DNA of 64,000 bases from Paludibacteraceae bacterium (GTDB lineage: Bacteria > Bacteroidota > Bacteroidia > Bacteroidales > Paludibacteraceae), in the NCBI GenBank assembly GCA_017556705.1, contig JAFYMG010000001.1, forward strand, positions 62,001 through 126,000, read 5' to 3'. The first letter of the stretch is position 1. The number at the start of each line of letters is the position of its first letter. The notes beneath the pieces are model-generated. The model was not told the DNA's origin. It worked only from the letters and a program-made list of their open reading frames with translations, and searched no databases. This document shows, in pieces, positions 1-64,000 of this stretch. A program made the position numbers and the translations under genes.

Positions 1-1
1 C

Positions 2-661
2 AATCGTTTTGGTTGTTTCTCTCGCGATGTGCGCTCGGTGTATATCACGCACCAGCTCTACCCTATCTTGCCCAAGCGCTTAAGAGTGCTGCAACCCCTC
101 GCACGCGCAGTGCACGCATGTATCTATAAGAGGTATGCCGAGGTCTGGGTGCCCGACTATGCCGACCCATCGCATAACCTCTCTGGCGCACTGAGCCATG
201 GCGGACGCTTCGACCGTCGTGCCAAATACATCGGTCCACTCTCCCGCTTCACCCCTCTAAAAACAATACTACACAACACTACACCATTCTACACAAATCT
301 ACACAACACTACACAACACTACACCCACCTCGCTCTTCTCTCAGGCCTTGAGCCGCAGCGTACTATCTTCGAGCAGGAGCTATTACAGCGCTTTGCAGAT
401 AGTCAGGAACGCGTATTGTTGGTGCGCGGAAAAGTATCTGATCCTCATACAGTTATCCAACGAGGTAATATCACCATCATACCCTCTATCACAGATGATG
501 ATTTGCGTGCAGTGGTGCAAGAAGTGCATACTATTATTGCCCGCAGCGGCTATTCCACAATCATGGATTTGGAGGCATTGGACGTACTTCACAAAGCCGA
601 ATTCCATCCTACTCCAGGTCAAAGCGAACAGGAATATTTATATACGCACATACAGGATTAA
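2..661 (+). CDS. GT-B (MurG-like, family 28 type) glycosyltransferase, 5' end outside window
   Basis: The reading frame is open to the first base of the window, so the gene begins upstream and only about 219 C-terminal residues are seen. The stretch around 'YITHQLYPILP' and 'YIGPLSRF', followed by 'LLSGLEPQRTIFEQELL', resembles Bacteroidota glycosyltransferases related to the MurG C-terminal domain; a late 'ARSGYSTIMDL' segment looks like the donor-nucleotide loop of that fold. The substrate cannot be told. The linker between the two GT-B domains holds a CTACACAACA-type repeat (268-326) that codes for a His/Asn/Thr/Tyr-rich stretch. The gene ends 40 bases before an IS end. The GT-B assignment is a family judgement from motifs. 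Confidence 0.72.
   Translation, partial: NRFGCFSRDVRSVYITHQLYPILPKRLRVLQPLARAVHACIYKRYAEVWVPDYADPSHNLSGALSHGGRFDRRAKYIGPLSRFTPLKTILHNTTPFYTNLHNTTQHYTHLALLSGLEPQRTIFEQELLQRFADSQERVLLVRGKVSDPHTVIQRGNITIIPSITDDDLRAVVQEVHTIIARSGYSTIMDLEALDVLHKAEFHPTPGQSEQEYLYTHIQD
268..326 (+). repeat. In-frame decamer repeat (CTACACAACA type) in the glycosyltransferase linker
   Basis: About six imperfect copies of a 10-base unit related to CTACACAACA. Because 10 is not a multiple of 3, three units make 30 bases and code for a 10-residue period close to LHNTTQHYTT, whichever frame is entered. Related copies lie in frame in the TonB receptor (5475-5527) and in lpxB (28061-28117). Confidence 0.85.
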
Positions 662-700
662 TACTTCTCTTTGACTTTGGCTGTAAAAAGGCTTTTTCTT

Positions 701-733
701 GGTTTATGTAACATTTTGAGTACCTAAAAATGG
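701..733 (+). repeat. IS left terminal inverted repeat
   Basis: It pairs with 1771-1802. One base is inserted and a few are substituted over about 32 positions. Confidence 0.85.
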
Positions 734-745
734 TATTTCGACCTA

Positions 746-1714
746 TTATTTTGTTTTATTTTTTCGTCTTTTAGTATGTGGTTTTGAGAGATAGGCATCT
801 ATTAATTTTATTCGCTGTTCTACTTGGATTCCTGCATGCGATTTCATCTTTCTTTTCAATCCAGAAAATAGTGCTTCCATATCATTATTCGTATTTGGCA
901 TACCTAGTTCTGGTCTATCGTAAAATGTCCACAAAATAGGCATGACACGCTGCTATTCCAACCAAAGATTTCTTACCTCGCGTTGCTTATATCTCTTCTG
1001 CTTCTTTTTGCTCTTTACTGTAGTAGCATTTAGCCACTCATTCCATTTGGCATGCCACTCATTTAGACTGCCGATAAAACTCTCTTTATCTGTATGACAA
1101 AGAAGCTTTATAATGCTCTTTAATTCATCTGTTGCTTTCGACTTGGGACAGAAAGATAATCTGTCTAAAAAGCGCTTCCGAGCATGGAACTGACAAAATT
1201 GATAAGGATAGTTAACTGCCTGATGCACACCGCGAATACCATCACAAACTATGCCTATTATAGGATAGCCATTTGAGACTAAGTAACATATCCCCTCTAC
1301 ATAATCTTCAACCTTTTCGTGCGTGTAAATGTACTTATGCCATAGCACTTTGCAACTATGATGATCTCTTCAACTAACGCTCCAAAATGCTGCCCCCAGT
1401 AGGTTGCATCCATCTGTAAAACGATGCCGCATTGTGAGGATGGCGATTCCTCTCTGGGAGGAGTGTTAGTTTGTTCACACAGCTCTTTAATATGCCGATA
1501 TATGGTCATCCTTGATACACCACATAAATCAGCCATATCTTGCCTTGGAAGCATCCTGTCATAATACTCTTATCCGATTATTCAACTTTGATGCCTTGTG
1601 ATTGATATGAGTAAAGTATGTTTGACATGTCTTGCAATACCATCGTTTTTTGCCATGACTAAGACCTTTTCGAATCGTTTTTTGACCACCACAAATAGGG
1701 CATTTTTTTATCAT
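746..1714 (-). pseudogene. IS transposase pseudogene (zinc ribbon, HTH, DDE domain)
   Basis: Read from 1714 downward, the first 51 codons give a zinc ribbon ('CPICGGQ...YCKTC') and stop at 1559. The continuation, in another frame (1554-1297), holds a helix-turn-helix ('MADLCGVSRMTIYRHIK') and the first catalytic aspartate ('MDATYWGQHFGA'). A second shift leads to 1348-953 with the second aspartate ('IVCDGIRG') and 'CQFHARKRF'. An in-frame TAG at 953-955 separates this from 943-746, where 'NTNNDMEALFSGLKRKM' supplies the catalytic glutamate. Two frameshifts and one nonsense codon make activity very unlikely. The ATG at 1714 directly follows the IS right-end region. Confidence 0.85.
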
Positions 1715-1770
1715 AAAGCAGCTAAAAATTTATTTTTTGCCGCTAAGATAATCATTTATAATTAGTTAAG

Positions 1771-1802
1771 CCACTTTTAGGTACCCAAATGTTACATAAG
1801 CC
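1771..1802 (-). repeat. IS right terminal inverted repeat
   Basis: Reverse complement matches 701-733; see the IS entry. Confidence 0.85.
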
Positions 1803-2067
1803 CACTTTTTTAGGAATTTATATACCTGTTGATACCTGTGTGTTTTTTCGTGAAGCGCGCCAGGGAGTTGATTGGCGCTAGTTGTTTATGTTGTTTTTTA
1901 TAAAGAATTTCTGGTTGTTTTGCGTGTGGTGTCAACTCGTATATAGTTCCTTTTTTCACATAGCATCATCATAGTGGTATGCGAACAGACAAATAACCCA
2001 ACAACCACTATACATTTTCCAAGCTACCCAAAAATAGGTATTTTTGGAATAAAATTTGCTCATTTGC
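1803..2067. other. Gene-free stretch between the IS and feoB
   Basis: No coding potential was recognised on either strand. The stretch is AT-rich with a short GC-rich core near 1854-1880. The missing first part of the FeoB G domain is not encoded here in any frame that I could recognise. Confidence 0.6.
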
Positions 2068-2087
2068 TAAAAAAGCAGTAATTTTGC
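2068..2087 (+). promoter_or_regulatory. Bacteroidota-type promoter overlapping the feoB start
   Basis: An A-tract followed by GCAG and the -7 box TAATTTTG (2079-2086). The expected start of transcription lies at about 2091, on the GTG that opens the feoB frame, so the mRNA would be leaderless. The same A-tract/GCAG/TAATTTTGCAG string occurs before typA on the other strand. Confidence 0.75.
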
Positions 2088-2090
2088 AGT

Positions 2091-3824
2091 GTGGGACAAA
2101 ATGCGTTAGAATATATAGAGCATGATATCCAAATCCAAGAAGTGGATGCACGAGATTTGGAGACACAATTGGTGCGTACCGCAGCACTGATGGACCGCCA
2201 TCAGCCGTTTGTGGTACTGCTGACGCATTACGACGAACTGGTGCAAACTGAGCATAAATTAAACTATGTGCTATTGAGTAAACTGCTCGGTGTACGCATT
2301 GGTTTGATCGAAGATAAAGCAGCCATACTGGCAGAGGAAGATAGTTTTCGCCATGTGCACGTGAGTTACGGAAAGGATATTGAGGAGGCAATAACGCGGG
2401 TGATTGATGTGATTGTCACTTTGCCCAATGTGCGCGAGAAATACTCCAAACGTTATATGGCAGTTCGTCTGTTGGAGCGTCCTGATGAGATATTGGCATT
2501 GTTGCCACATAGCGAGGAATTGATTCGTGTAGCAGCAGAACAACGTGCGCGATTGCTATATGAATATGGTCTAACCGCCAAAGAGGTGATCGCGCAAGCA
2601 CGCCGCGGCTTCATACATGGTGCGTTGGAGGAAACACTTACCCACGCACAACACGACACGGGTCACTCGCTCGCAGATAAGATAGATAAGATACTGACCA
2701 ACAGATGGATCGGCCTGCCACTATTGATGCTAGTGTTGTATGGGGTGTTTGAATGTACCTTCACGTTGGGTGCTTATCCACAAGAGTGGATCACAACGGG
2801 CGTGGAGGCTTTGGCGGAATGGCTGCGCGGGATGATGCCAGTGGCATGGTGGAGCAGCCTGTTGTTAGATGGCGTGCTGCTGGGTATAGGTGCAGTGTTG
2901 GCATTCTTGCCTAATATCATCATTATGTTCTTCTTCTTGAGTTTGATGGAAGACTCGGGCTATATGGCCCGTGTGGCATATACGATGGATAAATGGATGC
3001 ACCGAATAGGTTTGCACGGCAGTTCGTTTATCCCGATGCTGATGGGCTTTGGATGCAATGTGCCCGCTATCATGGCAGCAAAGGATATTGCAAACAAAAA
3101 GGACCGAGCACTGACGATGTTAATGGTGCCATTTATGAGCTGTTCGGCGCGTCTGCCCGTGTATATGCTGTTTGTAGGGGCGTTCTTCGCCGAGCAAAAG
3201 GCGTTGGTGATGATGTCGCTATACTTACTAGGCGTAGTGCTGAGTATATTGTTTGCATGGATCATGCAGCATACCAAGGCATTTCGCCAGCCTAAGCACG
3301 ACTATGTAAGTGAATTGCCACCATACCGCCGTCCAACGTTGCGCAACACAGGGTTACATATTTGGGAGCGTATAGCAGATTACTTGCAGAAGATTCCCGC
3401 GGTAATTATATGGGCAAGCGTGATTATCTGGGCGCTGACCTATTTCCCAACGGGTAATATGCAGGACATGGAGCATAGCTATTTGGCAATGATCGGGCAT
3501 TGGATAGAGCCCGTGGTGCGTCCGCTAGGCTTTGATTGGAAGATGTCGGTATGTCTGCTGACTGGCTTGCCTGCGAAGGAGGCAATTGTTTCTACCATGG
3601 GTATTCTATATCCATCGGACGCGGCATTGTCGGCATTCACGCCCTTAACAGCGTATGCCTTTATGGCGTTTGTATTGCTATATTTCCCTTGTGTGGCAAC
3701 AATCACCACGTTGCGCAAGGAACTAGGAAGAAAATGGGCATGGTTTAGTCTGTTGCAGTCAATGGTACTGGCATGGGTGGTGAGTTTTGTGATTTATCAA
3801 GTAGGATTATTGTTTAGTGTTTAG
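2091..3824 (+). CDS. feoB: FeoB ferrous iron transporter lacking G1-G3 of its G domain
   Basis: A membrane GTPase-type Fe(II) importer of the inner membrane. The permease part is intact: Gate-type motif 'GFGCNVPAIMAAKDI' near residue 318, 'MSCSARLPVYMLF', and 'LTGLPAKEAIVSTMGIL' near residue 488, with many membrane helices. The protein has 577 residues, well short of the usual 650-800. It begins about where FeoB homologues read 'VVDATNLERNL' (here 'EVDARDLETQL'), so the P-loop, switch I and DxxG are absent and the G4 motif is degenerate ('THYDE'). A TAA at 2079-2081 closes the frame just upstream; GTG 2091 is the only early start, with ATG 2190 as alternative. It may be a remnant or a GTPase-independent permease. 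Confidence 0.85.
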   Translation: MGQNALEYIEHDIQIQEVDARDLETQLVRTAALMDRHQPFVVLLTHYDELVQTEHKLNYVLLSKLLGVRIGLIEDKAAILAEEDSFRHVHVSYGKDIEEAITRVIDVIVTLPNVREKYSKRYMAVRLLERPDEILALLPHSEELIRVAAEQRARLLYEYGLTAKEVIAQARRGFIHGALEETLTHAQHDTGHSLADKIDKILTNRWIGLPLLMLVLYGVFECTFTLGAYPQEWITTGVEALAEWLRGMMPVAWWSSLLLDGVLLGIGAVLAFLPNIIIMFFFLSLMEDSGYMARVAYTMDKWMHRIGLHGSSFIPMLMGFGCNVPAIMAAKDIANKKDRALTMLMVPFMSCSARLPVYMLFVGAFFAEQKALVMMSLYLLGVVLSILFAWIMQHTKAFRQPKHDYVSELPPYRRPTLRNTGLHIWERIADYLQKIPAVIIWASVIIWALTYFPTGNMQDMEHSYLAMIGHWIEPVVRPLGFDWKMSVCLLTGLPAKEAIVSTMGILYPSDAALSAFTPLTAYAFMAFVLLYFPCVATITTLRKELGRKWAWFSLLQSMVLAWVVSFVIYQVGLLFSV

Positions 3825-3880
3825 AGGACGCTCGCGGTGCGAGCTACAGGACGGCGCAGAGCGCCTACAGCTCATAGGCA
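3821..3880 (+). repeat. Mini-hairpin array with TACAGGAC linkers
   Basis: Two perfect palindromes with 3-base loops, GCTCGC-GGT-GCGAGC and GGCGC-AGA-GCGCC, alternate with the linker TACAGGAC/TAGAGGAC. The layout is shared with 6683-6727, which has different stems, and partly with 16240-16275. It sits between the feoB stop and the TonB receptor start. Confidence 0.75.
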
Positions 3881-3901
3881 CAAACTTGTACAAGAGAGAA
3901 T

Positions 3902-6268
3902 ATGAAAACAAAATGGATTATATTAGTCGCACTGATCTTGCTGCCGATGGTGGCAGAAGCACATGCATGGGGTACAGTGCTGGATGATAAGGGCGAGCCA
4001 TTGGTAGGTGCGAATGTGTATTGGGCTGGCACGACTGTAGGTGTCGCAACCGACATTGATGGACGATTTCAATTGGAACCCGTAAAGAGCACCAACCTGC
4101 TGGTAACAAGCTTCATGGGCTTCCACAACGACACAACCGAAGTGACCGCACACAGTGAACTCACTATCGTGTTGGTGAGTGATTTGCTATTGGAAGAGGT
4201 CGATATCGTGGAGCGCAAGATGGCGGTACTACGTTCGCGCATTTCGCCCCTAACCACAGAGACCTTGACGGGCGAAGCACTCTGTATGGCTGCCTGCTGC
4301 AACCTGAGTGAGAGTTTTGAGACAAGTGCCTCGGTGGATGTGGCATACTCCGATGCTGCTACGGGAGCAAAGCAGATTCGTTTGCTCGGCTTGAGCGGCA
4401 CCTATGTGCAGTTGCTCACAGAGAACACTCCTAATATCCGCGGATTGGCACAATCGTTTGGTATGGAGTATATCCCTGGTCCTTGGATGGAGGCGATTCA
4501 GGTGAGCAAAGGTACATCTTCTGTGCGCAATGGCTATGAGGCGATTGCAGGACAAATCAATGTGGAGTACCTCAAACCACAAACGCAAGCCCCTATCGCG
4601 CTTAATGCGATGATCAGCACAGAGACACATGCTGAAGTGAATGCTTCGGGCGGTTGGGACCTGAATGATAAGGTATCAACGGGTATCTTGTTCCATGCGC
4701 AAAACATGTCATTGGAACTCGATCACAACCATGATGGTTTCTTGGATATGCCCAAAAACACCAATGTAAACCTCCTCAACCGTTGGTACGTGAAGACAGG
4801 CGATTATACCGGACAATTCCTTGTACGCGGACTTTATGACCGCCGCCAAGGCGGACAAACGAAAGAGGCGTCTAGCCTTTCGCCTTTCGCTACTTCGCCT
4901 TATAAGATTGACCTCAATACATGGCGCGTGGACGGCTTTATGAAGAATGGTTATGTGTTTGATGCAGAGACGGGTACTTCTATTGGTATCATCACTTCGG
5001 CTTCGTACCATAACCAACAAAGCACCTATGGTCCTCGCCAATGGAATGCTGCACAGACCAATACGTATCTGAATGCTATCTTCCAAACATCGTTCGACGA
5101 TTCGGCAACCGATCTATGGGATGACCATTCACATGACTTGTCGGCAGGATTAAGTTTGAACTTTGATGGATACAACGAGGAGTTACTCCTCGCCTCTAGC
5201 CTTTCGCCTCTAACCTCTAATCTCAATCGTTGGGAGGTTACCCCTGGTATCTTTGCCGAATATACATACACATACAAGGATAAAGTGACATTACTCGTAG
5301 GTATTCGTGAGGACTATTCCACTCGCTATGGTTTCTTTACCACGCCTCGTATGAACTTGCGCTATGCGCCATTCGAGTGGTGGACAGTACGTGGATCAGT
5401 AGGTTTGGGTTATCGTTCGCCCAACGCTATTGCCGACAATGCGGCGTATCTGGCTAGTAATCGTGAATATCAATTCTACACCACGCTACATAATTCTACA
5501 CCACACTACACCACACTAAACAACACTTTGTTGGCACAAGAACGCTCGATGAATACGGGAGTTTCGACGGTATTCTATATCCCAATGGGCAAGCGCGAGT
5601 TGCAACTATCGGGCGAGTATTACTATACCAAGTTCCTTGATGGTGTGATAGCCGATATGGATCGCAGCCTACACGGTATCACCTTATATAATATGCACGA
5701 TGTAGATGGTGCGCAATACTTCTCGCACAACTGGCAAGTGGAGGCAAACATGGAGATTCTGCGCGGTTGGAGCATGACCGCAGCATTCCGCTATACGGAT
5801 GTGAAGCAGACCACGTTCAATGCTGCAGCCAACGAGTTCCAACTCCGTGATAAACCGCTGCAAAACAAGTTCAAGGGTATTATTACTACCAGTTACCAAA
5901 CACCCCTCAAGACCTGGCAGTTTGACTTGACGGCACAGTTCAATGGCGAAGGGCGTATGCCTGATGGCTTTGTTGTGCTAGAAGGTAGCAACCAATATCG
6001 CGAGTTAGCCAACGGACAAATCTACCACAAGTGGTACCCACAACTCTTAGGACAAGTCACCAAGTTCTTCCGTACATGGTCGATATATCTTGGCGCGGAG
6101 AACATGACCAACTTTACGCAGGATAATCCGATAGTGGGTGAGAGGATAGCAGAGCACAACTTCGTTAATCCTCAGTCGGCTGACTATGATGCATCCATGA
6201 TTTGGGCACCAATACATGGTTGGAAAATGTACCTTGGTTTCCGCTGGGCACTCGAACGAGAAGAGTAA
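3902..6268 (+). CDS. TonB-dependent outer membrane receptor, probably for a metal or metallophore
   Basis: A signal peptide (first ~20 residues, ending near 'AEAHA') is followed by a carboxypeptidase-regulatory-like domain ('GTVLDDKGEPLVGANVYW', residues ~24-100), a plug with 'CMAACCNLSESF' and 'GAKQIRLLGLSGTYVQLL', and a C-terminal beta-barrel ending in 'MYLGFRWALE'. The length of 788 residues is normal. This plug signature is common in Bacteroidota receptors found beside heavy-metal-associated (HMA) proteins, and a secreted HMA protein follows at once; feoB precedes. Metal uptake is inferred from that context. Three repeat insertions lie in frame in barrel loops (4870-4902, 5190-5226, 5475-5527). 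Confidence 0.9.
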   Translation: MKTKWIILVALILLPMVAEAHAWGTVLDDKGEPLVGANVYWAGTTVGVATDIDGRFQLEPVKSTNLLVTSFMGFHNDTTEVTAHSELTIVLVSDLLLEEVDIVERKMAVLRSRISPLTTETLTGEALCMAACCNLSESFETSASVDVAYSDAATGAKQIRLLGLSGTYVQLLTENTPNIRGLAQSFGMEYIPGPWMEAIQVSKGTSSVRNGYEAIAGQINVEYLKPQTQAPIALNAMISTETHAEVNASGGWDLNDKVSTGILFHAQNMSLELDHNHDGFLDMPKNTNVNLLNRWYVKTGDYTGQFLVRGLYDRRQGGQTKEASSLSPFATSPYKIDLNTWRVDGFMKNGYVFDAETGTSIGIITSASYHNQQSTYGPRQWNAAQTNTYLNAIFQTSFDDSATDLWDDHSHDLSAGLSLNFDGYNEELLLASSLSPLTSNLNRWEVTPGIFAEYTYTYKDKVTLLVGIREDYSTRYGFFTTPRMNLRYAPFEWWTVRGSVGLGYRSPNAIADNAAYLASNREYQFYTTLHNSTPHYTTLNNTLLAQERSMNTGVSTVFYIPMGKRELQLSGEYYYTKFLDGVIADMDRSLHGITLYNMHDVDGAQYFSHNWQVEANMEILRGWSMTAAFRYTDVKQTTFNAAANEFQLRDKPLQNKFKGIITTSYQTPLKTWQFDLTAQFNGEGRMPDGFVVLEGSNQYRELANGQIYHKWYPQLLGQVTKFFRTWSIYLGAENMTNFTQDNPIVGERIAEHNFVNPQSADYDASMIWAPIHGWKMYLGFRWALEREE
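4870..4902 (+). repeat. In-frame TCGCCTTN repeat in the TonB receptor
   Basis: Units close to TCGCCTTT/TCGCTACT/TCGCCTTA code for 'SSLSPFATSPYK'. The same octamer family is found at 5190, 39853 and 40450. Confidence 0.75.
5190..5226 (+). repeat. In-frame mixed octamer/heptamer repeat in the TonB receptor
   Basis: The stretch starts with TCGCCTCTAGCCTTTCGCC and runs into TAACCTC-type heptamers, coding for 'SSLSPLTSNLNR'. The heptamer is the one seen between genes at 31622-31654. Confidence 0.75.
5475..5527 (+). repeat. In-frame decamer repeat (CTACACAACA type) in the TonB receptor barrel
   Basis: It codes for 'YTTLHNSTPHYTTLNNT' around residues 525-542, between 'LASNREYQF' and 'LLAQERSMNTG', where homologues have a short surface loop. 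The repeat type and orientation match 268-326 and 28061-28117. Confidence 0.85.
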
Positions 6269-6297
6269 TTTTGAATTATGAATTAAGAATTATGAAT

Positions 6298-6666
6298 ATG
6301 AAACGAATTATTTTATTTCTACTGGCGATTATGCCAATGGCATTTGTGCTCTCTACTGCAGATGCAAAGCCTAACAAACAAAAAGTAGTGTTGTATGTGG
6401 ATTTGCATTGTCAAGACTGCTGCAATAAGATTTTGAAAAATATTCCTTTTGACAAGGATTTGAAGAATGGTGTAAAGGATCTTTTGTTTGATCTAGAGGC
6501 GAAGACCGTTATGGTGACCTACGACGCCAACAAGACCGATGTGCCTGCGATCCAAAAAGCATTTGCTAAGATTGGCAAACCTGCCACAACTGAGGCGCCT
6601 AAGTGCGAGCACAAATGCGATGGTCATCACCATCACCACGCTGGAGGCGAACATCCTCATCACTAA
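6298..6666 (+). CDS. Secreted heavy-metal-associated (HMA) protein with His-rich tail
   Basis: A small periplasmic metal-binding protein of 122 residues. The signal peptide ('MKRIILFLLAIMPMAFVL', cleavage near 'ADA') is followed by an HMA-like fold with the metal motif 'HCQDCC' at about residues 36-41 and a tail that carries 'CEHKCDGHHHHHAGG', plainly suited to bind Cu, Zn or Ni. ATG 6298 was chosen because the signal peptide begins there; ATG 6292 would add two residues. The frame is open upstream into the receptor gene, but that part is the receptor read in another frame. Location 29 bases after the receptor gene suggests co-expression and delivery of metal. Confidence 0.85.
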   Translation: MKRIILFLLAIMPMAFVLSTADAKPNKQKVVLYVDLHCQDCCNKILKNIPFDKDLKNGVKDLLFDLEAKTVMVTYDANKTDVPAIQKAFAKIGKPATTEAPKCEHKCDGHHHHHAGGEHPHH

Positions 6667-6667
6667 T

Positions 6668-6733
6668 CCCTAACCTATAACCAATAGGGCCTAGCCCGTC
6701 CTATAGCCGTTTACGGCGTCCTATAACCAAAAG
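6668..6733 (-). repeat. Intergenic heptamer phrases and mini-hairpin array
   Basis: CCTAACC/CTATAACC phrases are followed by two palindromes with 3- or 4-base loops, GGGCCTAGCCC and GCCGTTTACGGC, each followed by GTCCTATA. Read on the minus strand this is the TATAGGAC-hairpin-TATAGGAC-hairpin layout of 3821-3880, with different stems. Confidence 0.7.
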
Positions 6734-6734
6734 C

Positions 6735-8126
6735 GTGCTTTTCAAGGAATACCTACCATACTATAAACGCAATCTTAAGGTTGCTCTGCCAGTGATGCTT
6801 ACCCAACTAGGAGCATCGCTGGTTGGTTTATTTGATTCGATCATGGTAGGGCATTATGCCACAGTGGATTTAGCTGCTGTAAGTTTCTCCAACGCATTGT
6901 TTTTTACCGTCATGGTATTTGCTATGGGAGCGTTGATGGGACTCACACCACTAATTGGCATTCAGGTGGGCAAAATGTCGGACCAAACAGATAGCTCGAA
7001 TGATAGCTCAATACTTGCAGAGAGTAAAAGCATCATCTCTTCACTATTTCAAAATGGTATGCTGTTTACCATTCTGTTGAGTATTATGACGCTTGTTCTA
7101 TTAGGCGGATGCATTCCATTCTTGCATTGCTTTGGACAAGATTCTGCTGTGGTGGAGGTGGCTCGACCTTATTTCATTCTGATAGTGATATCCATTATTC
7201 CGTTTTTATTTTTCACCTTCTTCAAACAGTTTTTAGAGGGATTAGGAAATACTTCTGTTGCGATGGTTATCACATTAGTGATGAATGGACTAAATATATT
7301 CCTTAATTGGTTGTTTATTTATGGCAATTTGGGTTGCCCAGAACTAGGAGCCACAGGTGCTGGTATTGGTTCGCTGATAGCCCGTATAGGAATGCCAATT
7401 TGTTTCTGTGGAGTGATATATTTTCGCCGCGAGTGGAGAGAGTATATGACTGCTATGCGTTTTAGCACTTTTAAAGCAAGTGTGATCAAGGAGCTCACGA
7501 AAATTGGATTACCTATCGGTGTGCAAACACTCATGGAGACGATTGCTTTTACCGCAGCTTTTATCTTTATCGGTTGGATCAGCAAAGAGGCGTTAGCTGC
7601 GCACCAAATAGCCAATCAGATTTGTGATATGACATTCATGGTTATTTTGGGAATAGGTTCAGCCACTACAATTAGAGTCTCTCACCAATTAGGTGCAAAT
7701 AATCTCCAAGGAGTGAGAATGGCCAGTAATGCAAGTATTCATTTAGTACTGTTTATCAATACGATAGGTGCGATTCTTATGATAGGATTTAGAAACCAAA
7801 TCCCTATGCTATTTACCGAAGATCCAGAGGTGATAACGATTGCGTCTAAATTGGTAGTATTGGCAGGAGTATTGCAGTTAGCCGATGGCCTTCAAGTTGT
7901 AGCCGCCTCGATGTTGCGAGGTATTACGGATGTGAAGGTGCCTATGTTGATTGCTATGTTCTCCTATACGATTGTATGCATCTCTATCGGTCTATTTTTA
8001 GCATTCCCAATGGGTATGGGTGCTGTGGGCATATGGATAGGTTTTGTAGTGGGGTTGTCTGTAGCTGCGATTTGTTTGCATGTTCGCTTCGGTAGAAAAT
8101 TCAAACAACTATCCCACAATAAATAG
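6735..8126 (+). CDS. MATE family multidrug/toxin efflux protein
   Basis: An inner-membrane Na+- or H+-coupled exporter of 463 residues with about twelve hydrophobic segments in two halves. The N-terminus 'YKRNLKVALPVMLTQLGASLVGLFDSIMVGH' region is the classic MATE opening (shown here in part as LPVMLTQLG and DSIMVG), and 'AAHQIANQI' begins the second half. No ATG precedes the conserved opening, so GTG 6735 is used; there is no visible Shine-Dalgarno. The substrate cannot be inferred. It follows the metal cluster but need not belong to it. Confidence 0.88.
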   Translation: MLFKEYLPYYKRNLKVALPVMLTQLGASLVGLFDSIMVGHYATVDLAAVSFSNALFFTVMVFAMGALMGLTPLIGIQVGKMSDQTDSSNDSSILAESKSIISSLFQNGMLFTILLSIMTLVLLGGCIPFLHCFGQDSAVVEVARPYFILIVISIIPFLFFTFFKQFLEGLGNTSVAMVITLVMNGLNIFLNWLFIYGNLGCPELGATGAGIGSLIARIGMPICFCGVIYFRREWREYMTAMRFSTFKASVIKELTKIGLPIGVQTLMETIAFTAAFIFIGWISKEALAAHQIANQICDMTFMVILGIGSATTIRVSHQLGANNLQGVRMASNASIHLVLFINTIGAILMIGFRNQIPMLFTEDPEVITIASKLVVLAGVLQLADGLQVVAASMLRGITDVKVPMLIAMFSYTIVCISIGLFLAFPMGMGAVGIWIGFVVGLSVAAICLHVRFGRKFKQLSHNK

Positions 8127-8184
8127 AAGATTGCTATATCCATTGGGCAATTTTACAAAATAGGCTATCTGCCATACCACATTA

Positions 8185-8217
8185 TTTGTTCATCTCGAAA
8201 AAAAGCACTACCTTTGC
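8185..8217 (+). promoter_or_regulatory. Promoter for the AspT/YidE-type transporter
   Basis: -33 TTTG (8185-8188), a 20-base spacer containing an A-tract and GCAC, and -7 TACCTTTG (8209-8216). The leader to the ATG is about 40 bases. Confidence 0.8.
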
Positions 8218-8259
8218 AGTCGCAATGATAGAGCGCTGCCCTGTTAAATATTAGGTATT

Positions 8260-9921
8260 ATGAATTGGTTTAATAGTCTGTTTTTCGGCACGGGTGTGCC
8301 TCATTCGATTTTCATCCTTACCATAGCTATCGCTTGTGGTATATATCTTAGTCATCGGCTTAAATTCAAGGGGATCACCTTAGGTATCACATGGATATTG
8401 TTTTGCGCGATTGCCATGTCGCATTTTGGTATGCATCTAGATCCAGTAGTAGAGACCTTTGCGAAAGATTTTGGATTGATATTGTTTGTCTATTCCATTG
8501 GTTTACAAGTTGGTCCTAGTTTCTTCTCATCCTTCGGACAAGGCGGAATCAAGTTGAACATATTAGCCGTAAGTATTGTATTTCTAAGCTGTGCAACGGC
8601 TTACTTAATTCACCTATTTTCTGGCGAAGATATAGCCACGATGACGGGCGTATTGTTTGGTGCGGTGACCAACACACCTGGTTTGGGTGCTGCTCAACAA
8701 GCCTTTACCGATATCACGAGCGAAGTAAATGCGAATATCGCCAGTGGTTATGCGATGGCGTATCCATTGGGTGTGGTAGGTATCATCACTGTGATACTGG
8801 CCATGCGCTGGTTTTTCAATATCAAGATTGATAAAGAAGAACAACGCGTGGCAGCAGAAAACGGCGTACAAAAAGAGATTGAGTATATTGATATTCTATT
8901 GGCCAACCCCCAAGTGGAAGGTGCTCACATCCGCGACCTGAGTCAACTATGCCATATGGATCTGATTGTATCTCGCTTGGTACGCCCTGATGGCGAAGAT
9001 GAATTGCCAGATGTGGATACAGTATTGCACGTGGGTGATCGTATCCGCGTAGTGGTGGACAAGGAGAACGAAAAGAGTATCCTGCTATTGGGTATGGAGA
9101 CCTCTTTGCCAACCGACAGCAAGGCGCAAGCACACTTGGTATCGCGCCATGTGGTAGTAACTAAAGCAGAACTGAATGGCAAGCGTATTGGGGACTTAAA
9201 TATTCGTGCCACATACCATGTATCCATCACACGTATTCGTCGTGCGGGTATTGAACTATTGGCAACACGTGATCTACGTTTGCAGTTGGGCGATCGCATC
9301 ACGGTAGTGGGCGAGGAACGTGCCGTAGATAAGATTGAGAACCTCTTTGGTAATTCCACGAAGCGATTGGATGTACCTAACCTAGCATCTATCTTCTTGG
9401 GCTTGGCATTGGGTGTAGCCGCAGGATTGGTGCCAATCGCACTGCCTGGTTTGGCACAGCCATTTAAATTGGGTATCGCAGGCGGATCGCTGATTATCGC
9501 TATTTTGATGAGTCGCTTTGGACCAAAGATGCACATCGTTACCTATACGACCAGTAGTGCAAACTTGATGATTCGTGAAATAGGCATTGCAATGTTCTTA
9601 GCAGCAGTAGGTTTCGGAGCAGGCAAGACCTTTATCCCTACTCTATTGGATGGCGGTTACGTGTGGATCGGTTATGGTGTGATCATCACATTGTTGCCAC
9701 TATTGATTGTCGGTATAATTGGTCGTGTATGGATGAAATTGGATTATTTCTCGCTGATGGGTCTGTTGGCTGGTAGTACCACCAACCCACCTGCGCTAGC
9801 ATATTCTACGACAGTATCTTCTGCCAACGATCGTGCTGCAGTGGCGTACTCAACGGTATATCCGCTGACTATGTTCTTGCGCGTGCTGACAGGACAATTG
9901 ATGATATTGTTGTTTTTGTAG
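8260..9921 (+). CDS. AspT/YidE/YbjL-type transporter with two TrkA-C (RCK_C) domains
   Basis: An inner-membrane antiporter-family protein of 553 residues. Two homologous membrane halves (residues ~10-190 and ~370-553; 'GTGVPHSIFILTIAIACG' opens the first) flank two TrkA-C-like ligand-binding domains (~205-290 and ~295-365; 'HIRDLSQL...RIRVVVDKEN' and 'RIGDLNIRATYHVSITRIRR'). The paired motif 'GAVTNTPGLGAAQQA' / 'GSTTNPPALAYS' is characteristic of the family, whose known members exchange amino or dicarboxylic acids (AspT: aspartate/alanine). The substrate here is unknown. It has its own promoter. Confidence 0.88.
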   Translation: MNWFNSLFFGTGVPHSIFILTIAIACGIYLSHRLKFKGITLGITWILFCAIAMSHFGMHLDPVVETFAKDFGLILFVYSIGLQVGPSFFSSFGQGGIKLNILAVSIVFLSCATAYLIHLFSGEDIATMTGVLFGAVTNTPGLGAAQQAFTDITSEVNANIASGYAMAYPLGVVGIITVILAMRWFFNIKIDKEEQRVAAENGVQKEIEYIDILLANPQVEGAHIRDLSQLCHMDLIVSRLVRPDGEDELPDVDTVLHVGDRIRVVVDKENEKSILLLGMETSLPTDSKAQAHLVSRHVVVTKAELNGKRIGDLNIRATYHVSITRIRRAGIELLATRDLRLQLGDRITVVGEERAVDKIENLFGNSTKRLDVPNLASIFLGLALGVAAGLVPIALPGLAQPFKLGIAGGSLIIAILMSRFGPKMHIVTYTTSSANLMIREIGIAMFLAAVGFGAGKTFIPTLLDGGYVWIGYGVIITLLPLLIVGIIGRVWMKLDYFSLMGLLAGSTTNPPALAYSTTVSSANDRAAVAYSTVYPLTMFLRVLTGQLMILLFL

Positions 9922-9956
9922 AGGTTAGGTTGTTATACTACATAGAGATTAGAAAT

Positions 9957-10847
9957 ATGAAACGGGTCTTTGTTTGGATTATCAGTTGGATAACACTCAG
10001 TGCTTCGGCCGAAGTCATCACAATGGATTTGGCGACTGCCACGGACATGAACGACCATCCTATTACCTATAACACCTCCTATGGTAATGGATACTATGAT
10101 GGTACCGATGTATGGGATAGTACCTATAATGATAGCGAATCCTGTCAGTTTATCTACACCAATGGTGCGCGTTTTATGCTCTCGCATATACCAAGTATGA
10201 ATGCATACAATGGCATGAGTTGGGAAGGCTTTACATTGTCAAAAGTGTCGCAGGATACAGCCAATGTCTTTGGTTGCGTAGCCAATGGTGGATTGGCAGG
10301 GGAGGGCACCCCTTATGCAATAGGCTATTTCTCCGAATGGGTTACAGAATCACAAGGATTCTCTTCAAACATTATCTTTTTTGACCAAGCATACTACCCA
10401 GAGTATGTCTATATATGCCAAAATAGCAACACGATGAAGGCGATTACCAATGGCGTGTTGAATGCGCGCGCTTTCACAGAGCAAGACACACTTTCCTTGA
10501 TAATCAGCGCTATTGATGGTGATGGAAAAGAAACACAAAGTATCATCTATCATCTAGCTGTAGATGGAAAGAAAAATAATGGTTGGGGAAAAGTGTCTCT
10601 AACGGCATTGGGTCAGTCCGCAGGAGTGAGTTTCCGCATGACATCCACCGATATCGGCAGCTATGGCACCAACACACCACTCTATTTTGCACTTGACGGC
10701 TTAACGGTTAATACCGAAAAACCAACAAGCGTGCAAACCATAGACACCAATACCCAAGCAAATGGACAAATGGTGCTGATAAATGGTCGATTGATGCTCA
10801 TGCATGACAGACAATTATACACGCTATTAGGACAACGCGTGGAATAA
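9957..10847 (+). CDS. Secreted DUF4465 family protein
   Basis: A signal peptide ('MKRVFVWIISWITLSASA') is followed by a domain beginning with 'GYYDGTDVWDSTYNDS', 'WEGFTLSKV' and ending with 'LYFALDGLTVN', the pattern of DUF4465, a Bacteroidota domain related to beta-sandwich surface proteins. The C-terminus 'LMLMHDRQLYTLLGQRVE' resembles short C-terminal signatures of secreted proteins in this phylum. ATG 9957 begins the signal peptide; the frame also has an upstream start at 9930 without signal-like sequence. 296 residues. The function is unknown. Confidence 0.75.
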   Translation: MKRVFVWIISWITLSASAEVITMDLATATDMNDHPITYNTSYGNGYYDGTDVWDSTYNDSESCQFIYTNGARFMLSHIPSMNAYNGMSWEGFTLSKVSQDTANVFGCVANGGLAGEGTPYAIGYFSEWVTESQGFSSNIIFFDQAYYPEYVYICQNSNTMKAITNGVLNARAFTEQDTLSLIISAIDGDGKETQSIIYHLAVDGKKNNGWGKVSLTALGQSAGVSFRMTSTDIGSYGTNTPLYFALDGLTVNTEKPTSVQTIDTNTQANGQMVLINGRLMLMHDRQLYTLLGQRVE

Positions 10848-10873
10848 TTTTCGCAAAAAAAAGATTCACTAAA

Positions 10874-10905
10874 TTTGTTTGTTTCGGAAATTTGCAGTAT
10901 CTTTG
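10874..10905 (+). promoter_or_regulatory. Promoter for the ftsB operon
   Basis: -33 TTTG (10874-10877), a 20-base spacer, and -7 TATCTTTG (10898-10905). Confidence 0.8.
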
Positions 10906-10964
10906 CAGAAAATTTGCAAAGATACTATAACTTGTTGCGGTAATAAACTATAAACCTAAATAAT

Positions 10965-11261
10965 ATGAAACAGAATGATTTTTGGACCAAAGCGCGTAAA
11001 GTGCTGATTAACAAGTATGCAATCACATTGTATGTTTTTGCAGTGTTGTTTATTTTTGTTGGAGAGCAAAGTTTGATCAACCAAATTTCTCGTAAACGAG
11101 AAATCCGTAGAACCAAGCAAGAGATTGAGCAAATCAAAGCCGAAACAACAGAAGCCAGCAATCTGTTGCAGTCGTTAGACAACAAAGATAGCCTAGAGCG
11201 TTTCGCACGCGAGCAATACAAGATGCACACCGACAATGAAGATGTGTATTTAGTGGAATAG
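10965..11261 (+). CDS. ftsB: FtsB/DivIC septum formation initiator
   Basis: A small bitopic cell-division protein of 98 residues. A cytoplasmic N-terminus is followed by one membrane helix ('ITLYVFAVLFIFVG', ~23-36), a coiled coil ('REIRRTKQEIEQIKAETTE') and the short globular end 'SLERFAREQYKMHTDNEDVYLVE', which is the DivIC/FtsB signature. It is expected to act with FtsL and FtsQ at the septum. It is the first gene after the promoter at 10874 and is followed by a small membrane protein and a LacI regulator with gaps of 15 and 9 bases. Confidence 0.9.
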   Translation: MKQNDFWTKARKVLINKYAITLYVFAVLFIFVGEQSLINQISRKREIRRTKQEIEQIKAETTEASNLLQSLDNKDSLERFAREQYKMHTDNEDVYLVE

Positions 11262-11276
11262 AAATACAGGTCACTT

Positions 11277-11444
11277 ATGAAATGGAGTAATATATTATTG
11301 GTCATTGGCATGGTCGTATTGATAGCAGGAGCCGTGATGAGTATCCTGAAACTGCAACCCTATTCAGACTATGTATTGGTAGCAGGTGCTATCATCATTA
11401 TTTTCCGTGGCGCAGTGCGACAAAGAGAAAAACACAACGATTAG
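11277..11444 (+). CDS. Small two-helix membrane protein (55 residues)
   Basis: An ATG at 11277 opens a 55-codon frame ending at the TAG 11442-11444. Two hydrophobic stretches, 'ILLVIGMVVLIAGAV' and 'YVLVAGAIIIIFRGAV', are joined by 'LQPYSDY', and a basic tail 'RQREKHND' ends it. This hairpin form is typical of small Bacteroidota membrane proteins that follow ftsB. The function is unknown. It sits in an apparent operon between ftsB and the LacI gene; the bases before both downstream starts (GTCACTT...ATG) are alike. Confidence 0.75.
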   Translation: MKWSNILLVIGMVVLIAGAVMSILKLQPYSDYVLVAGAIIIIFRGAVRQREKHND

Positions 11445-11453
11445 GTCACTTCT

Positions 11454-12455
11454 ATGAAAGCCATCACCATCAAAGATATTGCACGCGAGTTGGGTATCTC
11501 TGTATCAACAGTCAGTCGGGCATTGCAAAACCATCCCGATATCAGCGAACAAACCAAGGAGCATGTACGCGAGTGTGCTCAACGATTGCATTATAAGCCG
11601 AATCTGATGGCGAGCAATCTAAGAACGAGCAAAAACACCACCATTGGTGTGATCATCCCCGAACTCAATCACCACTTTTTTGCCTCGGTATTGGATGGTA
11701 TTGAGCAAACAGCAAATGATGCTGGATACAATATCTTGATTTGCCAATCTGGCGAAAAAGTAGAAAAAGAAGAGCAAAACATACAGATGTTGCTCAATAG
11801 CCGTGTGGCAGGTATATTGGTTGGTATCAGCAAAGAGACCACCCAATTGCAGCATTTACAGGATATCATTGATAGTGGCATACCCTTGGTTTTGTATGAC
11901 CGCCCTTGTCCCTCGCTACAGTGCGATCAAGTAGTATCTGATGACTATGCGGGAGCATATAATGCCGTAGAGTATTTGATTCAAACAGGTTGTAAACGCA
12001 TCATGTACTTTTCTTCGCCTATGCAATTGGAGGTAGCACACCGTCGCTACCAAGGTTGGAGAGATGCACTACTGCATTATGGATTAAGCATTGATAATGG
12101 TGCGATACTAACATGCGACACACGCGCACAAGCTATCATTGAGACACCTAATGTGATGAAAGGAGAGGACAAACCAGATGCTATATTCTGCGTCAATGAT
12201 AACTGCGCAGCAGGCGTACTATATGCCGCACAGATATTGGGGTTGCGTATTCCACAAGATCTCTCCATCTGCGGATTCTCAGATGCCCCACTCTGCCGAA
12301 CATCATCACCTATGCTCACTACGGTGGAGCAACATGGCCGAGAGATCGGACAAAGAGCGATGCAACGACTGCTCAAACGCCTTGAAGGCGAACAACGCAT
12401 TGCGAAAACAGAGATGGTAGCAACGGATTTGATCGTACGCGAGACAACGAGGTAG
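11454..12455 (+). CDS. LacI/GalR family transcriptional regulator
   Basis: 333 residues. The N-terminal helix-turn-helix and hinge helix are plain ('ITIKDIARELGISVSTVSRALQNHPDISEQT', cited here as positions 3-33), followed by a periplasmic-binding-protein-like sensor domain ('TTIGVIIPELNHHFFASVLDGIEQTA', 'GIPLVLYDRP', 'DDYAGAYNAVEYL', 'DLSICGFSDAPLC'). Such proteins are usually sugar-responsive repressors. The next gene is an orphan GH65 N-terminal domain, which hints at an alpha-glucoside (maltose or trehalose) signal; that is inference. It is the third gene of the ftsB operon. Confidence 0.92.
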   Translation: MKAITIKDIARELGISVSTVSRALQNHPDISEQTKEHVRECAQRLHYKPNLMASNLRTSKNTTIGVIIPELNHHFFASVLDGIEQTANDAGYNILICQSGEKVEKEEQNIQMLLNSRVAGILVGISKETTQLQHLQDIIDSGIPLVLYDRPCPSLQCDQVVSDDYAGAYNAVEYLIQTGCKRIMYFSSPMQLEVAHRRYQGWRDALLHYGLSIDNGAILTCDTRAQAIIETPNVMKGEDKPDAIFCVNDNCAAGVLYAAQILGLRIPQDLSICGFSDAPLCRTSSPMLTTVEQHGREIGQRAMQRLLKRLEGEQRIAKTEMVATDLIVRETTR

Positions 12456-12488
12456 AAATTGAGAGTTAAGTATTTAGAGTTGAGAGAG

Positions 12489-13247
12489 ATGTTACAATAC
12501 AACAACTGGACAATAGAGCAAACCGAATGGTTACCAGAGGAGGAAGTAGCCATTGAGCAACAGCTGACTTTTTCCAATGACTATTTGTGCCAAACAGCAC
12601 ATTTTGAAGAATACTATTCCCATCCGCAGCGCTTATGTACGTATATCAAGGGGCTAGAGAATCCTATATTGAACATATCAGGAATTTCTATTCGCTTGCA
12701 TGACGAACGCTTAGATCTGGGTCAATGGAAGGTTAAAGACTTTTATCGTTGTCTGCACAAAAATCGCCCCTTATTGGAACGTCGCTTCACCGCTACTTCA
12801 CCCAAAGGAGCTACTTTACATGTACATGCCAAACGCCAATTGATACCTCAGCAAGAGGTGATGCTACTGGAGTATGAAGTAACATCTATAGATTACACTG
12901 GACCGATATCTCTGCTTGCTATGTTAGGCGGAAGCGAAGATGTACAAAACTGGTATCCATTGATGAATCATTTGGGGAAAGATCAATGTTGGTTGTGGTT
13001 GCAGTTGCATGATGTAGATATGCAATTGTGCTATGCCATGCAATGGCAGGTACTACACAATGGTTCACCCATTGAGCAACGCCCAATCAAAATAGAAAAG
13101 CCGCATACGATTGGCTATTCGTTGACCACAAGAATCAAAGCGGGTGACACCTGCTTACTACGCAAATACGTATCGGTTGTAGATTCAAGAAATCATAAAA
13201 AAGAAGACCTTATCGCTGATGCATTGGCATGCTTGACAAACTTGTAA
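12489..13247 (+). CDS. Orphan N-terminal domain of glycoside hydrolase family 65
   Basis: 252 residues from ATG 12489 (a TTG at 12459 is less likely). 'WLPEEEVAIEQQLTFSNDYL', 'TYIKGLENPILNISG', 'LDLGQWKVKDFYRCLHKNR' and 'LLERRFTATSPKG' follow the beta-sandwich N-terminal domain of GH65 disaccharide phosphorylases/hydrolases from end to end, including 'YVSVVDSRNH' near its close. The (alpha/alpha)6 catalytic barrel that should follow (another ~450 residues) is absent: the stop is at 13247 and ruvC begins inside the gene at 13229. Either a truncated remnant or a stand-alone binding domain. Its frame is free of stops over 250 codons. Confidence 0.7.
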   Translation: MLQYNNWTIEQTEWLPEEEVAIEQQLTFSNDYLCQTAHFEEYYSHPQRLCTYIKGLENPILNISGISIRLHDERLDLGQWKVKDFYRCLHKNRPLLERRFTATSPKGATLHVHAKRQLIPQQEVMLLEYEVTSIDYTGPISLLAMLGGSEDVQNWYPLMNHLGKDQCWLWLQLHDVDMQLCYAMQWQVLHNGSPIEQRPIKIEKPHTIGYSLTTRIKAGDTCLLRKYVSVVDSRNHKKEDLIADALACLTNL

Positions 13248-13855
13248 AAGAACATATTATCTTAGGTGTAGACCCTGGTACCTTGTACATGGGTTATGCC
13301 TTGTTGCACACCATTGGCAGCAAGGTAGAGATACTGGATTTTGGGGTATATGATGTACATAAGTTAGAGGATCAATATGCTCGCTTGCAGCGTGAATTCT
13401 TCTTTTTGCAAGAATTAATTGACAAATATCACCCTACGGTTTTGGCCATTGAGTCACAGTTTGTGGACAAAAACCCGCAAACGATGATTAAGATTGTGCA
13501 TGCGCAAGGAGTGGCCATTGCTGCAGCACTGGCCAAAGATGTACCAGTGCAAGAGTATTCACCAATGAAGATCAAAATGGCTATCACAGGCAATGGACAT
13601 GCCACTAAAGAACAAGTAGCAGCAATGTTGCAACGTTTCTTGCATATTCCCGATGAACAAATGCCAAAAAAACTAGATGCTACAGACGCGCTGGGTATCG
13701 CCTATTGCCATTTCCTACAATTAGGAATGCCACTGCGCGAAAAGGGCGCAAAAGATTGGACCACGTTTGCAAAAAGGAAAGGATTGGTTAATAAAAAGAG
13801 ATCCTCTCCGAATGCTCAACTTTTGGCAGCCTTGCAAAGCAAGAAGAAGAAATAA
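13229..13855 (+). CDS. ruvC: Crossover junction endodeoxyribonuclease RuvC
   Basis: The Holliday-junction resolvase, which cuts junctions moved by RuvAB. The acidic residues are in place: 'LGVDPGTLYMGY' (Asp near residue 14), 'LAIESQFVDKNP' (Glu) and 'KKLDATDALGIAYCH' (two Asp). 208 residues, with a basic C-terminal tail rich in Lys ('LVNKKRSSPNAQ...QSKKKK') slightly longer than in Proteobacteria. The ATG at 13229 overlaps the GH65-like gene by 19 bases, pointing to translational coupling. Confidence 0.95.
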   Translation: MLDKLVKEHIILGVDPGTLYMGYALLHTIGSKVEILDFGVYDVHKLEDQYARLQREFFFLQELIDKYHPTVLAIESQFVDKNPQTMIKIVHAQGVAIAAALAKDVPVQEYSPMKIKMAITGNGHATKEQVAAMLQRFLHIPDEQMPKKLDATDALGIAYCHFLQLGMPLREKGAKDWTTFAKRKGLVNKKRSSPNAQLLAALQSKKKK

Positions 13856-13923
13856 GCGATAGATAAACGAAGGATAGTCAAAACTTTTTCATCATTTTTC
13901 TTGCACATATGCAAAAAATATAT

Positions 13924-13931
13924 TACCTTTG
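13924..13931 (+). promoter_or_regulatory. -7 box for the ferredoxin gene
   Basis: TACCTTTG followed by GCAGC, after an A-rich stretch, 59 bases before the ferredoxin ATG. Confidence 0.75.
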
Positions 13932-13990
13932 CAGCAAGTTTTGAAACTGATAATAATTTAAAAACTTTTTAATCATAAAATTTAACGATT

Positions 13991-14158
13991 ATGGCTTACG
14001 TGATTTCTGAAGAGTGTATCGCATGTGGTACATGTATTGATGAGTGCCCAATGGGCGCAATTTCTGAGGGTGATATCTATAGCATCGATCCTGAGTTGTG
14101 CACCGAGTGCGGTACTTGTGCTGATGTATGCCCAAGTGGCGCAATTTCAAAAGAATAA
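13991..14158 (+). CDS. 2[4Fe-4S] bacterial-type ferredoxin
   Basis: 55 residues. Two classic cluster motifs are visible: 'CIACGTCIDECP' and 'CTECGTCADVCP', each CxxCxxCxxxCP, in internally duplicated halves ('MGAISEG' / 'SGAISKE'). A small soluble low-potential electron carrier, as in clostridial-type ferredoxins. The ATG at 13991 is the only start. It is flanked by its own promoter and a rho-independent terminator, so it is monocistronic. Confidence 0.95.
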   Translation: MAYVISEECIACGTCIDECPMGAISEGDIYSIDPELCTECGTCADVCPSGAISKE

Positions 14159-14180
14159 ATTGCAGATTTGGCAAAGATCA

Positions 14181-14213
14181 AATCCCCGAGCAGCAAATGC
14201 TTGGGGATTTTTT
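14181..14213 (+). terminator. Rho-independent terminator of the ferredoxin gene
   Basis: An 11-bp stem AATCCCCGAGC / GCTTGGGGATT (one G-T pair) with a short loop, followed by a run of T. Confidence 0.9.
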
Positions 14214-14338
14214 ATCGCCTATGATAATGGTATGCTATGAACCCATCAAGAACCCATAATTGGACAGAAATTAGCAGGTTAAATCAGCGTATAAAACACA
14301 GTAAAAATAGCACTAAAAGGAAAGTTTCCTCGATTTTA

Positions 14339-14370
14339 TTTGCGTAAATGCAAAAAAATCACTACCTTTG
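14339..14370 (+). promoter_or_regulatory. Promoter for the parvulin PPIase gene
   Basis: -33 TTTG (14339-14342), a 20-base spacer with an A-tract, and -7 TACCTTTG (14363-14370). Confidence 0.8.
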
Positions 14371-14443
14371 CGCGCATTTTATGTGAGAACAATAAAAAAA
14401 GAACAGAATTAACAATAACGAAATAACAAAATTTGCAATAACA

Positions 14444-16225
14444 ATGAAAAAAACATTTTTATCAATTATTTTACTTGGTGCGAGCGTACTAGGTTTTGCG
14501 CAAGCAGATCAAGTATTGATGACTATCAACGGCGAGCCAGTGATGGCTTCTGAATTTGTGTACATTTATAAAAAAAACAACCAAGAGACTAGCCTCGAAA
14601 AGAAGAGCATGGAGGAATACTTGGATCTGTTTATCAATTTCAAACTCAAAGTAACCGAAGCCATGGCTCAAGGTGTAGATACTACTGAAGCTTTCAAGAA
14701 AGAGTTGGCTGGTTATCGTGCACAAGCAACCCCTAAGTACCTGCAAGATAACGCTGCTATTGATAGTTTAGTAACATTGAGTTACAATCGTATGGCAAAG
14801 ATTCGCAAGGCAGCTCATATCGCAGTACAATGTCCTCCTGATACAGATTCCGCTACGGTAGCAGCAGCACAAGCCCGCATTGATTCCATTCGTCAGCGTG
14901 TAACAGTAGGTATCCCAACAAAAGTTAAGAAAGGTCGCAAGACCATCACCGTACAAAACGTTGAAGATTTCAGTGAAGCAGCAGCATTATATTCAGAGGA
15001 GCCCTCTGCTAAACAAACACATGGAGAGTTGGGTTGGATTCAGCCCTTCCGCTTCGTATACTCATTCGAGGATGCCGTTTACACAACTCCTATAGGTGAG
15101 GTAACCCCTGTATTCCGTAGTCCATATGGTTTTCATATCGCAAAGGTACAAGGTGAGCGCGACTACGAAGAGATACATGCAGCACACATCATGAAGATGA
15201 CTCCCATGGGTAATATTCAACGCATGGAAGATGCTCAAGTAGTAATGGATAGCATCTACAACTTAGCTGTTCAAGACTCTGTAGACTTTGCGGCACTAGC
15301 AAGCGCTAACAGCGAGGATAAAGGTTCTGCAGTACGTGGTGGCGATTTAGGTTGGTTTGCTCGTGGTGCGATGGTACAACCATTTGAGGATATCACTTTT
15401 GGGTTGGAGATTGGTGAGGTGAGTGAACCATTCCAAACACGTTATGGTATACATATCTCGAAACTTTATGGCAAACGTGGTATTCAGCCATTGGACAGTA
15501 TGCGTAGTCAAATCTTGCGTCAAGTGCAACGCGACCAACGTATGCAAATTGCCGAGGAGAGTTTCATCAAAAAGACTCGTGCAGAGTACAACTTGCCTGC
15601 AGGGATGAGCGATGCTGATGTTAAAGCCTATGCAGATGCACATTTGGAGGAGAAACATGTCGATCTACGCAACTTGGTGAAGGAATATCACGATGGCATC
15701 TTGTTGTTTGACGTGTCACTACGTGAGGTGTGGGACAAAGCAAATCAAGACACAGAAGGTTTGGCAGCATTCTTCAAAGCCAATAAGAAGAACTATACAT
15801 GGGATGAGTCACGTTTTAAAGGTCATATGATTTATGCAAAGAATGAGACTGCGGCTAAGGTAGCTAAACAAATCGTAAAAACCGCTCACCCAGACTCAGT
15901 GATGAGTTATCTGAATCAACGTGTAAATGTGGATAGCGTGCTATACGTACGCGTAGAGCGCGGTGTCTGGACCAAAGGCAAAAATGCGGCTGTGGATCAA
16001 TTGGGCTTTAAGATCAAAGATGCAGAATATACCCCAAGCGAAGAGTTTCCAATCGTGATTGCAGTTGGTAAAGTAATCAAAGCGCCACAAGTATATACTG
16101 ATGAACGTGGTAAAGTTGTAACCGATTACCAAGATTACTTGGAGAAGAGTTGGGTGAAAGACCTTCGAGAGAAATACCCAGTGGTTATCAACCAAGAAGT
16201 GTGGGAAGCACTGAAAAGTGAGTAA
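14444..16225 (+). CDS. Periplasmic parvulin-type peptidyl-prolyl isomerase (SurA/PpiC-like)
   Basis: An envelope chaperone of 593 residues. A signal peptide ('FLSIILLGASVLGFAQA') is followed by a chaperone N-domain and two rotamase domains, at about residues 120-235 ('SEEPSAKQTHGELGWIQPF', 'SPYGFHIAKV') and 245-345 ('AALASANSEDKGSAVRGGDL', 'TRYGIHISKL'). A C-terminal alpha-helical part follows. It likely assists folding of outer membrane proteins. It has its own promoter. gldG and cell-envelope genes follow on the same strand. Confidence 0.92.
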   Translation: MKKTFLSIILLGASVLGFAQADQVLMTINGEPVMASEFVYIYKKNNQETSLEKKSMEEYLDLFINFKLKVTEAMAQGVDTTEAFKKELAGYRAQATPKYLQDNAAIDSLVTLSYNRMAKIRKAAHIAVQCPPDTDSATVAAAQARIDSIRQRVTVGIPTKVKKGRKTITVQNVEDFSEAAALYSEEPSAKQTHGELGWIQPFRFVYSFEDAVYTTPIGEVTPVFRSPYGFHIAKVQGERDYEEIHAAHIMKMTPMGNIQRMEDAQVVMDSIYNLAVQDSVDFAALASANSEDKGSAVRGGDLGWFARGAMVQPFEDITFGLEIGEVSEPFQTRYGIHISKLYGKRGIQPLDSMRSQILRQVQRDQRMQIAEESFIKKTRAEYNLPAGMSDADVKAYADAHLEEKHVDLRNLVKEYHDGILLFDVSLREVWDKANQDTEGLAAFFKANKKNYTWDESRFKGHMIYAKNETAAKVAKQIVKTAHPDSVMSYLNQRVNVDSVLYVRVERGVWTKGKNAAVDQLGFKIKDAEYTPSEEFPIVIAVGKVIKAPQVYTDERGKVVTDYQDYLEKSWVKDLREKYPVVINQEVWEALKSE

Positions 16226-16228
16226 GTC

Positions 16229-16297
16229 GCCTAGCTGCAGTTTAGAGGATGCTTGCGGGACAAACTATAGGTTATAGTTAGAGGTCAGAAGTTAAGA
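16229..16297 (+). repeat. Intergenic phrase repeats before gldG
   Basis: The string TTTAGAGGATGCTTGCGG matches that at 3821 (TTTAGAGGACGCTCGCGG), and is followed by CTATAGGTTATAGTTAGAGG phrases. No gene. Confidence 0.55.
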
Positions 16298-16298
16298 G

Positions 16299-17927
16299 AT
16301 GAAAATTAAAAATGCAATTATTGTAATCATGGCGCTTGTACTAGCAAATGTACTGGTGTATCACTTTGTGGTACGCTGGGATATGACCAGCGATAAGCGC
16401 TATAGTATCTCTTACCCTACTAAGACCTTCCTAAAAAACTTAGCTCAACCCATTGAGGTCACTATACTATTGGATGGAGAATTGAATGCAGGTTTCACTC
16501 GCCTAAAGAAAGCTACCACAGAGATGGTAGAGGAATTGGGTGTGTATGCCGGGAACGGATATCGGATAGCAGATAACGAACAGGTAAAGGTGGAAAATTA
16601 CAGGTTAGAGCCCGTAGTTATCCACGAACGCACACACAAAGGACAAACCGCACAAACAACCGTTTATCCATATGCATTAGTCACATATGGCAATCGTACA
16701 CAAATAGTACACTTGCTCCAAAACCAACGTGGTTTGAGTGGTGAAGAGAATCTTAATAATAGCATTGAGAATTTAGAATATGCCTTCGCCGAAGCCATCC
16801 GCCATTTGACGCAGACAGAAGTCGAGAAAATTGCTTTCTTGGAAGGGCATGGTGAGTTGGAGGAACAGTACGTGTATGATCTCACCCAAGCGCTAGCGCA
16901 ATACTATCAAGTGGATCGTGGAGTATTGGGTACAGAATCGGGCGTATTGGACGGCTATAAGGCAGTGATCATTGCAGACCCTCAACAACCATTTAGCGAA
17001 TCGGATAAATATATATTGGATCAATATGTGATGCAAGGTGGTAGGATATTATGGGTGGTGAATGGTGTACGCTTCTCGGAGGATTTTTTATCCTCACAAG
17101 GAACTACGCCGATTATTGCACTTGAGTTGAATATCAATGATTTACTTTTTCGCTATGGCGTACGTATCAACCATGCGCTGGTACAAGATTTACAGTGTAT
17201 GCCTGTGCCAGTAGATGTATCCAGTGATGCCTCAAATCCCAACTGGCAACCTATGCCATGGACCTATGCACCATTGTTGCTGACCTCACAAGCCTCGTCC
17301 ATCACTCGCAACGTGGCACAAGTGAGCGCAACAATGGCGAGTGCTGTAGACATAGTGGGTGGTGAAGATGGATTACGCAAAGAGGTATTATTGGCCACTT
17401 CAACCGCCAGCAAGCTGACTGCGGCACCTACCCGTGTAGATCTGAGTTTGGGAGTAGATAACGAACAGAGTTTTCAATATGCATTTATCCCTGTAGCTGT
17501 AAGTGTGGAAGGTAGTTTCTCTTCGCTATACGCATATCAATTGCCACCAGAAGAGATAATACTACATGCACCATTAATCAAACAGAGTAAAGCAACTAAA
17601 CAGATTGTGGTAGCAGCAGGTAGTGCCATACGCAACGAATGGCAACAAGGTGCTCCATTGCCTTTGGGTTATGATCGCTATACGCAAAGACAATTCGGCA
17701 ACCGCGATTTTATGGTAAACGCGGTACTCTATTTGACCGATGATCAAGGTTGGATGCAACTTAGAAAGAAAGAGTTTACCCTACGTCTTATCAATGACCA
17801 ACGTGCGCAAAAAACTCGTATTATCGCTCAAGTGGTAAGTATTTTTTTACCACTGACATTGTTGGCTGCATTAGGAGGTATCGTGGTTATTGTGAGAAAA
17901 AGATTATATGTAAAAAAAGCATTATGA
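16299..17927 (+). CDS. gldG: GldG-like ABC-transporter auxiliary protein
   Basis: 542 residues with one membrane helix at each end (residues ~5-25 and 'LPLTLLAALGGIVVIVRK' near the C-terminus) and a long extracytoplasmic ABC_transp_aux (DUF4350-like) domain between ('VTILLDGELNAGFTRLKKATTEMVEEL', positions ~50-75; 'IAFLEGHGELE'; 'PFSESDKYILDQYVMQGGRILWVV'). This is the GldG architecture. In gliding species GldG works with the permease GldF and ATPase GldA; neither is next to it here, and gliding itself cannot be inferred. Its stop overlaps the next start (ATGA). Confidence 0.82.
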   Translation: MKIKNAIIVIMALVLANVLVYHFVVRWDMTSDKRYSISYPTKTFLKNLAQPIEVTILLDGELNAGFTRLKKATTEMVEELGVYAGNGYRIADNEQVKVENYRLEPVVIHERTHKGQTAQTTVYPYALVTYGNRTQIVHLLQNQRGLSGEENLNNSIENLEYAFAEAIRHLTQTEVEKIAFLEGHGELEEQYVYDLTQALAQYYQVDRGVLGTESGVLDGYKAVIIADPQQPFSESDKYILDQYVMQGGRILWVVNGVRFSEDFLSSQGTTPIIALELNINDLLFRYGVRINHALVQDLQCMPVPVDVSSDASNPNWQPMPWTYAPLLLTSQASSITRNVAQVSATMASAVDIVGGEDGLRKEVLLATSTASKLTAAPTRVDLSLGVDNEQSFQYAFIPVAVSVEGSFSSLYAYQLPPEEIILHAPLIKQSKATKQIVVAAGSAIRNEWQQGAPLPLGYDRYTQRQFGNRDFMVNAVLYLTDDQGWMQLRKKEFTLRLINDQRAQKTRIIAQVVSIFLPLTLLAALGGIVVIVRKRLYVKKAL

Positions 17928-19432
17928 AAAAAATCAAGTACATATTGCTAGGTATAGGTATGCTACTAAGCATGGTACTACAAGCTCATGAACTCTTGCC
18001 CTATCCATTAGACACAATCAAGGGACAAGTATATTATCGTTATCCCGTGCCTCGCGGTATTGGTGTTTATCGAATAAGTGTAAATTTTGGTGTGAGTCAA
18101 GAAGCAATCCTAAAAGCCAATCCTCATCTAATGACAAGAGGAGTGCACGTGGATGAAATAATATTGGTGCCTGCTAAGATTGAAGTCACAAAGCAACAGC
18201 CCGTAATAGCAGAAACAATTATTCCATCGAATCCTCCGATTCTCAAAGATACTTTGATTGCAGATCAAAAGTTTGATTCTTTGGAAGCAAAAAACAATAT
18301 TCCGTCTCAAAGGCCACAGAGACGCAATAAGAAGGCTATCCGGGATAGCATTGCTCAAGCTATTCAAGACTCGATTCTGAAACTTGACTCGCTCAACAAT
18401 GATTCATCAATGGTAAATAGTTCTTCACACGTAATTCGCCTTGCGGTGATGTTGCCACTATATGCAGATGCTATAAAACGCGACAAAAATATAGATCGTT
18501 TCTTCGATTTTTATACAGGCACACTGTTGGCCATCAACAAAATACAACAAGAGGGACAAAAAATAGAGGTATTTACCTACGATATAGATAAAACAGCGAG
18601 AGCTACACAACTAGTCATGCAAGATAGTACGTGGCAAAAGGTAGATGCAATCATTGGTCCTGCCTATCCACAACAAGTAGCAGAAGCTGTCAAGTACGCA
18701 GCACAAGATAGCACATGGATACTAGTTCCATTCCTCCCTACCCTGCAAGAAGTAAAAAATAATCCGTATATCCTCAAATTTAACCCTTCGCCTGAGGTTG
18801 TTGCTGAGACTATGGCAGAATATTTGTCGGCATTGGGTGATAGCGTGAATTGTGTATTATTAGAAACAAAAGAGACAGAGAGGGTACCAACAAGTATTAT
18901 TCATTTGCACAAAGCATTGAAGGCGCACAAGGTTCCTACAATCACAACTACTATTCGTCAAATATATACCGACTCCATAGATAGTGTATTCGTAGCTGGA
19001 AAAGAGAATATTATAATCTTCAACACAGAGAATTACAACAATTTGCACGCATTGATACCTAATCTACTACACGCGACTCAACGTTACCACATAACGTTAT
19101 ATTCACAATACTCATGGTCACAAGAAAATATTCTACTGCCACAAATATACACATCAGCTTTCAACGAGACACTACTGGTGCCAGCGCAATATCAGACTCA
19201 TTTTAATACATATTTTGGACATCGTTTAAGTGCAACACTACCTCGCTACGACCTATTAGGATATGACCTCACCTTGCATCTCCTACACATGTTACAACAA
19301 GCATATGCTGAAGATACGGATACCCTTCCTACCGACAATGAATGGATCGGCACACTAACAACCATACAGTATAAAAAAGTGTCTGCACAAGGGGGCTTTG
19401 AAAATCAAACTGTACACGTGATTCGTAAATGA
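17924..19432 (+). CDS. Secreted LysM and periplasmic-binding-like protein
   Basis: 502 residues. After a signal peptide ('ILLGIGMLLSMVLQA') there is a LysM-type domain (~35-85: 'GVYRISVNFGVSQEAILKANPHL') that binds peptidoglycan, a charged low-complexity linker (~100-165), and a type 1 periplasmic-binding-like domain (from 'IRLAVMLPLYADAI'; 'AIIGPAYPQQVAEAVKYA'). This LysM-PBP pairing is widespread in Bacteroidota and of unknown ligand. Overlap of 4 bases with genes on both sides indicates translational coupling with gldG and the following beta-barrel gene. Confidence 0.82.
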   Translation: MKKIKYILLGIGMLLSMVLQAHELLPYPLDTIKGQVYYRYPVPRGIGVYRISVNFGVSQEAILKANPHLMTRGVHVDEIILVPAKIEVTKQQPVIAETIIPSNPPILKDTLIADQKFDSLEAKNNIPSQRPQRRNKKAIRDSIAQAIQDSILKLDSLNNDSSMVNSSSHVIRLAVMLPLYADAIKRDKNIDRFFDFYTGTLLAINKIQQEGQKIEVFTYDIDKTARATQLVMQDSTWQKVDAIIGPAYPQQVAEAVKYAAQDSTWILVPFLPTLQEVKNNPYILKFNPSPEVVAETMAEYLSALGDSVNCVLLETKETERVPTSIIHLHKALKAHKVPTITTTIRQIYTDSIDSVFVAGKENIIIFNTENYNNLHALIPNLLHATQRYHITLYSQYSWSQENILLPQIYTSAFNETLLVPAQYQTHFNTYFGHRLSATLPRYDLLGYDLTLHLLHMLQQAYAEDTDTLPTDNEWIGTLTTIQYKKVSAQGGFENQTVHVIRK

Positions 19433-20088
19433 GATACCATCGCTACATATTACTCATTTCGCTGATTGTAGTCAGCTACTCCATCGCAGCACAACCACGC
19501 CTGCGTTGGCCAGAAGTATATCTGGGTGCACATGCAGGAGCCTTGGCATCAACCATGATATTCCAACCTAGTGTTCAAGGTGCGGAATTGACCAATGTAC
19601 TGCTAGCCCCAAATGGAGGATTGGTTTTCCGCTACGCAGGCCATAGAGTATGTGCTATTCAGGTGGAATTAAATTATATGCAACGCGGTTGGAAAGAAGT
19701 ATCAGACGATGTTAATTATACACGCAGACTGGATTATATAGAAATTCCCTTGCTAATGCACTTGTATTTTGGTGGAGAACATATGCGCGGATTCTTTAAC
19801 CTCGGTCCACAGATTGGATATTGCTTCCATGATGTGGCAACAGGTTTTCCTAATCCAGAATATACTCATCAATACGTAGATATACAGAAGCCTTTTGATT
19901 GGGGATTAGCAGGCGGTTTAGGTGTATACTATCGTCATGAAAAAGTAGGATTATTTCAATTAGAAGCACGTTGCAACTATAGTTTTGGAGCTGTGTTCAA
20001 CAATAGTACAATAGACCACTTTACATTTGCCAATTCCATGAACGTAAGTCTCAATTTGGCATATATGTGGCAAATCAAAATAAAATAA
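19429..20088 (+). CDS. Outer membrane beta-barrel (porin-family, PorT-like) protein
   Basis: 219 residues. A signal peptide ('YILLISLIVVSYSIAAQ') precedes an eight-strand-type barrel: 'EVYLGAHAGALAS', 'GLVFRYAGHRVCAIQVELNYMQRGWK', 'YIEIPLLMHLYFG', 'FFNLGPQIGYCF', 'DWGLAGGLGVYYR'. The 'YIEIPLL' strand is typical of the PF13568-type outer membrane barrels. PorT, which belongs to the type IX secretion system, is in this family, but this cannot be told from a general barrel here. It overlaps the upstream gene by 4 bases. Confidence 0.8.
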   Translation: MRYHRYILLISLIVVSYSIAAQPRLRWPEVYLGAHAGALASTMIFQPSVQGAELTNVLLAPNGGLVFRYAGHRVCAIQVELNYMQRGWKEVSDDVNYTRRLDYIEIPLLMHLYFGGEHMRGFFNLGPQIGYCFHDVATGFPNPEYTHQYVDIQKPFDWGLAGGLGVYYRHEKVGLFQLEARCNYSFGAVFNNSTIDHFTFANSMNVSLNLAYMWQIKIK

Positions 20089-20113
20089 TGCAAATAAAGA
20101 AAACCTAAAATAT

Positions 20114-20881
20114 ATGGGAACTATCATTTCACTAGCAAACCAAAAAGGAGGTGTGGGCAAAACCACAACTTCTATTAATTTAGCTGCCGCTTTGGCACAA
20201 CAAGGCAAACGTGTCTTATTGGTGGATGCAGATCCACAAGCCAACACATCATCAGGCCTTGGCATTGATATTCAACAAGTAGAAAGCACTGTATATGAAT
20301 GCCTTATCAATGGTATTGATCCTACGGCTGCTATTCTGCCTACAACTACCGAGAATCTTTTTGTCATTCCTTCTCATATTGACTTAGTAGGTGCAGAAAT
20401 TGAAATGCTAAGTATGGATAATCGTGAGAATATCCTCAAAAAGATACTTCAACCATTGCGAGCAGCATACGACTATATTTTGATAGATTGTTCACCATCA
20501 CTCGGATTAATTACTATCAATGCTTTGACTGCAAGTAATAGTGTCATAATTCCTGTCCAATGCGAATTCTTCGCATTAGAGGGTATCGCTAAACTGCTCA
20601 ATACTATCAAAATCATTAAATCAAACCTCAATCCCGCTTTGCGCATTGAAGGTTTCTTGTTAACCATGTACGATGCACGTTTACGTCTATCTGCACAAGT
20701 ACACGATGAAGTGCGTCGCCACTTTGGAGATTTGGTGTTCAATACCGTAATTTCACGGAATGTACGCCTTAGCGAAGCACCTAGTCATGGAATGTCGGTC
20801 ATCGAATACGATCGTGGCAGTAAGGGTGCAAAGAACTATATTAGTTTAGCCAAAGAATTAATAAGGAGACATCAATCATGA
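20114..20881 (+). CDS. parA: Chromosome partitioning ATPase ParA
   Basis: 255 residues, the usual length for chromosomal ParA/Soj. The deviant Walker A 'NQKGGVGKTTTSINLAAALA' is at residues 8-27, Walker A' 'VLLVDADPQANTSSGLG' follows, and Walker B is 'YDYILIDCSPSLGLITINA'. It binds DNA nonspecifically with ATP and moves or separates ParB-parS complexes. Its end overlaps parB by 4 bases (ATGA). The neighbours parB, DUF5683 and mltD are the conserved Bacteroidota order. Confidence 0.96.
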   Translation: MGTIISLANQKGGVGKTTTSINLAAALAQQGKRVLLVDADPQANTSSGLGIDIQQVESTVYECLINGIDPTAAILPTTTENLFVIPSHIDLVGAEIEMLSMDNRENILKKILQPLRAAYDYILIDCSPSLGLITINALTASNSVIIPVQCEFFALEGIAKLLNTIKIIKSNLNPALRIEGFLLTMYDARLRLSAQVHDEVRRHFGDLVFNTVISRNVRLSEAPSHGMSVIEYDRGSKGAKNYISLAKELIRRHQS

Positions 20882-21702
20882 AAAAATCACTCGGTTTAGG
20901 TCGTGGATTAGATGCGCTCATCGATACCACACACATTGCAACTGCAGGTTCCTCATCTATCAGTGAGATTGCACTGAATAAGATCTATGCCAATCCCGAT
21001 CAGCCACGTCATACTTTTGATGAAGAGGCACTCAATGAGTTGGCTCAATCCATTAGCGAACATGGTGTGATATCGCCTATCACATTGCGCAAAGACGCAG
21101 ATGGTAAATATATGATTATCGCAGGTGAGCGTCGTTATCGTGCAGCCAAGATAGCTGGACTGACTACAATTCCTGCTTACATCCGTACTGCGAAAGATGA
21201 GCAAGTGATGGAGTGGGCACTTATTGAGAATATACAACGCGAGGACTTGGATGCCATCGAGATAGCTTTGGCATACCAACGCCTGATGGATGAATATAAT
21301 CTAACTCAGGAGCGTATGTCAGAGCGTGTAGGAAAGAAACGTGCCACAGTGGCAAACTACCTACGCTTATTAAAGTTACCTGCTGAAATCCAACTAGGTA
21401 TCAAAGAGAAAAAAATTGATATGGGACATGCACGGGCCATTCTTGGTTCGCCATCGCCCGAGCAACAATTGCACATCTACAAAAAGATTCTTGTACAAGG
21501 ATTATCTGTGCGCAAAGTAGAGGAATTGGTTAATGCTACTAAATCCGAAACAAAAACGAAATCAATAACCACTATATATACCCAACAACAAGAATTGTTG
21601 GCGAATGCACTCCAATTACCAGTCAAGATTACTAACAACAAATTGACAATCTCTTTCCGCAACGAAGAGGAACTAAAAGCAGTTATCAATCGATTGATTT
21701 GA
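20878..21702 (+). CDS. parB: Chromosome partitioning protein ParB
   Basis: 274 residues. An N-terminal 'LGRGLDALI' ParA-contact motif is followed by the ParB/Srx CTP-binding domain ('NPDQPRHTFDEEALNELAQSI', 'IIAGERRYRAAKIAG', 'ENIQREDL') and the HTH ('QERMSERVGKKRATVANYLRLLKLP'). The C-terminal dimer domain is visible as 'LQLPVKITNNKLTISFRNEEEL'. It binds parS and loads condensin. No parS-like 16-mer was noticed in the window, though I did not scan every base. It overlaps the next gene by 4 bases. Confidence 0.96.
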   Translation: MKKSLGLGRGLDALIDTTHIATAGSSSISEIALNKIYANPDQPRHTFDEEALNELAQSISEHGVISPITLRKDADGKYMIIAGERRYRAAKIAGLTTIPAYIRTAKDEQVMEWALIENIQREDLDAIEIALAYQRLMDEYNLTQERMSERVGKKRATVANYLRLLKLPAEIQLGIKEKKIDMGHARAILGSPSPEQQLHIYKKILVQGLSVRKVEELVNATKSETKTKSITTIYTQQQELLANALQLPVKITNNKLTISFRNEEELKAVINRLI

Positions 21703-22406
21703 TTCACTTGAAAAGACTATTCTTGTACATAGTATCCTTAGCATTAGTATCGTTTGTTTATGCGCAAACCGATATTACTGCCGTTGACACTATCCAATAC
21801 AAGAATATCAATTCTACCCCTACCTTTTCTCCAGTTATTGATATAGCAGATACTGCGACAATGACGCAAAAGGAGATTGATCGACTATTCTGGCAGCCAG
21901 ATCCAGTACGTGCCGTATGGCTAGGGGCCGTAGTACCCGGATTGGGACAAATATACAATCGTAGTTATTGGAAGGTGCCTATCGTGTATGGAGGATTCAT
22001 GGGGTGTGCCTATGCTATCACATGGACCAATGACCAATACATTGGTTATAAGAATGCTTATCGCGATATTTACTATGATATTCGTGATGGAAAAGTAAGC
22101 AATGACCCGAGCAAATCCTATATTGCTATTCTTCCTGAAGGATATACCATTGACCGTATGGGAGGTACATCTGCGTATAGAGACCGCTTGAAAGAATGGC
22201 AAAGCCGGTCACGCCGTAACCGCGATCTGGCAATTGCAGCCACTGCGATTGTATATGCACTAACATTAGTGGATGCATATGTGGATGCACAATTATTTGA
22301 CTTTGATATATCAACCGACCTGTCGCTAAATATGTATCCGAACATATACTACGATGATATACAACATCAACGTACAGCCGAAGTAAAATTAGCCATTATT
22401 TTTTAA
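21699..22406 (+). CDS. DUF5683 membrane protein
   Basis: 235 residues from TTG/ATT-type start region at 21699 (the codon is TTG on the overlapping TGA-type junction; ATG is absent, and the hydrophobic 'LFLYIVSLALVSFVYAQ' signal follows at once). The core 'DPVRAVWLGAVVPGLGQIYNRSYWKVPIVYGGF' (given by its ends AVVPGLGQIYN and WKVP) marks DUF5683, found between parB and mltD throughout Bacteroidales. A second membrane helix near 'LAIATAIVYALTLVDAYVDA' is seen. The function is unknown; the fixed position suggests a link with cell-wall growth or segregation. Confidence 0.85.
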   Translation: MIHLKRLFLYIVSLALVSFVYAQTDITAVDTIQYKNINSTPTFSPVIDIADTATMTQKEIDRLFWQPDPVRAVWLGAVVPGLGQIYNRSYWKVPIVYGGFMGCAYAITWTNDQYIGYKNAYRDIYYDIRDGKVSNDPSKSYIAILPEGYTIDRMGGTSAYRDRLKEWQSRSRRNRDLAIAATAIVYALTLVDAYVDAQLFDFDISTDLSLNMYPNIYYDDIQHQRTAEVKLAIIF

Positions 22407-22413
22407 ATCCTAT

Positions 22414-23613
22414 ATGAGACGATTATTATTTATACTGTTCATACCTATTTGTTCTCTACTCGTCGCACAAGAGATGGTTGCAGTAGACACTACCACAACC
22501 TTTTTCGATGAAGCACTCGCATGGATTGACACGACCGATTGCCAATCCGATACACTTATCACGGAGTTACCAGATTCGGTATATAAAATTCGTTTACAAG
22601 CATTGCCACTCGTTGTTGAAGTACCTTATAACGAAGTTGTTAGACGATACATATTACGCTATGTCAAGCATAGTCCTCGTCAACTAGCGGCTCTACAGCG
22701 TAAGTCAGAATACTATTTCCCTATCTTTGAGGATATCATCGCACGGCACCAACTTCCTTACGAGTTATGCTATCTCTCCATTGTGGAATCAGCTCTCAAT
22801 CCACAAGCACGTTCTCATATGGGGGCAGCTGGTTTGTGGCAGTTCATGCCCGCCACGGGCAAACGATATGGTCTAGAGGTCAACTCACTCGTTGACGAAC
22901 GCATGGATCCAATTCGCGCCACCGAAGCCGCATGCAGATACTTGAGTGATCTCTATGGTATCTTCAATGATTGGAACCTAGCTATCGCAGCATACAATTG
23001 TGGACCTGGAAATGTAAATAAAGCTATCCATCGAGCTGGTGGGAAACGCGATTTCTGGAGTATCTATCCGTTCTTACCAAAAGAAACACGTGGATATTTG
23101 CCAATCTTCATAGCAGTAGTATACGCGATGAACTATGCAGAAATGCATGGTATCTGTCCATCTGAGCCATTGCTCACAATGGCATCAGATACTATTGTCA
23201 CCAACCAACGACAACATCTCAAGCAGATAGCAGAAAATTTAGATATACCACTCAGCGAACTACGACGCCTTAACCCACAATATCCACGAGACATCATCCC
23301 TGGAAATAAAGATTATGCAATCTGTTTACCAATCGAGAAAGCAGGTGCATATATTGATAACGAACACGCCATCTTAGCATATCAAGCCGATGAACTAATT
23401 AATAATCGTAGGGCAGAGATAGAGTTACTGCAGCGTACATCCGTATATGGTGGTTACTCTATTAACGGCATCACCTACTACAAGATTAAGGAGGGCGACA
23501 CGCTGGGTGGCATTGCCCAAAAGTTTCATGTCAGTGTAAAGCAACTAAAGGCATGGAATGGACTTAAATCCGATGCCATACGCGCAGGGAAAACCCTAAA
23601 GATAGGTTCTTAA
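22414..23613 (+). CDS. mltD: Membrane-bound lytic murein transglycosylase (MltD-like) with LysM
   Basis: 399 residues. A signal peptide is followed by an SLT domain: 'YELCYLSIVESALNPQARSHMGAAGLWQFM' (catalytic Glu in 'SIVESALN', near residue 132) and 'WNLAIAAYNCGPGNVNKAIHRAGG'. A C-terminal LysM domain ('YYKIKEGDTLGGIAQKFHVS', ~350-395) binds peptidoglycan. It cleaves glycan strands to form 1,6-anhydromuramyl ends. It is the last gene of the parA-parB-DUF5683 series, 7 bases after the previous stop. Confidence 0.93.
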   Translation: MRRLLFILFIPICSLLVAQEMVAVDTTTTFFDEALAWIDTTDCQSDTLITELPDSVYKIRLQALPLVVEVPYNEVVRRYILRYVKHSPRQLAALQRKSEYYFPIFEDIIARHQLPYELCYLSIVESALNPQARSHMGAAGLWQFMPATGKRYGLEVNSLVDERMDPIRATEAACRYLSDLYGIFNDWNLAIAAYNCGPGNVNKAIHRAGGKRDFWSIYPFLPKETRGYLPIFIAVVYAMNYAEMHGICPSEPLLTMASDTIVTNQRQHLKQIAENLDIPLSELRRLNPQYPRDIIPGNKDYAICLPIEKAGAYIDNEHAILAYQADELINNRRAEIELLQRTSVYGGYSINGITYYKIKEGDTLGGIAQKFHVSVKQLKAWNGLKSDAIRAGKTLKIGS

Positions 23614-23630
23614 AAAAAATAGGGAAATAT

Positions 23631-23954
23631 ATGAAACCGACTAAAGTATATTACTCCATTGCAGAGGTGCGTCAACAAACTGACCTTCCTGCGGCGACAT
23701 TACGCTATTGGGAACAACAGTTTGAACAACTATCGCCCTACAAAGATGAACACAACAATCGCTATTATACAGAAAAGGACATTGAACTTATTAAACAGAT
23801 TAAATACATCCGCGATGAGTTGCGTATTACCCGCATCGAAGCTATTCGCAATGAATTAAAAAACGGAAATAGAAAAACAGATGTCCGTCAACAAGCAAGC
23901 GAAATTCTTAAACGAGTAAGAGCCGAACTAGCAGAAATACGTGCAAAAATATAG
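23631..23954 (+). CDS. MerR family regulator (short)
   Basis: 107 residues. An N-terminal winged HTH of MerR type ('YYSIAEVRQQTDLPAATLRYWEQQF', 'RYYTEKDIELIKQIKYI') is followed by a helix for dimerisation and no ligand-binding domain. The length fits the Bacteroidota MerR proteins that follow mltD. There is no metal-binding cysteine. It is 17 bases after mltD and likely in the same transcript. The target is unknown. Confidence 0.88.
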   Translation: MKPTKVYYSIAEVRQQTDLPAATLRYWEQQFEQLSPYKDEHNNRYYTEKDIELIKQIKYIRDELRITRIEAIRNELKNGNRKTDVRQQASEILKRVRAELAEIRAKI

Positions 23955-23969
23955 AAAAATACCAGAATG

Positions 23970-24001
23970 TTTGCAAATCGTTATTTTTTTTAGTAACTTT
24001 G
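23970..24001 (+). promoter_or_regulatory. Promoter for the FKBP lipoprotein operon
   Basis: -33 TTTG (23970-23973), a 20-base spacer, and -7 TAACTTTG (23994-24001). Confidence 0.78.
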
Positions 24002-24019
24002 CAGCGGAAAAGAATTCGC

Positions 24020-24547
24020 ATGATTCAAAATACACATAAAATATTGTATTGGGGGCTACTACTTGTAGGGTTATTGTTCATCGCTTGTCAGCCACAGCCC
24101 CAAAAAGCCAGACATTTAGGCGAAGAAAAAGAATTAGATTCAACTATGATGGCACAATTGGAATTGAATGCACACCTAGCAGAAGCTGCCGATAAAGACT
24201 GTTCAGCATATGTGCAAAACGATTCTATTGTATATGCGATGGATAGTCTTGGCTTTTGGTATGCAAAAACTATTGCTACCAATAGCGATACCATTCAGCG
24301 TGGTCAAGAATTATCCTTACATATACAAGTCAGCGAACTAAGAGGAGCATTAATCTCGGATGTAAAGCACTATCATATAGTGGGTAATGGTGAACTTCCA
24401 ACAGCTATTGCTCGTTCGATCAGGATGATGGGGGTTGGAGATCAAATGCGTATCGTTGCACCTTGGTACACCGCATACGGCGTAGAAGGAACAAGTGTTA
24501 TTAAACCATATAGTAATTTATTAATCATCCTCACAATAGAAGAATGA
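24020..24547 (+). CDS. FKBP-type peptidyl-prolyl isomerase lipoprotein (GldI-like)
   Basis: 175 residues from ATG 24020. A lipoprotein signal ends in 'LLFIACQPQPQ' (lipid-bearing Cys). The C-terminal half has FKBP features: 'LPTAIARSIRMMGVGDQMRIVAPWYTAYG' (its ends: ARSIRMMGVGDQMRI, APWYTAYG) and the closing strand 'YSNLLIILTIEE'. GldI of gliding species is such a lipoprotein. The family is weakly conserved, so the isomerase activity is unproven. It overlaps the next lipoprotein gene by 4 bases. Confidence 0.72.
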   Translation: MIQNTHKILYWGLLLVGLLFIACQPQPQKARHLGEEKELDSTMMAQLELNAHLAEAADKDCSAYVQNDSIVYAMDSLGFWYAKTIATNSDTIQRGQELSLHIQVSELRGALISDVKHYHIVGNGELPTAIARSIRMMGVGDQMRIVAPWYTAYGVEGTSVIKPYSNLLIILTIEE

Positions 24548-25077
24548 AAACAAAAATAGTGTTTATATTGCTCATAGCAGTAGTTTTTACGGCCTGCAAG
24601 AAAAACAATGTCTATTCCGAATTGCTTAAAGCAGAGCGTAATTTGATTGAAACGTATATGCAACGACAGGGAATCACTGTAGTTACAGAAGAACCTACTG
24701 AATGGAAAGAGAATCTATATTGGCAAGTTCCTGACTATGATAACTTCTATTTTCACTTGGTAGACCAAGGTGATACTACGCAAACAGAAATAGAAGCTAA
24801 AGAAATAGTATTGCTGCGTTTCAAACGATATACCTTGGATGAGTATGCAGATACATTATACAATTGGACCACACAAGATAGTCCAGAGCCTATTAAATTT
24901 CAATACATGATCAATAGCGACAACTCATGTACAGGATGGCAAATGGCGGTTAAGTATATGAAATACCCTGGAGCACAATGCAAAATCATCTGTCCAAGTA
25001 AATTGGGATTTAGCGAAGAAAATAGCAGTGTAACTCCTTATGGATATGACCTAAAAATCAAAATTAAAAGATATTAA
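24544..25077 (+). CDS. DUF4827 lipoprotein
   Basis: 177 residues. The lipoprotein signal is 'IVFILLIAVVFTACKKN' with the lipid-bearing Cys in 'TACK'. The body, with 'YSELLKAERNLIETYMQRQGI', 'YDNFYFHLVDQGD' and a C-terminal 'YGYDLKIKIKRY', matches the Bacteroidota DUF4827 group, which has an FKBP-like fold. It is coupled to the FKBP lipoprotein gene (ATGA overlap), and glmM follows 5 bases after the stop. The function is unknown. Confidence 0.8.
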   Translation: MKTKIVFILLIAVVFTACKKNNVYSELLKAERNLIETYMQRQGITVVTEEPTEWKENLYWQVPDYDNFYFHLVDQGDTTQTEIEAKEIVLLRFKRYTLDEYADTLYNWTTQDSPEPIKFQYMINSDNSCTGWQMAVKYMKYPGAQCKIICPSKLGFSEENSSVTPYGYDLKIKIKRY

Positions 25078-25082
25078 TAACC

Positions 25083-26465
25083 ATGGCACTTGTAAAAAGT
25101 ATTTCAGGCATTCGCGGCACCATCGGTGGTCGCGTTGCAGAGGGCTTGAGCCCAGTAGATGTTGTGCGTTTCACCGCAGCTTACGCTACGCAACGTAAGG
25201 CGATGATTCCAGACAACAAGACAATCGTAGTAGGTCGCGACGCTCGCTTGAGTGGCGAGATGGTGGACCAATTGGTATGCGGCACCTTGATTGGTATGGG
25301 CTACGATGTAATCAACATCGGTTTGGCTACCACTCCAACTACCGAGTTGGCTGTAACTGGCTTAAAAGCAGCTGGTGGTATCATCCTCACCGCAAGCCAC
25401 AACCCAAAACAATGGAACGCCCTCAAACTCCTCAACGAGAAAGGCGAGTTCCTCAATGACCAAGAGGGTAAAGAGGTATTGGCTATTGCTGAGGCAGAGG
25501 ATTTCAATTTTGCTGAAGTAGATGACCTCGGCAAAATGACCCATCGCGACTACTTGCCAGACCACGTACGCGACGTGATGGCACTCGAATTGGTGGACAA
25601 AGCAGCTATCGAGGCTAAGAACTATACCGTGGCTATCGACTGTGTGAACTCAATCGGTGGTGTAGCTATCCCTGCTATTCTCCGTGCATTGGGTGTGAAG
25701 AATATCATCGAACTCAACTGCGAGCCAACAGGTCATTTCGCACACAACCCAGAGCCAATCCCACAAAACCTTACCCAAATCTCTGACCTCATGCGCGAAG
25801 GCAAAGCAGATGTAGGTTTTGTGGTGGACCCAGACGTTGACCGTTTGGCAATCATCTGCGAGGATGGTGAGATGTTCGGTGAAGAGTACACACTCGTTTC
25901 TGTAGCAGACTACGTATTGAGCCACACCCCTGGTAACACCGTAAGCAACATGTCTTCTACACGCGCATTAAGCGACGTGACAGTAAAACATGGTGGTTCA
26001 TATAGCGCAAGTGCAGTTGGTGAGGTGAATGTGACTACTGAAATGAAGCGCACCAATGCTGTGATCGGTGGTGAAGGTAACGGTGGTGTAATCTATCCAG
26101 CTAGTCACTATGGTCGCGACGCATTGGTAGGTATCGCACTTTTCCTCAGTAGCTTGGCACAAAAGGGTTGCAAGGTAAGCGAGCTCCGCGCTACATTCCC
26201 AGACTATTGCATCTCTAAGAACCGCATCGACCTCACTCCAGAGATCGACGTAGACAAGGTATTGGAGGCTGTGAAAGGCAAATTCGCAGGTGAGCGTATC
26301 AATGACCGCGACGGTGTGAAGATCGACTTCGCTGACGGTTGGGTACACCTCCGTAAATCCAACACCGAGCCTATCATCCGCGTTTACTCTGAGGCTGCAA
26401 CTATGGAGGAGGCTGACGAGTTGGCTAAGAAAGTGATTGATGTTGTTTGGGCTGTAGTAGGCTAA
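25083..26465 (+). CDS. glmM: Phosphoglucosamine mutase GlmM
   Basis: 460 residues. It converts glucosamine-6-phosphate to glucosamine-1-phosphate on the way to UDP-GlcNAc for peptidoglycan and lipid A. The active-site serine loop is 'GGIILTASHNPKQWNALK' (Ser near residue 101), the metal-binding loop 'VDPDVDRLAII' and the phosphate-binding loop 'SNTEPIIRVYSEA' near the end. The N-terminus 'LVKSISGIRGTIGG' is typical of Bacteroidota GlmM/ManB-type enzymes. Codon use is visibly more GC-rich at third positions than in the neighbours, as in highly expressed genes. Confidence 0.9.
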   Translation: MALVKSISGIRGTIGGRVAEGLSPVDVVRFTAAYATQRKAMIPDNKTIVVGRDARLSGEMVDQLVCGTLIGMGYDVINIGLATTPTTELAVTGLKAAGGIILTASHNPKQWNALKLLNEKGEFLNDQEGKEVLAIAEAEDFNFAEVDDLGKMTHRDYLPDHVRDVMALELVDKAAIEAKNYTVAIDCVNSIGGVAIPAILRALGVKNIIELNCEPTGHFAHNPEPIPQNLTQISDLMREGKADVGFVVDPDVDRLAIICEDGEMFGEEYTLVSVADYVLSHTPGNTVSNMSSTRALSDVTVKHGGSYSASAVGEVNVTTEMKRTNAVIGGEGNGGVIYPASHYGRDALVGIALFLSSLAQKGCKVSELRATFPDYCISKNRIDLTPEIDVDKVLEAVKGKFAGERINDRDGVKIDFADGWVHLRKSNTEPIIRVYSEAATMEEADELAKKVIDVVWAVVG

Positions 26466-26487
26466 CCCCAACGAAAACACTATCTGA

Positions 26488-27246
26488 ATGGAAATTCTCA
26501 TTACCAACGATGATGGTTGGGGAGCCAAAGGTATCCTCACGCTCGTACGCATCTTGACCCAACTGGGGCACGTGACAGTCGTTGCCCCAGATGGGCCACG
26601 AAGCGGCATGAGCAATGCCATCAGCGTACAACAACCCATGTATCTCCGTCCACTCAACGATCCCAATTGGGGCACAGAAGGGTGGCATAAAAATGCTACG
26701 GTCTATACCACCAATGGTACACCTAGCGACTGCGTAAAACTGGCTTTGGATGTGTTGTTCGAAGGCGACCCTACGCGTATCAACTTGCTTGCCAGTGGTA
26801 TCAACCATGGCTCAAATGCGGCCATTAATGTCATCTACTCTGGCACTATGGGAGCCGTGTTTGTGGGAGCTGAACATGCTATTCCATCCATCGGTTATTC
26901 CATTGACGATCATAATCCTGACGCTGATTTCAGTTATTTCGAGTCCTATATCCTCGAACTCACGCGCCATCTCCTCGAGGAGGGCATGCCTTATGGTGTA
27001 TGCTACAATATCAATGCACCTGTTGGCGAATTGCAAGGTGTTCGTTGGACACGCCAATGCCGTGGATTTTGGCAAAAGGAGATGGAAGAGCGCGTGGATG
27101 AGAACGGCGAGAAATACTACTGGCTCACCGGAGAATTTGTGAATATTGAACCCGAAGTGGAAAACACCGACATTTGGGCCATGAACAACCACTATGTCAG
27201 TGTGCATCCATGTACAATAGATCAAACCGCTTACGCAGAGATTTGA
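26488..27246 (+). CDS. surE: 5'/3'-nucleotidase SurE
   Basis: 252 residues. A metal-dependent survival phosphatase that removes phosphate from nucleoside monophosphates. 'MEILITNDDGWGAKGILTL' carries the metal-binding Asp pair; 'VVAPDGPRSGMSNAIS' and 'LLASGINHGSNAAINVIYSGT' are the other family motifs. The length is usual. It lies 22 bases after glmM and before lpxB, with a small membrane protein between. Confidence 0.95.
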   Translation: MEILITNDDGWGAKGILTLVRILTQLGHVTVVAPDGPRSGMSNAISVQQPMYLRPLNDPNWGTEGWHKNATVYTTNGTPSDCVKLALDVLFEGDPTRINLLASGINHGSNAAINVIYSGTMGAVFVGAEHAIPSIGYSIDDHNPDADFSYFESYILELTRHLLEEGMPYGVCYNINAPVGELQGVRWTRQCRGFWQKEMEERVDENGEKYYWLTGEFVNIEPEVENTDIWAMNNHYVSVHPCTIDQTAYAEI

Positions 27247-27280
27247 TAAATATTGGATTGGTATCCTGCTGGGGCTCGCT

Positions 27281-27514
27281 TTGCCTGCCCTAGTGGGATA
27301 TATTTATATCGATCGCTTCAACCTGTGGTACACCTTTGAAGCGTTTGATATGGATTTGATGGGCGGAATACTAAGCAAGATCTTGCAGGTGGGTATATTT
27401 CCAAATCTAGCATTATTGTTTGTATTCTACACGTTGGAGATGTGGCGATTAGCCAAAGGAGTTTTATTAGCAGCCCTACCCTACCTCATCGCTAGCATCA
27501 TATTTATGACATAA
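27281..27514 (+). CDS. Small two-helix membrane protein of uncertain start
   Basis: The frame holds two membrane helices ('LPALVGYIYIDRFN' region and 'GIFPNLALLFVFYTLEMWRLA...AALPYLIASIIFM'). From the first standard start, TTG 27281, it gives 77 residues and would cut the first helix. The frame stays open back to 27221, and 'FDKYWIGILLGLALPALVGYIYI' reads like the true beginning, but no ATG, GTG or TTG lies there. It overlaps or abuts surE. A non-standard start (ATT/CTG) or a sequence change is possible. The function is unknown. Confidence 0.6.
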   Translation: MPALVGYIYIDRFNLWYTFEAFDMDLMGGILSKILQVGIFPNLALLFVFYTLEMWRLAKGVLLAALPYLIASIIFMT

Positions 27515-27548
27515 TTAATAATTGTATACCCTTTGTGTAGGTGTAGAT

Positions 27549-28673
27549 ATGAAATTCTTCCTCATTGTCGGCGAAGCATCTGGCGACCTACATGCGTCTA
27601 ACCTGATGAAAGCATTGCGAGCGAAAGACCTGCAAGCCACTTTTGTGGGTTTAGGTGGCGATATGATGCGTGCCGAAGGCTGTGATATACGTGTGGATTA
27701 TCGCGATATGGCATATATGGGGTTTGTGGCAGTACTGCAAAATCTCAACAAAATCAAACATAATTTTCGTATTGCCAAACAAGCATTATTAGAACAAAAG
27801 CCCGATGTACTGATCTTGATAGACTACCCATCTTTTAATCTCAAGATGGCAAAGTTCTGCAAGCGACATTTGCCTCAAACACGCGTGATATATTATATTC
27901 CGCCTAAGATTTGGGCATGGAAGAAATGGCGCGTACATTCTATTGCCAAATATCGCGACGAGATATTGGGTATCTTCCCTTTCGAACCCGCTTTCTATGC
28001 CCAGTTTGGCTACAAATGCCACTATGTCGGCAACCCAACTGCCGACTCTATCCGCACCTTCAACACTACACTACACCACACTCCCCAACACTACACCACA
28101 CTACCCAACACTACACCCATTATCGCTCTCCTCCCAGGTTCACGACGCAGCGAGATAAGCCATTGTTTACCTACCATGCTAGAAGCAGCAAGAGAAGTGG
28201 CAAGTGGTAGCTACCAAATCATCGTAGTTGCAGCTCCTGGAATTGATGATTCGTTCTACCAACCTTATCTAAAAAGCGAAGCATTAACGCGCACCCCTTA
28301 CGCTACCCTTGCGCAAGCTAGAGCAGCAGTGGTCAACTCGGGAACTGCTACACTCGAAACCGCCCTTATAGGTTGTCCACAAACAGCAGTTTACTACGTA
28401 GCAGGTAGCAAATATCTTGAAAAGATCTTGCGACCAATCATCTTTAACATACCACATTTTACATTGGTAAATATCATCCCTGAACAAGAGATTATTCAAG
28501 AACTTATTGCCAGTAAATTTACAAAAGAAAACGTCGCTCACGAATTAGAGCGCCTACTTAATAACGAACGATATCGTCAAACTATGCTTAGCAACTATAC
28601 ACATCTTTGGAGTATTCTCGGCACCCAATCTGCTGCCGAGACAGCAGCCAAGCATATCATCCCAACTCGCTAA
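27549..28673 (+). CDS. lpxB: Lipid-A-disaccharide synthase LpxB
   Basis: 374 residues from ATG 27549 (the frame also opens at 27522). It joins UDP-2,3-diacylglucosamine to lipid X to make the lipid A disaccharide, a GT-B enzyme of the inner membrane face. 'FFLIVGEASGDLHASNLMKAL' opens it; 'IDYPSFNLKMAKF', 'YYIPPKIWAWKKWR' and 'IALLPGSRRSEISHCLP' are diagnostic. A decamer repeat codes for about 20 residues in the linker between domains (28061-28117). The 3' end overlaps the convergent yihY-type gene by 17 bases. Confidence 0.95.
   Translation: MKFFLIVGEASGDLHASNLMKALRAKDLQATFVGLGGDMMRAEGCDIRVDYRDMAYMGFVAVLQNLNKIKHNFRIAKQALLEQKPDVLILIDYPSFNLKMAKFCKRHLPQTRVIYYIPPKIWAWKKWRVHSIAKYRDEILGIFPFEPAFYAQFGYKCHYVGNPTADSIRTFNTTLHHTPQHYTTLPNTTPIIALLPGSRRSEISHCLPTMLEAAREVASGSYQIIVVAAPGIDDSFYQPYLKSEALTRTPYATLAQARAAVVNSGTATLETALIGCPQTAVYYVAGSKYLEKILRPIIFNIPHFTLVNIIPEQEIIQELIASKFTKENVAHELERLLNNERYRQTMLSNYTHLWSILGTQSAAETAAKHIIPTR
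28061..28117 (+). repeat. In-frame decamer repeat (CTACACAACA type) in lpxB
   Basis: It codes for 'NTTLHHTPQHYTTLPNTTP', about residues 171-190, just before 'IIALLPGSRRSE'. The repeat has the same strand relation to the gene as at 268 and 5475. Confidence 0.85.
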
Positions 28674-29976
28674 CTAAAATATCATCCGAAGTATTGGCCT
28701 CGCACATTTTCAAATAGCGTTGCCAAAATTCTTGCATTTCCTGAGGTGTGTGCTGCAGAAACTCCTCTGTTCCTTGAGCAGAAATACGACCTATTACCAT
28801 TTCTACAGTGATCATACGAGGATCCATTGCTGGTACAAAGGTTTCATCTTCTGCCTGCTCAATATATACACGACGAACAATATTCGTTTCTTCCAAACGA
28901 CTTAATAATTGTTGCACCAAACGAATAGGCAACTTATTCTGTTCTGCCATCTGTTGGGCAGTTTGTGGAAGTTCGCCTTGCTCAAAACGTTTAACAATCA
29001 CCGACAATAGGTATAACATCACATAATCTTTGTAGCGGCGAGACATGGTTTCAAGGTCCTTTTCGTAGGCAAACATATCGTTATTCTGGATAGCGAATGC
29101 CAACTCAGCACCTACTAAAAGCAGCCAACACATGATATGTAACCAGATTAATATCAGCGGAATAGCAGAAAATGCACCATATACCACGCTCATACGAGTA
29201 AACAGCACCACCAGATAGACACTAAACATCTGCACCACTTGAAAGAGCACACCCATCAATACACCAGGTATTACCGCAGATACAAAACGCACCTTCGTAT
29301 TTGGAATGGCAATGAAAATCCATGTGAATACTCCCGAGGTTACCACAAACGGAACCAAACGCAGCAGTAGCAGTCGACGAATGGGTTCAATCGCCTGCCA
29401 CATTGGCGAAATAGTAGCCATTGAGTTAAGGAAAATAGATATACCCGATGTCAAGATTATCGTGATTGGCACCAACAGCAGCACCACCATATAGTTGGTC
29501 AAGCGTCTGCCGAACGAGCGCGATTGCTTCACGTTCCAAATCGTATTGAACGAACGTTCCAACATATTAAAGAACGCATATACCGCCCATATCAAAACAA
29601 TCAAACCAATGCCGAGAAACAACCCACCACGTGCAGTATCCAAATAACGCTCCACCCACTCTATAATCATCGGAGCGATATTGGCTTCCGACAAGAAACT
29701 CGTGGAGAGACGCTCTTTGATCAATTCCTCAAAACCAAAACCACGTGCAATAGCAAAAATGCCTGCAACCATCGGCACAAAAGCAAACAACAACGAAAAA
29801 GAAAGCGAGTTAGCCCGTACATTCAACGCTTTATCTTTAAATCCTCTTGCTACCAAGATAATTGTCTGCAAGATACGATACCAAATTCGTTTTTTAGTAT
29901 CATGAATCGTCATTTGTGGTTGACGCCATAAATCGTACTGGATAAACTCGCGTATTTGTTGTAAACGTTGCTTCAT
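28657..29976 (-). CDS. YihY/virulence factor BrkB family membrane protein
   Basis: 439 residues. Six membrane helices in the first ~290 residues with the family marks 'NSLSFSLLFAFVPMVAGIFAIA', 'NMLERSFNTIWNVKQSRSFGRR' (shown by its ends) and 'MSVVYGAFSAIPLILIWLHIMCWLLLVGAELAF'. A C-terminal winged-helix-like cytoplasmic part ('AQQMAEQNKLPIRLVQQLLSRLEETNIV') is usual in Bacteroidota members. The family was once misnamed ribonuclease BN; its role is unknown. It is likely co-transcribed with ctpA upstream (25-base gap). Confidence 0.88.
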   Translation of the reverse strand: MKQRLQQIREFIQYDLWRQPQMTIHDTKKRIWYRILQTIILVARGFKDKALNVRANSLSFSLLFAFVPMVAGIFAIARGFGFEELIKERLSTSFLSEANIAPMIIEWVERYLDTARGGLFLGIGLIVLIWAVYAFFNMLERSFNTIWNVKQSRSFGRRLTNYMVVLLLVPITIILTSGISIFLNSMATISPMWQAIEPIRRLLLLRLVPFVVTSGVFTWIFIAIPNTKVRFVSAVIPGVLMGVLFQVVQMFSVYLVVLFTRMSVVYGAFSAIPLILIWLHIMCWLLLVGAELAFAIQNNDMFAYEKDLETMSRRYKDYVMLYLLSVIVKRFEQGELPQTAQQMAEQNKLPIRLVQQLLSRLEETNIVRRVYIEQAEDETFVPAMDPRMITVEMVIGRISAQGTEEFLQHTPQEMQEFWQRYLKMCEANTSDDILVSELG

Positions 29977-30001
29977 TTTGTGTTGGAATTCGGAATTTTA
30001 A

Positions 30002-31615
30002 TTATTTAGTCAATACTCTTACGGCTTCAATAGCGATATCATCATCACGCTCAAACAGCGGGAAGAAACCTTCATCATTCAACAGATTGCGAACGATATA
30101 GGCATTCACCAAGCGTACCAACAATGGTTTAGACTTTGCCAACTGCTCGGGGTTGGGTTCTACACCCTTCTCCTTAGCAAATGCCACAAACTCAGGCAGC
30201 CAGTTGGCTTTCAGCAAGTGTTTCTCCAACGATTGCCAGTCCTTGTATTGGCTCAACTCCTTGCGATGACGGTCGGTATATTGGTACGCAAACTGATAGG
30301 TGTATGCACGATTGACTACAATATTGAAATATGGAGTGTACAATGTGGTATCACGACCAACAAACACATCTGGCATGATACCGCCACCACCTCTCACGAT
30401 ACGACCTTTCTTGGTATAATACATGGTGGAATCGGCGATTTGTACACTATCCGCTGAGTAGAACTCGCCATGCTCAAAGCGATTAAGCAAGTCCATTGCA
30501 TAGTCTTCGCCCTCCCCCATTTTATATGGTTTTTGAATACTACGACCTGATGGGGTATAGTAACGAGCTACTGTCAGACGTACTGCACTACCATCAGCAA
30601 ATGGAATCTGCTGCTGTACCAATCCTTTGCCAAACGAACGGCGACCTACGATAGTGGCGCGGTCGTTGTCTTGCATAGCACCTGCAAAAATCTCGCTGGC
30701 AGAAGCAGAGAAATTATCTATCAGCACCACTAACGAATCGCGTTGGAATCGGCCCGAACCGTTGGCTCTCGCCTCATAGCGAGGGTATGCACGACCTTCG
30801 GAATAGACAATCAAATCGCCCTTTGCCAAAAACTCATTCGCCATCTTGATGGCCTGATCCATATAGCCGCCCGAGTTCTCGCGCAAATCAACGATATAAG
30901 CGGTGGCACCTTGCCCTTTGAGCGAAGCCAAGGCTGCGATAAACTCATCATACGTATTCTCACCAAAGCGATTCACACGCACAAAACCTATCTTTTGTCC
31001 TTTCTCTTCGATGATAAACTTCGCATCTACCGAGTGTACGGGTATCTCGCCACGAGTAATGGTAAAAGACAACACTTCAGGTGTGCCACTACGCACCACG
31101 CCAATGGTCACTTGTGTATCTTTTGGACCGCGCAAAGCATGCATCACGCGCTCGTTGGTCACAGTCTTTCCTATGAAAGCAGAGTCGTTAACCGACACGA
31201 TTTTATCGCCTGCCAGTACACCGATGCCCTCTGATGGACCACCCGAGATGACAGAAACCACCTGTATGGTGTCGTTTTGAATAGAAAACTGTACGCCAAT
31301 ACCTGAGAAAGAAGCAGAGAGTTCCGAATTTACCATCTCCAAATCCTCTTTGGGAATATACGCAGAGTGTGGGTCAAGGCGCTTCACGAGCTCCATCATC
31401 ACATCATCGGTGATACTATCTACATTGATAGGGTCCACATAAGCTTGGTTCATCAACTGCAATAGTTGATCAATCTTCGACTCGGGTTGAGAAAACAATT
31501 GACCATTCTGAATATAGAAGCGTTGCGCATTCACCTTATTGGAAACAGCATTTCCAATGAGGAAACCTATCAACAGACAGGCAATGGTCAGTGTAGGAAA
31601 TAAATACTTTTTCAT
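30002..31615 (-). CDS. C-terminal processing serine peptidase (S41, CtpA/Prc type)
   Basis: 537 residues. An N-terminal membrane anchor or signal ('LFPTLTIACLLIGFLIG'), a PDZ domain ('SGIGVQFSIQ', 'VISGGPSEGIGVLAGDKIVSVND') and the S41 protease core follow. The catalytic Ser is in 'LIDNFSASASEIFAGAMQ' and the Lys in 'GRRSFGKGLVQQQIPF'. A C-terminal domain of ~150 residues is as in Bacteroidota homologues. It acts in the periplasm on C-termini of envelope proteins. The ATG at 31615 begins the signal. Confidence 0.94.
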   Translation of the reverse strand: MKKYLFPTLTIACLLIGFLIGNAVSNKVNAQRFYIQNGQLFSQPESKIDQLLQLMNQAYVDPINVDSITDDVMMELVKRLDPHSAYIPKEDLEMVNSELSASFSGIGVQFSIQNDTIQVVSVISGGPSEGIGVLAGDKIVSVNDSAFIGKTVTNERVMHALRGPKDTQVTIGVVRSGTPEVLSFTITRGEIPVHSVDAKFIIEEKGQKIGFVRVNRFGENTYDEFIAALASLKGQGATAYIVDLRENSGGYMDQAIKMANEFLAKGDLIVYSEGRAYPRYEARANGSGRFQRDSLVVLIDNFSASASEIFAGAMQDNDRATIVGRRSFGKGLVQQQIPFADGSAVRLTVARYYTPSGRSIQKPYKMGEGEDYAMDLLNRFEHGEFYSADSVQIADSTMYYTKKGRIVRGGGGIMPDVFVGRDTTLYTPYFNIVVNRAYTYQFAYQYTDRHRKELSQYKDWQSLEKHLLKANWLPEFVAFAKEKGVEPNPEQLAKSKPLLVRLVNAYIVRNLLNDEGFFPLFERDDDIAIEAVRVLTK

Positions 31616-31621
31616 ACAAAT

Positions 31622-31654
31622 TTAGGTTAAAGGTTAGAGGTTAAAGGTTAGAGG
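31622..31654 (-). repeat. Heptamer repeat TAACCTC/TAACCTT running into the dCMP deaminase gene
   Basis: Four to five units of 7 bases lie between ctpA and the deaminase gene. The unit nearest the deaminase supplies its last codons and its TAA stop ('PASNL*'). The same heptamer is in frame in the TonB receptor (5190-5226). Confidence 0.7.
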
Positions 31655-32075
31655 CAGGGGTATCGGGCATAAAGTCCACCTGTACACCTGCGCGCTCCAA
31701 GAGTTCTACGCCGTCCATGATACGGTATTTCTCGCCGTAGACCACGCGTTTGATACCTGATTGGATGATAAGTTTCGCGCACTCCATACATGGCGAAGCA
31801 GTCACATATAGGGTTGCTCCCTCGCTGCTATTATTGCTGCGTGCTACCTTGGTCAATGCGTTGGCTTCAGCGTGCAAAACATATGGTTTAGACACATTAT
31901 TATCATCCTCGCAGATATTCTCAAAACCACTTGGAGTTCCGTTATAACCATCCGAGATAATCATTTGATCCTTTACCAATATCGCACCCACTTTGCGGCG
32001 AACGCAGTAGCTGTTTTCTGACCATGTGCGCGCCATGCGCATATAGAGGTAATCGCGTTGAGTTTTTTTGTCCAT
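31641..32075 (-). CDS. dCMP/cytidine deaminase family protein (ComEB-like)
   Basis: 144 residues. It converts dCMP to dUMP for thymidylate synthesis. Zinc-binding and catalytic residues are clear: 'VLHAEANALTKVA' (HAE) and 'SPCMECAKLIIQSGI' (PCxxC), with 'SDGYNGTPSGFENI' before them as in dCMP deaminases. The last residues come from a heptamer repeat. It lies 5 bases downstream of mpl on the minus strand. Confidence 0.92.
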   Translation of the reverse strand: MDKKTQRDYLYMRMARTWSENSYCVRRKVGAILVKDQMIISDGYNGTPSGFENICEDDNNVSKPYVLHAEANALTKVARSNNSSEGATLYVTASPCMECAKLIIQSGIKRVVYGEKYRIMDGVELLERAGVQVDFMPDTPASNL

Positions 32076-32080
32076 AACTA

Positions 32081-33400
32081 TTAGTTTATCAGTTCTTTTG
32101 CGAAATCGGGTATGTTCACACCATCGAAAGTGCCCGAAGTCATCATCAAAAGTGCAGTATTATCGTATTTGACGGAACGAAGGCGTTGTTGCAATAGTTG
32201 GCTGTCAGTAAATACTTCTACATTTTCTGTGCCAAAAGCCTTACGCACTTCCTCTGCTGTGATTGGGGTGAGACGTTTGTGCTCAATTACTTTCGGATTG
32301 AAATACACCAATGCTACATCCGCCTGTGCCATACAGCCCTCGTACTGAGGTAAGAAATCTGCCATCAAACTAGAGAAAGTGTGTAACTCCATCGCTGCTA
32401 CCAATTGCTTCTCAGGGTAGCGCTCGCGTACCGCATTCACCGTTGCACGGAGTTTGCTTGGCGAGTGGGCGAAATCTTTATATGCTACATTTGTCCCGAT
32501 TTCATCGATCAGTTCAAGGCGATTGCTTGCTCCTGTAAAGGTTGAAATCTCGCGGTAGAATTCCTCTGGCTTTACTCCTATCTGCTGACATGCCAATGCT
32601 GCGGCTTGTAGGTTCTCCATATTGTGCTTACCAAAGATCTTCATGTTCACATTTCCTTGGTATGCTTCATACGGGAGCTGTTTAATATCTGGTCGTGCTT
32701 GAGATGCAATCTCGCACAAGTTAGAGTCGTGTTTATAGTATATGAATGTGCCATTTTCCTCGATTCCATCGACGAATTTACGGAAAGTGTCCACATATCC
32801 ATCAAACGTTGGGAATACATTGATATGATCCCAAGCTATACCCGTGAGTATCGCCACATGTGGGTGATACCATAGGAACTTAGAGCGTAAGTCAAGCGGA
32901 GAAGTCAAGTACTCATCGCCCTCAAACACTGCGTATTTGGCGGTGTCCGACAGACGTACCATGCGCTCGAATCCCTCAATCTGAGCACCTACCATATAAT
33001 CGGCTTCAATCCCCAAGTGTTGCAAGACATATAGAATCATGGAGGTGGTGCTTGTCTTGCCATGGCTTCCACCTACTACGATGCGAATCTTATCTTTGGT
33101 CTGCTCATATAGGTACTCTGGGAAAGAGTAAATCTTGATACCCAACTCGCGTGCGCGAACCAACTCAGGATTATCTTCGCGCGCGTGCATACCTAAAATA
33201 ATAGCATCGATATCGCTAGTTATTTTCTCAGGATGCCAGCCCATCTCTTCGGGCAGTAGTCCTGCCTCTTGCAGATGTGTGCGAGCAGGGTCGAATATCT
33301 CATCATCCGACCCTGTCACTACATATCCTGCTTTGGTAGCCACCGCCATCGCCAAGTTGTGCATGGCGGCGCCTCCGATAGCAATAAAGTGTATTCTCAT
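32081..33400 (-). CDS. mpl: Murein peptide ligase-type Mur ligase (Mpl)
   Basis: 439 residues. It attaches recycled L-Ala-gamma-D-Glu-meso-DAP to UDP-MurNAc. 'MRIHFIAIGGAAMHNLAMA' opens the Rossmann-like domain, 'VVGGSHGKTSTTSMI' is the P-loop, and 'VAILTGIAWDHINVFPT' and 'YKDFAHSPSKLRATV' follow the Mur ligase central and C-terminal domains. The GGAAMHNLA motif separates Mpl from MurC. The start codon shares its last base with the trigger factor stop. Confidence 0.93.
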   Translation of the reverse strand: MRIHFIAIGGAAMHNLAMAVATKAGYVVTGSDDEIFDPARTHLQEAGLLPEEMGWHPEKITSDIDAIILGMHAREDNPELVRARELGIKIYSFPEYLYEQTKDKIRIVVGGSHGKTSTTSMILYVLQHLGIEADYMVGAQIEGFERMVRLSDTAKYAVFEGDEYLTSPLDLRSKFLWYHPHVAILTGIAWDHINVFPTFDGYVDTFRKFVDGIEENGTFIYYKHDSNLCEIASQARPDIKQLPYEAYQGNVNMKIFGKHNMENLQAAALACQQIGVKPEEFYREISTFTGASNRLELIDEIGTNVAYKDFAHSPSKLRATVNAVRERYPEKQLVAAMELHTFSSLMADFLPQYEGCMAQADVALVYFNPKVIEHKRLTPITAEEVRKAFGTENVEVFTDSQLLQQRLRSVKYDNTALLMMTSGTFDGVNIPDFAKELIN

Positions 33401-34734
33401 TACGCAAAAAGTTTGCCGAAATCCTCGTGGCTGATTTCTTTCTCCTCGATCTTAGCTACGCCCTTGAGTGCAGCATAGATCTTGTTCTCAGCTACGCGCT
33501 CAACGATACCGCGGAGTTGCTTCTCGTCCTTGAGCATTTGCTCTGCGTAGTTAGCCAAGTAGCTATCCTCTACGTGCATCAAACCGTATTGCATGAATTG
33601 CATGCGAGCTACCTCTTTAGCATATGCCTCTACATCCTCTTTCTCTACTTGGATGTTGAAGTGCTTAGCCAATTGGTCTTTCGCCAAGTGCCAACGGAGC
33701 TCGTCCACCATTGCTGGGAAGTCTTTCTCCAACTCCTCGTCGGTCATCTTCTCGTTGGTAGCTTTCACCCAGCGTTTCAAGAATGCCTCTGGGAACTCTA
33801 CCTTAGCCATCTTCTTCATCACTGCCTCTTTAGCGTCCAAACCGAACTTGTACTTAGCGTCCTCAGCCATGTTTTGCTCGATCTCAGCTTTGATGCGTGC
33901 GCGGAAGTCTGCCTCGTCAGCTACATTGTTCTCGCCGTACACTTTAGCGAAGAGCTCGCCATCGATAGCAGCAGCTTGGTGACGGGTGATGCCTTGGAGT
34001 TCGAAAGTGAAGTCGCTGGTCAATGCCTCTGCCTCCTCTTTGCTGATGCCGAGCATTGAGCTAACCTCTACGCTGTTGCCGTATGCTTTGGTTGGGTTGA
34101 AGGTGATCACATCACCTACTTTGGCGCCAGCGAACAACTTAGCTTGCTCTTTGTCAGACATATAAGCAGGAGTCAACATACCGTTCTCCTTCACGATACC
34201 GTTCTCTTTTTGCTCGGTGAGAAGACCCTTCACTACATCGCCTTCCTCTACAACCTCAGCTTGTACATACTCACCAAAGCGTTGAGCATAGCTCTTCACT
34301 TGGTTGTCAACCATCTCGTCGGTAACGGTGATGGTGTATTGGGTGAGTTTGTTCTTGCCATTGAGCATAGCGTCGAACTCAGGAGCTACTGCGATGTCAA
34401 ATGCAAAAGAGAAAGTGTCTTGTGTGTCGAAGTTTACCTCTGGAGTGAGTTCCTCGTTTGGCAATGGATCGCCAAGAAGGTTGAGGTTGTTCTCCTCGAT
34501 GTACTTATTGAGGCCTTCGCCGATAACCTTGTTGATTACCTCAGCGAGGATGCTCTTGCCATACATTTTTTGCAACATACCCTTAGGTGCCATACCTGGA
34601 CGGAAGCCTGGGATGTTAGCTTTCTTACGAATTTGGATTAGTTCTTTTTGAACTGCCTCTTGATAATCTGCAGGCTCCACTGTGAGAGTGATAACCGCGG
34701 TGAGGTCTTTGATTTCTGTTTGATTAATTTGCAT
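33400..34734 (-). CDS. tig: Trigger factor
   Basis: 444 residues. A ribosome-bound chaperone and peptidyl-prolyl isomerase. The N-terminal ribosome-binding domain has 'RKKANIPGFRPGMAPKGMLQKMYG' (a variant of the GFRxGxxP signature), followed by an FKBP-like domain (~160-245) and a helical C-terminal arm. Codon use is rich in GC at third positions, as expected of an abundant protein. The order tig-mpl-deaminase runs without gaps. Confidence 0.93.
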   Translation of the reverse strand: MQINQTEIKDLTAVITLTVEPADYQEAVQKELIQIRKKANIPGFRPGMAPKGMLQKMYGKSILAEVINKVIGEGLNKYIEENNLNLLGDPLPNEELTPEVNFDTQDTFSFAFDIAVAPEFDAMLNGKNKLTQYTITVTDEMVDNQVKSYAQRFGEYVQAEVVEEGDVVKGLLTEQKENGIVKENGMLTPAYMSDKEQAKLFAGAKVGDVITFNPTKAYGNSVEVSSMLGISKEEAEALTSDFTFELQGITRHQAAAIDGELFAKVYGENNVADEADFRARIKAEIEQNMAEDAKYKFGLDAKEAVMKKMAKVEFPEAFLKRWVKATNEKMTDEELEKDFPAMVDELRWHLAKDQLAKHFNIQVEKEDVEAYAKEVARMQFMQYGLMHVEDSYLANYAEQMLKDEKQLRGIVERVAENKIYAALKGVAKIEEKEISHEDFGKLFA

Positions 34735-34749
34735 AATATTTATTTTTTG

Positions 34750-34941
34750 TTCGTTTTACTCACGTTTGTTGCTCGCTTTGCGAGCGTTGATGGTTCGCTC
34801 TGCTCACGAAATTGGCTCACTTCGTTCACGAAATTGGCTTCGCGTTACTATTGTTCGCAGCTTGCTGCCATTTTCGCTTTAGCCATTTTCGCAGCTATGC
34901 TATCACCTTTCGCGGCCTTGCCGCCATTTACGCGCTTCGCG
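34750..34941. repeat. Mini-hairpin array between typA and tig
   Basis: At least four perfect palindromes with 3-base loops: GCTCGC-TTT-GCGAGC (34771-34785), GCAGC-TT-GCTGC (34857-34868), GCGGC-CTT-GCCGC (34912-34924) and CGCG-CTT-CGCG (34931-34941). They are joined by linkers of the form CCATTTTCGC or its near reverse complement CGAAATTGGC. The array ends on the typA stop codon. No gene is seen here. Confidence 0.8.
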
Positions 34942-36741
34942 CTAAACTTTGTTTGCGCGTTTGCGCTCGAGTTCATCGAGGATGATTTTGCGGATACGCA
35001 TGTAGTTAGGCGTTACCTCTACATACTCATCCTCCTTGATATACTCCAGCGCCTCTTCGAGCGAGAAGATCACAGGTGGTGGCAATACTGCCTTGTCATC
35101 TGCGGATTTCGAACGCATATTGGTCAGCTTCTTCGACTTGGTCACATTGATCACGATGTCGCCCTCTTTCGAGCTCTCGCCCACTACCTGACCCGCATAC
35201 ACCTCGTCTTGTGGCGAGATGAAGAATCGTCCACGGTCTTGCAGTTTGTCCAATGCATATGCGTAGGCAGTTCCACTCTCCATGGCGATGAGCGAACCAT
35301 TATTGCGCTTCACGATCTCGCCTTTGTAAGGCTGGAACTCCAAGAAACGGTGTGCCATGATTGCCTCACCTGCTGACACGTTCAACACGTAGGTACGCAT
35401 ACCGATGATACCGCGGCTTGGGATCACGAACTCCAATTGTACACGGTCGTTGATCATCTCCATACGAGTCATCTCGCCTTTGTGGGTGGACACATACTCA
35501 ATGATCTTACCCGAGCACTCCTCAGGGGTGTTCACGGTCAGTTGCTCTACTGGTTCACACTTCACACCATCAATCTCCTTGATGATGACTTGTGGCTGAC
35601 CTACTTGCAACTCATATCCCTCACGGCGCATGGTCTCTACCAATACGCTCAGGTGCAATACACCACGACCAAACACATTCCACGATGTCTCATCTGTACC
35701 ACGCTCCACGCGGAGGGCGAGGTTCTTCTCTAACTCCTTGTTCAAACGGTCTTGGATATGGCGCGAGGTCACAAACTTACCGTCTTTACCAAAGAATGGC
35801 GAGTCATTGATGGTAAATACCATCGACATGGTTGGCTCATCGATTGCAATTGGATCGAGTGCCTCTGGATTCTCGTAGTCGCAGATGGTGTCGCCGATCT
35901 CAAAGCCTTCAATACCGATGAGTGCGCAGATATCGCCCGATTTTACTTCCTCCACTTTCATGCGACCCATGCCTGAGAAGGTGTGTAGCTCTTTGATCTT
36001 GCAACGCACTTTGTTGCCGTCTTTCTTTGCGAGGGTCACATTCTGACCATTCTTCAAGGCCCCACGGTGTACGCGTCCCACAGCGATACGACCCAAGTAA
36101 GGGCTGTAGTCGAGACTGGTGATGAGCATCTGTGGTGTACCGTCCAACATCTCAGGCGCTGGTACATGCTCAATGATGGTGTCCATCAATGCGGTGAGGT
36201 CGGTGGTTGGCTTGTGCCAATCGGTGGACATCCAGCCGTTCTTAGCCGAACCGTAGATAGTTTGGAAGTCAAGTTGTTCCTCGGTTGCATCGAGGTTGAG
36301 CATGAGGTCAAAGACCTCCTCTTGCACCTCGTCTGGACGGCAGTTGAGTTTATCTACTTTGTTGATGACTACTATTGGTTTGAGATTGAGTTCCAAGGCT
36401 TTTTGTAGCACGAAGCGAGTCTGTGGCATAGGACCTTCGAAGGCATCTACCAGCAGCAGCACGCCGTCTGCCATATTCAGTACGCGCTCCACCTCGCCGC
36501 CAAAGTCGGCGTGGCCCGGAGTGTCAATCACATTGATCTTGCAGCCCTTGTATTCAATGGCTACGTTCTTCGCCAAGATGGTGATACCGCGCTCGCGCTC
36601 CAGCTCGTTGTTATCGAGGATAAGTTCGCCTTTCTGCTCGTTCTCACGGAAGAGGTTGGCGGTGTACAACATCTTGTCAACCAAGGTCGTTTTACCATGG
36701 TCAACGTGTGCGATGATTGCTATATTTCTGATGTTTTGCAT
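34942..36741 (-). CDS. typA: TypA/BipA ribosome-associated GTPase
   Basis: 599 residues. The translational GTPase domain starts 'NIAIIAHVDHGKTTLVDKM' (G1), then 'ERERGITILAKN' (G2), 'NVIDTPGHADFGGEVERVL' (G3) and 'VVINKVDKLNCRPDEV' (G4). Domains 2, 3, 5 and the BipA-specific C-terminal part follow ('RIRKIILDELERKRANK'). It binds 70S ribosomes and helps assembly under stress or cold. It has its own promoter (36821-36828), divergent from marC. Confidence 0.97.
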   Translation of the reverse strand: MQNIRNIAIIAHVDHGKTTLVDKMLYTANLFRENEQKGELILDNNELERERGITILAKNVAIEYKGCKINVIDTPGHADFGGEVERVLNMADGVLLLVDAFEGPMPQTRFVLQKALELNLKPIVVINKVDKLNCRPDEVQEEVFDLMLNLDATEEQLDFQTIYGSAKNGWMSTDWHKPTTDLTALMDTIIEHVPAPEMLDGTPQMLITSLDYSPYLGRIAVGRVHRGALKNGQNVTLAKKDGNKVRCKIKELHTFSGMGRMKVEEVKSGDICALIGIEGFEIGDTICDYENPEALDPIAIDEPTMSMVFTINDSPFFGKDGKFVTSRHIQDRLNKELEKNLALRVERGTDETSWNVFGRGVLHLSVLVETMRREGYELQVGQPQVIIKEIDGVKCEPVEQLTVNTPEECSGKIIEYVSTHKGEMTRMEMINDRVQLEFVIPSRGIIGMRTYVLNVSAGEAIMAHRFLEFQPYKGEIVKRNNGSLIAMESGTAYAYALDKLQDRGRFFISPQDEVYAGQVVGESSKEGDIVINVTKSKKLTNMRSKSADDKAVLPPPVIFSLEEALEYIKEDEYVEVTPNYMRIRKIILDELERKRANKV

Positions 36742-36820
36742 ATTCTTTTTGTTATTATTTTTGGATCCTCACTCGCACGTTCTCGCATGCGCACATGACG
36801 CCAAGATATAAAAAGCCTGC

Positions 36821-36828
36821 AAAATTAC
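36821..36828 (-). promoter_or_regulatory. -7 box of the typA promoter
   Basis: TAATTTTG on the minus strand, preceded by an A-tract and GCAG exactly as before feoB. It is divergent from the marC promoter about 90 bases away. Confidence 0.78.
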
Positions 36829-36895
36829 TGCTTTTTTACCATATATGCAAGGATTTCAGGGGAATTTATTATTTTTCTTAAAAAAAACAACGGAA

Positions 36896-36927
36896 TTTGC
36901 ACATTTGCAAAAAAAGCAGTAACTTTG
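36896..36927 (+). promoter_or_regulatory. Promoter for marC
   Basis: -33 TTTG (36896-36899), a 20-base spacer with a second TTTGC and an A-tract, and -7 TAACTTTG (36920-36927). Confidence 0.8.
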
Positions 36928-36954
36928 TAGCGGAATTATAAAACTATACGTATT

Positions 36955-37554
36955 ATGAAAGAGTTTTTTGGCACATTCGACATCTGGCAAGTATTGTCAT
37001 CATTCATCTTTCTTTTTGCTATTATTGATCCACTCGGAAATATTCCTGTTACGCTCAATATGCAGCGAAGGGGTGTGAAAATTAATGCCTTTCAGGTATG
37101 CCTTGCTACGATCGTTATTCTACTTGCTTTTCTGTTTGCAGGCGAATGGGTGTTAAAGCTATTTGGGGTGAAAATAGAGTATTTTGCAATTGCAGGTGGA
37201 TTTGTGATTCTGCTTATGGCGTTGGAGATGGTACTAGACGTAACTATCTTCAAGAATGAAGGTTTAGATGGTTCTGGAAGTATTGTTCCATTGGCATTCC
37301 CAATGTATGCAGGTCCTGGTGCGTTCACAGCACTATTGTCCATTACTGCAGAGTACGATATCATCAATCTAGTTCTCTCTGTAACATTGAATACCCTTTT
37401 GCTATTTGCAGTGCTAAAAGGAACCAATTGGCTCAACAAATATTTAGGTCAAACATCGCTGTATATTCTGCGTAAGTTCTTTGGAATCATCGTATTAGCT
37501 ATTGCTTGTAAGTTGATGTTTGGTAATTTAGCAACCGTATTTTTAGGATTATGA
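36955..37554 (+). CDS. MarC family integral membrane protein
   Basis: 199 residues with six membrane helices. 'FIFLFAIIDPLGNIPVTLNMQ', 'IAGGFVILLMALEM' and 'PLAFPMYAGPGAFTALLSI' are the MarC/UPF0056 marks. The family was linked to multiple antibiotic resistance in error; the role is unknown. It is co-transcribed with the TlpA-like lipoprotein gene (ATGA overlap). Confidence 0.93.
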   Translation: MKEFFGTFDIWQVLSSFIFLFAIIDPLGNIPVTLNMQRRGVKINAFQVCLATIVILLAFLFAGEWVLKLFGVKIEYFAIAGGFVILLMALEMVLDVTIFKNEGLDGSGSIVPLAFPMYAGPGAFTALLSITAEYDIINLVLSVTLNTLLLFAVLKGTNWLNKYLGQTSLYILRKFFGIIVLAIACKLMFGNLATVFLGL

Positions 37555-38615
37555 AAAGAATTTGTATATACATCATTCTGACAGCAGGACTCTTTGTCAG
37601 TTGTCAACACAAACCTGTATTTCACGTGATGGGTACCATTACCGAAGCAGAAGACGAAACACTCTACCTTGAGCATACCACTTTGCTCAAAACCATCGTT
37701 ATTGACTCTTGCATTTTGAATGCAGAAGGCGAATTTTCGCTCCAAGCTTCTACACCAGTTTACCCCGATTTCTATCGCCTACGCATCGGCAAAACATCAC
37801 TACCACTGGCTGTCGATTCCACGGAAACAATCACCATCACTACTACACGCGATAGTTTGCCATACACCCTATCCATCCAAGGTAGCGACAACTCCCTCAC
37901 CATCGCACAACTACGCAACACTGCACGCACTGCATCGCGTGATGAAGTACGCGATGTAGCAAAACATATCATCGTAACCAATCCTCGCTCATTAGCAGCC
38001 TATTATGCTGTTTTCTTCAAGCAAAATGGTGAATATATTTGGAATGTATTAGACCCTGCTGATCGCCGCATGTACCAAGCTGTAGCTACCTCTTTCTACA
38101 CATGGATGCCCGATTACGAGCGTACAACAGCCATCTACACACAAGTTAAAGAAGTAATACAGGCTGAGCGCGCCGTCAACCAGCAAGTCGTAATGCAACA
38201 AATCATTGACAACGCTCAAAACGCATTTTTGGATATTGCACTCACTGACGATAATGGCATCACACAATCGCTCTCCGACTTACGTGGCAAAGTGATTGTA
38301 CTGGATTTCTCCGCGATCGACATGGAGCAAAGCAAAGGATATATCTTTGAGCTCCGCGAACTTTACAACCAATACCACAACCGCGGACTCGCCATCTATT
38401 CTGTATCCCTCGATCGTAACAAACTGCTATGGGAAGATGGTGTCGCCAATCTCCCATGGACCAATGTGTATGCTGGCGACCTAGCCGTAGAGGTGCTAAC
38501 ACGCTATAACGTACAATCTCTACCGACCCTCTTCCTACTTGATCGCAAAGGCAACGTACAAGGACGATATACTGATTTCAAACAACTTGACGCTGACATC
38601 CGAAAATATCTATAA
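37551..38615 (+). CDS. TlpA-like lipoprotein (DUF4369 plus thioredoxin fold) without CxxC
   Basis: 354 residues. The lipoprotein signal 'IYIILTAGLFVSCQ' is followed by a DUF4369-type beta domain ('VMGTITEAEDETLYLEHTTLLKTIVIDSC' region, ~25-120) and a thioredoxin/AhpC-TSA fold from about residue 225. Where active family members read WCxxC, this one has 'VLDFSAIDMEQSKGYIFEL', so both redox cysteines are missing, while 'YNVQSLPTLFLLDRKGNVQGRY' (cis-Pro region) is kept. It is therefore unlikely to exchange disulfides. It overlaps the next gene. Confidence 0.85.
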   Translation: MKRICIYIILTAGLFVSCQHKPVFHVMGTITEAEDETLYLEHTTLLKTIVIDSCILNAEGEFSLQASTPVYPDFYRLRIGKTSLPLAVDSTETITITTTRDSLPYTLSIQGSDNSLTIAQLRNTARTASRDEVRDVAKHIIVTNPRSLAAYYAVFFKQNGEYIWNVLDPADRRMYQAVATSFYTWMPDYERTTAIYTQVKEVIQAERAVNQQVVMQQIIDNAQNAFLDIALTDDNGITQSLSDLRGKVIVLDFSAIDMEQSKGYIFELRELYNQYHNRGLAIYSVSLDRNKLLWEDGVANLPWTNVYAGDLAVEVLTRYNVQSLPTLFLLDRKGNVQGRYTDFKQLDADIRKYL

Positions 38616-39246
38616 ACTTGCCCAAGAGGTAGGCTTTGATGCCTGCGGCATTGCTCCCGTTCATCGCCTTGATGACGATGCACAGTTTATGGATGAGTGG
38701 CTAGCCCAAGGACTACATGGCAACATGGACTACCTCGAGTGCAACCGCGACAAGCGATACGATCCATCTGTCCTCGTACCCGGTGCACAAACAGTTGTCG
38801 TCTGTCTGCTCAGTTTCGAACATTCAGGGCGTGATTACCATAGAAAGGTAAAATCTTTGCTCTACACGCTCGAAGCAAAACTAAAAGAAGCCTTCGGGGA
38901 AGACATCGTTTCTACTACCCACCAACATATCTTTTGTGATTCAGCTCCTATGCTCGAACGCCGCTGGTGCGTAGAAGCAGGATTAGGGTTCATTGGCAAG
39001 AATCACCAACTCATCCACCCAACGCTTGGTAGTCTAGTCCACCCAGGAGAAATCCTCATCAACGCACCTGTACCGATATCCAATACCCAATACCCAATAT
39101 CCGAACACTGCGCCGATTGTCGCCTCTGCTTAGATGCCTGTCCAACAGGAGCATTGAGAAACGAGGTGTGGGATGCTACACAATGCATCGCTTACACCAC
39201 CCACCACTGCCTTGAATGTCAGAATATTTGTCCATTTAACTTATAA
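38587..39246 (+). CDS. Compact QueG-like epoxyqueuosine reductase
   Basis: 219 residues from TTG 38587, overlapping the lipoprotein gene by 29 bases; a TTG at 38539 is possible but the family starts at 'ENIYKLAQEVGFDACGIAP'. 'DSAPMLERRWCVEAGLGFIGKN' is diagnostic of QueG (cobalamin-dependent reduction of epoxyqueuosine in tRNA), and two [4Fe-4S] motifs follow: 'CADCRLCLDACPTGAL' and 'CLECQNICPFN'. The protein ends right there; the usual ~70-residue tail and the loop before the second cluster are missing, and a heptamer repeat is inserted before the first cluster. Activity is uncertain. Confidence 0.8.
   Translation: MTLTSENIYKLAQEVGFDACGIAPVHRLDDDAQFMDEWLAQGLHGNMDYLECNRDKRYDPSVLVPGAQTVVVCLLSFEHSGRDYHRKVKSLLYTLEAKLKEAFGEDIVSTTHQHIFCDSAPMLERRWCVEAGLGFIGKNHQLIHPTLGSLVHPGEILINAPVPISNTQYPISEHCADCRLCLDACPTGALRNEVWDATQCIAYTTHHCLECQNICPFNL
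39074..39103 (+). repeat. In-frame heptamer repeat ATACCCA in the QueG-like gene
   Basis: Four units ATATCCA/ATACCCA/ATACCCA/ATATCCG code for 'ISNTQYPIS' just before the first Fe-S cluster motif. Confidence 0.75.
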
Positions 39247-39272
39247 CTCATCACTCATAGTTCATAACTCAC

Positions 39273-39713
39273 ATGAAAGATCTCAAACTCGGCATTGCCT
39301 CAGACCACGCAGGTTTTGCACTCAAACAAACAGTTATCACTTGGCTCCAAGAGCAAGGCATTCAAGTCACTGATTACGGTTGTCCATCTACCGACAGTTG
39401 CGACTACCCTGATTTTGCCCACCCTATGGCTACTTCCGTAGAGGATGGAACCAATGATTTTGGTATTGCTATCTGTTCTACAGGCAATGGCATCACCATG
39501 ACTTGCAACCACCACCAAGGTATCCGCGCAGCACTCTGCTGGGACGAACCTTTGGCTGCACTCGCCCGCCAACACAACAATGCCAACATCCTTGGTCTTC
39601 CTGCCAACTATATCTCTGCAGAAAAAGCCCTTGAATTGGTAAAAATCTTCCTATCCACCGAGTTCGAAGGTGGTCGTCACGAGCGCCGTGTCAATAAGAT
39701 TGCTTGCAAGTAG
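39273..39713 (+). CDS. rpiB: Ribose-5-phosphate isomerase B
   Basis: 146 residues. It interconverts ribose-5-phosphate and ribulose-5-phosphate in the pentose phosphate pathway. 'KLGIASDHAGFALKQ' opens the fold; the catalytic Cys is in 'GIAICSTGNGITM' (near residue 68) and the His in 'ARQHNNANILGLPA'. The end 'FEGGRHERRVNKI' is typical. The radical SAM gene that follows begins inside its 3' end in another frame. Confidence 0.95.
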   Translation: MKDLKLGIASDHAGFALKQTVITWLQEQGIQVTDYGCPSTDSCDYPDFAHPMATSVEDGTNDFGIAICSTGNGITMTCNHHQGIRAALCWDEPLAALARQHNNANILGLPANYISAEKALELVKIFLSTEFEGGRHERRVNKIACK

Positions 39714-40695
39714 AACTCTCAACCAACTTCGTTGTTGGATTAGCTACGCACTATCTCTCTTTGGGGTAGTGCGTGTGCGTCATTTACCTACCTTTGTAAA
39801 CGTTGAACCCGCCAATTTCTGCCAACTTCGCTGTCCAGAATGTCCGGTCGGCATCGCCTCATCGCCTAATCGCCTTTCGCCTAATCGTCTGATGCCTCTT
39901 TCTATATTTGAAAGAGTATTGGAGCAAGTCCAAGCCAATGCTCACACCATGCAGTTCTATTTTCAGGGCGAACCCTTACTCAATAAGCAACTACCTGAGA
40001 TGATAGCCATGGCACACCAAGTGGGACTATATACCATCGTCTCCACCAATGCCCAAGCGCTCAACCGCAGTACAACTGAAGCGCTTGTCAAAAGCGGGCT
40101 CAGTCGCATCATCGTTTCCATAGATGGCTTCTCCGAAGAGTCTTACGCAGCATATCGTGTAGGTGGCAGTTTGCATAAGGCACTTGAGGGATTGCAACAT
40201 TTGGCGAATGCCAAAGCACAATTCCATAGTCGTATCCGTATAGAGTTGCAAGTGCTTCGTCTCAAAAGCAATGAGCATGAATGGGCTTGGATCAAAAAGA
40301 ACTATAAGAAACTAGGTGCTACACATCTTGTCTTCAAGACAGCTCAACTCTATAACTTTGAGCACGGCCATCCGCTAATGCCTACCAACGAGCGTTACTC
40401 CCGTTACCGCAAAACTGTCGACGGCAGCTATGTTCATAAAAATCACTCACCTCTAGCCTTATCGCCTTATCGCCTTATCGCCTCACACCCTTGCCTCCGC
40501 CTCTGGTCAGGCTGTGTCATCACAACCTCAGGCGACATCCTTCCTTGCTGCTACGATAAGGATCATCGCCATGCCCTAGGCAATATCACCACTCAATCAC
40601 TCTCGGATATTTTTCATTCTAAGAAAGCCAACGCCCTCCGTCGTTGCATACTCAAAGGCCATCTCCCCGAGATGTGCAAAAACTGCAACCACTGA
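39670..40695 (+). CDS. Radical SAM protein with SPASM domain
   Basis: Up to 341 residues (GTG 39670; TTG 39700 is an alternative start, both overlapping rpiB). The radical SAM motif is 'CQLRCPEC' (CxxxCxxC, residues 51-58) and the C-terminal SPASM part carries 'CLRLWSGCVITTSGDILPCC' and a final 'MCKNC'. Such enzymes modify peptides or proteins, or act in cofactor maturation. No precursor peptide gene was recognised nearby. Two octamer repeats are in frame, one directly after the first cluster (39853-39896) and one at 40450-40489. Confidence 0.85.
   Translation: MVVTSAVSIRLLASRTLNQLRCWISYALSLFGVVRVRHLPTFVNVEPANFCQLRCPECPVGIASSPNRLSPNRLMPLSIFERVLEQVQANAHTMQFYFQGEPLLNKQLPEMIAMAHQVGLYTIVSTNAQALNRSTTEALVKSGLSRIIVSIDGFSEESYAAYRVGGSLHKALEGLQHLANAKAQFHSRIRIELQVLRLKSNEHEWAWIKKNYKKLGATHLVFKTAQLYNFEHGHPLMPTNERYSRYRKTVDGSYVHKNHSPLALSPYRLIASHPCLRLWSGCVITTSGDILPCCYDKDHRHALGNITTQSLSDIFHSKKANALRRCILKGHLPEMCKNCNH
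39853..39896 (+). repeat. In-frame octamer repeat (TCGCCTAA type) in the radical SAM gene
   Basis: TCGCCTCA/TCGCCTAA/TCGCCTT/TCGCCTAA/TCGTCTGA units code for 'ASSPNRLSPNRLMP', 4 residues after the cluster-binding cysteines. Confidence 0.8.
40450..40489 (+). repeat. In-frame octamer repeat (TCGCCTTA type) in the radical SAM gene
   Basis: Four units code for 'PLALSPYRLIASH' before the SPASM cysteines. An octamer read in frame gives an 8-residue period (SPYRLIAL). Confidence 0.8.
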
Positions 40696-40879
40696 TAAAA
40701 GTATGTGTTGTATAAAAAATGGGAATTATAAGTCTGTGACTAAGATGTAGATTTCTATTTTTTCTCTACAATACGTCAAAGAGTAGTATTACCTAATAAC
40801 AACTCCGCATAATTGGTTACTATTAAACCGATTATGCGGATTGCTCTTCTAATTTTACTTACAGGGACTTATTATCCAT
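40696..40879. other. Gene-free stretch after the radical SAM gene
   Basis: Apart from the hairpin at 40805-40839 nothing was recognised. Confidence 0.6.
40805..40839. terminator. Strong hairpin, probable terminator
   Basis: A 14-bp stem CCGCATAATTGGTT / AACCGATTATGCGG (one mismatch or wobble) with loop ACTATTA lies between the convergent radical SAM gene and the minus-strand group. A T-rich stretch follows on the plus strand, but the T-run is not tight. Confidence 0.6.
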
Positions 40880-40909
40880 ATTTCTTTTTCTGGTCGTAAG
40901 ATGCCGTAA

Positions 40910-41155
40910 TTAGAAATATTCTCGTACGGCAAAGTCGAGGAACTGCGCCAAAGTGTTGAGCGTAGAAAGGCGAGGCGCCCCATTGCTCTCGACATATCCC
41001 CATAGACGTTTGATAGTAGATAGCGACAATACCACGTGCTGCTTCTCCCAGATTTGGTTGAGAAGCAATTAAAAATCAGCTGGTGATTGGAGTTGTTGTC
41101 CCATACGCTGCTCAAGGTCGCGGCATAAGCATTGTATTTCAGGAGATGGATTCAT
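40910..41155 (-). pseudogene. Small HTH regulator interrupted by one stop codon
   Basis: From ATG 41155 the frame reads 'MNPSPEIQCLCRDLEQRMGQ' and on to 'SPADF', then a TAA (41069-41071), and continues in the same frame with 'LLNQIWEKQHVVLSLSTIKR', 'LWGYVESNGAPRLSTLNTLA' and 'QFLDFAVREYF' to a TAA at 40910. 'LSLSTIKRLWGYV...RLSTLNTLAQF' is the DNA-binding opening of a Bacteroidales regulator family. One nonsense codon is the only defect in this 81-residue part. Whether a ligand domain once followed is unclear. It lies directly downstream of maf on the minus strand. Confidence 0.6.
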
Positions 41156-41159
41156 GTTT

Positions 41160-41747
41160 TTAGTTCAATGCTTTCAATTGACGAAGTGTTTCGTACACGC
41201 GGGAGATAGGGAAGCCCATGACATTGAAGTACGAGCCTTCCATGCGAGTGACTCCCACATAACCAATCCACTCTTGTACACCATATGCACCTGCCTTATC
41301 CAAAGGGCGGTAGTTAGCAAGATAGTAGTCGATCTCCCGCTCAATCAAGTCGCGGAAAGTTACCTTGGTACAATCAACCCAAGTCTCTAATTCGCCATTC
41401 TTGTCAGCAAAACAAACTGCCGTATATACCTCATGAGTCTGTCCGCTTAGACGAGCAAGCATTGCCTTGGCTTCTACCTCATCTTGGGGTTTACCCAACA
41501 TCTCTCCGTTGAGCCAAACGATCGTATCCGAAGTAATGAGCAAATCATTATCCTGCAACTCGCTCATATACGTGCGCGCCTTCGCGCGGGATATATACAT
41601 AGGTATATCACCAGCTTTTAGCTCTGCAGGATAGGACTCATCGGCATCAATCGTGACACAAGAGAAAGGGATATCCAATCCCGCCATCAGTTCGCGACGG
41701 CGAGGGCTCTGGGAGCCCAAAATAATATTTGGTTTCAAAAGTTCCAT
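41160..41747 (-). CDS. maf: Maf-like nucleoside triphosphate pyrophosphatase
   Basis: 195 residues. It hydrolyses non-canonical or canonical NTPs and is linked to septum inhibition. 'IILGSQSPRRRELMAGLDI' (P-loop-like SxSPRR), 'LLITSDTIVWLNGEMLGKP' (Asp base) and 'AGAYGVQEWIGYVGVTRMEGSYFNVMGFP' (given in parts) are the family marks. It is the last intact gene of the pta-ackA-GH13-ubiA-maf series. Confidence 0.93.
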   Translation of the reverse strand: MELLKPNIILGSQSPRRRELMAGLDIPFSCVTIDADESYPAELKAGDIPMYISRAKARTYMSELQDNDLLITSDTIVWLNGEMLGKPQDEVEAKAMLARLSGQTHEVYTAVCFADKNGELETWVDCTKVTFRDLIEREIDYYLANYRPLDKAGAYGVQEWIGYVGVTRMEGSYFNVMGFPISRVYETLRQLKALN

Positions 41748-41780
41748 GCGCTATGCGCTTGTTCTAAAAGTTCCAATATT

Positions 41781-42755
41781 TCAAAGGTTGGTGGCTATTA
41801 CAAAGGAGAATAGGACACCCATGAACATAATGAACTTGATGATCATTTGTACACGATGGAGTTCAGTACGGTTATTCGCTGCCCAAAGCAAAATGATAGA
41901 GCATAGAATAGGCACAATCAAACCAAACAACACATAGCGTGTCGAGAGCGTTTTCCATTCGTGTGGGAAAGGTAAGACGGCAAACAGCATATATGCTGTC
42001 AAAGCTGCAATCACCACCAGCAGAATAGTGACAGCTATTTTGGTAGTTTTCTCTCCCCATACAATCGGCATCGTGCGACATTCCATTTCACGATCGCCCT
42101 CGATATCTTCCATATCTTTAACTATCTCACGCGCCCAAGTGAGCAAGAATGCGAATACCGCAAAACCGCCTATCCAGACATACAAATTACCAACAATAGG
42201 AGTATAAGCCAATGCATCTTGGTATTGATAGCGTAAATAGTCTGCATTGGCGATTGCCACCAACAATGGTACAATAGCAGAGGCAAAGGCTACCACCAGA
42301 TTGCCTACAAGGAACATACGTTTGTAGCTGGCAGAATAGAACCATAACAGTCCAGGGATGACAACATAAGTAAACAGGAGCGTCCAACTATGTGCCCACC
42401 AAGCTACAACGCCACCAGCAACCACTCCTAGCGCTGTAAGAGCATAGAATAGGTACATGGCTGCATCACGCGAGATGATACGAGTGACAATCAAGTCATC
42501 AGGACGATTGATGCGATCAATCTTGACGTCGAAATAATCATTGATGACATACCCACCCGCAGCAATAGATACCACACTCAAGATGAGTAGCGTCAACACC
42601 CACCAAGGCATTTGCTCAGGCAACTTCTCGATGTGCAACAAGGGCAGTGCCACCCATTTCTCCATCACAAACAACAAAGCCGCCAAAAAGGCAAGGTTAC
42701 CTACGCGAAGAAGTTGTAGATAGGGTTTGATTTTATTCGCCAATTGTTTCATCAA
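41781..42755 (-). CDS. UbiA family prenyltransferase (GGGP geranylgeranyltransferase-like)
   Basis: 324 residues with eight or nine membrane helices. The first Asp-rich motif is 'YVINDYFDVKIDRINRPDDLIV' (NDxxDxxxD, split here: NDYFDVKID), the second 'DMEDIEGDREMECRTMP' (DxxD/E). Bacteroidota members of this subgroup are often annotated as geranylgeranylglycerol-phosphate geranylgeranyltransferase, and a GGGP synthase homologue lies at 60191; menaquinone MenA is an alternative. It lies 9 bases after the GH13 gene stop. Confidence 0.85.
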   Translation of the reverse strand: MMKQLANKIKPYLQLLRVGNLAFLAALLFVMEKWVALPLLHIEKLPEQMPWWVLTLLILSVVSIAAGGYVINDYFDVKIDRINRPDDLIVTRIISRDAAMYLFYALTALGVVAGGVVAWWAHSWTLLFTYVVIPGLLWFYSASYKRMFLVGNLVVAFASAIVPLLVAIANADYLRYQYQDALAYTPIVGNLYVWIGGFAVFAFLLTWAREIVKDMEDIEGDREMECRTMPIVWGEKTTKIAVTILLVVIAALTAYMLFAVLPFPHEWKTLSTRYVLFGLIVPILCSIILLWAANNRTELHRVQMIIKFIMFMGVLFSFVIATNL

Positions 42756-42764
42756 TAATCGCTT

Positions 42765-44402
42765 TTAATTCTTAATTTTGAGAACAACGCCTTTCCACGC
42801 AGGAAGCGTCAAGCAAATAGGAGTATGAGGATTCAATAGGAACGAATATTCTGCACCTGTGAGCAAGTCTTTGGCTTTAGTTTCTGATTGCGATTCGAGT
42901 TGCAAGTGCTCAAACGCCTCTTGTGGAATACGCACTTGCATATCCACCTGACGATCATCGAAGTTGAGCACTACTAGGAGAGTTTGCTTCTTATATTTAC
43001 GGATATACGCATACTGCTCGTGCTTGTTAAATCCCTCGCCTTGCGCATAGGTCAAGTCATACATATCACCAAGTGTGATAGCCTTCTCTGAGCGAGCGAT
43101 ACGCAATAATTGGCGATAGAACGCTCGGAGCGTTTTTTGCTCCTCATCTAGGTTAGCACCATCAAACTTACCATGGTTAGCCCATGATTGCAAGGATTTC
43201 ACGCCCCAATAGTCGAAGATAGTAGTACGTCCATCCATACCCGAGAAGCCCTCGGCATCCATACCCTTCTCGCCCAACTCCTGTCCTGCATAGACCATTA
43301 CAGGGTTAGTACCTAAGGTCGCAGCCACAATCATAGCAGGCTCTGCGCACATACCGCGTCCGCAGAAGAAGCCACTGGCGATACGTTGCTCATCGTGGTT
43401 CTCGAGGAAATAGAGCATACGGTCACGAATATCATCCACCGACTGCCACTGCATCGTGATACCCTCTGCTGCCCAATTCTTGCTGGTCACACCGCGCAGG
43501 TAGTCATACATACCCACCTTGTCGTAGAGGTAATCAAAGCCAGCAGCTAAGTAGTCGCGATAGAGATGAGGATTATATACTTCTGCAATGAAGAGGATAT
43601 TCGGATATTGTTCCTTGACCTGCTCAATAGCCCATGCCCAAAACTCGCGAGGCACCATCTCCGCCATGTCGCAGCGGAAACCATCCACCTGCTTGCCAGC
43701 CCAGAAGAGCAAGATATGCAGCATCTTGTTCCATGTATCAGGAATTGGGGCAAACTGCTTTTCTCCGCCACCTTGGTAGAAAACACCGTAGTTGAGTTTG
43801 ACAGTTTCGTACCAGTCATTCACAGAAGGAGTAGCCACAAAGCAGTCATTGCCAGTAGCACGAGCAGGAAACTCCTCATAGCCCTTGATGTCGAAATATG
43901 GAGCGAACTTCTGATTAGGGATGTAATAGAAGTTGTTAAGTGGCGAGAATGCCCAATTGGGATTATCATTCGCACCCAAATCCACCACACCACGAGGTTT
44001 AGCCGTAGAGTGATACTCGCGTGAGACGTGATTAGGAACAAAGTCAATAATCACGCCCATATCTGCCTTGTGAGTGCGCTCTACAAGGTCGGTAAACTCC
44101 TTCATGCGGCGACGCTTGTCCTCGCACAAGTCAGGATGTACATCGTAATAATCCGTTATGGCATAAGGACTTCCAGCCAAACCTTTAACAATGCTTGGCG
44201 TATTGTATTGTGCGGTGGCATGGCGTATGATACCTGTGTACCAAACGTGTGTAGCACCTAAGTCATGTATTGCGTGCAACGCCTTTGGCGTGATCGCATT
44301 CAGCGTACCACAGCCATTCTCTTGTATGCTACCTCCATGACGACGCGTCTCGTTGTAGTTGGTAAACAATCGAGGAAGCAATTGATAAATAATTGGTTTC
44401 AA
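42765..44402 (-). CDS. GH13 alpha-amylase family enzyme
   Basis: 545 residues if started at TTG 44402 ('LKPIIYQLLPRLF' begins there); the frame opens earlier at TTG 44447, but those codons come from a mini-hairpin phrase. GH13 regions: 'VIIDFVPNHVSR' (I), 'GFRCDMAEM' (II, nucleophile Asp), 'ILFIAEVYNP' (III, acid Glu) and 'FLENHDEQRI' (IV). No signal peptide is seen, so a cytoplasmic alpha-glucan enzyme is likely. A C-terminal beta domain ends it. It follows ackA closely. Confidence 0.9.
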   Translation of the reverse strand: MKPIIYQLLPRLFTNYNETRRHGGSIQENGCGTLNAITPKALHAIHDLGATHVWYTGIIRHATAQYNTPSIVKGLAGSPYAITDYYDVHPDLCEDKRRRMKEFTDLVERTHKADMGVIIDFVPNHVSREYHSTAKPRGVVDLGANDNPNWAFSPLNNFYYIPNQKFAPYFDIKGYEEFPARATGNDCFVATPSVNDWYETVKLNYGVFYQGGGEKQFAPIPDTWNKMLHILLFWAGKQVDGFRCDMAEMVPREFWAWAIEQVKEQYPNILFIAEVYNPHLYRDYLAAGFDYLYDKVGMYDYLRGVTSKNWAAEGITMQWQSVDDIRDRMLYFLENHDEQRIASGFFCGRGMCAEPAMIVAATLGTNPVMVYAGQELGEKGMDAEGFSGMDGRTTIFDYWGVKSLQSWANHGKFDGANLDEEQKTLRAFYRQLLRIARSEKAITLGDMYDLTYAQGEGFNKHEQYAYIRKYKKQTLLVVLNFDDRQVDMQVRIPQEAFEHLQLESQSETKAKDLLTGAEYSFLLNPHTPICLTLPAWKGVVLKIKN

Positions 44403-44474
44403 GGTTCTTTTGGTTTTTTGATGACCACTCCGCTGTCTAATGTCCAACAGCGAAGCGGTCTAATATCTAAATTC
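44403..44474 (-). repeat. Phrase repeats with mini-hairpin between ackA and the GH13 gene
   Basis: On the minus strand ATTAGAC occurs twice, with CGCTTCGCTG/CAGCGGAG palindromic parts between. This is of the same general make as the other arrays. Confidence 0.5.
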
Positions 44475-45665
44475 TTAAATAAGCGCTTGGGTATCAGATG
44501 CAATCATCCATTCCTCGTCGGTAGGGATAACACAAACAGTCACCTTGCTGTCCGCGGTTGAGAGAATTGCCTCTTCGCCACGTACTGCATTCTTATTCTC
44601 GTCAAAATCTATGCCAAGATAGGTCAAGCCCTTGATAATCTCACCACGGATATACGTGTCGTTCTCGCCAATACCGCCTGTGAATACCAATACATCTACG
44701 CCATTCATCGCAGCCGCGTAAGCACCGATATACTTTCTTACACGGTAGATAAACATACGACGTGCAAGGTCAGCACGTTGGTTACCCTCTTTGACTGCGT
44801 TATCAATATCACGAGCATCGCTAGAAACACCACTGACACCCATCAAACCAGACTTCTTGTTCATCAAGTTGGAGAACTCAGATGTAGAGAGGTTTTCTTT
44901 TTCCATGATATAAGTAGCAGCACCGAGGTCCATGTCACCAGCACGCGTACCCATCATCAAGCCTTCAAGTGGAGTCAATCCCATAGATGTATCTACCGAT
45001 TCACCATTCAGTACTGCAGTACAACTACCACCATTACCGATATGTGCAGTGATTACCTTGGTTTGTTTAGGATCAACGCCTAAGTACTCGCATACACGTG
45101 CGGACACATAGCGATGTGAAGTGCCGTGGAAGCCATAGCGGCGGATAGCATACTTCTCATATAGTTCGTATGGGATGGCATACATGTATGCCTCATCTGG
45201 CATAGTTTGGTGGAAAGCCGTATCAAAGACTGCCACTTGTGGTACACCAGGAAGAGCTGCCTCAATAGCTTCAATACCTTTGAGGTTAGCTGGATTGTGC
45301 AATGGAGCCAACTCCACGCACTTTACAATCATCTCCTTTACCTCTAGAGTAATCAGTACAGATTTATTAAATCTCTCGCCACCATGTACCACGCGGTGAC
45401 CGACTGCTTGAATCTCGGACAGAGAAGCAATACAGCCTATCTTCTCATCTACCAAACTATTCAAAATCAATTGAATACCTACAGTATGCTCTGGCATAGG
45501 CTGTTCGATTTTCACTTTCTCACCAGAAGCCAATTTGATTTGCAAGAACGCATCTGGCAAACCGATCTTCTCTACTCCACCCGACACCATCACAGCGCGG
45601 GTATCCATATCAAAAAGTTTGTACTTGATACTGCTACTTCCACAGTTTAATACTAAAATCTTCAT
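44475..45665 (-). CDS. ackA: Acetate kinase
   Basis: 396 residues. It transfers phosphate from acetyl phosphate to ADP, giving ATP and acetate. 'MKILVLNCGSSSIKYKLFDM' is the N-terminal phosphate-binding signature, 'YAIRRYGFHGTSHRYVS' and 'ITAHIGNGGSCTAV' are the other acetokinase signatures. It lies 24 bases downstream of pta in the usual order. Confidence 0.97.
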   Translation of the reverse strand: MKILVLNCGSSSIKYKLFDMDTRAVMVSGGVEKIGLPDAFLQIKLASGEKVKIEQPMPEHTVGIQLILNSLVDEKIGCIASLSEIQAVGHRVVHGGERFNKSVLITLEVKEMIVKCVELAPLHNPANLKGIEAIEAALPGVPQVAVFDTAFHQTMPDEAYMYAIPYELYEKYAIRRYGFHGTSHRYVSARVCEYLGVDPKQTKVITAHIGNGGSCTAVLNGESVDTSMGLTPLEGLMMGTRAGDMDLGAATYIMEKENLSTSEFSNLMNKKSGLMGVSGVSSDARDIDNAVKEGNQRADLARRMFIYRVRKYIGAYAAAMNGVDVLVFTGGIGENDTYIRGEIIKGLTYLGIDFDENKNAVRGEEAILSTADSKVTVCVIPTDEEWMIASDTQALI

Positions 45666-45689
45666 ATTTATGTAATGTGTTTTTATGGT

Positions 45690-46712
45690 TTACTTTTGTT
45701 TTGCTCCAATTGCTTGATTGGCGGTGATGATCACCATTTGTACAATGTCTTGCACCTTACAGCCACGACTCAAGTCATTCACTGGTGCAGCGATACCTTG
45801 CAAGATTGGTCCTACCGCATCTGCGCCAGAGAAGCGCTCCACCAACTTATAGCCGATGTTTCCTGCTTGCAGGTCTGGGAATACGAGCACATTGGCCTTG
45901 CCTGCTACCGCAGAACCTGGTGCCTTTTGCGCACCCACACTCTCCACAAGTGCCGCATCCAATTGCAATTCGCCGTCTAATGCCAATTCTGGCGCCATCT
46001 CATGCGCGATACGAGTTGCTTCGGTCACCTTATCCACGAGTTCGTGCTTTGCACTACCCTTGCTAGAGAAACTGAGCATTGCCACGCGTGGCTCAATACC
46101 GCCGAGTGCTTTGGCAGTTTCCGCGGTAGTCACAGCAATCTCTGCCAACTCTTGTGCATTTGGACATGGATTGACCGCACAATCTGCGAATACAAGAAAT
46201 CCACCCTCACCCAAATGCTTCGCAGGAGTAAACATCAAGAACGCACCCGATACGATGTGTACGCCTGGGCGGGTTTTGAGGATTTGGAATGCTGGACGAA
46301 TGGTGTCAGCAGTTGTACCGCGAGCACCTGCCAACTCGCCATCAGCATCACCATTTTTAATCATCAAGCAACCTAAGTACAATGGGTCTTTTACCTTCTC
46401 AGTTGCTTGTTCCAATGTCATGCCTTTAGCCTTACGGAGTTCAAAGAGAAGGTTTGCATACTCTGGCATCTTAGGATCGGTTAATGGATCAACAATAGTC
46501 AGATCACTTGCCTCACTCAAGACATGCTCATAACCCTTCTCTTCTGCCATCTGTTTGATTACAGCAGGATTGCCAATTAAAATCAACTCTGCTATTTTAT
46601 CCTTTAAGATAAGATTCGCAGCCTCCAATGTACGAGGTTCATCACCTTCTGGCAACACAATGCGCTGAGGATTAGCTTGCGCACGTTGCAACATTTGTTG
46701 TAATATTTCCAT
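45690..46712 (-). CDS. pta: Phosphate acetyltransferase
   Basis: 340 residues, the short form without the N-terminal DRTGG/P-loop domains. It converts acetyl-CoA and phosphate to acetyl phosphate. 'RIVLPEGDEPRTLEAA', 'GCLMIKNGDADGELAG' and 'ANVLVFPDLQAGNIGYKLVERF' are the Pta marks. The promoter is at 46752. With ackA it forms the acetate fermentation operon, which probably also carries GH13, ubiA and maf. Confidence 0.97.
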   Translation of the reverse strand: MEILQQMLQRAQANPQRIVLPEGDEPRTLEAANLILKDKIAELILIGNPAVIKQMAEEKGYEHVLSEASDLTIVDPLTDPKMPEYANLLFELRKAKGMTLEQATEKVKDPLYLGCLMIKNGDADGELAGARGTTADTIRPAFQILKTRPGVHIVSGAFLMFTPAKHLGEGGFLVFADCAVNPCPNAQELAEIAVTTAETAKALGGIEPRVAMLSFSSKGSAKHELVDKVTEATRIAHEMAPELALDGELQLDAALVESVGAQKAPGSAVAGKANVLVFPDLQAGNIGYKLVERFSGADAVGPILQGIAAPVNDLSRGCKVQDIVQMVIITANQAIGAKQK

Positions 46713-46751
46713 ATCTTTGTTTGATTTTTATTCTGTTCTTCAAATAACGCG

Positions 46752-46759
46752 CAAAGATA
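46752..46759 (-). promoter_or_regulatory. -7 box of the pta operon promoter
   Basis: TATCTTTG on the minus strand after an A-tract, about 40 bases before the pta ATG. Confidence 0.75.
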
Positions 46760-46842
46760 GCATTTTTTTTGCATATTTGCAACCAAAAGCAGTTTTTTTC
46801 TCTTTTTTCTTTGTTTTTCTTTGTTGTTTCAAAAAAAAGCAG

Positions 46843-46850
46843 TACCTTTG
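46843..46850 (+). promoter_or_regulatory. -7 box of the tRNA promoter
   Basis: TACCTTTG after an A-tract and GCAG, 49 bases before the tRNA. Confidence 0.75.
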
Positions 46851-46898
46851 CACCCGCAAAATCGTTGAAAATCGTTTTGCGGGTAGCGATAAAGTCGC

Positions 46899-46973
46899 GG
46901 TCCTGTAGCTCAGTTGGTTAGTAGCACCTGACTCATAATCAGGGGGTCCTTGGTTCAAGCCCAAGCAGGACCA
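46899..46973 (+). tRNA. tRNA with anticodon CAT (elongator Met, or Ile2)
   Basis: Acceptor stem GGTCCTG / CAGGACC with discriminator A; anticodon arm CCTGA-CTCATAA-TCAGG; T arm with GGTTCAAGCC. CCA is not encoded. The D arm reads GCTC AGTTGGTTAG TAGC, so the last D-stem pair is C-T and the D loop is one base longer than usual. CAT could be elongator Met or lysidine-modified Ile2; Met is preferred but not proven. Confidence 0.9.
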
Positions 46974-46981
46974 CAAACAAA

Positions 46982-47017
46982 AAATCATCCAAGCCTTTGG
47001 ATGATTTTTTCTTTTTA
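46982..47017. terminator. Bidirectional rho-independent terminator
   Basis: An 11-bp perfect stem AAATCATCCAA / TTGGATGATTT with loop GCCT. T-runs follow on both strands, so it ends the tRNA transcript (+) and any minus-strand transcript from the right. Before the element at 47020-53076 inserted, the minus-strand transcript would have been the tmRNA. Confidence 0.88.
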
Positions 47018-47019
47018 TC

Positions 47020-47027
47020 AGTGGAGA
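47020..47027 (+). other. Left attachment site core (attL)
   Basis: AGTGGAGA, identical to 53069-53076. On the minus strand it reads TCTCCACT, the last bases of the tmRNA plus discriminator. Confidence 0.65.
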
Positions 47028-47110
47028 CTATTATCAAATTCTCGAACTCCTTTATACAAGACTTATTACAAGTCTATGAGTTCGCAGAAAAGAATAGTGC
47101 TCGTTTATAA
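47028..47110 (+). other. Detached 3' end of the large serine recombinase gene
   Basis: Read in the phase of the recombinase gene after joining the octamer copies, this stretch gives 27 codons ('TIIKFSNSFIQDLLQVYEF' and seven more) and a TAA at 47108-47110. It has no start of its own. It would be the recombinase C-terminus in the circular form. Chance is possible, since an open stretch of 27 codons is not rare in AT-rich DNA, but the helix-like composition and the match with the predicted attachment site favour it. Confidence 0.6.
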
Positions 47111-47118
47111 TTGCGGTA

Positions 47119-47126
47119 CAAAGGTA
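47119..47126 (-). promoter_or_regulatory. Minus-strand -7 box at the left end of the element
   Basis: TACCTTTG on the minus strand after AAAAGCAG. The transcript would run towards the attachment site and stop at 46982-47017 in the integrated state. In the circular form it would run antisense into the recombinase gene. Confidence 0.55.
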
Positions 47127-47165
47127 CTGCTTTTCTGTTAAATATACAAATTTTCTGTACTTTTT

Positions 47166-47197
47166 CTTGCATATTTTGAAATATTATTGTACCTTTG
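47166..47197 (+). promoter_or_regulatory. Promoter for the structured RNA
   Basis: A -33 CTTG-like box (47166-47169), a 20-base spacer, and -7 TACCTTTG (47190-47197). Confidence 0.75.
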
Positions 47198-47204
47198 CAG
47201 AGCA

Positions 47205-47432
47205 ATTCCAAAGTATTGGTTTGCAGACATAATTATTAACAGCATTAGCTATTATTTCGCGTTCAAAGAAAAAAGCCTAGGAAACTATTTTCTCTGAAAG
47301 GAATAGTATTGCGTTATGGGATTTCTATGCCCTATCACCACTCGTTTGCATGTTAGGTGTGAACTGATGAGTGGTGGCAGGTTTCTTCCTAGGCTTCCTG
47401 TGAACGCGAAAAGGTTCGCACCTTTTTATTAT
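47205..47432 (+). ncRNA. Unidentified structured RNA, or single-strand origin
   Basis: A nested structure is closed by perfect stems: TTCGCGTTCA (47256-47265) with TGAACGCGAA (47401-47410), then AAGCCTAGGAA (47273-47283) with TTCCTAGGCTT (47386-47396). Inside lie ACTATT/AATAGT (47284-47307) and a terminal arm CACCACTC/GAGTGGTG (47336-47343 / 47369-47376) extended by GTTTGCA/TGTGAAC. A terminator-like hairpin AAAGGT-TCGC-ACCTTT follows at about 47411-47428. A promoter lies upstream and no convincing frame crosses it. The form recalls 6S RNA only loosely, as the bubble is lopsided. Because the element has a rolling-circle Rep, it may instead be a complementary-strand origin. Confidence 0.6.
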
Positions 47433-47472
47433 TCTTTTAAGATTGATAGCATTGCACATAAGTCTATCAATC

Positions 47473-48474
47473 ATGAATTTATCGTATTCCGTAGTTATCC
47501 GAACATTGGGAAACACAGGTGCAAAGTATCAAGCACTATTGCAATCTATTGAGTCACAAACTATTCAGCCTGAAGAAATTATTGTTGCTATTCCTCATGG
47601 TTATGAATTAGATTACCAATTAGGAATAGAACGTATTGTCCATTGCGAGAAAGGAATGGTAATGCAACGTGCGATAGGTATCGCTGAAGCCAAATCGGAA
47701 TATATCCTAATTTGCGATGACGATATTCAGTTTGCTCCTAACATGGTAGAGGAGTTGTATAAATATCTCTTACGAAACAACTTGAATTGTTGTTTACCAA
47801 TGGAAGGGAAAGATGATAAATGGAATACCGATCATTTGGATTTGAAATATCCATTAACAACACGTCTAAGAGGTAGGTTTACAGGACAAATGCTTACAGG
47901 TTATGGTAAGTCAAAGTATTTAGATGTACTGACATATACAGCAGGACATAAAGTTTATGTCAATAGTAATAAGTTAGATGAATGTTATTTATGTACAACA
48001 GCATGTTTTCAATGCTTTTTTATAAATACAGAATTAGCGAAGGCTGCACATTATGAGGAGGAAAAATGGTTACAAGAAGGTTCTTTGACTTCTTATGCTG
48101 CGTATGATGAACCTGTTTTCTTTAGCAAACTAAAATTATTAGGATTACGCATGGCATATGCATTAAGAGTCCGTTATCAACATCTTGACGCAGGAGTAGG
48201 ACGTAAAGCTGTTGACAAAATTGAGGCAAAGAAAATAAGGTATTTCTCTATTTCACGTAATCGTACAATCTATTGGTACAAATATATTTATTCTACAGCT
48301 CCAACATTTGGAAAGAAATGTTTGGCATTAATAGGGGGCATTTATGGATTGACAAATTATGCTTTGCTCACAATTATAATTAATGTTTTAAGACCAAAGT
48401 ATATTCATTCTCTAACAGCATTATTCAAAGGTTATAAAGAGGCTTTGGAGTATATACGCTCTATAAAGAAATAG
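47473..48474 (+). CDS. Family 2 (GT-A) glycosyltransferase carried by the element
   Basis: 333 residues from ATG 47473. The N-terminal GT-A domain reads 'SYSVVIRTLGNTGAKYQALL', 'QTIQPEEIIVAI' and the metal-binding 'YILICDDDIQFAPNM' (near residue 80). A C-terminal hydrophobic segment ('LIGGIYGLTNYALLTIIINVL') suggests membrane attachment. Cysteines are frequent in the middle. Codon use is AT-rich, like the rest of the element and unlike host genes. It could alter a surface glycan, as in phage-encoded glycosyltransferases; that is inference. It sits directly after the structured RNA and is closed by a terminator. Confidence 0.8.
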   Translation: MNLSYSVVIRTLGNTGAKYQALLQSIESQTIQPEEIIVAIPHGYELDYQLGIERIVHCEKGMVMQRAIGIAEAKSEYILICDDDIQFAPNMVEELYKYLLRNNLNCCLPMEGKDDKWNTDHLDLKYPLTTRLRGRFTGQMLTGYGKSKYLDVLTYTAGHKVYVNSNKLDECYLCTTACFQCFFINTELAKAAHYEEEKWLQEGSLTSYAAYDEPVFFSKLKLLGLRMAYALRVRYQHLDAGVGRKAVDKIEAKKIRYFSISRNRTIYWYKYIYSTAPTFGKKCLALIGGIYGLTNYALLTIIINVLRPKYIHSLTALFKGYKEALEYIRSIKK

Positions 48475-48495
48475 TAACACTCCATTTTCAATTTA

Positions 48496-48526
48496 GGAAT
48501 CCACTTATTTAGGTGATTCCTTTTAT
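48496..48526 (+). terminator. Terminator of the glycosyltransferase gene
   Basis: GGAATCCAC / GTGATTCC stem with a one-base bulge, followed by TTTTATTT. Confidence 0.75.
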
Positions 48527-48529
48527 TTC

Positions 48530-48788
48530 TGCACCTCGTTTAATAGGGTATATGAACGGAAATTAAGCAGTCCCTATCCTCCCTTATTGGGCAGTAGTAT
48601 TGACTTTTCTCTATGTCACGTCCCCAATGAATTGCCCCATAAGGTAGGTGTAATAACCCATAGGGTTGTCCTAAACATCAAGGGCAACCTTATTTTTTGT
48701 TACATTTTTTTCTACTATTCTTTACTTTTTTACTACCCTTGCTATATTTATTATAGGAGCAAGCATAATAAACGCTTGAGATATAACA
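48530..48788. other. Gene-free region before the rep operon, possible replication origin
   Basis: No gene was recognised. It holds several short C- and G-rich blocks in an AT-rich setting (for example TCCCTATCCTCCC, GTCCCCAATGAATTGCCCC) and an 8-bp hairpin GGTTGTCC/GGGCAACC followed by a T-run (48664-48698). The position just upstream of rep is where a double-strand origin would be expected. Confidence 0.45.
48664..48698 (+). terminator. Hairpin with T-run upstream of the rep operon
   Basis: Stem GGTTGTCC / GGGCAACC (one G-T pair), loop of about 10 bases, then TTATTTTTT. Confidence 0.65.
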
Positions 48789-48968
48789 ATGAAAAGACAA
48801 TTTAGACAATTAGACCAAGAAACGAAAGAGAAAATAAGCCGCAGCAGTAAGGGTAAGATAAAGTCGGACTTGCACAAACAACACATCAGCCAATCCATGC
48901 GTAAGTATTGGTCACAGATACCAAACAAACCTACCGACATTAGCATGGATGAATTTCTTGGTAAGTAA
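48789..48968 (+). CDS. Small basic NUMOD3-like protein (59 residues)
   Basis: An ATG at 48789 opens 59 codons to TAA 48966-48968. 'ETKEKISRSSKGKIKSDLHK' followed by 'QHISQSMRKYWSQ' resembles two NUMOD3-type DNA-binding repeats found in homing nucleases and in small proteins of mobile elements. The charge is strongly positive. It lies 69 bases before rep and probably shares its transcript. A role in DNA binding at the origin or in regulation is a guess. Confidence 0.55.
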   Translation: MKRQFRQLDQETKEKISRSSKGKIKSDLHKQHISQSMRKYWSQIPNKPTDISMDEFLGK

Positions 48969-49037
48969 ACCACTTAACAAGGTTAAGTTTTCGGTTTTTT
49001 AAGGAGATTAAAACAGGAAAATAAGGAGAGAGAAATA

Positions 49038-50018
49038 TTGAAAAAAGTGATAAAATTAGATAAGCTAAAAATAGTAACAAATGAAAATTATATAATAGAT
49101 ATAGACCCCAATATATTTACAACTATAATCAAAAATGGTCAAATAGTAGAATATAGGTATGAGCAACAAGTCCCCTATTTGTTATACATAGAAAAAGACA
49201 TTGTTAAACAAGAATTAGTCATTGAATTTTCGGGCAAGATATTGGAAGATAAATACCCATTGCTTATAAACAAAGATACGATTAAAATATGTTTAGATAA
49301 CATCAATAAGTTAGCTATCTGTCATATCAATGTTCCAGAGGTACTGCAAAATTCAGTTGTAGTCAAGGCGGACGTTTCACATGATATTTGCTGCGGTAGT
49401 TACCAGCAACTTATAAGTACCTTAAAAACATCTGTTAAGAACCATAACAAATACCTATCACGGGTCATTCATGGCACATTTGTAATAGAAAAGAATGTTG
49501 TTAGTAGAAGTAGGAAAGTGCGCATGACCATATATGACAAAGCAGCAGAGATGCAACTCAAAGCCAATCAAGAGTATCTTGACCGATTAAGTAACAGGGA
49601 TGAGTTGGCAGAATATTTCAAAGATAGAGTTCGGTTTGAACTCAATCTCAATTCGATGGAACAGATACGAAAACACCTCAATATCCATGATACGATGTTA
49701 TACAATGTATTACATGCTGAAGCCAATCCAATAGTAGAGTTTATAGATAAAGCATTTGTATTAGAAGACCCAGCGCCAATAGATATGAAGTTACGAGATA
49801 TAGAGAGGTTGGCTTTGTTGGAAAGCGTAGATAGAGATGTAACCAAACTTGAAATGATAGTGCGTAAGCATAGCTCGCCAAAATCACACATCAGCCAACT
49901 CATGCAACCATATCGCAACCTACTAAAGACCATAGAACAAAAGGGCGAGAACTATCTACTATCCATTCGTAATGTATTATTAGTAGAGATATTTTTAGCC
50001 TTTATTGTATCAATATAA
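49038..50018 (+). CDS. Phage/plasmid replication protein, pII/X (rolling-circle) family
   Basis: 326 residues. The start is TTG 49038, fixed by a strong Shine-Dalgarno AAGGAGAG at 49022-49029, unlike the SD-poor host genes. 'VVVKADVSHDI', 'VSRSRKVRMTIYDKAAEMQL' and 'FKDRVRFELNLNSMEQIRKHL' follow the pattern of the gpII/gpX replication initiators of filamentous phages and related plasmids (D-rich strand, YDK, then RFEL). These nick one strand and start rolling-circle replication. It suggests that the element can replicate after excision. The family call rests on motifs only. Confidence 0.7.
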   Translation: MKKVIKLDKLKIVTNENYIIDIDPNIFTTIIKNGQIVEYRYEQQVPYLLYIEKDIVKQELVIEFSGKILEDKYPLLINKDTIKICLDNINKLAICHINVPEVLQNSVVVKADVSHDICCGSYQQLISTLKTSVKNHNKYLSRVIHGTFVIEKNVVSRSRKVRMTIYDKAAEMQLKANQEYLDRLSNRDELAEYFKDRVRFELNLNSMEQIRKHLNIHDTMLYNVLHAEANPIVEFIDKAFVLEDPAPIDMKLRDIERLALLESVDRDVTKLEMIVRKHSSPKSHISQLMQPYRNLLKTIEQKGENYLLSIRNVLLVEIFLAFIVSI

Positions 50019-50104
50019 ATATGATACTTTTTAATCTTATAATAGTATAGAAATACCAAGTAATAGTGTATGATAATAACCTAAAAGATTGTTTTCATAC
50101 ATTA

Positions 50105-50410
50105 TTACCAAGGGATATCCAGTAATGTTTTCTTATATTCTTTTTCCAATTCTTCAATTGAATTAAAGCGTATAAGCTCATTCCCTATATATGCAATGCC
50201 ATCTACTCTCCTGCTTTCACGAAATAGATTTGCAACAGGGACTTCCAGCGCATCAGCAATTTTAATGATAGTGTCAAGTTGGGGGTTGCCATGCAGGGCT
50301 CGAGCCAGACTTGCAGGTTTAATACCAATCTTCTTTGCTAACTCCGCCTTGCTAATGTCTCGTTCTTCACAATAGAATTTGACATTTCGTGCAAAATCAT
50401 GTATAGTCAT
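50105..50410 (-). CDS. XRE family HTH repressor
   Basis: 101 residues from ATG 50410, where 'TIHDFARNVKFYCEERDISK' begins; the longer frame to 50488 would run through its own promoter. The HTH is 'ISKAELAKKIGIKPASLARAL'. The C-terminal part 'VDGIAYIGNELIRFNSIEEL' is short. It is divergent from the resolvase gene, so it may govern both promoters in the 190-base gap, as phage-type repressors do. Confidence 0.85.
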   Translation of the reverse strand: MTIHDFARNVKFYCEERDISKAELAKKIGIKPASLARALHGNPQLDTIIKIADALEVPVANLFRESRRVDGIAYIGNELIRFNSIEELEKEYKKTLLDIPW

Positions 50411-50426
50411 AATATCAAAATTTTTG

Positions 50427-50434
50427 CAAAGGTA
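50427..50434 (-). promoter_or_regulatory. -7 box of the XRE gene
   Basis: TACCTTTG on the minus strand, 17 bases before the ATG. Confidence 0.72.
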
Positions 50435-50526
50435 ATCAAAATAAATCAAACCAACAAGAAAAATTTGATTAAATTCTAATAAAATCATATTTTATTTACT
50501 TAAATTCTAATTTTATTGCATAAAAA

Positions 50527-50558
50527 TTTGCATATGTAATTAACTTTTAGTATCTTTG
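50527..50558 (+). promoter_or_regulatory. Promoter for the resolvase gene
   Basis: -33 TTTG (50527-50530), a 20-base spacer, and -7 TATCTTTG (50551-50558). Confidence 0.8.
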
Positions 50559-50600
50559 CAGTGTTTTTAATTTACATTATACGTTAATTGATAAATCAAA

Positions 50601-51224
50601 ATGAAGAAGGTTTGTATTTACGCAAGAGTTAGCACCCAAGGACAGGACTATCAACGTCAGTTAAGTGAATTACGAGAGTACGCAAGTCGCATGAACTACG
50701 AAGTTGTGAAAGAGTTCAGCGAAAAGATAAGTGGAGCAAAATCGGTGGCAGAACGTCAAGCATTGACCGAATTATTGGACTACGCTGCGGCAAATCGCAT
50801 TGACAAACTGCTTGTGTATGAGTGTTCAAGAATTAGTCGTAGAGCGATTGATTTTCTTCAGGTAATAGAACAACTCACGCAAATGAAAGTGAGCGTATAT
50901 ATCCTTCAAAATGGGTTAGAGACGCTTATGGCTGATGGTTCTGTAAACCCCATAGCCCAGTTGGTTCTTGGTATAATTGGTCAATTTAATTCGATGGAAC
51001 GAAGTCTAATTCGTAGTCGTATGTCCAGTGGTTACCAACATTTCCGCAGCAATGGTGGTAAAGTGGGTAGAAAAGAGGGGTACAAGAAGTCTAATGAGCA
51101 AATGAAAGAGCAATATAGCAAAGAATTATCCTTGCTCAAAAAAGGGTTGTCGCTGCGGAACATACAAGCCATAACAGGTACCAGTGTCAATACACTTCGA
51201 AAACTAAAAGTCATTATATCTTGA
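50601..51224 (+). CDS. Small serine recombinase (resolvase/invertase family)
   Basis: 207 residues. The catalytic Ser is in 'CIYARVSTQGQDYQRQL' (Ser11), with 'LLVYECSRISRRAIDFLQVIE' and 'GIIGQFNSMERSLIRSRM' (E helix) behind it and a C-terminal HTH ('KGLSLRNIQAITGTSVNTLRK'). Such proteins resolve multimers or invert DNA. It has its own promoter and lies between the repressor and the large recombinase. In a replicating circular form it could resolve dimers. Possible crossover sites would be the dyads at 51365-51400. Confidence 0.92.
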   Translation: MKKVCIYARVSTQGQDYQRQLSELREYASRMNYEVVKEFSEKISGAKSVAERQALTELLDYAAANRIDKLLVYECSRISRRAIDFLQVIEQLTQMKVSVYILQNGLETLMADGSVNPIAQLVLGIIGQFNSMERSLIRSRMSSGYQHFRSNGGKVGRKEGYKKSNEQMKEQYSKELSLLKKGLSLRNIQAITGTSVNTLRKLKVIIS

Positions 51225-51233
51225 CATTTTAAT

Positions 51234-51409
51234 AAAAAATTGTATATTTGTTATAAAAGGATGTTTCTATGTAACAGATATACGATTTTGTTTTAAGCAT
51301 TAGTCTGCTTTGGCGGCAGTAAAAGTCTTTCAAAAGAATACGAAAGAGCCTAAAAGACGAATAAGCGGTATCGAATACCGCACCCGTGAGGGGAAATTTT
51401 CCGAAAAGG
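51234..51409 (+). promoter_or_regulatory. Leader region before the recombinase operon with dyads
   Basis: A -7-like TATATTTG (51243-51250) preceded by TTGACA-like bases, then about 150 bases of leader. It ends in GCGGTAT-CGA-ATACCGC (51365-51381), CCC-GTGA-GGGG and GGAAATTTTCC. These could be a structured leader or recombinase binding sites. No frame was recognised. Confidence 0.5.
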
Positions 51410-51589
51410 ATGTTAGATATAAAAAAGTACAAAGAAGATTTTGATAAGTTAGGTATATATGACGAACAAGAACAATTGGAAATATTAAACTCATTATTGC
51501 AACTTGCAATTATAACACAAAATAACTACAACAATATATATCAAGATAGTGATGACAAAGCCAATAGTACCATACAACAAGTTAGATAA
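51410..51589 (+). CDS. Small protein upstream of the large recombinase (59 residues)
   Basis: From ATG 51410 (AAAAGG just before it) the frame gives 'LDIKKYKEDFDKLGIYDEQE' and on to 'QLAIITQNNYNNIYQD', helical and acidic, ending 38 bases inside the recombinase gene in another frame. Small proteins in this place are common before large serine recombinases in Bacteroidota; a part in recombination direction is possible but not shown by sequence. Confidence 0.6.
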   Translation: MLDIKKYKEDFDKLGIYDEQEQLEILNSLLQLAIITQNNYNNIYQDSDDKANSTIQQVR

Positions 51590-53195
51590 GAGAGTAGCAG
51601 CACTATGGACACGAGTGTCAAGCCAAGACCAATTCAATAAGAACTGCTCATTAGAAACGCAACGAGAAATATGCGAGAGATATGCTCAAGCACATAACAT
51701 AACCATCAAAGAGTATTTTGGTGGTACATTTGAAAGTGCTAAAAGCGAAGGTAAATTATATCAAGAAATGATAAATAAAGTGGCTCGTGATAGAGAGATA
51801 AATGTTATACTTGTTCATTCCTTTGATAGGTTTAGTCGTGCAGGAGATGAAGCCATTGCCACCAAAGCATATCTTAAATCAAAAGGGATATACGTAGTAT
51901 CGGCAACACAAGCTACCGATCCAGACACCGCAGCGGGCGAGTTAATGGAAAATTTGCTATTCCTATTCAATAAGTTTGAGAATCAAATGCGTCGTTCTAA
52001 AACCTATGGTGGCACTATTGCAAGCCTTCAGCGTGGAGATTATTGTTTGCCTTGTCCACTTGGATATAACCGACACAAAGATGGCAAGAAATTGGTAATG
52101 GAAATCAACGATGATGGGCGTATTTTACGCAATGCTTGGGCATGGAGAGCGCAAGGAATAAACGAGATAGATATATGTCATAAACTCAATGCTATGGGCT
52201 TAAATGTCAAATATAAACGTCTCAACCAAATACTGAAGAATCCTATTTATTGTGGATATATTGTACACGATAAGCTAGAGGGTGGTCGGGTCAAAGGAAA
52301 CTTTGAACCACTAATAGATGAAGAAACTTTCAATATTGCAAATGGATTTGGACATGTAGGATATGTCAAACAGAAAGTAAATGAACTATATCCACTCTGC
52401 GGTCATGTGAGATGCGCTGATTGTGGTTGCAAATTAACTGCGTATGAAGCGAAGAAGAAACATATACACTACTACAAATGCAGTACCAAACATTGCAAGA
52501 ACAATAAAAGTCTCAAGATTATGCACATGCTATATACGGAGTTCCTCAAAAGATTTCAACTTAAACCCGAATTAGTCCCATTGTTTCAAAAAGTCATAAA
52601 GTTGGAATTAGGACATTTCAATGAGGAGCAAGACAAGGAAATAAAAACTATCAAGGCAAATAAAACCGAGGTAGAAAATAAGATAAAGAAAGTACAAGTT
52701 AGATGGGGATTAGGAGAGATAAGTCAAGATATTTATGATACTACTATCGGAACATTACAAACAGAACTATACAAAATCAACACTCAGTTGAATAGTTATT
52801 CTAAAAAGTTGTCGAACCTTGATAATATAGCACATAGTGTTAGTGTTATTGCCTCAAAATTAGGGAGTTTATGGGAAAATAGCAATTACGAAGATAGGGT
52901 TAAACTACAAAATTTGCTATTCCCTGAAGGGATTTTGTGGGATAAGGTTAAAGAAAATTATCGAACCATGAAAATCAACAAGGTGTTTGAAGTAATATCC
53001 TTATTACCAAATATTTACAATGATAAAAAAGAAAGAAACGATAATGAAAGTGCTTCATTATCGCCTCAAGTGGAGATAGCGGGATTCGAACCCGCGTCCA
53101 AACAAGGAACCAATATGCTTTCTACACGCTTATCTTGGCCTTCATTTTCGAGCAATAGCAAGACCCAAGCCACCAACCATTGCCTTATCTGCTAA
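51552..53195 (+). CDS. Large serine recombinase (integrase), C-terminus supplied by host ssrA
   Basis: 547 residues from ATG 51552 (GTG 51549 also possible). The resolvase domain has 'ALWTRVSSQDQFNKN' (catalytic Ser23), then 'ILVHSFDRFSRAGDEA'; a recombinase domain ('CLPCPLGYNRHKDGKK', 'LNQILKNPIYCGY'), a zinc ribbon ('CGHVRCADCGCKLT...YYKCSTKHC') and a coiled coil (~360-430) follow. It integrates and excises the element. From residue 507 on the frame runs into the antisense strand of the tmRNA ('VEIAGFEPASKQGTNMLSTR'), so the last 41 residues are host-derived. In the circle, the frame would continue at 47028 and end at 47110. Confidence 0.92.
   Translation: MTKPIVPYNKLDKRVAALWTRVSSQDQFNKNCSLETQREICERYAQAHNITIKEYFGGTFESAKSEGKLYQEMINKVARDREINVILVHSFDRFSRAGDEAIATKAYLKSKGIYVVSATQATDPDTAAGELMENLLFLFNKFENQMRRSKTYGGTIASLQRGDYCLPCPLGYNRHKDGKKLVMEINDDGRILRNAWAWRAQGINEIDICHKLNAMGLNVKYKRLNQILKNPIYCGYIVHDKLEGGRVKGNFEPLIDEETFNIANGFGHVGYVKQKVNELYPLCGHVRCADCGCKLTAYEAKKKHIHYYKCSTKHCKNNKSLKIMHMLYTEFLKRFQLKPELVPLFQKVIKLELGHFNEEQDKEIKTIKANKTEVENKIKKVQVRWGLGEISQDIYDTTIGTLQTELYKINTQLNSYSKKLSNLDNIAHSVSVIASKLGSLWENSNYEDRVKLQNLLFPEGILWDKVKENYRTMKINKVFEVISLLPNIYNDKKERNDNESASLSPQVEIAGFEPASKQGTNMLSTRLSWPSFSSNSKTQATNHCLIC
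53069..53076 (+). other. Right attachment site core (attR) at the tmRNA 3' end
   Basis: AGTGGAGA; its last five bases form the end of the tmRNA acceptor stem. Identical to 47020-47027. Confidence 0.65.
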
Positions 53196-53459
53196 AATCT
53201 CATTTCTGCATCGCAGCCTACAGAAACCAGCCCTGATATTTCCGCACCGCTTGATCCTATCAGCCTCTGGGCGTTGGCTTGGAGCGATGTCTCGGTTCAG
53301 CACCTTGTGCCGAAACTAGGCGAATCTACTATACTTCGATTACGCAGCGAGAGCTACAGTATTGTTGCCAGCTATAATGGCGAACCCGATTAACGAGCGG
53401 TATTCATGCTCGGCGTGCTTACATACCTGTTCTACCTGCTGTCAAAACCAAATATCCCC
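53072..53459 (-). ncRNA. ssrA: tmRNA (SsrA)
   Basis: Transfer-messenger RNA that rescues stalled ribosomes. The 5' end GGGGATATTTGGTTTTGACA and the 3' end with GGGTTCGAATCCCGC-TATCTCC form the tRNA-like part; the acceptor stem pairs GGGGATA with TATCTCC (one G-T pair). The tag frame is at 53340-53369 and reads GNNTVALAA-stop, close to the GETNYALAA-type tags of Bacteroides. CCA is not encoded. Its natural terminator is not adjacent: the element inserted at the 3' end. The promoter is at 53479-53510. Confidence 0.95.
53340..53369 (-). other. tmRNA tag reading frame
   Basis: GGC AAC AAT ACT GTA GCT CTC GCT GCG TAA, giving GNNTVALAA. The ALAA end is the ClpXP/ClpAP signal. The exact resume codon (GGC, or GCT before it) is inferred from family practice. 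Confidence 0.8.
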
Positions 53460-53478
53460 ATAAAACAGATTTGCGCTG

Positions 53479-53510
53479 CAAAGGTAGTATAATTTGTTGA
53501 ATTGTGCAAA
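53479..53510 (-). promoter_or_regulatory. tmRNA promoter
   Basis: -7 TACCTTTG (53479-53486 on the minus strand), a 20-base spacer, and -33 TTTG (53507-53510). Confidence 0.82.
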
Positions 53511-53561
53511 TATAATTCCAAATAAATTTTACTTTCTCGCAATTAGTACCATATATAATAA

Positions 53562-53592
53562 CTACCCTTGCGCAAAAGTAGCGCAAGGGTAG
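53562..53592. terminator. 12-bp perfect hairpin downstream of the glycogen operon
   Basis: CTACCCTTGCGC / GCGCAAGGGTAG with loop AAAAGTA, 29 bases beyond the GH57 stop. The T-run is weak, so it may act as a transcript-end stabiliser. The stem contains the string CTACCCTTGCGCAA, reminiscent of the -7 box surroundings. Confidence 0.6.
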
Positions 53593-53620
53593 CGGTATTC
53601 AAAAGCAAGCCCTTCGCTTG

Positions 53621-54922
53621 TTACTCCTTCTTGGTGGTTTTCTTAGCGCAAGGTTTTTTCTTTGCCTCTTTGAGCTGTTTTTCCAATTTCTCAATTTCCT
53701 TCTCTTGATTTTGGATGGTCTTAAGCAATTCATTCAACTCCTCATTCTCAATCGTAGTTGGATATTGCTCGTCTACTCGTTGGAGGAAATCAGAAAGGAT
53801 GTTCATATAATTGATAAACGCATCGTACGCTGACTCATAGTGCGTCGCACCTTGATCAATATGGTTCATATAGTGCAAGTAATTCACGTCTTGCAGCAAG
53901 CGCCAATCGTGCTTCAGTTGCTTGTCTTGGCAAAGATGTACACGTTCAGCTACCGCAAACAATTTCTGCACAGCCTCGTTTTGCAAATCATTTCCTGTGT
54001 AAATACTCAAGTCCTTAGCCTCACCTGCCCATGTGATAGGATATGGAGCTACCACCACATCATTTGCGGCAAACTTCTTCGCTGCTTCAGATGGAGTCAT
54101 AAAGCCTAAGTCATTTTCCAATGCAAAGTATGGCAATGCCTTCAAGAAATCAAAGATACCAGTCAATGCATGATGACGAACACCAAAGGTCTCTGCACCT
54201 ACCCAAATATTTACCACTTGCTCTTCCTCTGGCAAAGCAGCTAATTGCAGAGCGTATTTCTCCGCATCCATTGGATAGTTATGCCAATTAGGGTCTGCAA
54301 AATGGAATGCCAACTCATCACTTACATTCGCATTGCGCAACAACATCTTCATCTTTGGAGCAGAAGCACTACTATACACATAGTTAGGACTCTTCCAACT
54401 CAATACATGTTTTGCACCCTCTGTCATCACAGTCTTATACCCTTGTTGGTACAAAGAAATTGCGATTTCATCGGAATAAACCAACTCTGTATTGCAAATA
54501 GTTGTGGATTGTTGACCAAAGAGTTCCTTCACCATTGCTTGTTGCAATTGCAATTGCTCAGCAGCTTCAGTCTCGCTGTACACAGTAGCCAACGATTGGC
54601 TATATGGTGTAGCTACAAACTCCACACACCCTGTCTCCGCCAACTCCTTCAGCACATCAATCATCTCAGGAGCAAACTGTTGGAACATCTCCAACATCAC
54701 ACCCGACACACTCAATGCACAATGGAAACGACCTTTAGACAGACGAATCATCTCTGTTATGGTCTTGCAAAGTGGCATGTAAGAGGTATTGATCAACCAT
54801 TCTACATGCTCTTCAGTTTGCATGTCATCATAATAATAATGATCTTGACCAATCTCAAAAAAACGATAACGCTTCATCCTATAAGGAGCGTGCATCTGAA
54901 AACAAAAACAAATATTTTTCAT
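53621..54922 (-). CDS. GH57 alpha-amylase-type glycoside hydrolase
   Basis: 433 residues from ATG 54922 ('KNICFCFQMHAPYRMKRY' starts there); the frame runs further back without a signal. 'CFQMHAPYR' (His near residue 10) opens the GH57 (beta/alpha)7 barrel and 'STTICNTELVYSDEIA' carries the nucleophile Glu. A Lys/Glu coiled-coil tail ('NQEKEIEKLEKQLKEAKKK') ends it. It acts on cytoplasmic alpha-glucans, here glycogen, as the next genes upstream are a GT4 synthase and a debranching enzyme. The same trio is known in Bacteroides. Confidence 0.9.
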   Translation of the reverse strand: MKNICFCFQMHAPYRMKRYRFFEIGQDHYYYDDMQTEEHVEWLINTSYMPLCKTITEMIRLSKGRFHCALSVSGVMLEMFQQFAPEMIDVLKELAETGCVEFVATPYSQSLATVYSETEAAEQLQLQQAMVKELFGQQSTTICNTELVYSDEIAISLYQQGYKTVMTEGAKHVLSWKSPNYVYSSASAPKMKMLLRNANVSDELAFHFADPNWHNYPMDAEKYALQLAALPEEEQVVNIWVGAETFGVRHHALTGIFDFLKALPYFALENDLGFMTPSEAAKKFAANDVVVAPYPITWAGEAKDLSIYTGNDLQNEAVQKLFAVAERVHLCQDKQLKHDWRLLQDVNYLHYMNHIDQGATHYESAYDAFINYMNILSDFLQRVDEQYPTTIENEELNELLKTIQNQEKEIEKLEKQLKEAKKKPCAKKTTKKE

Positions 54923-54956
54923 GACTTTAAATATATTTACTGATTGATAATTGATT

Positions 54957-56213
54957 TTAATGATATAGCACCATATCATAGATACGACGCACCTTCAATC
55001 CAGCGTCATACCACTTGATATTATTTACCTCATCGCGACCAAGTTCGTTGAGCGACTTGTACATGGCAGGGTATTTAACTATGGCATAAATAGCATCCGC
55101 CATTGCATCAATATCCCAATAATCGGTCTTGATGGCATGCGAAAGAATCTCCGCACAACCCGATTGATGTGAGATAATAGATGGGCAGCCCACCTGCATT
55201 GCCTCCAGCGGAGAGATACCAAATGGCTCACTCACACTAGGCATGATGTATACATCCGAATCTGCCAATACCTCTTGCACTTGACGACCACGCATAAAAC
55301 CTGGGAAGTGGAACTTATCCGCAATACCGCGTTGGGCAACAAGATCAATCATCTTGTTCATCATATCGCCACTACCAGCCATCACAAAACGCACACCGTC
55401 AGTCTTTGCTAACACACGGGCAGCAGCTTCCACAAAGTACTCTGGACCTTTCTGCATAGTAATACGACCGAGGAAAGTTACCAACTTATCTTTGCGCTCA
55501 TGCTTCACGAATTCATCGGGATTAGCCAATGGTTCTACTGCATTATGCACGGTGCTTACCTTGCTTGGATCTTGACCATATTTCTCTATCACCGTGCGAC
55601 GAGTAAGTTCGCTCACACACATGATATGATCGGCCTCATCCATACCTCTACGCTCAATGGCATATACAGTTGGGTTTACATTCCCACGACTGCGGTCAAA
55701 ATCTGTAGCATGCACGTGGATCACCAATGGCTTGCCCGAGATCTGCTTTGCGAACACGCCTGCAGGGTAGGTCAACCAGTCATGGCTATGGATAATATCA
55801 AAATCCAATGCAGATGCCAACACACTGGCCACTGCCTCATAATTACCAATTTCCTCAAGCAAGTTATCTGGATAACGACCCGAGAACCCTACGCAACCCA
55901 AATCATCCGTACCAATGCGCGAATAATCATAGCGGATATTGTTGCGCAAGTGATAATATTCTTCAGGCGACATTTTGCCTTCCATACGTTGGCGTACATA
56001 ATCGTAGTCATTCTCCTTCCAAACCACTGGCACACTGTTTGCACCAATGATACGCAAGAATGACTGATCTTCATCGCCCCAAGGCTTAGGAATAACGAAA
56101 GTTATCTCCATATCTTCCTGTTGCGCCATACCACGAGTTAATCCATAACTCGCTGTTCCTAAACCACCAAGAATATGAGGGGGAAACTCCCAACCGAACA
56201 TCAATGCTTTCAT
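54957..56213 (-). CDS. GT4/GT-B glycosyltransferase of the glycogen operon (glycogen synthase-like)
   Basis: 418 residues. 'LMFGWEFPPHILGGLGTASYG' is the starch/glycogen synthase-like N-terminal loop, 'IIHSHDWLTYPAGVFAK' and 'ATDFDRSRG' follow, and the C-domain has 'VTFLGRITMQKGPEYFVEAA' and 'PSVSEPFGISPLEAMQVG' (donor-binding E-x7-E). It extends alpha-1,4-glucan from a sugar nucleotide. Its ATG overlaps the stop of the debranching gene (ATGA), and GH57 follows. Confidence 0.88.
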   Translation of the reverse strand: MKALMFGWEFPPHILGGLGTASYGLTRGMAQQEDMEITFVIPKPWGDEDQSFLRIIGANSVPVVWKENDYDYVRQRMEGKMSPEEYYHLRNNIRYDYSRIGTDDLGCVGFSGRYPDNLLEEIGNYEAVASVLASALDFDIIHSHDWLTYPAGVFAKQISGKPLVIHVHATDFDRSRGNVNPTVYAIERRGMDEADHIMCVSELTRRTVIEKYGQDPSKVSTVHNAVEPLANPDEFVKHERKDKLVTFLGRITMQKGPEYFVEAAARVLAKTDGVRFVMAGSGDMMNKMIDLVAQRGIADKFHFPGFMRGRQVQEVLADSDVYIMPSVSEPFGISPLEAMQVGCPSIISHQSGCAEILSHAIKTDYWDIDAMADAIYAIVKYPAMYKSLNELGRDEVNNIKWYDAGLKVRRIYDMVLYH

Positions 56214-58150
56214 TTCTCTTCGTATTGTTTTAAAGTGTTACATACTTCAATAACGGACGCTACACTTGGTGCATAACTCATACCACCATGTCCCTTAAAT
56301 GGTGGATTACCATCATACAACTCGTTCAGCGTACCGATACATAGTTCGCTCATCTCTGCCTCATAACCTGTCAGCAATCGACGAATAAAACTCTCACCAG
56401 AATGTTGATATACTTTCAGATATGCAATCGCATATGCAGCAATTGTCCATGGCCATACTGGACCATTGTGGAAGTTACGATCGCGCTCCAACTGTCCGCC
56501 AATATACTCAGGGCGATAGCTACCGCTCTTTGGAGAAATAGTACGCAAACCCTTAGGTGTATACAACTCCTTTGTACAAATATCCACAACCGCCTTGCAT
56601 TGACGACGATCAAGTGGCGAATATGGCAGCGATGCTGCGATAATTTGATTAGGACGTACCTCTTTATTATGGTAGTCACCATCCACATAATCATCTAAAT
56701 ACATCCCATTCCAGAAGGTCTTTACGAAACTATCCTTCGTGATCTCTGCTTGATATTCCATCAAATCGGCAATCTGTTCCTTGCCAAGACAGCGCTGAAT
56801 AGCAGCAGTAAAGAGTCGTGCATTATACCACAATGCGTTCAATTCTACCACATAACCTGTTCGTGGAGTAATAGGACGTCCGTCCTCCACGGCATTCATC
56901 CATGTAGCTGGTCGCTCTTTACCATTTACCCACAACAGGCCATTATTATGCAAGAAGACACGTGGATGTTGTTGCCTACGAATAAACAACATAATATCTA
57001 TAATCAGTTGGCCATACAATCGGGTCACTTCTTCTATCGAGGTATATGCTGCATATTCTTGCAGAGCATGGATAAACCACAACAACACATCAGGTTCATC
57101 CATTCCAGCTAGTTTACACTCCTTACCCTCCATAAAGTTACGTACCTCTTCTACAGCAGTCTTGTTTACAATTGCATCCCAGTACTCTGGGCGGCCAATA
57201 CCCATCGTACAACCAGGCATTGCCAAAAATTCCTCCCGAGCCGATGCCTTAAACCATGGGTAACCAGCCAATAAATAACACTTATCACCCTCACGTTTAT
57301 AGAATTGCGAAGCAGCATTTTTCAAACTGCCGAACATTGTATCACGAGCAGAACGGCGTTGGAACTCTTTTTCCCACAGCGTTTTAAGAGTCTTAGGATT
57401 CACCTCGCTAATACCCGCAGCAAAAATCACACTCTCGCCTTTTTTCATTGGCATCTCAAACCAACCTGGCACCAATTGATCTTCTTTATACGAGAAACCA
57501 CGCTCCAATTCCTTCATATACTCTATGTCCTTATACCATGCTGGCGCGTGCGTGTACTCTACCTTTTTGGAGCATTGCATATACAATTCAGGAAACGATT
57601 CGTACATTCTTGCTACTCGGCCATTCTGCACCTCACGCATATCTGAATTGGCATTGCTATTCTCATGAGTCAATTCGTTGGTATTGCGGTATGCCAAGAA
57701 TGGTTTCAGACGCAATGTTGTTGGCGAGTGCGCCTCCAATAGTGTGTAGCGAATCAATACACGTGGTTCAAAACTAACTAACATGCGCTCCTTAGTCAAA
57801 ATCACACCACCCACACGGTAGGTTGTCTTACTAATCACCTCGCAATCAAACTCACGGATATATTTATGTCCGTTGGGCATGTAGAGGTTTTCGCCATACT
57901 GGTGAATACCCAAGTTAAACTCTGCACCGTGCTGAATCACGGTTTCATCCAAACTCCCCAAAAGCACATAATTGCCTTCTGGAAGAGGATCACCCAAAGG
58001 CAATACCAATTGCCCATGGTACTTACGTGTGTTGCAATCCACCAACGTAGTTGAGTTATAAGCACCCGCACGATTAGTACGAATCATCTCTTTACTCAAA
58101 CTACGCTCCAAATTAATCAACAACGTCTTGTCAAAATTCAAGTAACTCAT
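56210..58150 (-). CDS. Glycogen debranching enzyme (amylo-alpha-1,6-glucosidase, GH133)
   Basis: 646 residues. An N-terminal GDE_N domain ('LNFDKTLLINLERSLSKEMI', 'NRAGAYNSTTLVDCNTRKYHG', first ~200 residues) precedes the (alpha/alpha)6 GDE_C barrel ('AGYPWF', 'GMDEPDVLLWFIHALQEYA', 'NGLLWVNGKERPATWMNA', 'FHNGPVWPWTIAAYAIAYL'). It hydrolyses alpha-1,6 branch glucosyl units. Second gene of the operon, 20 bases after the guanylyltransferase gene. Confidence 0.92.
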   Translation of the reverse strand: MSYLNFDKTLLINLERSLSKEMIRTNRAGAYNSTTLVDCNTRKYHGQLVLPLGDPLPEGNYVLLGSLDETVIQHGAEFNLGIHQYGENLYMPNGHKYIREFDCEVISKTTYRVGGVILTKERMLVSFEPRVLIRYTLLEAHSPTTLRLKPFLAYRNTNELTHENSNANSDMREVQNGRVARMYESFPELYMQCSKKVEYTHAPAWYKDIEYMKELERGFSYKEDQLVPGWFEMPMKKGESVIFAAGISEVNPKTLKTLWEKEFQRRSARDTMFGSLKNAASQFYKREGDKCYLLAGYPWFKASAREEFLAMPGCTMGIGRPEYWDAIVNKTAVEEVRNFMEGKECKLAGMDEPDVLLWFIHALQEYAAYTSIEEVTRLYGQLIIDIMLFIRRQQHPRVFLHNNGLLWVNGKERPATWMNAVEDGRPITPRTGYVVELNALWYNARLFTAAIQRCLGKEQIADLMEYQAEITKDSFVKTFWNGMYLDDYVDGDYHNKEVRPNQIIAASLPYSPLDRRQCKAVVDICTKELYTPKGLRTISPKSGSYRPEYIGGQLERDRNFHNGPVWPWTIAAYAIAYLKVYQHSGESFIRRLLTGYEAEMSELCIGTLNELYDGNPPFKGHGGMSYAPSVASVIEVCNTLKQYEEK

Positions 58151-58170
58151 ATCTTGTAAATTGTAATTAT

Positions 58171-59262
58171 CTAACTAAACTTACCATCAAACTGCATCTC
58201 CGCATCCGCATAGAACTGCCGTATCTGTTGCTCATCCTCTCGCTTACAGATCAACAATACACCATTTGCCTCGGCTACAATACAATTCTCCAAACCTTGA
58301 ATCACCGCCAAATGCCCTTTCGGCAGCGTCACAATATTTCCATGGCTATCATAGAAGGTAGCATCCGAGTGCAACGACACATTCTTCGCATCATCTTTTT
58401 CACTCAGTTCATACAACGACCCCCACGTACCAAGATCACTCCAACCAAAATCACTTGGCATAACATACACATTCTGAGCATGCTCCATCACACCATAATC
58501 AATAGATATACTTGGACAAGTAGGGAACATCTCCTGTATAAACACGTCCTCTGCACTCGTACCCATCTTATCTGCACCTTGTCTAAACTTTTGTGCCAAC
58601 TCTGGCATATGCTCTTCCAATGCAGCTTCTATCGTGCGTAAATTCCAAATAAATATACCTGAATTCCACAAGAAATCCCCGCTTTCAACGAATATTTTTG
58701 CTAATTCCAAATTGGGTTTCTCCGTAAATGCCTTCACTTTGCACATTACATCTTCTCCCTGCACAACGTCACCCATCTGAATATATCCATATCCGGTCTC
58801 AGGGCGAGTTGGCTTCATTCCTAGAGTCACCAAAGCAGCATTATCCTCGATAAAATCAAAACACTTGACAATAGTATCTCTAAAATTATCCTCTTGCAAT
58901 ATCAGGTGATCACTTGCCGCCACCACAACATTCGCATTCTCATCCTTCGCCATCGCTCTAATACGCGCCATGGCATAGGCAATACACGGTGCTGTATTTC
59001 TGCGTGCAGGCTCACACAACACCTGACTAGATTGTAAATCCGGTATCTGCTCCAACACTTGATCACGATATATCACATTCGTCACAATCAAGATGTTTTC
59101 AACCGGTACCAGCGGACGAAATCTGTCTATCGTCATCTGCAGCAAACTGCGCCCCGCACCAAAAAAGTCTAGAAATTGTTTCGGCTTCTCATTGCGGCTA
59201 AATGGCCAGAAACGGCTACCAACACCGCCCGCCATAATTACACAATAGTTGTTTTCTTTCAT
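58171..59262 (-). CDS. Mannose-1-phosphate guanylyltransferase
   Basis: 363 residues. It makes GDP-mannose from mannose-1-phosphate and GTP. 'CVIMAGGVGSRFWPFSRNEKPKQFLDF' (pyrophosphorylase loop, cited by its ends GGVGSRFWP and KPKQF) and 'FLWNSGIFIWNLRTIEAALEEH' are diagnostic; 'SIDYGVMEHAQNVYVMPSDFGWSDLGTW' follows (in part). It lacks the C-terminal isomerase domain of bifunctional forms. It leads the operon; the link of GDP-mannose to glycogen genes is unexplained. Confidence 0.92.
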   Translation of the reverse strand: MKENNYCVIMAGGVGSRFWPFSRNEKPKQFLDFFGAGRSLLQMTIDRFRPLVPVENILIVTNVIYRDQVLEQIPDLQSSQVLCEPARRNTAPCIAYAMARIRAMAKDENANVVVAASDHLILQEDNFRDTIVKCFDFIEDNAALVTLGMKPTRPETGYGYIQMGDVVQGEDVMCKVKAFTEKPNLELAKIFVESGDFLWNSGIFIWNLRTIEAALEEHMPELAQKFRQGADKMGTSAEDVFIQEMFPTCPSISIDYGVMEHAQNVYVMPSDFGWSDLGTWGSLYELSEKDDAKNVSLHSDATFYDSHGNIVTLPKGHLAVIQGLENCIVAEANGVLLICKREDEQQIRQFYADAEMQFDGKFS

Positions 59263-59312
59263 GATATATTACTACGTTACTATGTTCAAATCACACTACT
59301 TCCAACAGCCTG

Positions 59313-59320
59313 CAAAGATA
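59313..59320 (-). promoter_or_regulatory. -7 box of the guanylyltransferase/glycogen operon
   Basis: TATCTTTG on the minus strand after an A-tract, about 50 bases before the ATG. Confidence 0.75.
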
Positions 59321-59600
59321 CAACTTTTTTTTGAATGCTGCAACTCTTTTATGTTTTATTTTCCTTGAACATGTTGTAAAACATTTTTGCATATCAACCT
59401 TACACACTCAACACCCACACACATATCATTTTATATACACCTTCGTCTCCCTATATTTACCCATATTATAGTTAGTTATTAGTTAGTTATTAATTAGTTA
59501 TTAATTAGTTATTAATTAGTTACTCCTATATTTTTATAGAAATTATGGATAAAAAATACAAAAATTAGACATTGTACATTGCCAAATCGTAAATATTTTG
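59321..59600. other. Divergent intergenic region
   Basis: No gene. It is AT-rich and holds the tandem repeat at 59467-59523 and the two divergent promoters at its ends. Confidence 0.65.
59467..59523 (+). repeat. 11-base tandem repeat TTAGTTATTAA
   Basis: Four to five copies, the last three nearly perfect, about 80 bases upstream of the gldD promoter box. The unit is not a multiple of the DNA turn by more than half a base, so copies face the same side of the helix. Confidence 0.85.
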
Positions 59601-59608
59601 TACCTTTG
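59601..59608 (+). promoter_or_regulatory. -7 box of the gldD operon
   Basis: TACCTTTG followed by GCG; the leader to ATG 59628 is only about 15 bases. Confidence 0.75.
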
Positions 59609-59627
59609 CGTGCCGATATATGCGAAT

Positions 59628-60200
59628 ATGAAATACTTTAAGATCTTACCTGTTCTTTTGGCGATAGCACTATTCTCCTCTTGCCAACGCCGTGTTGTAC
59701 CCAAACCAATGGGCTACTTCCGAATAGCCATTCCTGATACCGCGTATGCATATGCAACGCTCAAGGGTTATCCATACACCTTTCGCCTATCTAACAATGC
59801 CTATATTGACACTCGACCACAAGATGGTGAGCAATATTGGATCGATATTCAATATCCTAATCTCAACGCCACTATCCACTGCAGCTATAAGCCTGTTCAA
59901 AACAACTTCCGAGCACTCGCTCACGATGCACAGGAGTTCCTATACAAACACACCACAGTAGCCTCTGCAATACCCATGCAAGAGTTTGCCAATCCAAACA
60001 ACCACGTATGGGGACTTTTCTCGCGGTTACAAGGCAACACGGCTACACCTATACAATTCGTACTAACCGATTCTACCAAACATTTCTTTAGAGGATCGGT
60101 CTACTGCAATTGTATTCCTAATCAAGACTCATTGGCTCCCATACACGAATATATACAACAAGATGTACGCATGATTATGGAGTCAATGGAATGGCGATAA
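59628..60200 (+). CDS. gldD: GldD-like lipoprotein
   Basis: 190 residues from ATG 59628. The lipoprotein signal 'FKILPVLLAIALFSSCQ' puts the lipid-bearing Cys at about residue 18. 'VPKPMGYFRIAIPDTAY', 'WIDIQYPNLNATIHCSYKPV', 'SAIPMQEFANPNNHVWGLFSRLQGN' (in part) and 'STKHFFRGSVYCNCIPNQDSLAPI' follow the GldD pattern, which occurs in gliding and non-gliding Bacteroidota. It is first in an operon with GGGPS and tadA; overlap of 10 bases with the next gene. Confidence 0.88.
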   Translation: MKYFKILPVLLAIALFSSCQRRVVPKPMGYFRIAIPDTAYAYATLKGYPYTFRLSNNAYIDTRPQDGEQYWIDIQYPNLNATIHCSYKPVQNNFRALAHDAQEFLYKHTTVASAIPMQEFANPNNHVWGLFSRLQGNTATPIQFVLTDSTKHFFRGSVYCNCIPNQDSLAPIHEYIQQDVRMIMESMEWR

Positions 60201-60949
60201 AACCGACAGAAATGAATATATTATCCTACATCAATAATTGTCATAACCAGCGACATCCGTTGTTGGCTATTCTTATAGATCCCAACAAAACTGATGCTTA
60301 CCATCAACTGCTACCATACCTTCAACTGGCAGATTTGATCTTTGTCGGTGGAAGCACAGGCGATTCTATCGAACCTTGTATTGCGACTTTACGTCAACAC
60401 ACGTTTGCTCCTCTCATCATTTTCCCTGGAAATATCGCACAATTTTCAGCCAATGCTGATGCGCTATTATTCCTCTCACTTCTTAATGCTTCCACAGCTG
60501 ATATGCTCATTACACCACATATCGAAATCGCCAAGCATGTCATAAAATCTGGCATCGAATCTATCCCAATGGGATATATCCTATTAGACGGCGAGCGAAA
60601 AAGTAGTGTTGAAATCGTATCAAATTGCCAACCAATACCTCAAAATGAAATAGAAAAAATCATCTCCATCACCCTCGCAGGACAACTTCTTGGAAAACAA
60701 GTTATTTATCTTGAAGCTGGGAGTGGGGCAAAAAAGCCCGTATCCACCGATATTGTACATGCAGTACGCTCACAACTGCGAGTACCTCTTATTGTAGGAG
60801 GAGGAATCTGCACACCACAAGCCATGATCCAGGCTTTTGATGCAGGAGCAGATATTGTGGTGATAGGTAATCATTTTGAGCAACATCCAGAAGAATTACC
60901 CGTATTTATCCATACATTATCAGAATATGCTACCATCACTCCAAGATGA
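60191..60949 (+). CDS. Geranylgeranylglyceryl phosphate synthase family protein (PcrB/GGGPS)
   Basis: Up to 252 residues (ATG 60191, or ATG 60212 at 'NILSYINNCHNQ'). A TIM barrel that joins a polyprenyl diphosphate to sn-glycerol-1-phosphate. 'LLAILIDPNKTD', 'ADLIFVGGSTGDS', 'LIIFPGNIAQFSANADALLFLSLLN' (in part), 'YLEAGSGAKKPV' and 'LIVGGGICTPQAM' are the family marks. Group I/II GGGPS of Bacteroidota make ether-lipid precursors; a UbiA-type enzyme for the next step is at 41781. It overlaps tadA by 23 bases. Confidence 0.93.
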   Translation: MAIKPTEMNILSYINNCHNQRHPLLAILIDPNKTDAYHQLLPYLQLADLIFVGGSTGDSIEPCIATLRQHTFAPLIIFPGNIAQFSANADALLFLSLLNASTADMLITPHIEIAKHVIKSGIESIPMGYILLDGERKSSVEIVSNCQPIPQNEIEKIISITLAGQLLGKQVIYLEAGSGAKKPVSTDIVHAVRSQLRVPLIVGGGICTPQAMIQAFDAGADIVVIGNHFEQHPEELPVFIHTLSEYATITPR

Positions 60950-61373
60950 CGAACGCTATATGCGTATGGCACTTGCAGAGGCCAAACAGGCATTCGCCCA
61001 AGGTGAAGTGCCCGTCGGTTGTGTAATCGTTGCTAATGGGCAAGTGGTAGGACGTGGGCACAACCTCACAGAGACATTGGCAGATGTAACAGCTCATGCC
61101 GAAATGCAAGCCATCACCGCAGCAGCAAGCACCCTCGGAGGCAAATACCTTGCACAGTGCACATTGTACGTCACGGTAGAACCATGTATCATGTGCGCGG
61201 GTGCAATAGGATGGTCACAAATCAAAAGAGTGGTCTATGGAACTGTCGATAAAAAACGCGGTTTCACTTTTTTTGCACCAAAGGCATTGCATCCAAAATG
61301 TTCGGTTTCATCGGGGATATTAGAGTATGAATGCCGAGAATTAATGCAATCATTCTTTGCTCAAAAACGATAA
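60927..61373 (+). CDS. tadA: tRNA adenosine(34) deaminase TadA
   Basis: 148 residues from ATG 60927. It converts A34 to inosine in the anticodon of tRNA-Arg. Zinc and catalytic residues: 'VTAHAEMQAITAA' (HAE) and 'VEPCIMCAGAIGWSQI' (PCxxC). 'GEVPVGCVIVANGQVVGRGHN' is the TadA substrate loop. Translationally coupled to the GGGPS gene. Confidence 0.94.
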   Translation: MLPSLQDDERYMRMALAEAKQAFAQGEVPVGCVIVANGQVVGRGHNLTETLADVTAHAEMQAITAAASTLGGKYLAQCTLYVTVEPCIMCAGAIGWSQIKRVVYGTVDKKRGFTFFAPKALHPKCSVSSGILEYECRELMQSFFAQKR

Positions 61374-61386
61374 ATAATACTACCAT

Positions 61387-63291
61387 ATGAAAAAGTCAAT
61401 CCGAACCATCATCCAACTAGTATCATTAGTCGCATTAGCGGCATTATGTATCTATCTCTTTCCCCGTTACACAAATCCGTTCAAATACCATTTCGAGGTA
61501 GGGCAACCATGGGGATATGGTCTAGTGACTGCAGAATATGACTTCCCAATCTATAAACCCGAATCTCAACTGCAAGAAGAGTATGCACAAGCCATGAAGG
61601 ATTATACACCTTGCTATACGCTTGACCCGCATGCTGTACCAACCGAACTATATATCGTATCCATCGAAGAAATGGAACGTATCATTCAATCACAATGCTC
61701 TCGAATATCCATTGTCAATAATCGCGTATCCACACCTATTGATATCAATCAGCTTTACACCCCAAAAACAGCTTATCAACTCATTCACAGCGAATTAAAA
61801 CCTAATCTACTATACGATTCTATTACTTCTACAAATCTTAAAAATAATATTCGATCCACTATATCACCAACCCATGGCATGGTACAAGCAGGTGAAAAGA
61901 TTATAGATACTGGTGAGATCGTCACTGCAGACAAAGCTCAACAACTCCATTCACTCCGTCGATCCATGGAGGATCGTAATATATCCAAACGCCAAACATT
62001 ATTCTCCATTATAGGAAGTAGCGTTTGTATCCTTCTTCTGTTGATAATTTTCTTCTTATACCTCAATACATATCGACGTAAACTATTGGACAAAATGCGG
62101 CACATATTATTTTTCACTATGTTAATGGCGATTATTATCTCTATTGCGGCCTTTGTTCTGCGCTATGCACCTACAGGATATATCTATATCGTTCCATTCA
62201 CGTGGTGTCCAATTATCACACGCGTATTTTACGATTCGCGAACAGCCATCTTCATACACATCATCACCACCTTTATCGTGTCGCTTGTAGTCCCAGCTCC
62301 ATTTATCTTCCTTCTTATTCAAATACTTGGCGGAATTGTAGCGGTAATCAGTTTGCGCGACATGACACAACGAGCACAATTGGCACAAACTGCTCTCTTC
62401 ATCCTACTTGCCTACTCATTAATTTACACAGCCGCTACTCTACTCATAGCTGGTAATATCACAGCAGTGGAGTATCGCTACTACTTCTATTTTGCCATCA
62501 ATGCTGTATTGGTAATATGCTCATATGGTTTGATTTTCCTCTTCGAACGATCATTTGGTTTGTTAAGTAATATCACATTGGTTGAGCTCACCAATGTCAA
62601 CTCTAATCTCATGCTCTCATTCGCAGAAAAAGCACCTGGCACCTTTCAACATTCGCTACAAGTCAGCAACCTTGCCACCGAAGCTGCCAAACGTATTGGT
62701 GCGAAAGTGCTACTCGTGCGCACGGGTGCACTCTACCATGATATAGGTAAAATGAGCGCACCAAATCACTTCATTGAGAATCAAACAGGGGATAATCCAC
62801 TACAAGCAATGGCCTGCGATGAAGCTGCCAAGGTAATTATCAACCACGTTGAAGAAGGCGAAAGAATTGCACGCAAACATCATTTGCCCGAAGTCATCGT
62901 ACATTTCATCCGTTCACATCATGGTACTTCTGTCACACGCTATTTCTACAACACTGCAGTCAATGCGGCCATCGCTGCCGGCAAGACGGCGGCTAATGTA
63001 CACAAGGATGATTATACCTACCCAGGGCCAAAACCTGCATCCAAGGAAGCAGCCATCCTCATGATGGCGGATGCTATTGAAGCACGTTCACGTACGCTCA
63101 ATGAGTTAACCGAACAATCTATTGCCAACATGGTTGATCAGATGATAGATGCACAAGTAGCTGACGGACAATTCTCTGAGACATCACTCTCCTTCAAAGA
63201 CCTTGAGGATATTCGCGCTATTTTTAAACAGAAACTCATTGAAATCAATCACCATCGCATCACCTACCCGACCATTCAAGAGAACAAATAA
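61387..63291 (+). CDS. 7TMR-HD family phosphodiesterase (PgpH-like)
   Basis: 634 residues. One N-terminal membrane helix, a periplasmic 7TMR-HDED part (~35-195), seven membrane helices (~205-400), then a cytoplasmic HD domain with 'APGTFQHSLQVSNLATEAAK', 'TGALYHDIGKMSAPNHFIENQ' (HD pair near residue 455) and 'VIVHFIRSHHGTS'. Listeria PgpH of this family degrades cyclic di-AMP; the same role here is inferred. The N-terminal periplasmic part is rather short. It lies 13 bases after tadA. Confidence 0.9.
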   Translation: MKKSIRTIIQLVSLVALAALCIYLFPRYTNPFKYHFEVGQPWGYGLVTAEYDFPIYKPESQLQEEYAQAMKDYTPCYTLDPHAVPTELYIVSIEEMERIIQSQCSRISIVNNRVSTPIDINQLYTPKTAYQLIHSELKPNLLYDSITSTNLKNNIRSTISPTHGMVQAGEKIIDTGEIVTADKAQQLHSLRRSMEDRNISKRQTLFSIIGSSVCILLLLIIFFLYLNTYRRKLLDKMRHILFFTMLMAIIISIAAFVLRYAPTGYIYIVPFTWCPIITRVFYDSRTAIFIHIITTFIVSLVVPAPFIFLLIQILGGIVAVISLRDMTQRAQLAQTALFILLAYSLIYTAATLLIAGNITAVEYRYYFYFAINAVLVICSYGLIFLFERSFGLLSNITLVELTNVNSNLMLSFAEKAPGTFQHSLQVSNLATEAAKRIGAKVLLVRTGALYHDIGKMSAPNHFIENQTGDNPLQAMACDEAAKVIINHVEEGERIARKHHLPEVIVHFIRSHHGTSVTRYFYNTAVNAAIAAGKTAANVHKDDYTYPGPKPASKEAAILMMADAIEARSRTLNELTEQSIANMVDQMIDAQVADGQFSETSLSFKDLEDIRAIFKQKLIEINHHRITYPTIQENK

Positions 63292-63296
63292 CCATT

Positions 63297-64000
63297 ATGA
63301 AACATAAATTGTACCTCGCTCCCATGGAGGATGTCACCGATCCTGCCTTTCGTTTACTCTGTAAGCGATTTGGTGCGGTGCGTGTATATACCGAGTTTGT
63401 CAATGCTGATGCGTTAGTACGCGATGTTGTTTCCACAACCCGCAAACTACAAATCAGCGATGAGGAACGCCCTGTTACCATCCAGATTTATGGTCGTGAA
63501 CCTGAGAGCATGGCAGACGCAGCACGTATCGTAGAGCAAGCAAAGCCCGATTTCATCGACATCAACTTCGGTTGTCCAGTCAAAAAAGTCGCTGGTAAAG
63601 GTGCGGGGGCAGGGCTCCTCAAAGATATCCCTAAGATGCTAGACATCACCCGCGCAGTGGTAAATGCTGTCAAGACCCCCGTGACAGTCAAAACACGTTT
63701 AGGATGGGATGACAACAATCGTATCATCACCGAAATTGCCGAACCCCTTCAAGATTGTGGTATCACCGAATTAGCCATCCACGGTCGCACACGTAGCCAA
63801 ATGTATCGAGGAGATGCGGATTGGTCGCTTATTCGAGAAGTGAAAAATAACCCTCGAATCCATATACCTATCATTGGCAATGGAGATGTTACTACCCCCG
63901 AACAGGCGAAGAAATGTTTCGATGAATTCGGCGTAGATGCTATCATGGTGGGGCGGGCTACTTTTGGTTGCCCATGGATATTCGAGGATATGCAGCACTA
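63297..64000 (+). CDS. tRNA-dihydrouridine synthase (DusB-like), 3' end outside window
   Basis: The frame from ATG 63297 is open to the end of the window (234 codons seen; the family has ~320-340). It reduces uridines in the tRNA D loop using FMN. 'KLYLAPMEDVTDPAFRLLCK' opens the barrel; 'DFIDINFGCPVKKVAGKGAGAGLL' (in part; catalytic Cys in FGCP) and 'ELAIHGRTRSQMYRGDADW' and 'IPIIGNGDV' follow. It starts 5 bases after the previous stop. Confidence 0.93.
   Translation, partial: MKHKLYLAPMEDVTDPAFRLLCKRFGAVRVYTEFVNADALVRDVVSTTRKLQISDEERPVTIQIYGREPESMADAARIVEQAKPDFIDINFGCPVKKVAGKGAGAGLLKDIPKMLDITRAVVNAVKTPVTVKTRLGWDDNNRIITEIAEPLQDCGITELAIHGRTRSQMYRGDADWSLIREVKNNPRIHIPIIGNGDVTTPEQAKKCFDEFGVDAIMVGRATFGCPWIFEDMQH

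Follow-up and report, generated by a model that had tools for sequence, protein, structure and literature searches.

A large serine recombinase (LSR) gene that reads out of a mobile element and into the neighbouring host RNA gene raises the question of where the enzyme really ends, and whether integration itself changes that end. Such a gene lies at 51552-53195 (plus strand) of the 64-kb stretch of DNA analysed here, called the window, which comes from a gut bacterium of the Bacteroidales with a genome of 2.0 Mb and Paludibacteraceae MAGs as near relatives. A preliminary description had proposed that integration swaps the C-terminus of the integrase between a circle form and a host form. We found this proposal strongly supported by a circle-form tail that is conserved, in frame and under selection, and we regard the anatomy of the element and the C-terminal swap, as reconstructed below, as almost certainly correct.

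Judged by its sequence, the segment 47020-53076 (6.05 kb) is an integrated small mobile element carrying a Rep, a repressor, a small serine recombinase, the LSR and cargo. On the plus strand it encodes a cargo glycosyltransferase of family 2 (47443-48474, Pfam PF00535, likely start ATG 47473), a small protein with a weak match to a homing endonuclease DNA-binding region (48789-48968; PHROG 314, E 1e-4), a replication protein of the Phage_CRI / G2P type (49038-50018; Pfam PF05144, PHROG 702) and a small serine recombinase of 207 aa (50601-51224, Pfam PF00239), which the relatives possess as well (elements L091, L101 and L102). The minus strand carries a Cro/C1-type repressor (50105-50488) identified by Pfam and weakly RstR-like, with an NCBIfam score below cut-off. 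The presence of a filamentous-phage-type Rep beside this repressor (49038-50488) suggests a replicon related to inovirus satellites. Related elements measure 3.9 to 8.4 kb; those read through contain a Rep-like protein, a small serine recombinase (~207-222 residues) and varied cargo, with a repressor in several and no recognised structural phage genes, and the element type looks like a small integrating replicon. The phage, plasmid and viral collections searched held no close relatives and no circular copy of the element. The glycosyltransferase cargo and its leader (47200-48369) are 98-100% identical between the window element and that of the related genome G533, the backbones being ~80-85% identical; a second copy of the cargo is present in G533 (L179 and L180), and it looks like a recently exchanged cassette. 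Nested inverted repeats precede the glycosyltransferase (47255-47411; arms of 17 and 11 nt, 102-123 nt apart), and no Rfam match to a non-coding RNA was found in this leader.

The LSR has the domains of a serine integrase in their usual order (catalytic PF00239, Recombinase PF07508, zinc-ribbon PF13408), all above cut-off, and against NCBIfam CcrB it scores 60.7 bits, the cut-off being 900. Across 28 relatives, S24 does not vary, nor does the TRVS around it. We folded the integrated-state protein with AF2 in its natural sequence form. After the zinc ribbon the model shows the long coiled-coil-type helices of large serine recombinases (residues 340-387 and 393-416), and it matches the structures of the SPbeta-like, Bxb1 and phiC31 integrases (9dxd, 9iu2, 9rah) along the full modelled LSR with probability 1.0, at ~13-17% identity and with the tail beyond residue 495 lacking a counterpart. 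The body of the model extends to about residue 495; everything after it has a pLDDT below 50 and is predicted to be disordered. This remainder holds the sequence that the host supplies: the frame (51549/51552-53195) is element-encoded up to the core at 53069 and host-derived past it, where 41 codons (53070-53192) are antisense to ssrA. The overlap of the frame with the 3' end of the tmRNA gene, and its 41 residues, thus stand as first described, with ssrA placed on the minus strand at 53070-53459 by both ARAGORN and Rfam and left intact by the insertion.

The proposed attachment core, AGTGGAGA, does occur at 47020-47027 and at 53069-53076 (both plus strand), the latter at the ssrA 3' end, but the window holds a third copy at 7432. 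Chance alone predicts 1.4 copies, and at least 3 appeared in 16 of 100 shuffled sequences. The repeat was therefore rejected as sufficient proof of att sites, 8 bp being at chance level in 64 kb, and the left boundary needed independent proof. This came from G533, in which contig C55 (L028) carries an LSR 85% identical to that of the window and contig C52 (L179) the left end of an element of the same type, with the tail VESSIQFSNTFIEDLLKVYEFAEKNSHYL; we infer that the two contigs are parts of one element. Left of the core, window and L179 agree at 17 of 40 bases; right of it, over the helix codons, they agree at 68 of 87. This collapse of identity, together with the homologous tails of 14 other elements, confirms by sequence comparison that the element begins at 47020. 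To the left lie a host tRNA-Met (46899-46974, plus strand; ARAGORN and Rfam) and a hairpin with T-runs on both strands (46978-47013; -16.2 kcal/mol, z -4.8), placed as are the native terminators left of the relatives' elements. The hairpin is probably the native terminator of ssrA (and of tRNA-Met), and the element now stands between it and ssrA.

When 53076 is joined to 47028, the predicted circle junction reads CCTCA-AGTGGAGA-CTATTATC, and the LSR frame continues, as anticipated, through 47107 to a stop at 47108-47110 (47021-47107 being 29 codons counted from the core), giving the tail VETIIKFSNSFIQDLLQVYEFAEKN. On the joined frame, the homologous tails and the codon substitution pattern, we read 47021-47110 (plus strand) as the orphaned 3' end of the LSR gene, consisting of the conserved C-terminal helix codons VETIIKFSNSFIQDLLQVYEFAEKNSARL and the stop; it would be fused to the LSR only in the circle, and its first ~27 nt would double as an attP arm. 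Right after this stop, a hairpin with a T-run (47113-47134, plus strand; -9.6 kcal/mol, z -3.7) is likely the terminator of the circle-form LSR transcript. In L179 this hairpin shows no conservation. Between window and G533 the helix codons are 79% identical, within the 77-88% of the LSR and unlike the cargo beside them; the segment thus keeps pace in divergence with the LSR, a gene that it adjoins only in the circle. Over the same codons the two differ at a pS of 0.66 and a pN of 0.14.

We located left ends for 14 further elements, and all of the joined tails are homologous, one element being decayed. Short direct repeats gave the left ends of L102 (= L069), L101 (= L070) and L109 (= L066), then of L082, L095 and L100; joined at the core, the LSR frame of the relatives continues into tails such as VEKSIKLSNDFFRDLLKIDKFINE, VEKTIRISNDFFRDLAKIGAFLEEF and SRSISDSRTFLEDLNRIEEFYQEF. 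A profile built from seven tails, which made no use of the core, then added a further five left ends (L091, L093, L094, L096 and L085), among which L085 has a decayed LSR and is not in frame across the core. In the intact elements tested, the frame was open through the core in 11 of 11. A scan blind to the helix, using only the core, a terminator on the left flank and an open frame, gave a single match each for the window, L102 and L094, in each case the left end already known. It added L092, L081 (another family, at tRNA-Ala) and L138 (another family, at tRNA-Leu caa), each of which has the helix; because these three were required to be in frame, they are a test of the helix and not of the frame. 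With a profile of all 15 tails the true left ends score an iE of 1e-7 or better and the next match 0.1, a gap that mainly reflects the absence of lookalikes since the profile was built from the same tails. Several of the longest direct repeats were dropped as chance matches, as joined frame, terminator and helix disagreed with them. For the group at tRNA-Arg, -Met, -Ser and -Phe, left ends were not found within ~18 kb (the candidates for L142 and L146 are weak), so the helix is established for part of the family.

On joining at the core, the host-derived tail gives way to an amphipathic helix that is homologous between elements, SNxFFxDL / YRTFIDxL, attached by a linker and with a high hydrophobic moment in most cases. 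The helix-like composition first noticed in the joined tail thus corresponds to a conserved feature of homologous elements, and when homologous C-termini are compared with both versions of the tail it is the circle version that they match. The extreme C-termini vary (ARL, IFK, LGK, LDV, FRK, HSR, HHQ) and have no ssrA-like ending, while conservation sits in the interior of the helix. These variable ends bear on the idea that integration removes a degradation tag, as it does from the BPs repressor, and so lets the integrated copy yield a more stable protein. An attP within a gene is indeed the geometry of BPs-type phages (PMC4557955), but the variability of the ends, and a conservation that lies in the helix interior, make this reading very improbable.

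The codon pattern speaks to a simpler possibility, that the conserved left end is mere attP DNA or a separate peptide and that the joined frame is open by chance. The first nine tail codons are conserved at synonymous sites too, which this possibility would explain and which is also expected of an attP arm. Past codon 9, amino acids are retained while synonymous sites are near saturation, and this holds in the fused frame alone: over four independent pairs, codons 10 to end have a pS of 0.69 and a pN of 0.20 (Fisher 6e-11), and the other two frames give p of 0.34 and 0.89. Differences between the L094 and L096 tails fall 5/0/11 at codon positions 1/2/3. The helix as a separate small protein was rejected, since it lacks a conserved start codon and its frame is that of the LSR across the core. 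Provided that the left ends are aligned correctly, the 11 of 11 in-frame count and the codon test refute this possibility, to which we leave next to no probability. Purifying selection at the protein level on the circle-form helix, in the fused frame only, is thus strongly supported by these comparisons. Given this selection, the helix and the predicted disorder of the host tail, the circle form carries the protein end that selection maintains, and the host form has lost it.

We also looked at how widespread this arrangement is. The relatives of the LSR are mostly found at genes other than ssrA, namely at tRNA-Pro (cgg or tgg), -Leu, -Ala, -Arg, -Met, -Ser and -Val. Where an RNA gene was identified at a sampled locus, the LSR frame almost always enters it antisense. 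The resulting host tails are 3 to ~100 residues long, in differing reading frames, and are not conserved. A class-wide search found a relative of the LSR in 97 of 395 Bacteroidia genomes, and in 36 of 40 high-scoring loci drawn from it the frame runs into an antisense tRNA or tmRNA; the architecture is therefore widespread and not the accident of a single insertion.

Empty sites agree with the predicted boundaries. A query of joined flanks from L101 gave an uninterrupted 97% match across the join in three genomes (G059, G021 and G028), and matches of lower identity in many others. In ten empty sites read directly, the core GTCGAGAAG stands before tRNA-Pro in all ten, with a native hairpin ahead in most. 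The flanks of the tRNA-Pro relatives thus meet at the core and not elsewhere, an outcome on which the proposal could have failed. Site-specific integration at a short shared core follows from the empty and occupied tRNA-Pro sites, and at ssrA from the left end of the sister element. An empty ssrA site was sought in the genus through the conserved neighbours pta and a GH57-like gene and was not found, the gene order being scrambled; both genes, which flank ssrA in the window, have other locations in almost every congener.

In occupied sites the native hairpin remains with the left core, and another hairpin with a T-run, carried by the element, precedes the right core. In the window it lies at 53035-53067 on the minus strand (-16.6 kcal/mol, z -5.9), antisense within the last LSR codons, and the same arrangement was present in 29 of 29 distinct loci checked, window included (-12.5 to -24.4 kcal/mol, z -4.0 to -10.7). 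From its position and fold, this element-borne terminator is predicted to take over from the one that the invaded tRNA or ssrA gene had natively. It has no T-run on the LSR strand, and therefore the LSR transcript would not be expected to end there. A single stretch of DNA carries integrase codons on one strand and, on the opposite one, the terminator of a tRNA gene.

The explanation that we favour as a whole, and consider reasonably probable, combines these features: an attP inside the 3' end of the element's own LSR gene, the swap, the new terminator and a latch. Sequence comparison shows that in the circle the LSR ends in the linker-attached conserved amphipathic helix. Insertion at the 3' end of ssrA, or of a tRNA in relatives, severs the helix codons and gives an unconserved antisense host tail in exchange, and the last LSR codons provide the invaded RNA gene with a new terminator. 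The attP x attB reaction would require the helix or be tuned by it, and losing the helix upon insertion would act as a latch: the integrated copy could no longer make the integrating enzyme, and integration would therefore be favoured. That the helix serves integration and its loss locks the insertion is, from the sequence data, a proposition that we hold evenly poised. In its favour, C-terminal additions can set the direction of a serine integrase, as in RDF fusions (PMC5737554). The weak point of the latch is excision, which would have to depend on the small recombinase as a partner, on some other factor, or on full-length enzyme supplied in trans from a circle, as has been proposed for archaeal suicidal integrases (PMC8371274). 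Also counting against it, the LSR core is still intact in most integrated copies, suggesting that the integrated-state enzyme may still serve or simply that mobility is frequent.

These open genes also fit a passive reading, in which an attP within the integrase gene merely keeps site, enzyme and terminator together as a compact module, the helix is ordinary and the swap has no regulatory role, the integrated copy being silent or adequately active. The overlap would then be explained in part by the terminator needed by the invaded gene. Because phiC31 integrase can do without its last 21 residues (PMC5737554), which counts against the latch as well, we keep this reading as unlikely but still to be reckoned with. 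On the other side, the conservation of the helix under selection implies that the enzyme does not lose it without consequence, and an attP placed after the stop codon would have preserved a short constant tail. The intact LSR would likewise be accounted for if the helix blocked attL x attR and the host form, lacking it, were competent for excision and acted as an excisionase. Protein contacts do hold serine integrases in integration mode and C-terminal fusions can flip them (PMC5737554), but integration would then reverse itself unless expression were shut off, and we regard this switch of direction as improbable. Returning to the latch, the design, which recurs across related bacteria, may act as a built-in one-way switch. 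More tentatively, and a little short of an even chance in our estimate, many small elements at tRNA and ssrA genes in Bacteroidia would control directionality by swapping an integrase helix for a host antisense-tRNA tail on insertion, forming a bacterial serine counterpart of the self-splitting integrases.

The closest precedent is found in the ssrA-specific islands of Dehalococcoides (McMurdie 2011, PMC3146451), where the frame of dsiB, a serine recombinase of ~540 residues, overlaps attL and ssrA with no stop within the island, next to dsiA, a PinR-like serine recombinase of 200 residues. Both systems have an LSR frame over att and ssrA and a small serine recombinase upstream, and the authors of that work considered, as one option, that dsiB is fully functional perhaps only in the circle. 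The kind is therefore not wholly new. The Dehalococcoides islands insert in the ssrA T-loop, at ssrA only and with a 20-bp repeat, whereas the window element uses the ssrA 3' end with a core of 8 bp, and its family occupies many tRNAs with cores of 4-16 bp; a conserved circle-form tail and an antisense terminator, both found here, are unreported for dsiB. As far as the open-licence literature searched shows, the comparative evidence, the many tRNA targets, the helix and the antisense terminator are new.

Other known systems share single features. In the integration-dependent immunity of mycobacteriophage BPs, attP lies inside a gene and integration alters a protein C-terminus and the life cycle (PMC4557955). 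The LSR shows this same geometry, with the difference that BPs uses a tyrosine integrase and removes an ssrA-like degradation tag from its repressor, whereas here the serine integrase itself loses an untagged helix. An att site within the integrase gene is also shared with the archaeal suicidal integrases (SSV1 and pTN3 type), in which integration disrupts the gene and which have been called exclusively archaeal (PMC8371274). Those are tyrosine recombinases whose catalytic domain is cut off; the bacterial serine LSR of the window keeps its catalytic domain and loses only ~25-30 C-terminal residues. In the serine integrase-RDF fusions of Olorunniji 2017, a C-terminal addition changes the direction of the reaction (PMC5737554), but these are artificial, contain a whole RDF and are uncoupled from integration, to which the swap described here is tied.

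The unidirectionality and release of serine integrases are an open question of large practical use. Each integration appears to be a natural C-terminal swap experiment, performed in many related elements, and since left and right ends are known for many of them, the same enzyme can be compared directly in two defined forms. For annotation, database LSRs with tails resembling GFEPP or VEKRRLERPT carry antisense tRNA and not their true C-terminus.

Two further loci bear traces of insertion history. By the ssrA gene of G057 (contig C33, L077), ~41 bp resemble the right end of the element, hairpin included, with no full LSR, and are probably the scar of a lost or decayed element. In G068 (contig C51, 59.5-62.6 kb, L074), two LSR genes stand in tandem, the copy by tRNA-Pro being frameshifted, possibly as a result of successive insertions.
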